From a virus, in the IMG/VR virus record IMGVR_UViG_3300024518_002794, positions 1 through 37,183 of that record: a stretch of 37,183 nt of DNA. One strand, written 5' to 3'. The notes below the pieces were generated by a model, which had not been told where the DNA came from, did not search any database, and was given only the letters and a program-made list of their open reading frames with translations. Positions 1-37,183 of the stretch are shown in pieces. Position 1 is the stretch's first letter. Each line of letters opens with the position of its first letter. The position numbers were made by a program, and so were the translations under genes.

Positions 1-137
1 GGAGTTTTCGTGCGTAGATCACGTTCGTGCCTGCTCGTGTCCGGATCTTCCGGCGGATCAAGTGGCGGCCCTCAACCGTGAACTCGATTTTACCGTGTAA
101 GTGGCTGGAGACTACGCGGGGGGGCGCTCCTGGGGTC
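1..137. repeat. Left copy of the terminal overlap (circular contig end)
   Basis: Bases 1-126 are identical to 37047-37172. The match continues to base 137 / 37183 with mismatches at 127, 129 and 137 (134 of 137 identical). Joining base 37046 to base 1 restores an intact leftward gene, so this is the overlap expected when a circular or circularly permuted genome is assembled as a linear contig. The overlap lies inside a coding gene, which argues against a functional packaging repeat, although a short physical direct terminal repeat cannot be excluded from sequence alone. Confidence 0.9.
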
Positions 138-307
138 GCCTTGTCGATCGCGACCTTCCTCCCTCTCGCGTTCGTGCGAGTCTTCGCCTTGACGGAAATC
201 AACGCGACCATCTGGGATTGAAGGTCCGCGCCGATCGCGTGCATCAGAACCACGGTTTCCTTGCTCGCGAATCGCAGAAGGTTTTCTTGATGCCATCGCA
301 CCCCCAT
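1..307 (-). CDS. HK97 gp10-like head-tail/tail-completion protein, 5' part (continues at 37046)
   Basis: The ATG at 307 lies 1 base past the stop of the upstream stopper gene (stop 309-311). The frame is open to base 1, and after joining to base 37046 it runs to a TGA at 36940-36942, giving about 137 residues. The N-terminal part begins MGVRWHQENLL and is rich in Lys and Arg. The C-terminal part carries HWQGHEFMPQAL, which fits the aromatic-hydrophobic-Pro-Ala ending typical of HK97 gp10-like proteins. These proteins act near the head-tail interface or in early tail assembly. Family assignment rests on size, that C-terminal pattern and position between the stopper and the tail terminator. The gene is split only because of where the contig was opened. 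Confidence 0.75.
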   Translation of the reverse strand, partial: MGVRWHQENLLRFASKETVVLMHAIGADLQSQMVALISVKAKTRTNARGRKVAIDKATPGAPPRVVSSHLHGKIEFTVEGRHLIRRKIRTRAGTNVIYARKL

Positions 308-308
308 G

Positions 309-686
309 TCAGACGCCGCCTGGCTTACGCCGCCGTCGACCAGATAGAAAAGCTTTCTTGTATAGGTTTCGATTGCTCGACAGGACCACGATTTCGACCT
401 GCATCGTCTCGATGGGCATGTTGGGGCTCGTCAGCTGGATCTGATTCCCACGGATGACGGCAGCGTCGGGCAGCAAGTAGAGCGCATATCGGGCGTCGGC
501 CTGCTCGCTCTGCAGGACCCTTCGATCCGCATAGCTCAGCTCGTTGAGCCGGCAGAGCACGTCCTCTTCGTCGGCTGCCCCTGACTCGACGTCGTTCGTC
601 CTCGCGAATCCGCCCGAGGCGTCGGCTGCGCCATAGGCTGTCTGCCAGACGCTGCATCGGTGGATGAGCAGGCCGCGAATGCTCAC
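309..686 (-). CDS. Head-tail stopper (head closure) protein
   Basis: This 125-residue protein probably forms the ring below the connector that plugs DNA in the filled head and docks the tail (SPP1 gp16 / HK97 head-closure type). The features seen fit that family: a short all-beta-looking protein with a central CRLNELSYADRR segment, a hydrophobic strand YALYLLP, then a turn RGNQI and strand-forming C-terminal sequence ending in a basic tail (RRRRKPGG). It overlaps the upstream gene by 4 bases and lies directly upstream of the gp10-like gene, which is the usual order connector, stopper, gp10, terminator, tail tube. The family is inferred from pattern and context, not from a database match. Confidence 0.7.
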   Translation of the reverse strand: MSIRGLLIHRCSVWQTAYGAADASGGFARTNDVESGAADEEDVLCRLNELSYADRRVLQSEQADARYALYLLPDAAVIRGNQIQLTSPNMPIETMQVEIVVLSSNRNLYKKAFLSGRRRRKPGGV

Positions 687-1321
687 GGCCGCACCTCTCC
701 GGTTCTCGGGCCCACACCAGAGGGCAGCCGATCACTGGCCACGTCGACGGGCTTGTCCCCGGCTCGGCCTCTGGCGATATGCCGCACGCGCTCAGAGGGC
801 GCCACCTTGCTGGCTGCGGGGTCGAAACTGACCGGATATGTCGGGGGGCCGGGCTTCGAGCCTCGCCGCCCGAGTGCGAGCTTGCGTGTCTCCGAGGCGT
901 AGAAGTCCTCTGCCAGATTCAGCAGGCGCACCAGGCGCTGTCGCGGCACTGCGCTGATGTCCGAATAGCCGTGTTTCCACTGCAGGAGCGCCGTGCCGCG
1001 CTCCAGGAACCCCTTCACCCTCATCAGGTACCAGGTGGAGGAGAGCGCTCCGAAGAGCGGAGAGGGGCGGCCCTCGATGGTCAGGTCTGCAATCCGCTTC
1101 ACCACTCCGTCCTCCACTGGGATGGGGCCTCCGGCCAGAGAGATCTCCAGCGCCAGCTCGGCAATCTGCTGGTCAGAGGTCACCTGCAGCTCGTCGATGG
1201 AAGCAGCAAAGGCCAGCTCGGCCATATCGCAGGCGCGCTGCAGCTGGGACTGGCGGCCCGTGATCTCCCCGGCTTCCATCCCGAGGAATCGGCCGAGGTC
1301 GGTGTGCGCGAGCAGACTCAT
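683..1321 (-). CDS. Putative head-tail connector-associated protein, possible second connector-like copy
   Basis: This 212-residue protein is not confidently assigned. It sits between a gp6-like connector gene (4-base overlap with it) and the stopper, so a role at the head-tail joint is likely. Around residues 114-143 it has WKHGYSDISAVP followed by a helical LVRLLNLAEDFYASE. The neighbouring connector has a comparable segment (FDKGFLTSAAMP, then LALLQSARWFLDDED), so the two genes may be diverged relatives. The last 60 residues are basic and low in structure-forming residues (RGRAGDKP and similar) and may be a disordered tail. Alternative: an unrelated minor head protein. Confidence 0.55.
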   Translation of the reverse strand: MSLLAHTDLGRFLGMEAGEITGRQSQLQRACDMAELAFAASIDELQVTSDQQIAELALEISLAGGPIPVEDGVVKRIADLTIEGRPSPLFGALSSTWYLMRVKGFLERGTALLQWKHGYSDISAVPRQRLVRLLNLAEDFYASETRKLALGRRGSKPGPPTYPVSFDPAASKVAPSERVRHIARGRAGDKPVDVASDRLPSGVGPRTGEVRP

Positions 1322-1884
1322 AGCCTGGGCCGCCGGTACTGCAGGAGGTCGCGTTGGGCGTGCCGTGGGATCGGGTCGCCCATCAGGCCAGCATCGGCCC
1401 AGGCGGCCGCCCAGTCCCCGAAGCGCTCGGACATCGGGGCGCCCCTGCCCTTGGAGCCATAGTCCTCGTCATCCAGAAACCACCTGGCAGACTGCAGCAG
1501 GGCCAGGCGCATCGGGTCGGGCATCGCAGCGGAGGTCAGGAACCCCTTGTCGAAGGTGATCGCCACTTCAGCGCCCTGGCCGAATCCGTCTCGGTAGCCG
1601 ATGTCCCACCAGTGGACGGACATCTTCGTCAGGTCGGCCGCTGAGTTGTCGATCACCATGGCCGTCACGTCGACCAGTAGGGCCTCGTTGCGGCCGACCG
1701 GGAGAATTGTCCCAGCCATGCCCTTCACCAGGACGGCCTCTTCGCCGGCAGATTCTTCGAACGTATCGATCCCGATCCAGCTCGCGGCAGCTGCTTCCGC
1801 CTTGTCGATTGCGAGCTGCATCGGGACAGTGTCCTCGACGAGGACGAGGTACGTCGCGAGTTCTGCCGGCGTGAGGACGCTCAT
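1318..1884 (-). CDS. Head-tail connector protein, HK97 gp6 / phage connector family-like
   Basis: This 188-residue protein begins MSVLTPAELATYL, matching the start seen in gp6-like adaptors, where an N-terminal helix precedes a helical bundle. It contains hydrophobic helices (AIDKAEAAAASWIGI) and a C-terminal helix (MRLALLQSARWFLDDED). Such adaptors form the ring bound directly under the portal. The start overlaps the stop of the upstream gene by 1 base and the stop overlaps the following gene by 4 bases, which indicates translational coupling in the late head operon. Position two genes downstream of the capsid gene agrees with the assignment. Confidence 0.7.
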   Translation of the reverse strand: MSVLTPAELATYLVLVEDTVPMQLAIDKAEAAAASWIGIDTFEESAGEEAVLVKGMAGTILPVGRNEALLVDVTAMVIDNSAADLTKMSVHWWDIGYRDGFGQGAEVAITFDKGFLTSAAMPDPMRLALLQSARWFLDDEDYGSKGRGAPMSERFGDWAAAWADAGLMGDPIPRHAQRDLLQYRRPRL

Positions 1885-2543
1885 CAGACCTGGCTCCCCG
1901 GTGCTCTGGCCTCTTCGGTGATTTCTCCGCCGACCTCCTGGCTGCCGGGCTCGACGAAGCGCAGGCAGTGCGGGGTGCGGTTCGTGCGCTTCACCTGCTC
2001 GGCAGTCACCCAGTAGGTTTCACCGCTCTTCAGCGAGACCCGCTTGCCCTTGTGGTCGGTGAAGATGACATTGCCACCCTGGGCCCAGACGGCGTCGCGA
2101 CCCTTCCGACCCTGGACACATGCGGCCTGGACGTGAACGAGGTCTGCTTCCTTCACCTCGTCCGTGGTGGCGTTGTCGAGCTTCTCCGCTTCGAGATCAG
2201 CGCGAGCCTGGATGGTATCCGCCTGGGCTTCGTCGACCTGGCCCTTGAGGCCCTGTGCGATGCCGGCCAGGGTCTTCTCGGCCTCTCCCAGCTGCTTCTC
2301 ACGGAGGTTGGCTGCAGACTCTCTCTGCTCCAACTTGTGGAGCTTCTCCGCGTAGCCCTCCATTTCCTCGGGCGTCGCGGTCTCCGCCTTTCGCTCGTCT
2401 TCCAGTGCCTCGCCGACCGTGCGCGCCTCGGGGTTCGGATCTGCCAGCGGGACCTTCGCAGTGCCCACTTGCCGGCCCTGCTGGTCGTCCAGTACGGCCG
2501 TGGCCGCATCCTTGGTCTTCTGTCCTACGTTCTTTCCTGACAT
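1884..2543 (-). CDS. Uncharacterised head-region protein with coiled coil
   Basis: This 219-residue protein lies just after the major capsid gene and before the connector. The ATG at 2543 has a clear AGGAG ribosome site about 9 bases upstream. Residues ~50-135 are Glu/Lys/Ala/Leu-rich with heptad-like spacing (YAEKLHKLEQRESAANLREK), predicting a long coiled coil. Residues ~145-200 look like a small beta domain (WAQGGNVIFTDHKGKRVSL, then WVTAEQVKRTNRTPH). Genes in this slot often encode a head decoration or minor head protein. A scaffold-like role is possible because of the coiled coil, although scaffold genes usually precede the capsid gene. Function not recognised. Confidence 0.6.
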   Translation of the reverse strand: MSGKNVGQKTKDAATAVLDDQQGRQVGTAKVPLADPNPEARTVGEALEDERKAETATPEEMEGYAEKLHKLEQRESAANLREKQLGEAEKTLAGIAQGLKGQVDEAQADTIQARADLEAEKLDNATTDEVKEADLVHVQAACVQGRKGRDAVWAQGGNVIFTDHKGKRVSLKSGETYWVTAEQVKRTNRTPHCLRFVEPGSQEVGGEITEEARAPGSQV

Positions 2544-2573
2544 GGGGACGGTTCTCCTCTTCTCTTCTGTTGT

Positions 2574-2626
2574 GGAGGTCGTCAGCCCCCGGGCCGCCAG
2601 TATTCACCAGCGACCCGGGGACCTCC
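2574..2626 (-). promoter_or_regulatory. Intergenic hairpin downstream of the capsid gene
   Basis: In the 107-base gap after the capsid stop, GGAGGTC (2574-2580) pairs with GACCTCC (2620-2626), and two CCCGGG blocks (2588-2593 and 2614-2619) can pair inside it. No T-run follows the stem in the leftward transcript, so it is a poor intrinsic terminator. It is better read as an mRNA-stabilising, processing or attenuating structure that raises capsid output relative to downstream genes. The role is inferred; the pairing is seen. Confidence 0.5.
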
Positions 2627-2650
2627 GTCCCCCCGAAACACTGCTGGCGA

Positions 2651-3901
2651 CTATGCGCCGCGCAGCGCTGCGTCCAGCGTGTGGCCCTTCACGTACTGTC
2701 GGCCCATGGCGTGCTGATAGGCGACCTTCGCCGTCAGCGTGTACTCCATGACCCGCTTGCGTTGATTCCACTGCGACTCGACCGTCACGGCCCGAGCCAT
2801 ACCGAAGACGATATTCGAGATCGGCGTCAGAATCACCTGCCGGTCGGACAGCACGGATGCTGTCGTGTCCGACATATAGCCCTCCGCGATCAAGGGGAAG
2901 CCGAAGTAACGAAGAGCCGGCAGCCCATTGACGAGGGTCGTATCACCGAGCGTGGTCTCACGAGACGCGACTGCGTCCGCATACTCGATGGCGTGGTTAG
3001 TGTTCACCACGAACGTCTGACCCGGAAGGGTCTTCAGTCCGCTCGGCATGGCCTTGAGTACGGCCTTGAGCGTTTTCACCGGATCCGTCGGCGCTGCGAT
3101 TGCCGAGAGATCCACATCGATGACATTGCCATCGCCGTCCGCCTGGACAATCCAGCCGTCGATGATGCCCGTGAAGGCGTGCACCGTCGCATCTCGGCCA
3201 TTGATGCCGAGGTCTGCGATGTCGTTGGCGAATTGCCGTGTGACGATCTCCATGATGGCCTGCTCGCCACCAGCCAGCATGATGTTCTGCTCCAGGAAGT
3301 CGAGCGAGATGTCCTCCGCGAGGATGATCTCTTTCGAGTTCAGGGTGCGCCGTGCGGTGGTGATCGAATCGGCAACAGCCGGAGCTGTCGACTCAGTCGC
3401 CTCGATGATCGACCGAGGTGTGGTCACCAACTCGTCGATATGAGTTGGCGTGTCGCGCATGACGCGGCGCGAGACCTGACGGATCAACACTTGCTGATCG
3501 GCCACCGAGTTGATAAATGCCGACGCGGCATCGTCCGGCAGCTGGCCACCAGACGCCAGGAGAGCGGTGTCCAGTGTTCGTGTCTGAGCGTAGTTATCCT
3601 TCAGCTTCTTCGGAATGAAGGTCCCATTCCAGTCAACTTCGCTCGCCTTGTTCGTGCGCTCGTTGAGCGGAGTCGCTTCCAGGAGCCTGATCTTCTCGAC
3701 CAGGTCCGCCGTCTGCTTCTCCGAGTCCCCGAGGCGCGACTCCAGGTCGATCACCTTCTGGTCCTTCGGATCGGTTCCCCGCTCTTCGAGCGAGAGAAGG
3801 CTCTTGACCGTGGTCTGTGCAGTCGTTTCCAGCTGAGACCCCAGACGGAGCTCAACCGACTTGATTTCGTCCATGATAGTTTGAAGATCGTGTTCGTTCA
3901 T
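2651..3901 (-). CDS. Major capsid protein, HK97 fold
   Basis: This 416-residue protein is the building block of the icosahedral shell. Residues ~1-75 are charged and helical (SLEERGTDPKDQKVIDLESR) and resemble a delta/scaffold region that the upstream protease would remove. The shell domain begins near TLDTALLASGGQLP. It contains QQVLIRQVSRRVMRDTPTH, then EIILAEDISLDFLEQNIM and FANDIADLGINGRD, which match the conserved stretch of HK97-type capsids where a helix carries LExN followed by a DxxDLxINGD-like motif. The C-terminal part (FGFPLIAEGYM, VFGMARAVTVESQWN) fits the A-domain end. The ATG at 3901 has a GAGGTGA site 6-10 bases upstream. It is placed between protease and connector genes, as in HK97. 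Confidence 0.93.
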   Translation of the reverse strand: MNEHDLQTIMDEIKSVELRLGSQLETTAQTTVKSLLSLEERGTDPKDQKVIDLESRLGDSEKQTADLVEKIRLLEATPLNERTNKASEVDWNGTFIPKKLKDNYAQTRTLDTALLASGGQLPDDAASAFINSVADQQVLIRQVSRRVMRDTPTHIDELVTTPRSIIEATESTAPAVADSITTARRTLNSKEIILAEDISLDFLEQNIMLAGGEQAIMEIVTRQFANDIADLGINGRDATVHAFTGIIDGWIVQADGDGNVIDVDLSAIAAPTDPVKTLKAVLKAMPSGLKTLPGQTFVVNTNHAIEYADAVASRETTLGDTTLVNGLPALRYFGFPLIAEGYMSDTTASVLSDRQVILTPISNIVFGMARAVTVESQWNQRKRVMEYTLTAKVAYQHAMGRQYVKGHTLDAALRGA

Positions 3902-3905
3902 GGTG

Positions 3906-4622
3906 TCACCTCGCGTTGGGCCGCCACCCCTTCAAGGTGTCGACGACCCTCTGCACGCCGCCCCATGATCGAAGACCCCGTGCGAAATCTGCGGCCGACA
4001 TATCGACCGGAGCACGCGGCGCAACTTTCTGGGCGGCGTTGTAAGCATGGATGACGTGGGCCATGCGATTGCTTGGTATCGCGACGAGCGACACTTCCAG
4101 CAATTCGCTCTTGTTGTATACCCACACTTGATCGGCATAGCCCTCGACGTCCTCGTAACCGGCGGCCTTCGAGATGAACCCGATGGAGACCATCGAGAGG
4201 AAACCATTCTGGACCATCCAAAGCGCTTGCCCTGCAATCTTGTTCTTATCCTCGGGCATGAACTCCACGGCGATGTCAAATTTGGAAGAGTCCTGCTCCC
4301 AGTCCAGAACCTTCCCAATGACATGCTCTATGGGGGCTCTGTTATATACGTCGTGGTCCCATCCGAAGATGCGATTAGTGGAGAAAGGGCCGGTGTCGAT
4401 GCCCTCGGTTCGCACGATCGTATGATGACGGTCGAGGTCCGGCGTCGATGCGCGAAACCTCATGACCCGGTTCTCGGGGTCGTCGTCGCCCGACTGCCGG
4501 AGCACGTGACCCATCACAGCGTAGCGCTCCTCGCCCTTGTCGCGATCGTGGTGGATGACATCCGAACGGATCTGGATCCGCTCTTGATTCGCCATGTAGT
4601 CGCTGAAGGATTGCAGACTCAT
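3906..4622 (-). CDS. Prohead protease, HK97 U35 type
   Basis: This serine protease is expected to trim the capsid N-terminal region during head maturation. The ATG at 4622 shares one base with the portal stop (TGATG) and gives 238 residues. A start 30 bases further upstream is open but would overlap the portal gene. Motifs visible are GWDHD with His90, FLSMVSIGF with Ser146 and LLEVSLVAIPSN with Ser178, the pattern of the herpes-assemblin-like prohead protease fold (His and Ser catalytic residues, conserved EVSLV strand). It lies between portal and capsid genes in the classical order. The C-terminal ~40 residues are variable. Confidence 0.9.
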   Translation of the reverse strand: MSLQSFSDYMANQERIQIRSDVIHHDRDKGEERYAVMGHVLRQSGDDDPENRVMRFRASTPDLDRHHTIVRTEGIDTGPFSTNRIFGWDHDVYNRAPIEHVIGKVLDWEQDSSKFDIAVEFMPEDKNKIAGQALWMVQNGFLSMVSIGFISKAAGYEDVEGYADQVWVYNKSELLEVSLVAIPSNRMAHVIHAYNAAQKVAPRAPVDMSAADFARGLRSWGGVQRVVDTLKGWRPNAR

Positions 4623-6928
4623 CAGAGCTTTACCTCGACCGTTAGAGTGCAACGGCAGTTAATGACGTTGGATGCCCGGCCGCGCGGGTCAGACGGCCTG
4701 GCCATTGGTTGCCCGTCGACGATATAGCTATGGGCTCGGGGGATCGTCACGCTGGGCTTGATCGCAGGGGCCCGATGGTGCTTCCGGGTTTCGGCGCTCT
4801 CGATGGGATTCCACGTTTTTAGATACTCAATCCCATAGGCTCGCTCGGACTCGACGACGTGTTCATACTTGCCCGCGTTGACTGCGTTCGCCGTCTCTGT
4901 TCTGGCGATCGTCCGGGCTCGGCCGCCTCGACCCTTGAAGGAGTCCGTCAGCTCTGACAACTCCTTCGCGATGTCCTCGTAAGGCGTCCCGTTCTCGATG
5001 CCGTCGGCGATGATCGGCCGGACCTTCTCGCGGGTCGTCTTCCAGATTCGCTTGATCTTCGTGGCCGAGTTCTTCGCCGCCCATTCGACGGCCTCGGGCC
5101 GGTAGACGTCAAAGGAAAGTTGGAACTCAGCGGCCACTCCGTCGCTCGACAGCAGATCCCAGCCGGAGGCCAGGCTCTTCAGCGCGCTCTCGTTTAGCGT
5201 ATTCCACCAGGCTTCCCGGCTCTTCTGCAGAGCGCTGGCTAGCAGGTCGTCCTCGACGCCCTTGTTGATGGTCCGCACTTCGAGATAGGCGCGCAGCCCT
5301 GCCAGGATCGTCTTCAGGTCCTGGACGAAGAGAGCCGAAATCTGCCGGGTCAGCTCGTTCTCCAGGCTCTCCTGCGTCCGTGCGAACGTCATGCCAGAAA
5401 TCAGATGTTGCTCGGGCGAGAGCCTCGACTCCCAGGGGCCGTCGTCGCTTGACGTGCTGCGAGTCTCGCCAGGCGGCAGCGCCAGGGGCTCGGGCTCGCT
5501 CATGGCCAGCCGCATCTGGGCTTCGAACTGTTCGGCCGCGCTCAGCTGGATGGATAGTCTGGGGATCCCGACTCCGCCCTGTGCGTTGTCGAGCAGGCTC
5601 TGCGGCACTCCCAACTGGGCGCGGCCTTCGTCATCGTCGCTCTGGAAGGGCGTTGCCGCAAGCGGGTCATACTCGCCCAGCGTCTTTGAGTAGCGGACGC
5701 CAGCGGGCAGCATGTAGACATCGCCGTCGGGCGTCGTCGCCTCGCCAACGTTGACGCGATGGACGTTGACAGTGATTACGCCATTTCGGAGGTCGCTCGA
5801 AGAGCGCCTGTGGACCGCGTCTTCGTCCTGGACGATCGGGCTCTCGTATCGGAAGACGTAGCCCTCGATGCCGGCATTGGGCAGCAGCCAGTCGTTGACG
5901 GCATCGGCCAGGCGAGAGAGCCTGGGCTGCAGAGCATTTCTATTGTACGCATTTCTGTGCTCGTTCGTGATCGCGAGCGTCCCACCCTTGAGCGCGATCC
6001 CTGCAACGGACGGCGGCACGTGGTAGCACGCGGCCACCTGCTCCATCGACATCTCAGCGAGCGCCGCGAATTCGAGGTCGGAGACGCTCATGGCGAGCTG
6101 TTGATACTTGGATCCCTTGCCCAGGACGGGCGGCCCGAGCCGGGCGCCCATTCCACCACCAACGCGCTCCTGCCAGCGGTTGGAGATCAGCTCCCCGTCG
6201 TCCGGGTCGATGTCCTGCTCGGTGGTGATAAAACCCGAGATCATTCCGTTGTGTTCAAGAACCGTGCCAATATACGCCCTGGCCAGGGTGTCCGTATCCT
6301 GCGCCCAGGCCACGGCCTGGACCGGGCTCATGCCGTCGGTGGTCGGCCGCGCCGGGTGGGGATAGCGAATCTGGTGGATCTGGTCGGCCGGGATCCAGAC
6401 CGGCGTCCCCATCCCCGGAATTGCGATTTTCCAGTCGGCCAGCTTGCCCGAGGCGTCGTACCTGCGATCGACGACCCAATTGGGCGGTATCGCTTGGAAG
6501 CCCGAGGCGTACTGAGCGCCGGCCGGACCGAGGCGCAGCCAGTAGGCCGTGCCCGTCAGGTCTAGGTGCATGATCGAGATCTCGGCCAGCTCGGCCCATG
6601 AGACGCCGCCAGACGGACGAGCGAGAGGTGCCGCTACCGCCAGGGCGGTATCGCTCGTCGTCTCTTTGTCGCCGGCCCAGAGCGACCAGGGGCGGGAGTT
6701 CACGTCCTGGGAGAGCAGGCTGACGAAGCAGTAAATCCAGCCGGCGTACCGGGCTAGCTGCTCGTCTGGGCGGGTCGCCCTGGTGGTGGTGAGACGGCTC
6801 GCCCCGATCTGGATGAGAATCTCGTCATAGTTGAGCGAGCTCCCTCGCCTCGGCTGGGGTAGGGGTGCGGCTCTTACCTGCCTGGTGCCTATGCGACGGA
6901 TCGACGTTCCCGCAGCGGCTGCGCGCAA
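4622..6928 (-). CDS. Portal protein fused to a MuF/SPP1 gp7-like head morphogenesis domain
   Basis: At 768 residues this is much longer than an HK97-type portal (about 400-500). Residues ~60-480 are portal-like: LARYAGWIYCFVSLLSQDV near the start, then MSPVQAVAWAQDTDTLARAY, MSMEQVAACYHVPPSVAGI and NALQPRLSRLADAVNDWLL. A linker at ~480-540 is followed by a helical region and, at ~660-768, the MuF signature: RARTIARTETANAVNAG, TRKHHRA, HSYIVDGQPM, and NVINCRCTLTVEV with its CRC cysteines. MuF proteins are minor head proteins normally encoded next to the portal. Here one uninterrupted frame makes both. The start is TTG at 6928, with a G-rich site (GGGGGGTGAG) about 5 bases upstream and 23 bases after the terminase stop. 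Confidence 0.9.
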   Translation of the reverse strand: MRAAAAGTSIRRIGTRQVRAAPLPQPRRGSSLNYDEILIQIGASRLTTTRATRPDEQLARYAGWIYCFVSLLSQDVNSRPWSLWAGDKETTSDTALAVAAPLARPSGGVSWAELAEISIMHLDLTGTAYWLRLGPAGAQYASGFQAIPPNWVVDRRYDASGKLADWKIAIPGMGTPVWIPADQIHQIRYPHPARPTTDGMSPVQAVAWAQDTDTLARAYIGTVLEHNGMISGFITTEQDIDPDDGELISNRWQERVGGGMGARLGPPVLGKGSKYQQLAMSVSDLEFAALAEMSMEQVAACYHVPPSVAGIALKGGTLAITNEHRNAYNRNALQPRLSRLADAVNDWLLPNAGIEGYVFRYESPIVQDEDAVHRRSSSDLRNGVITVNVHRVNVGEATTPDGDVYMLPAGVRYSKTLGEYDPLAATPFQSDDDEGRAQLGVPQSLLDNAQGGVGIPRLSIQLSAAEQFEAQMRLAMSEPEPLALPPGETRSTSSDDGPWESRLSPEQHLISGMTFARTQESLENELTRQISALFVQDLKTILAGLRAYLEVRTINKGVEDDLLASALQKSREAWWNTLNESALKSLASGWDLLSSDGVAAEFQLSFDVYRPEAVEWAAKNSATKIKRIWKTTREKVRPIIADGIENGTPYEDIAKELSELTDSFKGRGGRARTIARTETANAVNAGKYEHVVESERAYGIEYLKTWNPIESAETRKHHRAPAIKPSVTIPRAHSYIVDGQPMARPSDPRGRASNVINCRCTLTVEVKL

Positions 6929-6951
6929 TTACTCTCACCCCCCAAGGGTGG

Positions 6952-8397
6952 CTAGACGAAGATCTGGGCTCTGAGCGCGGGCTTGACCGGGGCATAGGCT
7001 ATCGCGAGGGCGTCCGCATCGTCAAGGGACCGGCCCAGGGAGCGCTTCAGCTTCTCCTTAGGGGTCACGAGGACGGTTTCGGTCTGGCCGTGGGGCCCAT
7101 AGGTGATCGCAGCGAGCTGGGCCGTCAGGTCGTCATCGTCCGGGTCGAGGTCCAGGCAGTCGTCCATGACCTCGGCCAGATGGAAATAACATTCCGTCCT
7201 GTACTTGTAGTATTCCAAGGGCTTCGTGCTGGCCTCGCTGAAGTTCACGAACACCATGGGGTAGCCAGCTTTGCGCATCTCGTCAGCCGGCCCTGCCCCG
7301 ATCCCGATCGAGTCGATTCTGAATTCCTCGGGCCCGATGTAGTCGGCCACCTTCGAGACCTTCTGCCGCAGGTCGGCCAGGTTCATGCGGCGGTATTCCT
7401 TGATCTTCCGGTAGTGCCTCCCTCGCCTGCGACCCAGGACGGACGGGTCGTCTCCCTCCCGGCCCACGTCGAGCGCCAGGATCCCAGCTCCCTCGGGCTC
7501 GACCTTCTTCCGATGGCAGCGCTCGATGAGAGACATGGGAAAGAGCCCGTGCGGGTTGTCGTCCGGAAACTGCCCGAGCACTTTGGCCAGATAGAGCGGG
7601 TTCAACTGGCCCCACTTCTTCCTGACCACATCGACCCAGTCGGGCGTCACCAGCATCGGCCAGGGCAGCTCGGCGTCGCCCATCAGCTCCCGCCAGTTGC
7701 CGGGTTCGCCTGGCTTGATCTCCATAGTCTCTGCAGTGATCCCGAACTCCGTGAAATTCGGAGTGTCGAAAGCGGAGATGTTGAACGAGCCCCCCGCGTT
7801 CTGGTGCTCGCGGCCGAACTCGGAGACGGGGTCCGTCGGGTTACCTATTTTCAATAACCGGCAGGTGCGCGGATTATGCAGGCAGCCGATGAGGCCATCG
7901 ATCACATCGTCCGCCATGCCACATGCCTCGTCCAGGATCACCAGCACGTTGCCCGCGTGCCATCCTGTCGCGGCCGTCACGTTATAGTCCGAGGACGCGA
8001 AGCCCAGGGCAAACCACTTTTCGTCAAACGAGCGGCCCATGTCCCATCGGGTCAGCAGTGGCTTGCTACCGATCGGGACCTTCCGGCGCAGCTTCGCAGC
8101 GGCCACCCGGATCTCCTGCCAGAGGATCGACCGGACCTGCCGCCCAGTCGGTGCGGTGGTGATGACGATGCAGTCGGGCCCGAAGGCGAGGAGAAACCAG
8201 ATTGCAGCTCGGGCTGCGATGTAGCTTTTCCCCGCGGCATGGCAGCTGGCGACGCTCGTTATGTAATTGTCGCGGAGGCTCTCCAGGATTTCAGACTGCT
8301 TCGCCCATGGTGTTTCGTCGAGCATGTCGGTCAGCAGAAAGGTCGGGTCCGCTGCCAGTCGATCCGCTACCGCCGAATATGCCGAGGAGACACTCAC
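6952..8397 (-). CDS. terL: Terminase large subunit (packaging ATPase-nuclease)
   Basis: This 481-residue motor protein pumps DNA through the portal and cuts the concatemer. The ATPase half has a Walker A loop SCHAAGKS (residues 51-58, with Ser where Gly/Ala is usual in the first position) and Walker B VLVILDEA (Asp156, Glu157). A probable coupling motif follows at KIGNPTDP. The RNase H-like nuclease half shows its acidic residues in ILALDVGREGDD (Asp310), RIDSIGIGAGP (Asp362) and SLDDADALAIAY (Asp459/460/462). The start is GTG at 8397. No separate small terminase gene is adjacent. The nearest TerS-like sequence is the N-terminal domain of the fusion at 12325-13104. Confidence 0.96.
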   Translation of the reverse strand: MSVSSAYSAVADRLAADPTFLLTDMLDETPWAKQSEILESLRDNYITSVASCHAAGKSYIAARAAIWFLLAFGPDCIVITTAPTGRQVRSILWQEIRVAAAKLRRKVPIGSKPLLTRWDMGRSFDEKWFALGFASSDYNVTAATGWHAGNVLVILDEACGMADDVIDGLIGCLHNPRTCRLLKIGNPTDPVSEFGREHQNAGGSFNISAFDTPNFTEFGITAETMEIKPGEPGNWRELMGDAELPWPMLVTPDWVDVVRKKWGQLNPLYLAKVLGQFPDDNPHGLFPMSLIERCHRKKVEPEGAGILALDVGREGDDPSVLGRRRGRHYRKIKEYRRMNLADLRQKVSKVADYIGPEEFRIDSIGIGAGPADEMRKAGYPMVFVNFSEASTKPLEYYKYRTECYFHLAEVMDDCLDLDPDDDDLTAQLAAITYGPHGQTETVLVTPKEKLKRSLGRSLDDADALAIAYAPVKPALRAQIFV

Positions 8398-8406
8398 GCC
8401 GGCAGT

Positions 8407-8631
8407 CTAGTGAATCGTTGGCGGGTCGCCGTCCCGTGTCTGCTTCGGCTTCGGAGGTCTGGGCCTCTCGGGCGCAGCGGGTCGGGGATTCGGAAGCCAG
8501 CCAGGCGTCGCGCTCCTGCGACCCTGCAGCCAATGCACGACCCAGAGCAAGCCGTCCAGCACCGCCAGCTCGAGCTCTCTCACGAAGAAGCCCGCCAGGA
8601 TGGTCAGGCGTGCGCGGCGAGACGTCGCCAT
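8407..8631 (-). CDS. Small hypothetical protein, hydrophobic helix plus Pro-rich tail
   Basis: This 74-residue protein begins MATSRRARLTILAGFFVREL. The ATG at 8631 has a GGGGG stretch about 8 bases upstream and lies 28 bases inside the 3' end of the preceding gene. Residues ~8-36 are hydrophobic (LELAVLDGLLWVVHWL) and could be an amphipathic or membrane helix. The last 35 residues are Pro/Arg/Lys-rich (PERPRPPKPKQ). It lies just upstream of terL, where small lysis or packaging accessory genes occur. No family recognised. Confidence 0.5.
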   Translation of the reverse strand: MATSRRARLTILAGFFVRELELAVLDGLLWVVHWLQGRRSATPGWLPNPRPAAPERPRPPKPKQTRDGDPPTIH

Positions 8632-8798
8632 ATCGGGACCCCCATCCAGCGCAGGAACCACACCGCGAAGGCGAGGAGAACGGCCCACCTGAAGAAGGTG
8701 CCTAGAACCGCACCAACTCGCGTCGCCCAGAATTCCAATAGCGCCTGCTCCCGGCGGCTGAGCACTCCGTCAAGCTTTCGCTGGTCCTCCCGGTTCAT
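8604..8798 (-). CDS. Small single-span membrane protein (holin candidate)
   Basis: These 64 residues contain a charged N-terminal third (NREDQRKLDGVLSRREQ), one clear membrane segment (~33-50, TFFRWAVLLAFAVWFLRW) and a short basic end (RRLAAHA). Size and layout suit a single-span holin or other small inner-membrane protein, but many phage proteins look like this. The start overlaps the upstream stop by 4 bases (ATGA). It sits in a run of small genes between the exported protein at 9320-10600 and terL. Not assigned to a family. Confidence 0.6.
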   Translation of the reverse strand: MNREDQRKLDGVLSRREQALLEFWATRVGAVLGTFFRWAVLLAFAVWFLRWMGVPIWRRLAAHA

Positions 8799-9049
8799 GC
8801 TTCGGGCTCCCCATCCCTGATCGGCGGCATGTCTCCGTTTCGCTTCAGTGTCTCCACCATCTCCTCAAGCGCCTGAATCATGCACGAGCGCTCCGCGTTC
8901 GACACCCATGTGGCCCATCCGCCGGCCCCCTTGCTGAAGCCGAGAAGCGCGAAACACTCTCCCGCCTGGTCGAATATCGGCCCCACTGTCTGGGCGATCG
9001 CTTGGGCTGTTTCCTCAAGTTCGTGCAGCCTCTGCTGATGCTCGTTCAT
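8795..9049 (-). CDS. Small hypothetical acidic protein
   Basis: This 84-residue protein begins MNEHQQRLHELEETAQAIAQ, a likely helix with coiled-coil spacing. It is followed by a hydrophobic turn-rich part (CFALLGFSKGAGGWATWV) and a second helix (MIQALEEMVETLKRNG). Both gene ends overlap neighbours by 4 bases (ATGA), so it is translated in step with them. No signal peptide, membrane span or known domain is seen. Function unknown. Confidence 0.6.
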   Translation of the reverse strand: MNEHQQRLHELEETAQAIAQTVGPIFDQAGECFALLGFSKGAGGWATWVSNAERSCMIQALEEMVETLKRNGDMPPIRDGEPEA

Positions 9050-9303
9050 GACTCCACCGTCGGCGGGTTCTTGCTCCCATACTCGTCGGCCTCAGGCTGC
9101 GACGCAGCAGCGGCCATCGTTGCCATGCGCTGGACGTCGACCTGGAAGTGGCGGCACCACTGGTCCGGCGTGGCAGGTGGCCAGACGGGAACGATCCCGA
9201 TCACCTTGCCCTCTGCGTCAAGCTCCTCGGCGGCATCTGGCGTCCCCCCTCGGCATGTCATGTCCGCAATCTCGCACCACTCGCATATGCTGCAGGCTCT
9301 CAT
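9046..9303 (-). CDS. Small Cys-rich hypothetical protein
   Basis: This 85-residue protein carries three N-terminal cysteines in RACSICEWCEIADMTCRGG, with a fourth at Cys17, spacing that could bind a metal ion (CxxCxxC then C). The middle (GKVIGIVPVWPPATPDQWCRHF) is hydrophobic and the end is Ala/Pro/Glu-rich. The ATG at 9303 has a good AAGGAG site, and the stop overlaps the next gene by 4 bases. It follows the large exported protein gene by 16 bases. Not assigned; a small metal-binding or redox protein is possible. Confidence 0.6.
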   Translation of the reverse strand: MRACSICEWCEIADMTCRGGTPDAAEELDAEGKVIGIVPVWPPATPDQWCRHFQVDVQRMATMAAAASQPEADEYGSKNPPTVES

Positions 9304-9319
9304 GGCTCTCCTTCTCGGG

Positions 9320-10600
9320 CTACTGGCCCTGTGGGTCTGGCGTGTTTCGCATGTCCCATGACGCGAACGAGCCAGTGTCGTTGACGGATGCAGACGCCCG
9401 CATCTCGATTACAGTCTTACCCGGGATGGCCGACGGCCATGGCAGCTGCCCGCTAAAGTTGCCAGTACCTGTCGTGACGTTGCCGGATACGAGGACGACC
9501 TGGGTCGCGCCGCCGAATGGTGTCAGGAGCATGTTCACCAGCTGGGACTTCGCTGTGGCTCCCAGGAGCGGGACGATTCCGAAGCGCAACGTCTTGAGAA
9601 GTGCGGTGTAGTTACGCGGCACCATGTAAACCATCATCTCGCTTCGGTTGTAGCCGATGCGGGTGCATCCCCTGATATCGGCCAGCGGGCTGTCGGGGAT
9701 GCCGTCGGCGCCGACGTCCGGGTCGGTGTGGATGTAGACGTTGCCGATTGTGTCCTGCGTTATGACAGAGACACTGTTGACCGCTTCCCAGTCGCCCATA
9801 TCACCGACGAGCGCCGACTCAGTCCCAGAGCCTGCGTTCGCTCCCAGGAAGGTCACCTCCTGCGCTCTGTCGAAATTGGCGTCGAGCCCGTCGACCAACA
9901 CCATGACCGTCACCGCGTCCAGCTCGCTGTCGCTCGATGCATAGAGCGAGATGCCACCGCTCCACCACGGGTAGAGATCGGCAGCGCCCACCTCCGGGCA
10001 GTCCCACACGGTCTCGGTGTCGCCGAGGTCTATCTCAGGATTGAATCCGAATTTATTGATGACGACCACTGGCAGGCCGCCCACGTACACCAGCCCGAGA
10101 GACGCCCTGTCGTCATACGGGATAGAGCGCCAGTCCTCGGGAGGCAGAGCCGTCTCGTGCGCGCGCACCGTGACGGCGGCCACAGAGGCGCCGCCAGGAG
10201 CCGTCACCACCTCGACATAGACCGTGCCGCGTACCATGTTGAGGCACGACAGGCGGCCCGAGATGCCATCGAGCACGATATCCCCGATCGCCTCGCTGCC
10301 CTCCGCGTCCTCGCTGGTCCTGACGGACCGGACCCGCACCCGTGCCCCACTGTCGGCAGTCGATGCTAGGTCGGTATTGAGGCAAGCCTGGCCGTAGTTT
10401 GCGTCGAGCTGGAGTACGGCCGAATTTGAGGCGTCGTCAAACGAGTAGTGCACGGCGTGCTTCGCTGCGATGACAGGGACCGGACCTCCTGCCGCGAGCC
10501 CCGGCAGTGTCCTGAATTGGTTGGCGCCTGGGTCCTGCGCGAGCGAGGGCAGAGCCCAGAGCGCGAGCATCAGCGCCCCGATCGTGGTTGCATTCCTCAT
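9320..10600 (-). CDS. Large Sec-exported or virion-associated protein of unknown function
   Basis: The frame is open further upstream, but the ATG at 10600 is preceded by a very strong site (ACGGAGGAAATC) and gives a textbook signal peptide: MRNATTIGALMLALWALPSLAQ, cleavage predicted after SLA. The mature ~405 residues are beta-rich and acidic. A segment reading GNVYIHTDPDVGADGIPD, then RIGYNRSEMMVYMVPRNYTALLKTL, resembles repeats seen in some environmental phage virion proteins, where a GNVYIGT-like strand is followed by a YxVPxGxTA strand. That likeness is from memory and is weak. The final part (GKTVIEMRASASVNDTG) is again beta. An N-terminal export signal is unusual for a structural protein, so cell-surface or periplasmic action during infection is also possible. 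Confidence 0.75.
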   Translation of the reverse strand: MRNATTIGALMLALWALPSLAQDPGANQFRTLPGLAAGGPVPVIAAKHAVHYSFDDASNSAVLQLDANYGQACLNTDLASTADSGARVRVRSVRTSEDAEGSEAIGDIVLDGISGRLSCLNMVRGTVYVEVVTAPGGASVAAVTVRAHETALPPEDWRSIPYDDRASLGLVYVGGLPVVVINKFGFNPEIDLGDTETVWDCPEVGAADLYPWWSGGISLYASSDSELDAVTVMVLVDGLDANFDRAQEVTFLGANAGSGTESALVGDMGDWEAVNSVSVITQDTIGNVYIHTDPDVGADGIPDSPLADIRGCTRIGYNRSEMMVYMVPRNYTALLKTLRFGIVPLLGATAKSQLVNMLLTPFGGATQVVLVSGNVTTGTGNFSGQLPWPSAIPGKTVIEMRASASVNDTGSFASWDMRNTPDPQGQ

Positions 10601-10659
10601 GATTTCCTCCGTGTTTCCTTTGGTGGATGGGCACGCTTCGGAGGGGTTGGCACAGGATA

Positions 10660-10845
10660 TTACTCTGCTGGGAGCTTGACTTCTGCGAGCTTGGTTGACT
10701 TCTGGTGACATGCTTGACATTTCCAGGTAAACGCGCCGAACACTCCGCGGGTCGTGCTGCCGCACGGGAGGGTGTACTCCGATCCCTCCATGGGCTGAAT
10801 CAGCTTCCCGCAGCCGAGAGACTTGGCAGCCTCAACCGTCGTCAT
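10660..10845 (-). CDS. Small zinc-ribbon-like protein
   Basis: This 61-residue protein starts MTTVEAAKSLGCGKLIQP. It has cysteines at LGCGK, TLPCGS and WKCQACHQK. The last pair is CxxC followed by His, and the earlier pair is spaced like the first knuckle of a ribbon, so metal binding is plausible. It begins 14 bases inside the end of the upstream gene and stops 59 bases before the exported-protein start. Small zinc proteins of this kind are common phage accessory genes. Specific function unknown. Confidence 0.6.
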   Translation of the reverse strand: MTTVEAAKSLGCGKLIQPMEGSEYTLPCGSTTRGVFGAFTWKCQACHQKSTKLAEVKLPAE

Positions 10846-10999
10846 CTTCGCTCGTCTCCTCGATGTAGAAGCGCTCCGGGTCCACCTTCCGAAACAGCCC
10901 GTTGCGCAGCATCTCCAGGTTTCGGCCCCCCTTAGTGGTGGGGATCTCCTTCGCCACCTCGTCGCTCTCCCGATCAAGTATCCTGAATATCGTCCGCAT
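10832..10999 (-). CDS. Small hypothetical acidic protein
   Basis: The ATG at 10999 was chosen because GGGAGAGAG lies directly upstream. A TTG at 11017 is possible but has no better site. The 55-residue product begins MRTIFRILDRESDEVAKEI and ends in an acidic tail (EETSEDDDG). It contains GRNLEMLRNGLFRKVDPERF, a likely helix-turn segment. The 3' end overlaps the zinc-ribbon-like gene by 14 bases. No family recognised. Confidence 0.6.
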   Translation of the reverse strand: MRTIFRILDRESDEVAKEIPTTKGGRNLEMLRNGLFRKVDPERFYIEETSEDDDG

Positions 11000-11013
11000 C
11001 GCTCTCTCCCTTC

Positions 11014-11607
11014 TCAATCGTGGTCACAGCGTGGCCCCTTATTCGCTCTCTCGAACACCATCTCGGCAGGCTCCTCGCCAACCCGATCAGCCTTGAATGG
11101 CCTCGGGGTACCCGGTCCTCTGCCGTTGGTGTGGTAGTCGCTCCAGTCTCGGGCATAGAGCCCGGGCCACGGCCCGATGGACTCAATGCAGGTCGGGCAC
11201 GTGACGAGCCTGGGTAGCTGCGTCCATAGCTCAGCGCGCCCATCGTTCCGAATCTCCACCTGGAGTTTGTGGTCGGTCTCGTCCTCGTTCTCGCGTGTGT
11301 CGACCCAGATGCAGACGGCCTGCCCAGGGCGGAGCCGCAGCGTCGGCACTCCGTCGGGGGACTTCTCCCAGAGCAGGCAGGGGATCGACTCGCTCATGTC
11401 GATCTCGATCGTCGGCACAGTCGTTGCGCGCTCCAGCTGGGCCTCCAATTCGGCGATGCGATCCTGCAGCTCCGGGATGAACGTATCGGGCTCAGCCTCC
11501 TCGTATAGCTGCCCCCTGTCCTCGCACTGGCCCTCTTCGCCTGCAATTGGCTTCGTCGTGTCGAACCAAATGCCCTCGGTGCCATCGTACCCGTAACGCC
11601 CTGCCAT
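11014..11607 (-). CDS. Hypothetical protein
   Basis: The ATG at 11607 overlaps the preceding stop (TGATG); a GTG one codon earlier is equally open. The 197 residues contain a short coiled-coil stretch (PELQDRIAELEAQLERA) at ~45-62, then a beta-rich domain (IPCLLWEKSPDGVPTLRLRPGQ, split over strands, and IWVDTRENEDETDHK). A CxxC pair (LVTCPTCIESIG) could bind metal. Length and composition do not match a family known to me. It sits in the accessory gene run between the methyltransferase and the terminase. Confidence 0.6.
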   Translation of the reverse strand: MAGRYGYDGTEGIWFDTTKPIAGEEGQCEDRGQLYEEAEPDTFIPELQDRIAELEAQLERATTVPTIEIDMSESIPCLLWEKSPDGVPTLRLRPGQAVCIWVDTRENEDETDHKLQVEIRNDGRAELWTQLPRLVTCPTCIESIGPWPGLYARDWSDYHTNGRGPGTPRPFKADRVGEEPAEMVFERANKGPRCDHD

Positions 11608-12179
11608 CACTCCCCCTTCCTTCGCGCTGCCTCGTCCCCGAGCACGATCCTCTGGTCACCGGACCTCATCTCGGGCGGCCGATCCGCCGGCCACTCCGGG
11701 TGCTCGACAACGGGGATGCCGAGGAATGTGCGGGGCTCGCCTCGGAGTTGCTCCTCCGTGACCTTCTCGATTGCGTCGTGACACCACTCGACGTATTCGT
11801 CCGGCTCCTTGGGATGCATCGTCGCCCTGCCGTGCACTAGGTCGAAGGTGGGCTCTCGGACTGGCCACGCCCACCGATGCAGCAGCTGTAAGTCCGTGAC
11901 GCGCTCGTTCGGCGGTTCGATTGGAGGCTCGACAATGGGGACCCCGCACATTTCCAGGTTGTGGAATGCCTGGGCCGCCTGCCCTTCCTGCCCCTGCCGA
12001 TGCGCCTCCTCCGGTCCCGTCTCCTCCCAGCTCGGGTGCACCAGGCCATACTTCACCCGGGCCGACTCGATCCGATCCAGGCGACGCTGAGCGCCCCACC
12101 CGACCAGCGCCCAGGCACCAGCAAACGCGAGCGAGGCGAACACCCAGCCGACGCATAGTAGAAGTATTGCCCACGTCAT
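11607..12179 (-). CDS. Membrane-anchored hypothetical protein
   Basis: This 190-residue protein has one strongly hydrophobic N-terminal segment (WAILLLCVGWVFASLAFAGAW, ~3-29) with no clear cleavage site, so it is probably a signal anchor. A soluble, Pro/Glu-rich remainder follows. The segment from ~75 on (EMCGVPIVEPPIEPPNERV) and the closing region (TFLGIPVVEHPEWPADRP) both carry a GVPIVE / GIPVVE-type phrase, suggesting an internal duplication of a short motif. Start and stop overlap both neighbours by 1-4 bases. Located two genes downstream of the M15 peptidase fusion; a lysis-related role is possible but not shown. Confidence 0.6.
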   Translation of the reverse strand: MTWAILLLCVGWVFASLAFAGAWALVGWGAQRRLDRIESARVKYGLVHPSWEETGPEEAHRQGQEGQAAQAFHNLEMCGVPIVEPPIEPPNERVTDLQLLHRWAWPVREPTFDLVHGRATMHPKEPDEYVEWCHDAIEKVTEEQLRGEPRTFLGIPVVEHPEWPADRPPEMRSGDQRIVLGDEAARRKGE

Positions 12180-12328
12180 GATTCATCGTCCCCCTCTTCC
12201 ATGGACTTCCTTTGCGACTCGCGTATCTCCGCCAGATCCTCCTCGAGCGGCTTGACGATGAAGTAGAAGACCACGAAGAAGGCCACGTACGCCCCGATAT
12301 ACGCCGCGCCAAACCAGAGCACGCTCAT
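12176..12328 (-). CDS. Very small single-span membrane protein (holin or spanin candidate)
   Basis: Starting at the ATG at 12328, which overlaps the upstream stop by 4 bases, this gene encodes 50 residues. These are a short N terminus, one membrane helix (LWFGAAYIGAYVAFFVVFYF, ~4-25) and a charged cytoplasm-like or periplasm-like tail (KPLEEDLAEIRESQRKSMEE). It directly follows the M15 peptidase fusion. Together with 11607-12179 this could be the membrane part of a lysis cassette. The tail is helix-forming, as in an inner-membrane spanin, but 50 residues is short. Function inferred only from layout. Confidence 0.6.
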   Translation of the reverse strand: MSVLWFGAAYIGAYVAFFVVFYFIVKPLEEDLAEIRESQRKSMEEGDDES

Positions 12329-13104
12329 GAGTACACCTCGTGTGCCCAGGCGATCACCGCTGGGTCGGCCCAGTCTTCCAGCCACTGCCCGTTGATGGGG
12401 CCGACGGGCAGCCCCTGGTGGTGAAGGTGCGGGCCCGACCCCGTGTCGTGGTAGACCGCCCAGAGCCCCGCAGCCCGCGCGACGGATTCGAGACTCTGGG
12501 CGATCGTGCCTCCCACCTCCGGTATTTCCCCGTCGAACTCCACCCCCAGGTCGTCGGCCATCCCAGGGAAGACGCAATGCTTCGACCCTGGCAGCCCTCC
12601 GACCTTCGCGTTGTAGGCAGGCGACCGATAGCCTCCGACGGCTCGCACGTCGTAGCCTCCGCGCAGGAGCTTATCCATCATGATCGCTTTCGCTTCCAGG
12701 TAGTCGGCAGGGGAGAGCGGCAGCCGCCCATGCTCGTCGGGCTCTCCATAGCTCGCCTCTCTGTGCTCCTCGGGCAGAGGCTTTCCGCCGACGGCTGCTA
12801 TCGCCATCATCTCCCAGCTCGGGCTCTCCAGGCTGAGCTCTGTCTTCGCAGGAAAGAGCCGGTCAGCCATACCCAGAATCAACGTCTGCCTGCCTCGGAG
12901 CGCTTCCTTAATCCAGACTTTGACCAACTGCTCCAGCACTGTTGTGTCGGTCTTCTTGAATGCCTCGGCCAGCTGCCGCCTGACCTCGGCCTCCATCGAT
13001 CGACCCTTGGGCCGTCCGCCAGGGTTTCCACTCTGGCCCCTCTTCCATCGACCCGCCAGCATCTTCGGATGGCGGAGACCCGGGTTATCCTTCCTGTCGG
13101 CCAT
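12325..13104 (-). CDS. Fusion of a TerS-like (DUF5681) DNA-binding domain with an M15 peptidase
   Basis: The ATG at 13104 has a strong ACGGAGG site, giving 259 residues. Residues 19-34 read RWKRGQSGNPGGRPKG, the hallmark of DUF5681 proteins often encoded beside terminases as small-subunit-like DNA-binding proteins. The helical stretch to ~85 ends MADRLFP, like the DRxxG segment of that family. Residues ~150-230 are an M15-type peptidoglycan peptidase: VGGYRSPAYNAKVGG, SKHCVFPGMADDLG (His176, Asp184/185) and PHLHHQG (His226/228), supplying the His-Asp-His zinc site. A two-residue expansion between the first His and the Asp differs from the usual SxHxxGxAxD spacing. It may be both the packaging-initiation protein and the endolysin, or one domain may be vestigial. 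No export signal is seen. Confidence 0.8.
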   Translation of the reverse strand: MADRKDNPGLRHPKMLAGRWKRGQSGNPGGRPKGRSMEAEVRRQLAEAFKKTDTTVLEQLVKVWIKEALRGRQTLILGMADRLFPAKTELSLESPSWEMMAIAAVGGKPLPEEHREASYGEPDEHGRLPLSPADYLEAKAIMMDKLLRGGYDVRAVGGYRSPAYNAKVGGLPGSKHCVFPGMADDLGVEFDGEIPEVGGTIAQSLESVARAAGLWAVYHDTGSGPHLHHQGLPVGPINGQWLEDWADPAVIAWAHEVYS

Positions 13105-13444
13105 GAGCGCCTCCGTGCATTGCGTGGCTGCTGGCTGCGTGTTCTTCAGGCCCCACCCAGTCAGGTCCAAGGTGGGGGGTCACCGACATTCTGCGTGCGG
13201 TTTCGAGCCGGGCCCAGCATCTCCAGATGCGCCTGACGGCAGCCAGGAAGCCGAAGCGGCTCGCTAGAAAGCTCACGCCGGGCTCGGGCGCTCGCGGCCG
13301 CGCCTGTATCATCTCCACGCAGGCGTCCCGCCAGCACCACTCCAGCAGATCCAGCATCGCCGGCCAGTCGTAGCCGCACTCGATCATGTGGTCCCGGATG
13401 GCGCTTTCCCTCTCCCGCTCCAGCGCTCGCTCGTCTTCAGGCAT
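13085..13444 (-). CDS. Hypothetical protein
   Basis: The ATG at 13444 overlaps the 3' end of the methyltransferase by 8 bases, and the stop overlaps the next gene by 20. The 119 residues begin MPEDERALERERESAIRDHM, a charged helix. This is followed by a Trp-rich helical part (DWPAMLDLLEWCWRDAC and IWRCWARLETARR) and a His/Gly-rich end. The upstream extension of the frame was rejected because it is entirely inside the methyltransferase. No family recognised. Confidence 0.55.
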   Translation of the reverse strand: MPEDERALERERESAIRDHMIECGYDWPAMLDLLEWCWRDACVEMIQARPRAPEPGVSFLASRFGFLAAVRRIWRCWARLETARRMSVTPHLGPDWVGPEEHAASSHAMHGGAHGRQEG

Positions 13445-14444
13445 GGCCCCCCCGGTTGAATAGCGGCGCATCCTCCTCGACCCTGCGCCGTGCCAATGCC
13501 GCATACTCGGCCTCTCGCTCTATGCCGACGCATCGGAAGTCCTCTCGCAGTGCGGCTGCCAGCGTCGTGCCGCTACCCAGGAAGGGGTCGAGGATCGTGC
13601 CGCCCGGTGGTGTGATGAGGCGGCAGAGCCACTGCATCAGGGCGAGGGGCTTCACGGTTGGGTGCGAGTTGAGCACTTCGGCCGCGCCCCGGTTGTAGGG
13701 ATTGCCGGCCCCGTCTGGGCCCATCGCCGCCTGTCCAGCGTGCCTTGAGAAATCCCGCTGCCGCCGATCCATCCCCTCAAGCCCCGCATTCCGCTCAGCG
13801 CTGCTGGCCTTCGCGCAGTAGAAGTATCGCTCAGCCGAGGCCATGCCTCGTGTTGCCTCCGGGCTGCCGTCGTGGATGACGTTGGCGGGCCAGCGGCCGG
13901 TCCAGTTTCTGCCCGGTGCTTCCTGTGAAGTGAATCCAAATGCGTCCCCGGTCCTCCCGTGCTGCTCGATTCGCTCGTCCCCCACCCTGCACCCATCCAC
14001 ATTGAGCGCCCCCGTCCCGTGCTCGGCAACGTTCCCCGCGACAGTGCCGAGCAGTGGCTTGCGTGCGAGCACGATCGGCTCGCAGGCTGGCTTCAGCGCC
14101 GTGCCCCATCCGTCCCAGTCTCCATCGAGGTTGTGGCTCTTGGGAAACCCGCTGCCGTAAAGCCACATAAGGCAGTCCCGGATCTCCCAGCCCGCATCCT
14201 CAAGAGCGCAGGCGAGCCGGTGATAGGTGCGTGTCCCTCCGAAGGCCACGATATGCGCTCCGGGCTTCGCCACTCGCAGCAGCCGCTTACCGATCTCCTC
14301 GCCGGGAGGCAGAGAGTCCCATGCCTTGCCCATGAATCCCAGGCCATAGGGCGGGTCAGTCACGATCGAGTCGACACTCTGCTCGGGCAGCTCGCGCAGG
14401 ATCTCTAGGGAGTCGCCCTCATGGATTTTCCAGCTACTCGGCAT
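13437..14444 (-). CDS. Orphan DNA methyltransferase, beta-class (DPPY), N6-adenine type likely
   Basis: This 335-residue enzyme transfers a methyl group from S-adenosylmethionine to DNA. The catalytic motif IV DPPY is at residues 30-33, near the N terminus. The SAM-binding motif (ILDPFLGSGTTLAAAL) is near the C terminus after SHPTVKPLALMQWL, so the motif order is that of beta-class enzymes. A central target-recognition region includes GRWPANVIHDGSPE and RYFYCAKASSAERNAGL, a combination common in phage-borne methylases of the COG0863 type. The ATG at 14444 (MPSSWKIHEG) overlaps the upstream gene by 11 bases. No restriction endonuclease is adjacent, so it probably protects phage DNA from host restriction or marks it for regulation. 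DPPY favours adenine, but specificity cannot be read. Confidence 0.93.
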   Translation of the reverse strand: MPSSWKIHEGDSLEILRELPEQSVDSIVTDPPYGLGFMGKAWDSLPPGEEIGKRLLRVAKPGAHIVAFGGTRTYHRLACALEDAGWEIRDCLMWLYGSGFPKSHNLDGDWDGWGTALKPACEPIVLARKPLLGTVAGNVAEHGTGALNVDGCRVGDERIEQHGRTGDAFGFTSQEAPGRNWTGRWPANVIHDGSPEATRGMASAERYFYCAKASSAERNAGLEGMDRRQRDFSRHAGQAAMGPDGAGNPYNRGAAEVLNSHPTVKPLALMQWLCRLITPPGGTILDPFLGSGTTLAAALREDFRCVGIEREAEYAALARRRVEEDAPLFNRGGHA

Positions 14445-14736
14445 CGGCCACCTCCGGCTGCGGGTCAAGCCCGACCTCGATGCGGCAGAGGGCGCAGCCC
14501 CGGATATGCGCTGAAACCATCCGGGCCACTTCCTGGGCGTCCTGCCCTTCCTGCAGCTCGACTCCGAGGACGTTGCCCATCAGCTCCTGAATCTCCTCGG
14601 GCGGTATGGGCTCGTCTGGCTCCTGGGTCATGCCATGCGCGACCAGCAGGGCACAGCAGAGCGTCTCGAAGATCTCGGTGGGGCTCGGGACCTTCGGGCC
14701 ACTCACGAGGCTCTGGAAGGCGGTTAGCTGAGTCAT
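14434..14736 (-). CDS. Small hypothetical protein
   Basis: This 100-residue protein starts MTQLTAFQSLVSGPKVP, with the ATG overlapping the HTH gene stop by 4 bases. It is acidic and helical (IPPEEIQELMGNVLGVELQ, EVARMVSAHIRGCALC) with a CxxC pair near residue 80 and an acidic end. Possibly a small regulatory or anti-host protein, but nothing identifies it. Confidence 0.55.
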   Translation of the reverse strand: MTQLTAFQSLVSGPKVPSPTEIFETLCCALLVAHGMTQEPDEPIPPEEIQELMGNVLGVELQEGQDAQEVARMVSAHIRGCALCRIEVGLDPQPEVADAE

Positions 14737-15062
14737 CGTTCATCCCCCTTCTCCAGCCATGGGAGCCAGCATTCGAGAGCGGCGGCGAGGCGCTCCATCG
14801 ACCTTGCGTTCGGCCGGCAGAGCCCGCGCTCCCATTTGCTAACGACCTGCTCGCAGGTGTCGGCGCCGTTCTCCCGCATCCTCGCCGCCAGCTGGTACTG
14901 GGTCAGCTTCAGTCTGTGACGCACCATCCGAATTCGCTGCCCTACGTTTCCGTGTTTTCTGAATCCCGTCTCGTCCGGATCGAGCGGCGCCAGGCGAAAG
15001 CCGCACAGCCGAGGCTCCTCGTCGAAGTGCTCGTCCGTCTCTCGGTCGTGCTGGCTACGCAT
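14733..15062 (-). CDS. HTH (XRE/Cro-like) transcriptional regulator
   Basis: The ATG at 15062 overlaps the upstream gene by 8 bases and gives 109 residues. Residues ~40-95 form a Cro/CI-type helix-turn-helix: RIRMVRHRLKLTQYQLAARM, then CEQVVSKWERGLCRPNARS and MERLAAAL. The VSKWERG phrase is the usual recognition helix end of XRE proteins. There is no C-terminal peptidase or oligomerisation domain. Embedded in the middle of the leftward operon just before the methyltransferase, it may switch on or damp later genes. It is distinct from the repressor-like gene at 17740. Confidence 0.82.
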   Translation of the reverse strand: MRSQHDRETDEHFDEEPRLCGFRLAPLDPDETGFRKHGNVGQRIRMVRHRLKLTQYQLAARMRENGADTCEQVVSKWERGLCRPNARSMERLAAALECWLPWLEKGDER

Positions 15063-15432
15063 CGGTGGGCACCTCGCACAGGGTCGTTGTGTCGAGATCG
15101 GGGTCGCACTCTGGGCAGAGAAACATGGGCGCGCACACCCACTCCCCACCGAGTTCTCCGATCCAGCCCTTGCCACATCCCGGCTTGCTTTCCCTGGTGG
15201 CCGCGCTCTCGTCCTCGGCAGTCGGCGTCTCCCCGAGCACCCCCATATGCTGGAGCCCTGCCATGATGGACTTCGTCTGCGTCATCAGGATTCGATTCTG
15301 CAGGTCGATCGCCTGGGTGATCGCAGCCAGTTGTCCACACATCTGGCGCAGGAGGGTCGTCGCGCTCCGTCCGTCTCCTCCTCCGATCCTCGTTCCGTTC
15401 GCCCGTGCCGTCCGTCGCACTTGCTTTCCCAC
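15055..15432 (-). CDS. Hypothetical protein with C-terminal cysteine cluster
   Basis: The GTG at 15432 has an AAAGGAGAACG site directly upstream, giving 125 residues. The N terminus is basic (GKQVRRTARANGTRIGG) and is followed by a long helix (LLRQMCGQLAAITQAIDLQN). The C-terminal third has four cysteines (KPGCGKGW, WVCAPMFLCPECDPD) arranged like a zinc ribbon. A basic tail, helix and zinc site suggest nucleic acid or protein binding. Family unknown. Confidence 0.6.
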   Translation of the reverse strand: MGKQVRRTARANGTRIGGGDGRSATTLLRQMCGQLAAITQAIDLQNRILMTQTKSIMAGLQHMGVLGETPTAEDESAATRESKPGCGKGWIGELGGEWVCAPMFLCPECDPDLDTTTLCEVPTDA

Positions 15433-15462
15433 GTCGTTCTCCTTTTCTCGCGTTGATTGATG

Positions 15463-15729
15463 CTATGCCTTCACGTTGTATCGCGGCTCGATCCTCCCCA
15501 TGTCGTCGGGCGGGACCGATGCCTTCTCCAGCCAGCCATGATGCGATGCGAGCATGTCCAGGCCGCAGAGCACTGTCGCCTCGTCCATCCGGCCGCCGTT
15601 CTCGTCCTCGATCTCGCTGCGCGCCAGCAGGTCGGCCGCGCTGATCGGGAACATGCCGGGGTCTTTAGTCGCCGCCTCTTGCACCGCGAGCACCAGGTGC
15701 CCGAGGGTCTCTCCGATTCTTCGCGTCAC
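15463..15729 (-). CDS. Small hypothetical protein
   Basis: Starts at GTG 15729 (MTRRIGETLGHLVLAVQE), 65 bases inside the 3' end of the upstream small zinc-binding gene. The 88 residues look like a compact helical fold with LLARSEIEDENGGRMDE and LCGLDMLASHHGWL. A winged-helix or similar DNA-binding fold is conceivable from helix spacing but is not supported by a clear motif. Followed by a 30-base gap before the next gene. Confidence 0.55.
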   Translation of the reverse strand: MTRRIGETLGHLVLAVQEAATKDPGMFPISAADLLARSEIEDENGGRMDEATVLCGLDMLASHHGWLEKASVPPDDMGRIEPRYNVKA

Positions 15730-15931
15730 GATCGCTTGCCCTCCCTCTCTTTGGAATTCGGCCGACCTTCTCCAGCGCGGCCTCTGTGTCCCTGCGCTTC
15801 TTCAGCTGCGCGCGGAGCCTCTCCTCGTTCTCCAGCAGGCAAGGCGCGCCGCAGAACGTCTCCCCGTTCACGTCGAATGCCAGCGCAGGCTCGACGTCTT
15901 CTCCGCACTGGTCGCACTTGTCCCTCGCCAT
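15665..15931 (-). CDS. Small zinc-finger-like protein
   Basis: This 88-residue protein begins MARDKCDQCGEDVEPALAF and continues with NGETFCGAPCLLENEE. Two CxxC pairs about 22 residues apart form a treble-clef or LIM/MYND-like zinc site of the kind seen in small phage proteins. After a helix (ERLRAQLKKRRDTEAALEKV) the last 30 residues are Arg/Gly/Ala-rich and lie out of frame inside the next gene, so the tail may be poorly constrained. The start has a GGGGATCTGAA site. Confidence 0.6.
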   Translation of the reverse strand: MARDKCDQCGEDVEPALAFDVNGETFCGAPCLLENEERLRAQLKKRRDTEAALEKVGRIPKRGRASDRDAKNRRDPRAPGARGARGGD

Positions 15932-15932
15932 T

Positions 15933-16202
15933 TCAGATCCCCCTGTTCGGCAGATAGAGCGAGGTCATCTTCTCGGACCCGGGCGAGCCCGCCTCCGCGG
16001 TTTCGCCGTGCTCGTCATCGATCCATCGCACCCAGTAGTGCCTCAACATTGCCCCCTCGAATTCGGCCTCGTTAATCCCGTCCTCTCCGCAATCCTCTGT
16101 CTCGTACCTATGTGCGAGTATCTTCATGGCCTCTAGATCATGGTGGCCGTTCGCGTACCAGTCGTCACCGTCTTCGCCTCCCCACGCCCTGGGCTCAGCC
16201 AT
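15933..16202 (-). CDS. Small acidic hypothetical protein
   Basis: This 89-residue protein begins MAEPRAWGGEDGDDWYANG. The ATG at 16202 follows AGGTAAGGGGG and overlaps the upstream stop by 8 bases. It is strongly acidic, with FEGAMLRHYWVRWIDDEHG as its only hydrophobic core. The acidity suggests a DNA mimic or a protein-binding inhibitor, but this is only a guess from composition. Confidence 0.55.
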   Translation of the reverse strand: MAEPRAWGGEDGDDWYANGHHDLEAMKILAHRYETEDCGEDGINEAEFEGAMLRHYWVRWIDDEHGETAEAGSPGSEKMTSLYLPNRGI

Positions 16203-17040
16203 GTCGCCCCCTTACCTGCTGATAGAACCCCTCGCGACGAGCCATCCACCAGGACGGGTCGCCGCCCTCGTCTTCGAGCCTCGTCATCGCTCGGTCGTAG
16301 CGCTCCAGGTCTCGCTCCCTGCAGTTGGTGGGTAGCGGGTCGTGCCCCTGCGATCCCCTCGCCATCATCAGGGCCAGGGTGTAGCCCTGCATTGCGTGGG
16401 ACGGGTCCATGTGGTCTCGACCAGGGACGACCTCTCCGGCCGCCCAGAGCTTCCCGTGCTCGGCCATGTAGGGTTTCCCCACGCCAGAGAGCGCGAGCGC
16501 GTGGGCGATGGCCTGGCCGGCGTTCTCGCCTCGCAGGCCGCGCTCTGCCTGCCGCCCGCTGTCCAGCATCGGGACGTGCACCGACTTGTTTCTGAGCGCG
16601 ACTATGCGCAGCGCTGCGGGCCCCTGTGGCGCGCTGGTGCGAGCGATTTCCAGGCATCGGCCCACGTCGAGCCTCTGCTGGGACGTGACGACCTGGCCGC
16701 GAGCCTCTTGCATGACGCTGGAGACGCGCCGGGCCACCGCGCTGCAGATCTCCGAGGGCGTCGGCAGGTATTGCCGATCGACTTCGAGCCGGAAAGAGCC
16801 CAGGGCTGCGACGAGCCAGGGCAGCGGGATATCCGCCGTCTGCTCAAGGTACGCCGCCAGCGTCAACGCGGGCGTCCCGCCTGGCTGGGCGTAGCTCGCC
16901 AGCAGCCGGCCGATCTCCACCACCCGCTGCTCGTTAGATGTCCTCGAATCCTGCCTGTCGTTCTTCGTCCTCTTGCTCGACCCTCGCGAGCTGGCCCTCG
17001 ATTGCTGCCTGCAGGCCTCGTGCGGGTTTCCCTGACCCAT
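16195..17040 (-). CDS. Putative replication-associated protein (helicase-loader candidate)
   Basis: The ATG at 17040 has an excellent ACGGAGGGAAACGGAC site, although it makes the first 35 residues overlap the upstream gene by 107 bases in another frame. Residues ~38-110 form a helical domain (VVEIGRLLASYAQPGGTPAL, LAAYLEQTADIPLPWLVAAL and FRLEVDRQYLPTPSEICSAV). This resembles the short all-helical domains of phage helicase loaders and replication accessory proteins, which read a host-like LxxYLExL pattern and a YLPTPxEI segment. The C-terminal part has no recognised motif and no Walker A, so it is not a DnaC-type ATPase. Position immediately after the initiator-like gene supports a replication role. 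Confidence 0.55.
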   Translation of the reverse strand: MGQGNPHEACRQQSRASSRGSSKRTKNDRQDSRTSNEQRVVEIGRLLASYAQPGGTPALTLAAYLEQTADIPLPWLVAALGSFRLEVDRQYLPTPSEICSAVARRVSSVMQEARGQVVTSQQRLDVGRCLEIARTSAPQGPAALRIVALRNKSVHVPMLDSGRQAERGLRGENAGQAIAHALALSGVGKPYMAEHGKLWAAGEVVPGRDHMDPSHAMQGYTLALMMARGSQGHDPLPTNCRERDLERYDRAMTRLEDEGGDPSWWMARREGFYQQVRGRHG

Positions 17041-17728
17041 GTCCGTTTCCCTCCGTCCGTGGTTGTTTGTGGTTCCAGTATCGCATGAGCGTCGAGCGAA
17101 AGGCGCCCTGGAATCGGGTCCCGTCGCGCTCGCCCGATTTCGCCTGAGCTTCGCCTATGAGAATCTCCCGGTGGTGCTCGAACCACTCCTCCCGGGTCGC
17201 CCATGTCTGGCCATCGAGTCCCGTTGGGACCTCTCCCGTCAGCATCGAGACGAAGCCCGAGACATCTGGGCCGGAGGGCGCATCGCCACCCTCTGTTGCT
17301 GCTTCTGTTGCTGCTTCTGTTGCTGCTTCTGGGGAGGGCGGAGTCCGCGGAGGTGCTCCGGCAGGCGCGGAGGTGATCCCCTGCTTTTTCGCGAGCTTAG
17401 GTATCCAAACTGTAATGACTTCGTTGCGAACTTGGTACGTATACTCCATGAAGTCGAGCAGACTTCGCACCAACTTCGCCCCCGCTTTGCCCTGACTTCG
17501 ACCTGAAATGAAGGCGATATCGCCCGAACTTAGGTGCAACTCGCCGCCGGAGACCCTGCTCGAATAGGCCCGAGTAGCCACGTCGAAGAGCCCGAGCAGC
17601 ATCCCTCGGAACTCCGGGTCGCCCCAGCGGGCGGCGGTCTTCCGGTGGTTGTGGAGCGAGTGGTGAATCTTCGTGTGAGGCCGGGTCTTCAGCTTCTTCC
17701 GGTCGCTGGGGTACTGCTCGCGCGGCAT
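16934..17728 (-). CDS. Putative replication initiator-like protein with winged-helix N terminus
   Basis: This 264-residue protein starts MPREQYPSDRKKLKTRPHTK. Residues ~25-115 look like the helix-rich winged-helix N-terminal domain found in phage replication proteins (WGDPEFRGMLLGLFDVAT, LSSGDIAFISGRSQGKAG, LVRSLLDFMEYTYQVR, then strand VITVWIPKLAKKQG). A Pro/Ala/Glu linker (~125-150) follows, with an AATE tandem repeat encoded by a 12-base DNA repeat. The C-terminal region holds WATREEWFEHHREIL and FRSTLMRYWNHKQPR. No polymerase or helicase motif is present. It is the second gene of the leftward transcript, where phage replication initiators often lie. Assignment by architecture only. Confidence 0.55.
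   Translation of the reverse strand: MPREQYPSDRKKLKTRPHTKIHHSLHNHRKTAARWGDPEFRGMLLGLFDVATRAYSSRVSGGELHLSSGDIAFISGRSQGKAGAKLVRSLLDFMEYTYQVRNEVITVWIPKLAKKQGITSAPAGAPPRTPPSPEAATEAATEAATEGGDAPSGPDVSGFVSMLTGEVPTGLDGQTWATREEWFEHHREILIGEAQAKSGERDGTRFQGAFRSTLMRYWNHKQPRTEGNGHGSGKPARGLQAAIEGQLARVEQEDEERQAGFEDI
17292..17331. repeat. 12-bp tandem repeat, 3.3 copies, inside the initiator-like gene
   Basis: The unit TCTGTTGCTGCT occurs three times in perfect register (17292-17303, 17304-17315, 17316-17327), plus four further bases. On the coding strand it encodes Glu-Ala-Ala-Thr repeats in the linker of the replication protein. Because the unit is a multiple of three, copy-number change would alter linker length without a frameshift. 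Short iterated sites inside initiator genes sometimes act as origins (iterons), but this repeat is low-complexity coding sequence and that role is speculative. Confidence 0.85.
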
Positions 17729-17739
17729 CCGGAGCCCCC

Positions 17740-17970
17740 TCAGGCTAGGAAGTCGACTGCATCCATCTTCAGGCGCTCCAGCGCCGGAGCAAAGGTGACC
17801 AGCACGTATCGGATCTTCCGGGTCGAGAGATGGCCCTTCCCGCCCTCCAGCTGCGCGATCCGGTCCCGGGTGACCCCGATCCGTTCTCCCAGTTCCTTCT
17901 GGGTCAGGCCCAGCTCATCCCGCAGCCGACGGATCGGCGGCAGGGCCTCGCTCGATTTCGCTGTTTCCAT
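17740..17970 (-). CDS. XRE-family repressor-like protein
   Basis: The ATG at 17970 gives 76 residues; an upstream GTG at 18003 is less likely because it lies in the control region. Residues ~12-65 are a helix-turn-helix: IRRLRDELGLTQKELGERIG, then VTRDRIAQLEGGKGHLSTRK, with the canonical LTQxELxxRIGVxxxxIxxLE pattern. There is no dimerisation or self-cleavage domain, so it is Cro-sized rather than CI-sized. It is the first gene of the long leftward transcript and faces the divergent control region, so it probably autoregulates and tunes the rightward recombination block. Absence of an integrase argues against a classical lysogeny repressor. Confidence 0.88.
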   Translation of the reverse strand: METAKSSEALPPIRRLRDELGLTQKELGERIGVTRDRIAQLEGGKGHLSTRKIRYVLVTFAPALERLKMDAVDFLA

Positions 17971-18062
17971 GCCCGAACCATTGCACGTGAAGCGGAGTTG
18001 CACAACCCCTGGAGAGGGTGTATTGTCTGGCTACACACCAACTTCGAAGGGGAGATGCACGA
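17971..18062. promoter_or_regulatory. Divergent control region with rightward promoter and operator candidates
   Basis: This 92-base gap separates the leftward repressor-like gene from the rightward block. For rightward transcription, TTGCAC (17998-18003) and TATTGT (18021-18026) are 17 bases apart and make a plausible but not strong sigma70-type promoter. A 19-base palindrome, GTGTA-N9-TACAC (18018-18036), covers the -10 element and is a good operator candidate for the XRE protein. TTGCAC is also present as a direct repeat at 17981-17986. The gene at 18063 has AGGGGAGA upstream. No clear leftward promoter could be singled out. Confidence 0.6.
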
Positions 18063-18515
18063 ATGAGAGAGACCGAAGCGATCAGCGAGCAGCCCGAGGG
18101 CTGGAATGTCGAGACGGATTTCGGCGCCAGGCGATGGGGCGCGAAGAAGGCGCTCGAATTGCTCGAAGGAGGCCACGTCGACGCGGCGCGGCAGATCCTC
18201 GCGGGAGCGGCGCGCGACTGGATCATGCCCGACGCGCCGGCAGTCGAAGTCGAGCCGATGGAGATTCAACCCTGGGAACAGCGCTGGACAGTGGAGAGCG
18301 CGGACAGGGTTGAAGGGTTCTCCCGGGGAGCGAGTGGCACGCCCGCGCGTGTCCGGCTCTGCGATAAACGAGGACGGGCTCTTACCCTGACGCAGGGCAG
18401 CCTGCCCGGGATGTATCGACTGGCCGAGGAGATCGTCAATCTCATCAACGAATCGGTGGGCACCTCGTTCGCCGTCCGCCTGGACCGCGTCGGCAGGGAG
18501 AGGAGAGGCTCTTGA
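18063..18515 (+). CDS. Hypothetical early protein
   Basis: First gene of the rightward block. The ATG at 18063 follows GAAGGGGAGATGCACGA. The 150-residue product starts MRETEAISEQPEGWNVETDF and is acidic. It has a helix (WGAKKALELLEGGHVDAARQ) and later short strands with a helix (PGMYRLAEEIVNLINESVG). No motif is recognised. Its leading position under the putative operator suggests an early regulatory or host-interaction role, but that is inferred only from location. It overlaps the next micro-ORF by 4 bases. Confidence 0.65.
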   Translation: MRETEAISEQPEGWNVETDFGARRWGAKKALELLEGGHVDAARQILAGAARDWIMPDAPAVEVEPMEIQPWEQRWTVESADRVEGFSRGASGTPARVRLCDKRGRALTLTQGSLPGMYRLAEEIVNLINESVGTSFAVRLDRVGRERRGS

Positions 18516-18649
18516 CTCGATTTCGACGGACACTGCTACCGGACGACGACGAGCAGGGGAGGCAGCTGCGGCGCTTGAATAGGGCCGTGGCTGCCCTATA
18601 TTGTTTCGTCGTGTTGCGCGCCCTGATCGGATGGCTGGGCGTGGCTTGA
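18512..18649 (+). CDS. 45-residue micro-ORF with hydrophobic segment
   Basis: A TTG at 18512 overlaps the preceding TGA (18513-18515) and is preceded by AGGAGAGGC, a strong ribosome site. The product has a charged first half (TRFRRTLLPDDDEQGRQLRR) and a hydrophobic second half (VAALYCFVVLRALIGWLGVA), a possible membrane helix. It fills the gap before the exonuclease gene, which has its own AGGAGAACGG site. Short, TTG-started and without known relatives, so moderate confidence. Confidence 0.45.
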   Translation: MTRFRRTLLPDDDEQGRQLRRLNRAVAALYCFVVLRALIGWLGVA

Positions 18650-18681
18650 TCGTGGTGAAACACAACTAGGAGAACGGACGG

Positions 18682-19551
18682 ATGACACTGCTCAACGCAC
18701 TACCCTTGCCCGACGACGGACCGGGTCGATACCTCGACGTGCCGAACGAGGTCTACCACCGCTGGGACGCCTGCAACAATTCGCAGCTCAGCCACATGAA
18801 GCGCAGCGCGGCCTACGCATTCTATCGACGGCACCACTACAAGGAGCCAACAGACGCCCAGGCGCTGGGGACCGCGATCCATTGCGCCCTGCTGGAGCCT
18901 GCGAGATTCGAGCGCCACTACCGCCTCGATCCGCCGAACCATAAGGGCGAGTGGCCGAAGGGCTGGCGCAACTCGAACGACTATAAGGCCCAGAAGTCGG
19001 ACCTCCTCGCGCACGGGTTCGACATCCTGAGGCAGGAGCACTTTGACGCCTGCCGCGTACTGCAGGAAGGGGTTAGGGAGAATCCGCGCGCGGCCGAGAT
19101 CTTCGATTCCGCCTGTGCCACAGAGGTCTCCGTGGTGGTCGAGTCGCCTGACCATCCTGGCGTCATGCTCAAGGTGCGGCCGGATCTGCTGTGCCCGGAC
19201 GCCGGCCAGATCTGGGACGTCAAGAAGACGAAGAACATTGACCCCGATCTCTTCGCCCGCGATATGTTCACGTTTCAATATCACCAGGGCTCGGCCTTCT
19301 ACCTGGATGCGATGAACGCGCTGGAGCCGGGCACCTACAATCAATTCGGCCTGCTGGTGGTGGCCGACGATCCGCCTTTCGAGGTGCGGCCTTACATCGT
19401 TGGCGAGCGCTCGATTGACCTTGGCAGGATCACGTATCAGGCTAGGCTCAAGAGGTGGTCGGAGTGCGAGGCGGACGGACACTGGCCGGCAGGCGGCGAG
19501 CGCATCCAAGAGATTGACGTCCACCACTGGGCTTTCGATAAGGAGATCTAG
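18682..19551 (+). CDS. RecE/ExoVIII-like PDDEXK exonuclease
   Basis: This 289-residue protein is probably the 5'-3' exonuclease that resects double-stranded ends for single-strand annealing recombination. It has GTAIHCALLEP (63-73), which matches the GTxxHxxxLEP helix of ExoVIII-type DUF3799 enzymes. The nuclease core is VRPDLL (Asp168) with IWDVKKT (Asp179, Lys181), giving the D-(D/E)xK arrangement. QYHQGSAFYLDAM (199-211) supplies the conserved Gln/Tyr helix that follows. The start at 18682 has AGGAGAACGG. Stop and next start are separated by 2 bases, so it is coupled to its likely annealing partner. Family members are usually 250-320 residues, so this is full length. Confidence 0.85.
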   Translation: MTLLNALPLPDDGPGRYLDVPNEVYHRWDACNNSQLSHMKRSAAYAFYRRHHYKEPTDAQALGTAIHCALLEPARFERHYRLDPPNHKGEWPKGWRNSNDYKAQKSDLLAHGFDILRQEHFDACRVLQEGVRENPRAAEIFDSACATEVSVVVESPDHPGVMLKVRPDLLCPDAGQIWDVKKTKNIDPDLFARDMFTFQYHQGSAFYLDAMNALEPGTYNQFGLLVVADDPPFEVRPYIVGERSIDLGRITYQARLKRWSECEADGHWPAGGERIQEIDVHHWAFDKEI

Positions 19552-19553
19552 CT

Positions 19554-20471
19554 ATGCCTGAGACAATCAACGTAGACCCCGATACCGGGGAGGTGATCGG
19601 GACGGAGGCGACGACAGCGCTCTCCGTGCAAGCGCTCGCCGCGTCGCTCGACGTCCAGGTGACGACGGCGAAGCAGTACCCGAGATCGGTTGAGACGTTC
19701 CGATCCGAGCTGGTGTCCTGGGCGTGCCTCGACATCGAGGTGGCCGACTCGTGCACCTACTCGGTGCCGCGCGGAGGCAAGTCGATCATGGGCGCGTCGA
19801 TCCGCTTCGCTGAGCTGGCAATGCAGGCTTACGGCAATATCGTGGTCGAGACGGCAGTGCTCGATGACGGCAGCGAGAACCGGCGGCACGTCATCTGCGT
19901 CGGCACGTGCCGCGACCTGCAGCGCAACACCGCGAGCCGGGCCGAAGTCACTCGGTCCATACTCAACAAGAACGGATCGGTGTACCAGGACCACATGATC
20001 GAGACGACCATAGCGGCCGCCTCTGCCATCGCACGGCGCAACGCAATCCTGCAGGTGATCCCGAAGGCGCTCTGGAAGAACGCCCACGACAAGAGCAAGA
20101 AGGTCATGATTGGCGAGGGCAAGCCGCATAGCGAACGGGTGGCCGATGCGAAGGCCGCGCTCGTCAAGCTGGGAGCGAACGAGGGAGACGTTGAGGCGTG
20201 GGTGGGTCATCGCTGGGAGGATATGACGATCGACGACCTGGTGGCGCTGCGGCTGCGTTACAAGGCGATTGACGAGAAGGCCGTGCGGGTGGAGGACGCA
20301 TTCCCGACGCCGGGCACGCCTGCCGAGAACGGCGACGCGACACGGGCCGAGAAGCCTGGAGCGGTGGCAGCAGCGTCGGCGCTCTCGAAGGCGAGGGAGC
20401 GTAGGCAGGAGAAGCCCGAGCCAGAGACGGACCCCGACACGGGAGAGGTGATCCCGCCAGAAATCAAGTAG
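19554..20471 (+). CDS. Putative single-strand annealing recombination protein
   Basis: This 305-residue protein lies directly after the RecE-like exonuclease, the usual place of its annealing partner. Residues ~30-215 read as one domain: AKQYPRSVETFRSELVSWAC, CTYSVPRGGKSIMGASIRFA, then NAILQVIPKALWKNA. That wording (YPRS, a SVPRGGKxIxGxSIRxAE segment, RNAIxxVIPKA) matches a phage family found next to RecE-like nucleases that I recall but cannot name confidently. It is not obviously classical RecT or Erf. The phrase DPDTGEVI occurs near both ends (residues 8-15 and again within 12 residues of the C terminus). Short acidic C-terminal tails of annealing proteins often bind SSB or the nuclease, so the end copy may be such a docking tail. 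Confidence 0.68.
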   Translation: MPETINVDPDTGEVIGTEATTALSVQALAASLDVQVTTAKQYPRSVETFRSELVSWACLDIEVADSCTYSVPRGGKSIMGASIRFAELAMQAYGNIVVETAVLDDGSENRRHVICVGTCRDLQRNTASRAEVTRSILNKNGSVYQDHMIETTIAAASAIARRNAILQVIPKALWKNAHDKSKKVMIGEGKPHSERVADAKAALVKLGANEGDVEAWVGHRWEDMTIDDLVALRLRYKAIDEKAVRVEDAFPTPGTPAENGDATRAEKPGAVAAASALSKARERRQEKPEPETDPDTGEVIPPEIK

Positions 20472-20666
20472 TATCAACGATGTCGCATCTCGGGCTGCGA
20501 TTCAGTGAGGTCGTATAGATGCCGCAAGCGGACTGCCCGTGTCCGATCTTGCCGCCGGCGCAGTGGCTGAACAATCAGGGTTTAGAGAGATTCCAATTGG
20601 ACTGCGTTAAACAAACTCCGAGCGGGTGAGAGGCCTGCAGTAAATCAACCTACAAGGGAGAGAAAG
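20472..20666. other. Intergenic segment between recombination genes
   Basis: This 195-base stretch holds no long gene. It is less GC-rich in its second half (CAATTGGACTGCGTTAAACA) than the flanking genes. The only supported element is a small possible ORF at 20519-20629. A promoter for the ATPase gene could lie here but I see no convincing -35/-10 pair. GGGAGAG before the ATG at 20667 serves as that gene's ribosome site. Confidence 0.5.
20519..20629 (+). CDS. Possible 36-residue micro-ORF
   Basis: The ATG at 20519 is preceded by GTGAGG at 8 bases spacing, and the frame ends at TGA 20627-20629. The product starts MPQADCPCPILPPAQWL and contains three cysteines. It is very short with no recognised motif, and could be chance or a leader peptide for the ATPase gene that follows. 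Confidence 0.25.
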   Translation: MPQADCPCPILPPAQWLNNQGLERFQLDCVKQTPSG

Positions 20667-22091
20667 ATGACATTGACGGACGGAGAAGGTGTGCGCGTGC
20701 TGGAGCTTCACGTGGAAAACTTCATGGGAATTCGCGTAGCCGATGTGAAGCCGGAGCCCGACGGCCTGGTGGTGGTCGGAGGCGAGAACGGGCAGGGGAA
20801 GACGTCGCTCCTAAATGCGATCGAGTGCGCCCTGCGCGGAAAGGCGTGGCATCCGGGCGAGCCCGTGCGGGCTCTTCAGCGTTGCTCCGATGTGAAGGTG
20901 GACCTCGGGGCGATCACCGTACACCGACGATTCAACGACGACGGGACCATGACGCTCAAGGTCCGCAACATGGACGGCTCGACCCCGTCCAGCCCCCAGG
21001 CCACGCTCGACGGCCTGGCCGGCGCGATCAGCTTCGACCCCCTCGCGTTCTCCCGGCTGAAGCCTGCCGAGCAGGTGGACGACGTGCTGCGGGTGATCGG
21101 CGTCGATACCCGGGCCATGGATGCTGCGATCAAGACCACGTTCGACGAGCGCACGACCCAGAACAGGGAGACGGCCAGGCTCAAGGTGGCCCTCGACTTG
21201 CTGCCGAGCCATGACGACGCCCCGGACGAGCGCGTCGAGGTGGCCGAGCTGATGACGAAGGCCCAGAACGCACGGGACCAAAACGCGGCATTCCAGAAGG
21301 CCCGGGACGCGGCCCACCTGAAGAAGGACGAGGCCGAGCTGGCAGAAAGGCTGGCACAGGAGGCGGCCGCGGACTGTGTTGAGCTCCAGCGAAAGCTGGA
21401 GCTAGCTCGGGTCATACTGAAAGATGCCAACGCCCAGCACGACAGGGCCCAGAGCGCCCAGGCCGCCGAAGAGCGGGTCACTTCTCAGCTGGTGGACTTC
21501 GACCTGGGGCCGCTAGAGCAGGCCGTGCTGGAGTGCGAGGGGCGCAACAGGAAGGTCTTGGAGAACCAGGCGAAGCAGGCAGCGGCGAACGAGCTGAAGC
21601 TGGCTGAGACGCTCTCGGGGCAGCTGACGGACTCGCTAGAAGCGAAGAGGCAGGCCCGGACGGAGGCCATGGCCAGCGCGAGAATGCCCATTGAGGGGCT
21701 CCAGCTGTCCGAGGACGGGCTGCGATTCGGCGGCGCCCCCTTCGCCCAAGCGTCTAGCGCTGAGCGGCTCAGGACGTCCATAGCGATGGGCATGGCCCTT
21801 TCTCCCCAGCTCCGGGTGATGCTGGTGCGAGACGGCGGGATCCTGGACCGCGACGGGATGGCGCTGCTCGAATCGGTGGCCCTGGAGCGTGGCTACCAGG
21901 TATGGATCGAGAGGGTGGGCGACAGCGACCCGGGAGCGCTGGTCCTGCGCGACGGCTTCGTGGTCGGCTCGCCCGAGGAGGCAGAGCGCCTGGCCGGGCA
22001 GGGTGAGTGCCCGAATTGCGGCAACGCTCACACCCCATACAGCTATTGCGGCGACGAGGTCGACGAGCGCGACGAGGAGGGGGACTGGTGA
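20667..22091 (+). CDS. SMC/RecF-like recombination ATPase
   Basis: This 474-residue protein has the split-ATPase design of RecF, RecN and SbcC-type proteins. The N-terminal head carries LHVENFMGI and Walker A GENGQGKTSLLNA (Gly39, Lys45, Thr46). A central helical coiled coil (~170-320) is rich in Ala/Glu/Lys/Gln (DEAELAERLAQEAAADC). The C-terminal head has an ABC-type signature region (SSAERLRTSIAMGMAL) and a Walker B/D-loop like stretch (VMLVRDGGILDRDGMALL). The coiled coil is short compared with SbcC. After the ATPase comes a Cys motif (GECPNCGN then SYCGDE) that may bind zinc. Located next to the exonuclease and annealing genes, it probably helps DNA end processing, and may replace SbcC function. 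Confidence 0.82.
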   Translation: MTLTDGEGVRVLELHVENFMGIRVADVKPEPDGLVVVGGENGQGKTSLLNAIECALRGKAWHPGEPVRALQRCSDVKVDLGAITVHRRFNDDGTMTLKVRNMDGSTPSSPQATLDGLAGAISFDPLAFSRLKPAEQVDDVLRVIGVDTRAMDAAIKTTFDERTTQNRETARLKVALDLLPSHDDAPDERVEVAELMTKAQNARDQNAAFQKARDAAHLKKDEAELAERLAQEAAADCVELQRKLELARVILKDANAQHDRAQSAQAAEERVTSQLVDFDLGPLEQAVLECEGRNRKVLENQAKQAAANELKLAETLSGQLTDSLEAKRQARTEAMASARMPIEGLQLSEDGLRFGGAPFAQASSAERLRTSIAMGMALSPQLRVMLVRDGGILDRDGMALLESVALERGYQVWIERVGDSDPGALVLRDGFVVGSPEEAERLAGQGECPNCGNAHTPYSYCGDEVDERDEEGDW

Positions 22092-22369
22092 CGGCCATCT
22101 GGATCAGGTGTGGGGAGATCGTCGCTGCCGACGGGCCCGATATGCCGGTCTCGTTTCACGGGCCGTGCGGGCTGCTCATGGCTGGCGAGGAGTTGCCTCT
22201 GGAGTGCCCCGCATGCGAGTTGTCCGGGCGCCTGCAGGCCGTCGAGCGCGAGCACGAGACCCCTCTGGCCTCGGGGTTCGGGGGCCGGCTGGATGGCCTG
22301 CAGAAGCAGGTGGACGCGCTGCAGGAGCGCGTGCGCGTGCTCGATGCGAATCTCGACCGATCTCCCTAG
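22088..22369 (+). CDS. Small Cys-containing hypothetical protein
   Basis: The GTG at 22088 overlaps the ATPase stop by 4 bases (GTGA). The 93 residues begin MTAIWIRCGEIVAADGPDM. CPAC (ECPACELSG) with Cys8 and another Cys (HGPCGLLM) could bind zinc. The C-terminal half is a coiled coil (LQKQVDALQERVRVLDANL). Last gene of the rightward block, ending 33 bases before the terminator hairpin. Function unknown; possibly an ATPase partner. Confidence 0.55.
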   Translation: MTAIWIRCGEIVAADGPDMPVSFHGPCGLLMAGEELPLECPACELSGRLQAVEREHETPLASGFGGRLDGLQKQVDALQERVRVLDANLDRSP

Positions 22370-22402
22370 CTGGTGACGACAGAGCGCCGGCCCAGCGACC
22401 GA

Positions 22403-22434
22403 CGGCCCCAGGCGGGATGCACTGCCTGGGGCCG
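22403..22434 (+). terminator. Hairpin terminator of the rightward transcript
   Basis: A perfect 11-base stem CGGCCCCAGGC (22403-22413) / GCCTGGGGCCG (22424-22434) encloses a 10-base loop. It is followed by TTCTGC, so the T-tract is weak. It sits 33 bases after the last rightward gene, so it most likely ends that transcript, perhaps with Rho or the opposing terminator helping. Confidence 0.75.
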
Positions 22435-22502
22435 TTCTGCGTCCGGTTCATTTTCCGCCCCGATTCGACTTTCTAGTTAATCCGTTGAGAAAGGCCGAAA
22501 TC

Positions 22503-22551
22503 GAAAAAATGGGGGGCCCCACCTCGACGGACGGGACGAGATGGGGCCCCC
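22503..22551 (-). terminator. Rho-independent terminator of the leftward late transcript
   Basis: On the minus strand a 15-base stem is formed by 22537-22551 with 22512-22526; the one imperfect pair becomes a G-U wobble in leftward RNA. After the stem comes CATTTTTTCG (six T, from 22509 to 22504). This is a classical intrinsic terminator about 50 bases after the last leftward gene. It ends the transcript that carries the tail and lysis-associated genes and faces the rightward terminator. Confidence 0.88.
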
Positions 22552-22601
22552 GGAGAACAGCGGATGCATCCGCCGATCGTGGTAGCGCCAGCGTAGCGCA
22601 A

Positions 22602-23039
22602 TCAGGGCGGACGGTCGGCCTGGCCAAGTAGGCGAAGCACGCTGGAGACGTCCCCGAGGTCAACCCCTCCGTTGCCGTTGATGTCTGCTCGGCGCACGAT
22701 GGAGGCATAGCGGGTCTGGGGGTTATTCGACGCGGCAATTCGGCCGAATGCGCCCACCGCCCACAGGCTCCACTCGAACGTGCCCGCGGCCTCAGACTCG
22801 GCGCACCAGTGGACCCCAGCCACACCGTCCAGAACGATCCAGCCCCCAGGCTCGGGCTCGACCGAGACCAGCACGCCGGCCACCCGCACCTCGTAGTAAG
22901 CCACGTCTGCCGAGTTCTCGACGAACGGCTGAAGCCAGCATAGCTCCGATGCCTCGCAGCGCTGAGCGGTCCCGAGCCCCACCGCGACGGCCAGGCAGAA
23001 GAGCGACCAGCCCCAGCGGCCGAACCAGAGCCGACTCAC
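22602..23039 (-). CDS. Exported protein with Fn3-like domain and dockerin-like Ca-binding repeat
   Basis: The GTG at 23039 overlaps the lipoprotein stop (GTGA) and gives 145 residues. The N terminus is a signal peptide (SRLWFGRWGWSLFCLAVAVG, cleavage predicted near AQRCEA). Residues ~35-115 look like a beta-sandwich, fibronectin-III-like (CWLQPFVENSADVAYYEVRV, WCAES, FEWSLWAVGAFGRIA). The end, ADINGNGGVDLGDVSSVLRL, is a single EF-hand-like dockerin repeat (DxNGNGxVDxxDxxxxLxxLG). Type I dockerins normally have two repeats that bind cohesin, so one copy is incomplete. Last gene of the late transcript, after two small exported or membrane proteins. A cell-surface role or adsorption and lysis support is possible; function unknown. 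Confidence 0.65.
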   Translation of the reverse strand: MSRLWFGRWGWSLFCLAVAVGLGTAQRCEASELCWLQPFVENSADVAYYEVRVAGVLVSVEPEPGGWIVLDGVAGVHWCAESEAAGTFEWSLWAVGAFGRIAASNNPQTRYASIVRRADINGNGGVDLGDVSSVLRLLGQADRPP

Positions 23040-23311
23040 TGGGGCTCGGCCCCGCCGGCTGGAGTCCGGTCCCATTCCTTCGGAACATAGGGGCAGCCGA
23101 CTGCAGCCAGGAAGTCGACGCCCTTGGAGTATCGATCCCAGTCAGCTTGGGAGACTGTGCGGCCCTGGTCGATCAGTTGCGTGATCCGCTCGGCGATCAT
23201 CTCCAGCAGCCGGACGTCCTGGGCACAGTCTTCTGGCGTCCAGCCGGGACCGCCAGTGGTGGAGCAGCCGAGCACGAGCACGAGGAACAGGGTGGGGACG
23301 ATTCGGGACAT
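23036..23311 (-). CDS. Small lipoprotein (outer-membrane spanin or exclusion candidate)
   Basis: The ATG at 23311 has AGGAGAAATC upstream. The 91-residue product starts MSRIVPTLFLVLVLGCSTTGG, a type II signal with lipobox LVLG-Cys16. The mature part is helical and acidic (EDCAQDVRLLEMIAERITQL, WDRYSKGVDFLAAVG). A lipoprotein placed after a holin-like gene could be the outer-membrane part of a spanin pair, although it lacks the Pro-rich stretch common to Rz1. Alternatives: a superinfection exclusion lipoprotein. Confidence 0.68.
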   Translation of the reverse strand: MSRIVPTLFLVLVLGCSTTGGPGWTPEDCAQDVRLLEMIAERITQLIDQGRTVSQADWDRYSKGVDFLAAVGCPYVPKEWDRTPAGGAEPQ

Positions 23312-23319
23312 GATTTCTC

Positions 23320-23703
23320 CTATGGTGTGGGCGGTGGTGGTGGCGATTGTCCAGTCAGGAAATAGTAGAGCGCTCCAGCCAGGCCAGAGAGAGCCGAAAC
23401 CCCTCCGGCCACCTTCGCCATATCGGCCGGCGTGACGGAGATGCCAGCGCGAGCCAGGGCACTGTCAACGTATAGCTTCAGGCCGTCGATCCTCTTGCTC
23501 GTGATCTTCTCCGTGATCTCGCCGTGTCTCACATGCTCTCGGAAATGCACCGACAGCTCTGTGACGCACTTCGACATAGCCTGCTGAGCCTCGTTCATGC
23601 GATCGAATCCGGTCTGGGTCGTCTCCGTCGACTTGTCGATTGCCTTCTCGAATTGATCCAGGCGGTACTCTATGACGCTCTTGTCGCCCTGCCCGCTCAT
23701 CAT
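23320..23703 (-). CDS. Coiled-coil protein with C-terminal membrane segment, XhlA/holin-like
   Basis: Two in-frame ATGs (23703 and 23700) follow GAGGTGA; the second has better spacing. The 126-127 residues comprise a charged N-terminal helix region with heptads (IEYRLDQFEKAIDKSTETTQ, FDRMNEAQQAMSKCVTEL). A hydrophobic segment (VAGGVSALSGLAGALYYFLT) lies near the C terminus, followed by a short PPPPPTP tail. This layout (coiled coil then one membrane helix) is that of XhlA-type lysis proteins and some holins. It follows the fibre genes by 8 bases and precedes the lipoprotein, so these two plus the next gene may form a lysis or envelope module. Confidence 0.62.
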   Translation of the reverse strand: MMSGQGDKSVIEYRLDQFEKAIDKSTETTQTGFDRMNEAQQAMSKCVTELSVHFREHVRHGEITEKITSKRIDGLKLYVDSALARAGISVTPADMAKVAGGVSALSGLAGALYYFLTGQSPPPPPTP

Positions 23704-23711
23704 TCACCTCA

Positions 23712-25031
23712 TCAGAAGAAGTGCACGTATTCCAGCGTGACCGTTATCGTCACCAGCCCGAGGTTCTCGGTGTATACCCACCCAATGTTATGGAGCAGCC
23801 GGGGCGAGGAGCCGGCGACCGATCGGTTAAATGCGAAGGCGAACTCCGGGTCCCCAAAGATGCCGACGCCGCCCGACCAGCGCCCGCGATGCTCGCGCAC
23901 CTGGACCCAGCCTCCGGCCGCGTTCACGGCGCTCTTCCATCTGACATTGAGAGCGCCCTCCACCTGCTCGGTCGTCAGGTTGGGGGCCCAGGCGTAGCCC
24001 GAGCCAATGCCGAACATTTGGGTTATTCCAGGGACTATCCACCCAGAGGAGTCCGACTGCAGAGTCAGGTCGACGCCTCGCAGCTCCCAGTCTGCCGGCT
24101 GCTCCGATCGGTTGAGGTCGGTGTAGAATTCGTGCTCTGTAGCTGGGCCGCCTGGCGAGTTCTCAAGTAGGTACTGGGCCACGCCCGACGCGCCCTGGCC
24201 GGGCATCCGGATCTGGCCAGTTAACTCTCCCGTCGCGCGGTAGTTTCGGCACGTGGAAAATCCATCATAGTCGGATTCCAGCTGGCCGTCGTGGGCGTAG
24301 ACGCCTCGCACGAGGTCCGCATTGTCACGCAACTCTACGCCCCGCTCTTCTCCTGCGGCGTCGACCTTGATCAGCTTGCCCGTCGTGCGGATCGGCTCCA
24401 GGAAGGTCTGCTCAGCTGCGGCCAGCTTTTGGGCGAAGACTGCAGCGGTAAGCCCTCCGAGTAGCGATGCATTGGCGGCCTGGCTCGTGTCGCCGACGAC
24501 AGCGACGGCCCAGCCCGTCGGGTCTTCCAGGTCGACCGTGTCCGCTTCGAGCCCGTTCGTGTGGCCCGTGTTCTTGAGCGCCACGTCACCCAGGCCGAGG
24601 TCGGCCAGCTTTAGCTCGGTGGTGGCCCGGTGCAGCTCCCTCATCTCCCAGTCGCCACCCACGATCATCTCGAACACGAAGACGTCGTCCGCGTAGCCGA
24701 TGATCGACGCAGCGGCATCGAGCAGCCGGATGTTGCCCGTATTCTTGAATGTGATCGTGTACGGAGCGCCGACGGTCACGAGCACTATCTGGCCGTCCTC
24801 AAAATCGGACCCGTCGATCGTGTCGAGGTCGTCGGCCTCGTCGGCCTCGGGATACACCTCCACCTGAGCAATCACTGGCGCGATCGAATCGCCCGAGATC
24901 ACCATCAGGTCGTCATGTCCGTAGCTGATGCGCTGCCGAGCGACGGCCACCAGGTCTTCGAAGTATCCCTTCTGGACGCTCGTCAGATTCAGGACGTCAG
25001 ACAGCTCTAGCGGGTCGGGCAGGATTGCCAT
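23712..25031 (-). CDS. Tail fibre protein, paralogue 3
   Basis: This 439-residue protein begins MAILPDPLELSDVLNLTSVQ. It is clearly related to the two genes upstream, with shared features. The first is an N-terminal domain of ~140 residues, which in each copy has an early YG motif, a DGQIV-like turn, a GNIRLL-like strand and a WEM-like strand. The second is the fibre repeat LADLGLGDVALKNTGHTNG, a pattern of LGLGxxA found in tail fibres and short-tail-fibre shafts. The third is a beta-rich C-terminal domain ending LVTITVTLEYVHFF. It starts 2 bases past the stop of the previous copy (AGGAGCTGACG ribosome site). Likely part of the host-binding fibre or a fibre-adaptor complex. Confidence 0.82.
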   Translation of the reverse strand: MAILPDPLELSDVLNLTSVQKGYFEDLVAVARQRISYGHDDLMVISGDSIAPVIAQVEVYPEADEADDLDTIDGSDFEDGQIVLVTVGAPYTITFKNTGNIRLLDAAASIIGYADDVFVFEMIVGGDWEMRELHRATTELKLADLGLGDVALKNTGHTNGLEADTVDLEDPTGWAVAVVGDTSQAANASLLGGLTAAVFAQKLAAAEQTFLEPIRTTGKLIKVDAAGEERGVELRDNADLVRGVYAHDGQLESDYDGFSTCRNYRATGELTGQIRMPGQGASGVAQYLLENSPGGPATEHEFYTDLNRSEQPADWELRGVDLTLQSDSSGWIVPGITQMFGIGSGYAWAPNLTTEQVEGALNVRWKSAVNAAGGWVQVREHRGRWSGGVGIFGDPEFAFAFNRSVAGSSPRLLHNIGWVYTENLGLVTITVTLEYVHFF

Positions 25032-25033
25032 CG

Positions 25034-26257
25034 TCAGCTCCTAATGTCGAGCCAGTAGAGAAGGTCGAGCGTGATCGTGATCGTCCCAGCGAACTCGACG
25101 TCTAGAGGCCCCTCTAGTGCAAATGTCATCCGCTCTTTCGTGTAAGGCAGCGGAGGGAAGCCGGCCAGGTCGTTCATGTCGAAGAGCCCCGTCGTCCATC
25201 GCACGTACCCTCCGCCGTCGTTCACCATTGAGACCGTCTCGAAATTGAATATGTGCCCATATGCCTCGACGGGCTCGGCTGGCTCGAAGGGTGTCAGACT
25301 CTCGTAAACGGCTGCCTGTGGATCCCGATAGCCGCTCCAGGTGACTCTGTGTCGCTTGATCGTGATCTCGGGCTGATCGCCCAGGCTATCGCCCCACAGG
25401 TCTTCCCAGCCAGGGCCGCCAGACTTGCCCGTATTCCACCACTGCGGGATATCATCCTGCCGGACCCTGAGCCCGTTGACTGCCGTTCCTACGTCATCGA
25501 GCAGGCTCCAATCGAAGTTGACTCCGTCATGCTGCAGGAAGGTTCTCACCTGTCCCAGGTCGTCCTTCAGCTCGACGACGGGAGAGGATGCGGGGGACTG
25601 GACACGCAGCCAGGCCGCACTCGTCCGGAGTGCGCCGGCCATGACCTGCTCCCCCGGTCCATTGTCGACGCGAGCCAGCTCGGCAGCGCTGAGCCCCACC
25701 AGAAGGTCGGCATCGTCGGCCACGCCGGCCGTCCCATCGGCCAGGTCGGTCGCATGTAGCGTGTCGAAGGTGTCCGCGTCCAGGGTCGCCTCGTTGGCGA
25801 GCGCCGCATTGCCGAGCCCGAGGTCTGCTCTCGCGTCGACCACGTCGTCCCGATAGAGGGCGATCGGAAACCACGTCCCGCTGAAAAGCATCATATAGAT
25901 GGAATCGAACTCGGTCAGGACCACGTCCTCGTAGCCGGAGAGCAGGAAGTTCCCGCCCATCTCGAAGGTAATGATTGCACCCGTGTCCGGCATGACGCGG
26001 ACCACCTGGCCGTCGGGCATGTTGGTTGTCACGATCGTCTGAATCTCATCCTCATAGTCTGCGGGTGCCGTCTCTGACTGGACGAGGATTTTCGCGACGG
26101 CTGGCGTGATCGATCCGCCGGAGAGAGAGAGCGAGTCCGGATCACCATAGCCAACCCGCTGAGCGAGCTGGTCGCGCAGCTTCTCGAAGTCGGTCTGCAT
26201 CTCGACCTGGGTGCGGGCGTCGTCGCTGATGTGTCCGGGGTCCGGAAGGTCGGCCAT
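25034..26257 (-). CDS. Tail fibre protein, paralogue 2
   Basis: Middle of three tandem related fibre genes (407 residues), beginning MADLPDPGHISDDARTQVEM. The N-terminal domain ends RADLGLGNAALANEATLDAD, the fibre repeat. The middle shows DLADGTAGVADDADLLVGLS, typical low-complexity fibre sequence. The C-terminal domain ends FAGTITITLDLLYWLDI. It shares MADLP and the YGDPD and RADLGLG segments with paralogue 1, but most of the receptor-facing half differs. It follows that gene by 1 base and precedes paralogue 3 by 2 bases. Confidence 0.82.
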   Translation of the reverse strand: MADLPDPGHISDDARTQVEMQTDFEKLRDQLAQRVGYGDPDSLSLSGGSITPAVAKILVQSETAPADYEDEIQTIVTTNMPDGQVVRVMPDTGAIITFEMGGNFLLSGYEDVVLTEFDSIYMMLFSGTWFPIALYRDDVVDARADLGLGNAALANEATLDADTFDTLHATDLADGTAGVADDADLLVGLSAAELARVDNGPGEQVMAGALRTSAAWLRVQSPASSPVVELKDDLGQVRTFLQHDGVNFDWSLLDDVGTAVNGLRVRQDDIPQWWNTGKSGGPGWEDLWGDSLGDQPEITIKRHRVTWSGYRDPQAAVYESLTPFEPAEPVEAYGHIFNFETVSMVNDGGGYVRWTTGLFDMNDLAGFPPLPYTKERMTFALEGPLDVEFAGTITITLDLLYWLDIRS

Positions 26258-26258
26258 A

Positions 26259-27482
26259 TCAGATATCCTCCAAATACCGCACTCTGCAGGCGTAGGTCAG
26301 CGTGCCGCTGAAATCCACTGTATAGTTCTGAGCCCCGCTACCCACCCAGGTTGATACCTGTCGGTAAAACACTTCCCCGCTCTCGCGCCCGATGAACCAC
26401 CAGAGCGGGCCCGTGATCGCAACCGAGCCGCCTGCGCTATTCGTCATGCTGAGCACGTCGAGCCCGATCACCCTATCCAGCGCGGCCACTGGCAACAGTT
26501 CGGGCGACGACATGAATTGCACGATACCGCTCGGAGCAGTGACGGCAATGCTCAGCGTGACGTCGAAGGATCGGATATTGACATTATTCCTCGTCCCGAG
26601 GTGGCCTCCCCATATCTCCACCCATCCACTGCCAGGGACATACATCAGCGGCGGCAGGTTCGGGAGAAGCAGGAAGCCAGACCTTATCGTAAAGCCGTCG
26701 GCCTCGTATTCAAGAATATGCGCGTTGCCCAGTATTGAATCGAGGGCGAGAAGCGTGCGGGGTTTCGGTGTCGGGATGCTCGCAGCGTCCCTTAGCTCGA
26801 GCTGGGGCCGGTCGTCCTGGATGCCGACCGTCGAATCATTGCATCGGATAACACCCTCGAATAGCTGCTCTGACGTGCTGGCCTTCTCGACAAAGCTAGC
26901 GCCGTCGATCCCTTGGAGTTGCGCTGCGTCGTCTGCGTTGCCTGCCGTGCCCAGAGCGAAGTCGCTCGCGTGCTGCCCCTTGCATTTATCCGCATCGAGT
27001 CCTCCGCCTGATGCTACAGTGCCCGTTGCGGCAGTGCCGAGCCCGAGATCAGCGCGAGCCGTAGGGGGGTCGTCCCTGTGCACATGGAGCAGGAACCACG
27101 TCCCAGCGTTGAGAATGAAGAATGCATTTTCCTGGTCCGCCGATATCGTCACGGACGACGCGCCTGCCAGAATCAGGTTTCCCTGGGTGTTGAATGTGAC
27201 GGTGTGGTTCGTCAGCACCCATATCGAGATGATCATGCCGTTTGGGAATGCCGCCGTGTCGATCGTGTCAAGTACGTCTGGATCGCCCGAGCCTGTCTCC
27301 GAGCCCACGCGAGACGCCCAGAAAACCGGAGAGACGGAGCCCGACTCGATCGTGTGGGTGATCGGTGGGCCGTATCCGTAGCGCTGGCCCAGAACGTCGA
27401 CCAGGTTCTCGAAGTTCGTCTTCGACGCAATCTCGATTGTATCTTCGTGGCTGATGAGCCCTGCGGCCGGGAGGTCTGCCAT
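26259..27482 (-). CDS. Tail fibre protein, paralogue 1
   Basis: First of three tandem fibre genes after the J-like tip protein (407 residues). It starts MADLPAAGLISHEDTIEIAS. The N-terminal domain contains YGYGPPITHTIESGSVSP and FNTQGNLILAG, then RADLGLGTAATGTV, matching the fibre repeat of its relatives. The middle has LGTAGNADDAAQLQGIDGAS. The C-terminal part has its own sequence ending FSGTLTYACRVRYLEDI. The gene is 7 bases from the tip-protein stop. Tandem fibre copies with a shared N terminus and diverged C terminus suggest that the N terminus docks to the tail tip and the C terminus binds receptors. Confidence 0.82.
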   Translation of the reverse strand: MADLPAAGLISHEDTIEIASKTNFENLVDVLGQRYGYGPPITHTIESGSVSPVFWASRVGSETGSGDPDVLDTIDTAAFPNGMIISIWVLTNHTVTFNTQGNLILAGASSVTISADQENAFFILNAGTWFLLHVHRDDPPTARADLGLGTAATGTVASGGGLDADKCKGQHASDFALGTAGNADDAAQLQGIDGASFVEKASTSEQLFEGVIRCNDSTVGIQDDRPQLELRDAASIPTPKPRTLLALDSILGNAHILEYEADGFTIRSGFLLLPNLPPLMYVPGSGWVEIWGGHLGTRNNVNIRSFDVTLSIAVTAPSGIVQFMSSPELLPVAALDRVIGLDVLSMTNSAGGSVAITGPLWWFIGRESGEVFYRQVSTWVGSGAQNYTVDFSGTLTYACRVRYLEDI

Positions 27483-27489
27483 ATCAATA

Positions 27490-30400
27490 TCAATACCCTA
27501 TGAATTCAACGTCGAAGACCGTTCCGGCCGGAGCCGTCGCGCTCAGGACGTCGAACCACTCAATAAGCGGACCACCGGGAGGCCAGGGCCCTCCGCCGGC
27601 TCCGAAGTTGTGGACAGTGCAATAAAACGCTTGGGCCGCGGGCAGCGGCGCCGCCTGTGCCCTCAGTGTGGTGATCACTTGGGTGATCGCATAGAAGGTG
27701 CCGACAGGCGCCACGACGTCGCCGCCCGGAGCCCCGAGAGAGACGAAGCCGAAAAGCTTCTCCCTCTTGTCGTCGACGTCGATGTCCCAGGAGAGGGACC
27801 GAATCACGCCCTGGGTCGTGCCGGCAGGAATCTGTATGTTGTAGATGAAGACGTCACCAGGACCGACGGCCAGCGAGCCGGGCCACTTTAGGGTCGGCCC
27901 GAAGTTGATGGAGTACAGAACCTCGAACTCCCCGTCGGCGTCAATCGTTAGCGCCATGTCACCAGCGGCGCCGCAAACGAATAACGACTGGAACGACATC
28001 CGTAGATACTTGTCCGCCCAGAACAGGTCACCGTCGGGCTTGTAGAAAAGCTCGTTGTCGTTTCCGGTCCAGAAGAGATTGACCTCAGCATTCGCGACAA
28101 GGAATCCCGACCCGTCAATTGTGCAATCGATCTTTGAGCCAGTCCATGCCGGGTTGACCACTTGCTGCCAGATGACATTCGGCAGGATCCCGTCGGTGAG
28201 TGTCGTCACGACCCAGGCGAAGCCCGTGCCGGCCGGGTTGTCGGGGTCGCCCGACTCGTTCCCTGCGACGTCGATCGCCTTGACCATCAGCGTTATCTCA
28301 ACCGAGCGGTGGATGTTGGGAAACTTGGAGAGCGGATGGTCCCGCTCCGTCAGAATGCCGCCGTGCGCCGGCTGGCCCTGGCTCCACTTCGGCGTGCCTC
28401 CGCCCATCTTAAAGCGAAGCAGGTAGCCAGCCAGGTCGACGGGCTCGGCCGGCATGTCCCAGGTGATGACGTTGCTCGGGTTGATGTTGAGGTTCTCCGG
28501 CGTCGGCGGAGGCGTGCTGCGCCCGACTGCCCGGTGCCGTCCCCAGAGTTGCCACTCGCTAGGCTTGCCCTCTGACTCTGCCCGAATCCGAAGGTCGTAT
28601 AGCGCGCCGTCCTCGATCGGGAAAAACGCAATCTGGCCATTGTGCGGGCTGACCTCGGAGGGGTTCTTCCAGGGGTGCGTTATGTCGTTGTCGTCCTCGT
28701 TGATGAGCCGATATTGCCCGACGATTCGGTCAGCGACTGGTCCCGAATCCGCGAGCTGGAAGGACACGAGGATCCGCGCAACGAGGGAGCCCCCTGCGTC
28801 CCACGTCATCGCCGTCTCGTCCGACACTACGCCAGTGATGATCGGAGGCAGGGGCAGCTCAGCATCCCGGACAACCGGAGCGGAGAGCCCCGGATCCCAG
28901 GGCGGCACGGGTCCCGAGTCTGCGTCGCCGATTGCCGGGGCGTGATCCATCATGGTGACGGTTGCAGTCAGGCCGTCCGCATGATGGATGCCGACAACGA
29001 CCATCTCGGTCACGCCAGCGTCCTCCGTGACGAACGCCACCAGGTCACCCTGCGCGACCTCCGTGACCGGGTCGAATCCTGCTGTGTCGATCGTGATCTC
29101 TCGCAGGTATGGGTCGGCCGGGTGGCCGCTCCAAATGATCGGAGCCGCCGTCACCTCGATCAGCCCGTCCGACTTGCGGACGATCATCAGATAGGACTCG
29201 GTCCCATTGAACGAGATGAAAGGGGCCGTGTCGACGTCGAAGGTTCGCAGCGTTCCGTCGACCGCGGGCTCGGTGGCAATCCGGCAGGACTCCGTGCCGA
29301 GCAGGCTCGCCCGATCCTGATAGAGCACCATATCGCCGCGATTGCATCGCAAGTGCTCGAAGTCCATGTCCCGCATGATGACGCGGGGGCGCAGCCGTCC
29401 GGCGGCCAGGTGGTAGCGGCCATGCTTGCGGGCCGTCGCTGCATCGGAGATGCCCCAAAATGGAAGGTCGACGAACTCGGTCGCAGGGGTCGGGCCCATG
29501 TCGTCCTGACGGACGTTGTACCCGTCCCATGGGACTTCGCGCTCGACGACCTGGTAATTGGAATCCTTATCCTGGAAGCGCACACGCACGGCGTGCGGCT
29601 GGTCCTCGATCGACAGGCGGCCCCTTGCGTTGCGTGAATTCCGATCACAGATGAGCTGGGCGGGATTCGTGAACGGCTGATCGAAGATCACTCCGAACTT
29701 GCCGTCGATGCGCGACGGGATGGCGCGAGAAGTCGCTGCTATCTGCTCCATCCAGTATTGAGTCTGTTCCTGGGTCGCGATGACTCCGGACACTTCCCAT
29801 TGATTCGCATTGGCATAGTTTCGCCAGTTGTTCAGGTTCTCGTGATCTATGATCGCATCATCCACAGGGGCCTTGCACGGGTAGCCCCGGATCAGGTTCG
29901 CATAGTGCCAGGCGGCCTCCGGCTCGTTCACCCAGTAGGGCACGCCAGCCTTGTCGCTCCAGCCCGTGACCGAATCCCATTCTGCGACCTCGGGGTATGC
30001 CATGACGCTGAGCGTGTCGATCATTCCATTAAACTGGTCGGATGCACGAATCCGGAGCGCGAGAGTGGAGACGTGCTCAAGGTCTCCAGCGAAGAGGACG
30101 CCGGGCTTGATCGATCGGAACCGAGAGACGTTGAGGTCGGTCACCCAATTTGAATAGGTGCCATATGCGCCGGAGTCTGCGCCCTCGGATTCAATCCGGA
30201 TCCGCACGAAATATCCGTCCTGGTACACCACGGGGAACGTGAAGCGGATCCCTCGATGCATCCGGCCGCGGGCGGACTGGGTGATCTCGAACGTGTCGGA
30301 GGGCGTTAGGCTCATCCCGACGCCGCTGGCCAGCTCGGGCTCCACAGGCAGCCAGCTCGACGCGACGAGGTTCGTCCGATACTCGCATCGCAAGCGGATG

Positions 30401-31452
30401 GTGTAACCGATCATCGACCCGTTACTGGTGATGGCGAGAAGGCCGCCAGGCGCCGTCAAGTCCATCGAGAATTCGGTGGCGTCGGGAGTCGTCCCGTATT
30501 CTCTCCACTCGCCGATTGTGTGGTCGTCGGCATTGAGGTTGTGGTCAACCACGTTCTCGGTCACGTCCAGCGAGAACAGGTCCGACCCCTCCTGCGCGGT
30601 ATATCCGTTGCGGACCTCCGTCTCGATGTCCGCGTAGGTCGAGAGAGGGTTCTGCCCGATCATGACCTCTTCGATCGGAAACGTGCATCGACCATGGTGG
30701 ATCATGTAAACCAGCCGGATAAACTGCTCCCCGCCCACTGTTTCGGTGTACGGCGCAGCCGCCAGCGGAGGAAAGTGGCGATGGCTCTCACCGATGACGA
30801 CAGGTATCGCCCCATACGGCATCAGGCGGTTTCTGGAGCCGACGAGCGTCGCCGCCGATTCGAGCGCACCTCTCGGGGTGCCCGGATGCGGGACGCTGGG
30901 AGAGGGCGGAGGGAACGCCAGGGAGAGGCCCACGTTGATGGCTGCAGCGCCGAGCATGATCCAGGGCGCATACGCGGGGGCGAGCGCGGCCGCGATCGTG
31001 GCGACCATCGAGATGACGGTCTGAGCGATTTTCGCGTCCTCGTGATCCTGGGGGACGGCTCGAATCACCACCTGGTCCCCGGGCTCGCACATGAGGTGAT
31101 GAGCCATGGCCAGATCCACCGGGACCTCGTTGACCCAGCACGAGACGGAGCCGTTTGGCGTTGCGGCCGCGTCGATGATATTCGCGAGATTAGTTGCCGG
31201 CAGGATCCAGCGGCGTGTCTGCTTTACGCTGAAGAACTCCGGCAGCTCGACGACCTCGATGGCAGCCGGTAGAACCTCGTCTGCTTCAGCTCCCAGAGCT
31301 TGTCGGTCAAGCTCTCGATGCCCGATAGTGCTTTGCCGTGATAGGAGTGCAGGAAGTCCCGAGGATTCACCATCAGGCCGACATGCGACCAGCGCCTGCG
31401 AAGCCGGAATATCACGACGTCCAGAGCCTGCGGGGTCGTCACTTCGAGCCAT
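27490..31452 (-). CDS. J-like central tail fibre / tip attachment protein
   Basis: About 1250-1320 residues of tail-tip protein in the lambda gpJ position. Its conserved region begins VELPEFFSVKQTRRWILP, with the CWVNEVPVDLAM and EPGDQVVIRAVPQ segments found at the N terminus of such proteins. A hydrophobic stretch follows (VISMVATIAAALAPAYAPWI) and then hub domains. Later Fn3-like domains include STPPPTPENLNINPSNVITW and PIITGVVSDETAMTWD. The C terminus is beta-rich. The start is uncertain: an ATG at 31452 has GAGGAG upstream, but the first ~65 residues would overlap nlpC by 229 bases in another frame and do not look like a conserved tip N terminus. No ATG, GTG or TTG lies near codon 68, and the next GTG in frame is at 31119. 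Confidence 0.85.
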   Translation of the reverse strand: MARSDDPAGSGRRDIPASQALVACRPDGESSGLPALLSRQSTIGHRELDRQALGAEADEVLPAAIEVVELPEFFSVKQTRRWILPATNLANIIDAAATPNGSVSCWVNEVPVDLAMAHHLMCEPGDQVVIRAVPQDHEDAKIAQTVISMVATIAAALAPAYAPWIMLGAAAINVGLSLAFPPPSPSVPHPGTPRGALESAATLVGSRNRLMPYGAIPVVIGESHRHFPPLAAAPYTETVGGEQFIRLVYMIHHGRCTFPIEEVMIGQNPLSTYADIETEVRNGYTAQEGSDLFSLDVTENVVDHNLNADDHTIGEWREYGTTPDATEFSMDLTAPGGLLAITSNGSMIGYTIRLRCEYRTNLVASSWLPVEPELASGVGMSLTPSDTFEITQSARGRMHRGIRFTFPVVYQDGYFVRIRIESEGADSGAYGTYSNWVTDLNVSRFRSIKPGVLFAGDLEHVSTLALRIRASDQFNGMIDTLSVMAYPEVAEWDSVTGWSDKAGVPYWVNEPEAAWHYANLIRGYPCKAPVDDAIIDHENLNNWRNYANANQWEVSGVIATQEQTQYWMEQIAATSRAIPSRIDGKFGVIFDQPFTNPAQLICDRNSRNARGRLSIEDQPHAVRVRFQDKDSNYQVVEREVPWDGYNVRQDDMGPTPATEFVDLPFWGISDAATARKHGRYHLAAGRLRPRVIMRDMDFEHLRCNRGDMVLYQDRASLLGTESCRIATEPAVDGTLRTFDVDTAPFISFNGTESYLMIVRKSDGLIEVTAAPIIWSGHPADPYLREITIDTAGFDPVTEVAQGDLVAFVTEDAGVTEMVVVGIHHADGLTATVTMMDHAPAIGDADSGPVPPWDPGLSAPVVRDAELPLPPIITGVVSDETAMTWDAGGSLVARILVSFQLADSGPVADRIVGQYRLINEDDNDITHPWKNPSEVSPHNGQIAFFPIEDGALYDLRIRAESEGKPSEWQLWGRHRAVGRSTPPPTPENLNINPSNVITWDMPAEPVDLAGYLLRFKMGGGTPKWSQGQPAHGGILTERDHPLSKFPNIHRSVEITLMVKAIDVAGNESGDPDNPAGTGFAWVVTTLTDGILPNVIWQQVVNPAWTGSKIDCTIDGSGFLVANAEVNLFWTGNDNELFYKPDGDLFWADKYLRMSFQSLFVCGAAGDMALTIDADGEFEVLYSINFGPTLKWPGSLAVGPGDVFIYNIQIPAGTTQGVIRSLSWDIDVDDKREKLFGFVSLGAPGGDVVAPVGTFYAITQVITTLRAQAAPLPAAQAFYCTVHNFGAGGGPWPPGGPLIEWFDVLSATAPAGTVFDVEFIGY

Positions 31453-31655
31453 TGAGCGCACTCCTCGAGATAGACGTCTTCGATAGCCTCCCGATCCGAC
31501 AAGGCGGCGTAGCCCGAATCCAGTGAGTTGAGTTCAACGCCCAGGCGCTCCCGGTATACGAGGCGTACCAGGCCCCAGCAATCGATGCCGATTCTGTCTC
31601 GCCCGAATGCCTGGTGCTTGAGCCCGACATATTCCCCGAATCCCTCATCCCTCAA
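31224..31655 (-). CDS. NlpC/P60 tail-tip peptidase
   Basis: This 143-residue cysteine peptidase probably cuts peptide cross-links in peptidoglycan during DNA entry or helps tail-tip assembly, like lambda gpK. It shows GIDCWGLVRLVYRE with catalytic Cys26, then WSHVGLMV with His91, followed by FLHSYHGK with His103/106 as possible third residues. It sits between the DUF1833-like gene (4-base overlap) and the J-like gene, the usual order L, K, I, J in lambda-like tails. The last 13 residues (SRSSSCRSSSA) lie in the overlap with the next gene and look unconstrained. Confidence 0.9.
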   Translation of the reverse strand: MRDEGFGEYVGLKHQAFGRDRIGIDCWGLVRLVYRERLGVELNSLDSGYAALSDREAIEDVYLEECAQWLEVTTPQALDVVIFRLRRRWSHVGLMVNPRDFLHSYHGKALSGIESLTDKLWELKQTRFYRLPSRSSSCRSSSA

Positions 31656-32119
31656 TGTGTGCCCGGGTTATTGTTCGGCGTCGAAGTCCACCCGGGAAAG
31701 TTGAAAATGACGATGTCCCCATATACGAGGTCTGTGGAAATCTTCTCCTCGTCCCACTCGACAGCATGGAGCTCCAACAGGTAGCTGAGTTGGATGTCCT
31801 CGGGGTCGGATGCCAGGGCCATGAACAGGGTCGTTGGGACCGTGGCGGCGAGCGTCCCCAGCTCCTGCAGAATCACCTGATCGGCATTGGGCACGGACAT
31901 CTCGACCACCGGGAGTTGCTGGTCCGTCTCGTGCGGGATGGTCACCTGCAGCCCCGAGTAGGCTAGATATTCGTTGCCTCCGCTTACGACGGGCTCGGTG
32001 TTTCGCACCAGGCGTAGATTCGACGTGGGCATGGCGAAGTGAAGGAACATGAGGGGGATTTCCTTCGTCTCCTCCACCAGGAGAGAAGTCCTCATCTCAT
32101 CCGACAGCGCGTCTCTCAT
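31652..32119 (-). CDS. DUF1833-like minor tail protein (lambda gpL position)
   Basis: This 155-residue protein starts MRDALSDEMRTSLLVEETKE and has IPLMFLHFAM, LRLVRNTEPVVSGGNEY and VTIPHETDQQLPVVEMSVPN, the strand pattern of DUF1833 proteins encoded just before the NlpC/P60 gene in many siphophages. Such proteins form part of the tail tip complex. It overlaps the upstream tail protein and the peptidase gene by 4 bases each. No transmembrane or enzymatic motif seen. Confidence 0.72.
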   Translation of the reverse strand: MRDALSDEMRTSLLVEETKEIPLMFLHFAMPTSNLRLVRNTEPVVSGGNEYLAYSGLQVTIPHETDQQLPVVEMSVPNADQVILQELGTLAATVPTTLFMALASDPEDIQLSYLLELHAVEWDEEKISTDLVYGDIVIFNFPGWTSTPNNNPGTH

Positions 32120-32499
32120 GCATCCACCCTCAGGACTCGCAGAGCCAACACTCCCGCCCAGAGTACCAGCGACGGGTCTGCGTTGCCGACGATCACAATC
32201 AACTCCGGCGGCGTCCCCGGGGAGAACTGCATCTGCATATCTACACCAGTGATCGGATGCGCCCAGACGAACGGCAGGGATCCGCCTCCGAGGTCCCCGT
32301 CATAGAACGAGCGCAGCCGCACGGCCTGGGTTCCGTCGAGAACGATCCGGCCGCGTATGCCCTGCGTCCCGAGCGTGCTTCGCATCCTCGTCTTACCACC
32401 GCCCACGTCCGAGGCGTGCACGACGTTATCGGGCAGAGCCAGGCCGCTATCCAGAAAGAGCGTCTGAGGCAGCTCAGCGGGCCAGGGGTCGAGCGCCAT
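32116..32499 (-). CDS. Tail tip-associated protein of the WPAELPQ family, short form
   Basis: The ATG at 32499 shares its first base with the end of the tape measure gene and gives 127 residues. The sequence starts MALDPWPAELPQ and runs through GGKTRMRSTLG, FVWAHPITG and MQFSPGTPPEL to LVLWAGVLALRVLRV. This is a widespread phage tail family (a GxxKxRxR motif, FxWxHPxTG, then a hydrophobic end) that usually lies between the tape measure and the DUF1833 gene. It is probably a distal tail or hub component. A longer paralogue with a LamG domain occurs at 35304-36494. Confidence 0.75.
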   Translation of the reverse strand: MALDPWPAELPQTLFLDSGLALPDNVVHASDVGGGKTRMRSTLGTQGIRGRIVLDGTQAVRLRSFYDGDLGGGSLPFVWAHPITGVDMQMQFSPGTPPELIVIVGNADPSLVLWAGVLALRVLRVDA

Positions 32500-34106
32500 C
32501 AGCTCCTCCCCACCGGACGGAATGGCGCGACGTTCTGCAGCATACGCCGGGCCGGCCCACCGTTGGCGAAGTCCTTCGCGATGACGCCGGAGATCCACAT
32601 CTCAATTTCCCCGCGACTGCCCGTCCTGGCTTCGACGTTGACTCCGACCTCGTCGTGCACGTTGATGATCGGAGCGCCGGCAACAGCGCCACCGCCCATC
32701 GGGGTCCGCGGCCGTGCCGTGACTGCTCCGGAGTCGAATCCTCCGGGCGTTTTCATCGGCACGCCGACTGTGCCCCCTCCACGACTGAAGCCCGAGAAGC
32801 TTGACGAGAACGCGCCGCCGATCAGCTGCGCCATGGCCTCGAATATGTAGTCGAAGCCCTTTTGCACAGACCTCTCGATAAAGTTCCGAGCGAACAACTC
32901 GCCCAGCTCCGTGAAGGAGAAATCAGCCTTGATCACCATGTCCGCCATCGCGGCGCTCATTCCCTCGGTGTAGGTCGTCCACACCTCCTTTGCTTTCTTG
33001 CCCTGCTCTTCGAGCGCCTTGATCGACTTGGCCTGCGCCTCCTGCCGTATCCGGTCCTGCTCCTTCTGGAAGGTCTCCAGGTCCGAGATCTGGCGTCGGA
33101 GTTGCTTGGAAGACTCGACCACCTCTCGGCGCCGCCGATGCTTATCATCCTCACTGGGAGTGCGCAGGAAGCCGAAGGGGTCCGACTTCTTCGCCGTCCC
33201 TCCTGAAGCAGCGGCCGCCCGCATCGCATCGGTAACGAGTTCCGCCGTGTCTTCGATCGGACCCGCCATCGCTTTCCACATGAACGCGAGGCCCTCGATC
33301 TTCGGAGCCATCCAGTCGAAGAATGTGTCCATGACGCTCGTCGTTGAATTGACGGCACCAGTCAGGGCTGGGGCCGCATTGATTGCGATGGTGTTAGACA
33401 GCTTCGCCCAGGCCGCGTCGAGCTTCGTCAGCTCCTCGGCTGCCTGGACGGCCTTCTGGATTGTGGCCTCGTCGAGCGCGATTCCAAGTAGCTCGGCCTC
33501 CTTCGTCAGAGCCTGGAAGTTCTCCGCCATGTTTACGAGCGCGACGCCCTCGGAGTCAAACAGCTTCATAGCCAGCCGGACCCTGTCGGCTGCGTTCTCC
33601 ACTCCGGACAGAGCCTTCATGGCCTCTCGAAAGAGCGTCTCCGTGCTCTTGAGCTTGCCGCCCGTGTCCTGCAGCTTCAGCCCCAGCTCCTTCACGGCGT
33701 TCTTCGCCTCTCCGGTTCCCTTGTTCGCCTCGGCTGCACGCCTCGTATAGCGCTGCATCGCCATCGAGAGCGTTGCGAACTGAACTCCGCTCCTCTCCGC
33801 TGCGAAGCCAGCATTCTGGACGAAGTCGGTGGAGATGCCCAGCTTGCTCGACATCTTCGAGACGGCATCGCCCGCAGCGACGGCATCGCGGACGAAGGTA
33901 TTAAACTTCGACGCCGCAGCGGCAGCGGCATATATGCCCATTGCGGTTGCCGCGCCCTTGATCGACTTGCTCAGGCCGCCCCAACTCTTTTCCATCGTCT
34001 TAACGGATTTCTCGGTCTTCTTCTCGGCCTTCGTCAGGCCAGCGTCGAGCTTGTCTCCGGTGACTGTGACCTCAACAAATGCCTCGCCCAGCCTTTCCTT
34101 CGCCAT
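32499..34106 (-). CDS. Tape measure protein
   Basis: This 535-residue protein sets tail length and is threaded through the tail tube. It is helical with Lys/Ala/Glu-rich segments (FVEVTVTGDKLDAGLTKAEK at the start, then AATAMGIYAAAAAASKF). There is a Gly-rich flexible C-terminal part (SRGGGTVGVPMKTPGG) and a terminal region (GAPIINVHDEVGVNVEA, ISGVIAKDFANGG) like that of phage Mu/lambda-type tape measures. At roughly 1.5 angstrom per residue the tail would be about 80 nm, short for a siphovirus. It follows the frameshifted chaperone as expected. One membrane-like helix early (~55-65) is weak. Confidence 0.9.
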   Translation of the reverse strand: MAKERLGEAFVEVTVTGDKLDAGLTKAEKKTEKSVKTMEKSWGGLSKSIKGAATAMGIYAAAAAASKFNTFVRDAVAAGDAVSKMSSKLGISTDFVQNAGFAAERSGVQFATLSMAMQRYTRRAAEANKGTGEAKNAVKELGLKLQDTGGKLKSTETLFREAMKALSGVENAADRVRLAMKLFDSEGVALVNMAENFQALTKEAELLGIALDEATIQKAVQAAEELTKLDAAWAKLSNTIAINAAPALTGAVNSTTSVMDTFFDWMAPKIEGLAFMWKAMAGPIEDTAELVTDAMRAAAASGGTAKKSDPFGFLRTPSEDDKHRRRREVVESSKQLRRQISDLETFQKEQDRIRQEAQAKSIKALEEQGKKAKEVWTTYTEGMSAAMADMVIKADFSFTELGELFARNFIERSVQKGFDYIFEAMAQLIGGAFSSSFSGFSRGGGTVGVPMKTPGGFDSGAVTARPRTPMGGGAVAGAPIINVHDEVGVNVEARTGSRGEIEMWISGVIAKDFANGGPARRMLQNVAPFRPVGRS

Positions 34107-34109
34107 TGC

Positions 34110-34472
34110 CTACCCCGTTGCGCCCTTCGTGCCGTCCGGGTTGTATCCATGCATGCTTAGAATCTCCTGATGATCTGCCGCCATGTCCTCGTCGCGCTCC
34201 CTGCGTTGCTTCTTCGTCAGCCTGGGCGGCCCGTCAACGAACTCAGCGAAGTCTGGCAGCATCTTCCCACACGTAACATACGCATTCCACCAGGCGCCCA
34301 TCCTGAGCCGCTTGCGCGCGGCCTCTTCCTGCTCTGCCTCGGCTCGATGCAGCATGATGTACTCGAACCACGACAGGTTGAGGAATTCCTCCGAGCCCAT
34401 CCCCCAGGCTACCCGAGCATGTGCACGCGCTTCCCAGATGTCCCAGGGCTTCTCGGTCGCGCGCTCTATTTT
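34110..34472 (-). CDS. Tail assembly chaperone, T-frame (expressed by -1 frameshift)
   Basis: This frame encodes the T part of a gpG/gpGT-type chaperone. After a slip at 34469-34475 ribosomes read 23 codons (IERATEKPWDIWEARAHARV and so on) before the first internal ATG at 34400, and end at 34110. The downstream segment starts MGSEEFLNLSWFEYIMLHRA and has an EERR/KKxRRERDED-rich helical middle (PPRLTKKQRRERDEDMAAD). Fused length is about 249 residues. No strong ribosome site precedes 34400, which fits production through frameshifting. GT proteins bind the tape measure and recruit tail tube protein. Confidence 0.85.
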   Translation of the reverse strand, partial: KIERATEKPWDIWEARAHARVAWGMGSEEFLNLSWFEYIMLHRAEAEQEEAARKRLRMGAWWNAYVTCGKMLPDFAEFVDGPPRLTKKQRRERDEDMAADHQEILSMHGYNPDGTKGATG

Positions 34473-34858
34473 CCCTCGGCATCCTCCTCTGCCTCGTCCT
34501 CATCATCCACCTCGTCTGGAAAGGGGTTGCTGCCTTCGGGGTTGCCGACCAGATTCAGGTTCATGCACTCGAACACCGCCTTGACAGCGTGAATCTGCGA
34601 CATGCTGGCCATGCGGACCTCGTCCAGTGTCATCGACGGCTCTCCGATCAGCGACGCCCGAATCACCACGGCCATCACGTCCGGAGGGTGGCCGACGAAA
34701 CGCCGGGGCAGTTCTGCGATCGTCTCCAGCCCCAGTGCCTCGATGATCTCCTGCTGAGCGAGGAGGTGCATCCGTATCGTTCTCTCGACTCCGTCGATAC
34801 AGATGCGCCTCTCGCCCAGAATTCCCTTAGCTGACATTTCGGGGGTTTCTTTTGTCAT
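34466..34858 (-). CDS. Tail assembly chaperone, G-frame
   Basis: This 130-residue protein is the 0-frame product of the lambda G/GT-type pair. It starts MTKETPEMSAKGILGERRIC and is helical with VERTIRMHLLAQQEIIEAL and MASMSQIHAVKAVFECMN. Its C terminus is very acidic (DDEDEAEEDAEGK), then stops at TAG (34466-34468) right after the slippery site. Size and acidic end match G-type chaperones that protect the tape measure. It shares one base with the tail tube stop (TGATG). Confidence 0.85.
   Translation of the reverse strand: MTKETPEMSAKGILGERRICIDGVERTIRMHLLAQQEIIEALGLETIAELPRRFVGHPPDVMAVVIRASLIGEPSMTLDEVRMASMSQIHAVKAVFECMNLNLVGNPEGSNPFPDEVDDEDEAEEDAEGK
34469..34475 (-). promoter_or_regulatory. 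Programmed -1 frameshift site GGGAAAA
   Basis: On the coding strand the zero-frame codons are GAG GGA AAA TAG, so the heptamer G-GGA-AAA is a perfect X-XXY-YYZ slippery site just before the stop. A -1 slip gives GGG AAA ATA and enters the exact frame of the downstream ORF ending at 34110. Lambda uses GGGAAAG in the same gene position. No downstream stimulatory structure was modelled here. Confidence 0.92.
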
Positions 34859-35283
34859 CAGGGAATCGACGCCGCCCAGGGACCGATTCGCGTAAGCGTC
34901 CCGCTGAACATTGAGGCGCCGTGATCGGGTGCGGACTTCGTGAAGGCCGTCAGCACGAAGTTGGCGTACTGGATATCCGTACCGCTGCCTGCTGTGCCGT
35001 CGGTGACGCCCTCGACCCGCTCAAGCCGGATCGCGGTTCCATCGTCGGCCGCGGCCTGAAGCAGGACCTGGCCAGCATCCGTGGGCACGTACAGACCCGA
35101 GATGTCGACCGAGCCGCTGGTCTGGCCAGGCGCTCCGACAAAATCGTTGCTGTCCTTGCTGGACAGGTCGACGACCCCGGTATTGTAGGACCAGTTCCCA
35201 TCGCGCTGCGACCCGACGGCGACGAACGTATCAGCCACCGCCGTTTCTACTGTGAATAGGATCGATGTGCCCGATACTCCCAT
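34858..35283 (-). CDS. Major tail (tube) protein
   Basis: This 141-residue protein stacks into the tail tube. It begins MGVSGTSILFTVETAVADTF and includes AVGSQRDGNWSYNTGVVDLS and SSKDSNDFVGAPGQTSG, a pattern typical of TP901-1/lambda gpV-type tube proteins (a GGQRD/SQRD turn, a strand, then KDS). SVDISGLYVPTDAGQVLLQA follows, the D/A-loop and helix. The length fits the small tube protein family (130-170). It precedes the chaperone pair, as expected. Confidence 0.88.
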   Translation of the reverse strand: MGVSGTSILFTVETAVADTFVAVGSQRDGNWSYNTGVVDLSSKDSNDFVGAPGQTSGSVDISGLYVPTDAGQVLLQAAADDGTAIRLERVEGVTDGTAGSGTDIQYANFVLTAFTKSAPDHGASMFSGTLTRIGPWAASIP

Positions 35284-35303
35284 TTGAATCTCCTTCTATC
35301 GTC

Positions 35304-36494
35304 TCACGGGTTCGGCGGAACGTCCGCCGCAACACCCACTGGCCACTCTGGTCCAGCGTCCTTCGCATGATTGCCCGAGCCAGAGTGGTCTGTGACGACC
35401 GCTCCCTGAGCTGGGGTGTAGCCGTCGGGGTGGTACCAGAAGACGAGGGGTTGCTTGAATCCTGTCCGCGTTGCCAGGTTCGGCGGGACGCCTGGGTTGT
35501 CGGTCCCGCCCCAGAGAGCCCAGACCTCGGCATCGGATAGCGGGCCATCCCAGCCGGTATTATGCGTCTGCAGCCCCTTGTAGTACAGGAAAGCGAAGAC
35601 CGCCTCCGTGGCCTGCCCGATCCAGAACGGACGCGCCCAGGTCTCCGCCAGATCACCCGGGTGATTGCCGCCCGCTCCGACCAGCACGCCGTCGAAGTAG
35701 AGCCGCACCCGACGCGAGCCGACCGCGATCGGGTCCCAGACGCAGGCGATGAAATGCCAGAGCAGGTCGTCCAGCACGAATGGGTCCGTCTCGCTCCAGT
35801 TCTGCGGCTGGCCGTCTGCGGAGTCAGAAACGTGAAATCGTATCGTCTCTGTGTTGAGGACGCCGCCGACGAATAGGCTTGAGTCTTCGGCGTGATTGGA
35901 GACGTGATCGGACGAGCCGAAGATCGGCATAAGCAGCGGGGCCGTCGTGAGTGCCATCTTCACCCAGCCCGCATACGAGAAGCCCGCCCCGTTGGGATCT
36001 GAGAACAGCGTGCCGAACGTGTCGTCGGTCTCGAACATCCACTCGTCGGTGACGCTGCCGAAGTCGAAAGCATTCTGCGGCGCATCGACAGGGGGTTCAT
36101 ACGCTTGGATGCTCGGGGTGGATTCAGCGGGCACGATATCGAGCCGCATCGTCCCGGCCCAGAGCGGAGTCGTCCCGCCTCGTATCAGCTCAAGGGCAGG
36201 GGGGCCGCCGGGGCTGAACTTCATGTCGACGGAGTCGTTGGTGATCGGATGCCACCAGCTGAAATTCTTTGCGCCGTGCTGCAGTGTCTTCTCGAAGAAG
36301 TCCGTGAAAACGATCATTTGCGCATCGGTCAGCGCGAGAGGCGCCACCACGTGCTCGATGCCGACTGTGAATCGGCGGCGAGTCTTCCCGGGACCAGAGG
36401 ACGTCTCGAAGTGCTCGGCATTGTCTGCCAGGACGATCTGAGCGCCGAGCCGGATTGACTGGGGCAGCTCTGCCGGCCAGATGAATGCGGCCAT
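35304..36494 (-). CDS. WPAELPQ-family tail protein extended by a LamG-like domain
   Basis: This 396-residue protein has two parts. Residues 1-125 copy the short tail protein at 32116: FIWPAELPQ, GPGKTRRRFTVG, FSWWHPITND, MKFSPGGPPALEL and PLWAGTMRLDI. Residues ~135-330 resemble a concanavalin/laminin-G sandwich (FSYAGWVKMALTTAPLLMPI, LLWHFIACVWDP, VRLYFDGVLVGAGGN, FWIGQAT), which usually binds carbohydrate. A Trp/Pro-rich tail follows, ending HAKDAGPEWPVG then DVPPNP. It is in an odd place, between the tail terminator and the tail tube. It probably forms surface decoration on the tail or an early-assembled tail-end protein that contacts glycans. Confidence 0.8.
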   Translation of the reverse strand: MAAFIWPAELPQSIRLGAQIVLADNAEHFETSSGPGKTRRRFTVGIEHVVAPLALTDAQMIVFTDFFEKTLQHGAKNFSWWHPITNDSVDMKFSPGGPPALELIRGGTTPLWAGTMRLDIVPAESTPSIQAYEPPVDAPQNAFDFGSVTDEWMFETDDTFGTLFSDPNGAGFSYAGWVKMALTTAPLLMPIFGSSDHVSNHAEDSSLFVGGVLNTETIRFHVSDSADGQPQNWSETDPFVLDDLLWHFIACVWDPIAVGSRRVRLYFDGVLVGAGGNHPGDLAETWARPFWIGQATEAVFAFLYYKGLQTHNTGWDGPLSDAEVWALWGGTDNPGVPPNLATRTGFKQPLVFWYHPDGYTPAQGAVVTDHSGSGNHAKDAGPEWPVGVAADVPPNP

Positions 36495-36943
36495 CAGAGC
36501 GCCGTCTGCTCGGCGTAGACCGTCAGGTCGAGGACCCGCCGCAGATAGTAGTCATCGTCGAGCCCCACCCCTGGCAGGCACCACACATCTCGGAAAGCGT
36601 AGTTACTGTAAGGTGCGATCACAGAGCGGTTGAGACGCTCCAGAATCTGCTCTTCGAGCAGGTGGACCTCGACCATGGAGAACTTGCGAGGGACGCAGGC
36701 CACCACCTTGATCGACTCCCAGGCGCTGTTTCGGTCCGGGCTCGTCTTCGTGCTCTCGTCTTCCATCGAATAGGGGGAATCGATGAACACATAGGACTCG
36801 AACTCGGGCGCGACGTCGTCCGGCTGCTCGGGGACGTTGCCCAGGAATACCGCGGGCGAGCCCTGGAAGGTCCCGAGCAGAGCAGTCAGCGGGGCGTAGG
36901 TGTTGAGGTGATTCCAGACAGCGGTCTCTGTTGCGAGGGTCAT
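36494..36943 (-). CDS. Tail terminator (DUF3168-like, tail completion) protein
   Basis: This 149-residue protein begins MTLATETAVWNHLNTYAPLT. The short N-terminal helix then strand FLGNVPEQP, SYVFIDSPYS and WESIKVVACVPRKFSM, followed by helix LLEEQILERLNRSV and a final strand LDLTVYAEQT, are the plan of DUF3168/lambda gpU-type terminators. These cap the tail tube and join it to the head. The ATG at 36943 overlaps the gp10-like stop (ATGA) and the stop overlaps the LamG gene by 1 base. Confidence 0.8.
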   Translation of the reverse strand: MTLATETAVWNHLNTYAPLTALLGTFQGSPAVFLGNVPEQPDDVAPEFESYVFIDSPYSMEDESTKTSPDRNSAWESIKVVACVPRKFSMVEVHLLEEQILERLNRSVIAPYSNYAFRDVWCLPGVGLDDDYYLRRVLDLTVYAEQTAL

Positions 36944-37183
36944 CGGCGGCGCCCGCCTCTTCGGTTCGCGGTAGCTCTCGTGATCTGGGAAAACTTCTTC
37001 TTCGTCGCTTGGAGCGCTTGCGGCATGAACTCGTGCCCCTGCCAGTGGAGTTTTCGTGCGTAGATCACGTTCGTGCCTGCTCGTGTCCGGATCTTCCGGC
37101 GGATCAAGTGGCGGCCCTCAACCGTGAACTCGATTTTACCGTGTAAGTGGCTGGAGACTACGCGGGGGGGCGGTGCTGGGGTG
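36940..37183 (-). CDS. HK97 gp10-like protein, 3' part (5' part at 307-1)
   Basis: This is the rest of the gene that begins at base 307. The unique part is 36940-37046, after which the frame enters the terminal overlap, where the two copies encode nearly the same residues. It ends KKKFSQITRATANRR followed by a basic RGGRRR tail. In the overlap this copy reads Thr-Pro-Ala-Pro-Pro-Pro where the left copy reads Thr-Pro-Gly-Ala-Pro-Pro, so the ends carry two amino-acid differences and one synonymous change. Confidence 0.78.
   Translation of the reverse strand, partial: TPAPPPRVVSSHLHGKIEFTVEGRHLIRRKIRTRAGTNVIYARKLHWQGHEFMPQALQATKKKFSQITRATANRRGGRRR
37047..37183. repeat. Right copy of the terminal overlap
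   Basis: It repeats bases 1-137, with differences only at 37173, 37175 and 37183 in the last 11 bases. The unique genome is therefore about 37046 bp. The perfect 126-base part is consistent with a k-mer assembly overlap; the tail with mismatches is more like variant reads. Confidence 0.9.

Follow-up and report, generated by a model that had tools for sequence, protein, structure and literature searches.

Can a single phage protein carry both a domain associated with genome packaging and an enzyme that cuts the cell wall and, if so, what would it do? The question is raised by a minus-strand open reading frame of 259 codons (positions 12325..13104) in the genome of an uncultured phage, IMG/VR record IMGVR_UViG_3300024518_002794, in which a DUF5681 domain is followed by an M15-type peptidase. 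A first-pass annotation had called the former half similar to a terminase small subunit (TerS). The window analysed here is the whole record of 37,183 nt, in which most genes lie on the minus strand.

The record carries an exact repeat of approximately 126 bases at both ends (1-126 and 37047-37172), and the contig IMGVR_UViG_3300024520_001032, which is 99.9-100% identical, spans the end junction. The record, designated linear, is thus a circularly permuted or terminally redundant genome and effectively complete at about 37,046 bp, and arguments from the absence of a TerS or an endolysin therefore carry some weight. A database search for relatives of the genome returned only this contig, which overlaps the record and belongs to the same genome. 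On the minus strand, the order is methyltransferase, a 139-aa ORF, the fusion gene, a 50-aa and a 190-aa ORF, several small ORFs, the terminase large subunit (TerL; 6952..8397), and the portal gene. TerL was assigned by phrog_2 (E 3.5e-27) and by tblastn to annotated terminases. The portal is itself part of a second fusion of normally separate functions, as it shares a 768-aa frame with a Mu F-like head morphogenesis domain (4622-6928, minus strand; PF04860 and PF04233; phrog_2662). Between the lysis-like ORFs and TerL lies the gene of a 431-aa protein (9320-10615, minus strand) with the signal-like N-terminus MRNATTIGALMLALWALPSLAQD and a match to phrog_8198 (E 6.5e-16), a family with no function assigned. 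Within this mostly minus-strand genome, a plus-strand gene (20667-22091) encodes a 474-aa AAA/SbcC-like ATPase (PF13476; phrog_1499, E 1.3e-79; function not assigned), in which a TerS match at E 0.076 was discarded as spurious.

The frame of the fusion gene runs from an ATG at 13104 to a stop at 12325-12327 and has zero internal stops. A Shine-Dalgarno sequence GGAGG (13110..13114, minus strand) ends 5 nt before the ATG. GC3 stays between 0.72 and 0.88 along the whole length and GC2 is lowest at about 0.47; this codon-position GC resembles that of the TerL, portal, and methyltransferase genes of the same phage. It gives one coding frame end to end and indicates no frameshift. The gene is a real gene fusion in a single frame, as the first-pass annotation had read it, and all motifs quoted there for the two halves are present in the given order. 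The halves are separated by a linker (residues 89-130; 12715..12840, minus strand) that has no family match in Pfam or PHROGs and holds possible internal starts at M99/M100. A 298-aa ORF overlies the gene in antisense (12340-13236, plus strand); nothing marks it as a gene, and it probably just reflects the GC-rich coding sequence opposite.

The N-terminal half matches DUF5681 (PF18932) at residues 18-88 (12841..13053, minus strand) with 40.8 bits, above the curated cut-off of 27.5 (E 3.4e-10), and reaches E 1.6e-17 against a profile from which the fusion sequence was left out. RWKRGQSGNPGGRPKG occupies residues 19-34, and every column of the invariant motif W-K-x-G-Q-S-G-N-P-x-G-R-P is kept when the protein is aligned with as many as 68 DUF5681 sequences of viral origin. 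Judged by its sequence, this half is beyond doubt a DUF5681 domain; the relationship of residues 19-90 to that family, on which the earlier claim had been made to depend, is borne out. The two halves were modelled separately. The DUF5681 model has three predicted helices (mean pLDDT 72.7), and a search of the PDB with it returned no fold match.

Whether DUF5681 is a small terminase is a separate matter. Its relatives in PHROGs fall into families of unknown function, none of them labelled TerS. The fusion protein matches no TerS-labelled family in Pfam or PHROGs, and the best TerS in PDB searches, 7joq, has an E-value of only 0.21. Gene position gives a different picture: a large ORF directly follows DUF5681 in 38 of the 70 viral loci with enough sequence, and phrog_2 alone accounts for 34 of the 66 large downstream ORFs, with others matching further TerL families. 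The label "TerS-like" is thus partly supported, with gene position in other phages speaking for it and neither family nor structure matches doing so. In the reverse direction, DUF5681 accompanies just 3 of 80 relatives of our TerL, and the nearest of these relatives mostly lack it. Among the 398 proteobacterial genomes sampled, approximately 10% also carry the domain, and there it often belongs to a protein that exceeds the viral ones in length. Given this presence in proteobacterial chromosomes, DUF5681 may be a more general domain that many phages use as TerS.

The C-terminal half contains an M15/LAS-type zinc peptidase core at approximately residues 131-232 (12409..12714, minus strand), recognised by motifs, profiles, and weak structure matches, nearly all of which are to M15 peptidases. 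The motifs VGGYRSPAYN, SKHCVFPGMADDLG, and PHLHHQG are present, and the assignment rests on GYRSPAYN, SxHx4GxAxD, and GPHxH. Residues 158-185 align without gaps to the GYRSPAYN..GG..SxH stretch of M15_3 relatives, apart from a two-residue insertion before GxAxD. Accordingly, the proposed metal-binding motif SKHCVFPGMADD (12550..12585, minus strand; H176 and D185), deduced from alignments to M15_3 relatives and to a protein of phage BUCT598, is two residues longer than usual. GPHLHH (12418..12435, minus strand) provides the LAS-type HxH motif (H226 and H228) and corresponds to GPHIH of the BUCT598 protein. The ligand order H...D...(H)xH is complete with H176, D185, and H226-x-H228, which is the LAS-type set.

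Profile scores for this half are lower. Pfam M15_3 gives 15.9 bits (E 0.014), below its cut-off of 23.2, and the PHROG endolysin family phrog_894 gives E 0.008. An M15 profile that excludes the peptidase half gives it 35 bits, compared with about 4 bits or less for the shuffled copies listed, and a PDB search with the M15 family profile recovers 1LBU (E 8.7e-11). However, GYRSPAYN had largely guided the choice of the M15 sequences, and when this peptide is masked the score of the peptidase half falls to noise, so that the profile score is not independent proof. Modelling of this half gave a partial structure (mean pLDDT 58.9) that is unreliable in the HxH region, where pLDDT stays below 50. 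Among viral structures, the top matches that carry a name are M15 peptidases, with probabilities of 0.96-0.99 and E-values of 0.007-0.08, which are not significant; in the PDB list, PLY500, LysB4, LdcB, and 1LBU reach Z 4-5, values that unrelated folds share. The complete motif set nevertheless upholds the M15 zinc peptidase proposed in the first-pass annotation, although M15_3 falls below its cut-off, and we consider the C-terminal half very probably an M15/LAS peptidase.

Both ORFs directly downstream of the fusion gene are predicted by hydropathy to encode membrane proteins, and both are joined by ATGA overlaps. The 50-aa ORF (12176..12328, minus strand) has a single transmembrane (TM) segment and is a holin candidate; the 190-aa ORF (11607..12179, minus strand) has an N-terminal TM segment and is a holin or spanin candidate. 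Neither matches a holin family, and the 190-aa ORF matches no family at all. The fusion protein has a hydrophilic N-terminus without signal sequence, which together with the adjacent TM ORFs fits an endolysin released by a holin. In one proteobacterial genome, holin-like and Rz-like ORFs flank a stand-alone M15 relative. It had been claimed that the phage shows no other TerS and no other endolysin. Among the ORFs scanned with Pfam and PHROGs, which include part of the small ORFs, none of either kind was found, and for these ORFs the claim holds at the sensitivity of the profiles; TerS genes, however, often escape recognition. A further holin candidate, a 64-aa ORF with one TM segment (8604-8798, minus strand), lies just upstream of TerL and forms a series of 4-nt overlaps with the upstream ORFs 8795-9049 and 9046-9303.

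The combination of both domains was found nowhere else in the collections covered. The full-length protein has no relatives by tblastn in phages and plasmids or by peptide patterns in viral contigs, and a gapped DUF5681...GYRS pattern gave nine matches in IMG/VR and GTDB contigs, none of which is a true in-frame fusion. No peptidase is fused to DUF5681 in any of 80 viral loci, none of the 80 TerL relatives is accompanied by such a fusion, and in the 398 proteobacterial genomes either half was matched, never both. The long proteobacterial DUF5681 frames contain no peptidase in the 12 loci fetched. The search for the same domain pair, as suggested earlier, thus gave no second case in the phages, plasmids, IMG/VR and GTDB contigs, and 398 genomes covered; rarity is to be read as a lower-bound statement. 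The fusion is a real, rare architecture built from known parts.

As the main reading we propose, with a probability of about 0.5, a single protein of two domains, late and cytoplasmic, with the peptidase half as endolysin and a TerS-like DUF5681 half. The peptidase half, having no signal sequence, would wait in the cytoplasm until the membrane protein or proteins encoded directly downstream, with overlapping start and stop codons, let it out. The DUF5681 half would most likely bind phage DNA and/or oligomerise as a small-terminase-like subunit; that it still recognises DNA is our inference. TerS and endolysin both accumulate late in the cytoplasm, and they remain there until holin triggering. 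The fusion is therefore mechanically tolerable and less paradoxical than first thought, and the earlier remark that the two activities act at different times was overstated. Taken by parts, a service of the peptidase half as phage endolysin is rather likely, a TerS-like role of the DUF5681 half is tentative and falls a little short of even odds, and the presence of both roles in the same chain is somewhat unlikely. A truly bifunctional protein, in which the TerS-like half selects and packages the genome and the peptidase half lyses the host, possibly from one regulatory pool, is doubtful; as an example of such a pool, rings engaged in packaging could retain the endolysin until the heads are full. 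Should both halves be functional, one molecule would unite packaging and lysis, the final two cytoplasmic steps of infection, and the coordination of lysis with head filling would become directly testable. If the peptidase alone works, the domain arrangement is still unusual for an endolysin, as is the spacing of the M15 active site.

The alternative that survives best is a pure endolysin, in which DUF5681 is what remains after a deletion that fused two genes, or else aids folding or oligomerisation, and the TerS is encoded among the small ORFs at 8604-9303. It agrees with the tight linkage of the gene to the TM ORFs, with its distance from TerL (3.9 kb upstream on the same strand, with about eight ORFs between), with the several small unassigned ORFs that precede TerL, and with the lack of DUF5681 near most close TerL relatives. 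The DUF5681 motif is, however, fully conserved, with no decay in invariant residues or codon usage, and we regard this explanation as unlikely, if credible. Two products from one gene could likewise separate packaging and lysis after translation, either as the full-length protein plus a 160-aa peptidase started at M99/M100 or by proteolysis within the linker. The ATGATG at codons 99-100 follows a GGGAG and stands just before the linker and peptidase, but only 3 nt separate GGGAG from ATG100, no good site lies ahead of M142/M143, and no protease site was identified, which makes this quite improbable.

Slightly less probable again is a virion-associated lysin for entry, which the DUF5681 half would target into the particle via the packaging motor or the DNA. 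By motif, the peptidase half comes nearest to the N-terminus of a large protein in the virions of phages BUCT598 and SB1, and virions of Salmonella phage STGO-35-1 were found to contain a DUF5681 protein (PMC8954984); the fusion gene, however, lies outside the head and tail block and is coupled to the TM ORFs. An assembly artefact joining two genes is very improbable: the junction is known from one contig, as the overlapping contig does not include the site, yet the join is in frame with uniform codon statistics, 4-nt overlaps downstream, and a strong Shine-Dalgarno sequence.

Compared with known systems, the fusion shares its N-terminal domain with stand-alone phage DUF5681 proteins, including WKxGQSGNPxGRPK and the A-x-x-G..DR helix. 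These proteins are unfused and continue for 70-150 aa after the motif (150 residues or fewer to the stop in 80 of 80 viral loci), whereas here a peptidase follows; their genes commonly lie just upstream of TerL, unlike the fusion gene. With Peptidase_M15_3, 1LBU (the Zn D-Ala-D-Ala carboxypeptidase of S. albus G), and phage M15 endolysins, it has in common the order and spacing of GYRSxxxN...GG..SxH...GxAxD, but it differs by the two-residue insertion in SxHxxGxAxD, by HxH in place of HxD, by the absence of the usual N-terminal module, and by its score below the Pfam cut-off. The insertion in SxHx4GxAxD and GPHxH recur at the N-terminus of the virion proteins of Stenotrophomonas phage BUCT598 and Xanthomonas phage SB1, which were reached by tblastn and then aligned to the peptidase half. 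There an M15/LAS-like domain opens an internal virion protein of about 1300 aa (our loci L280 and L281, in both from 1414 onward) that is annotated as transglycosylase and, unlike the fusion, lacks DUF5681. Arthrobacter phages of clusters AM and AU resemble our phage, with its putative endolysin gene, in having the endolysin gene upstream of the terminase and a reported fusion of normally separate functions (PMC5513430); in their case the joined parts are capsid and maturation protease, rather than packaging and lysis.
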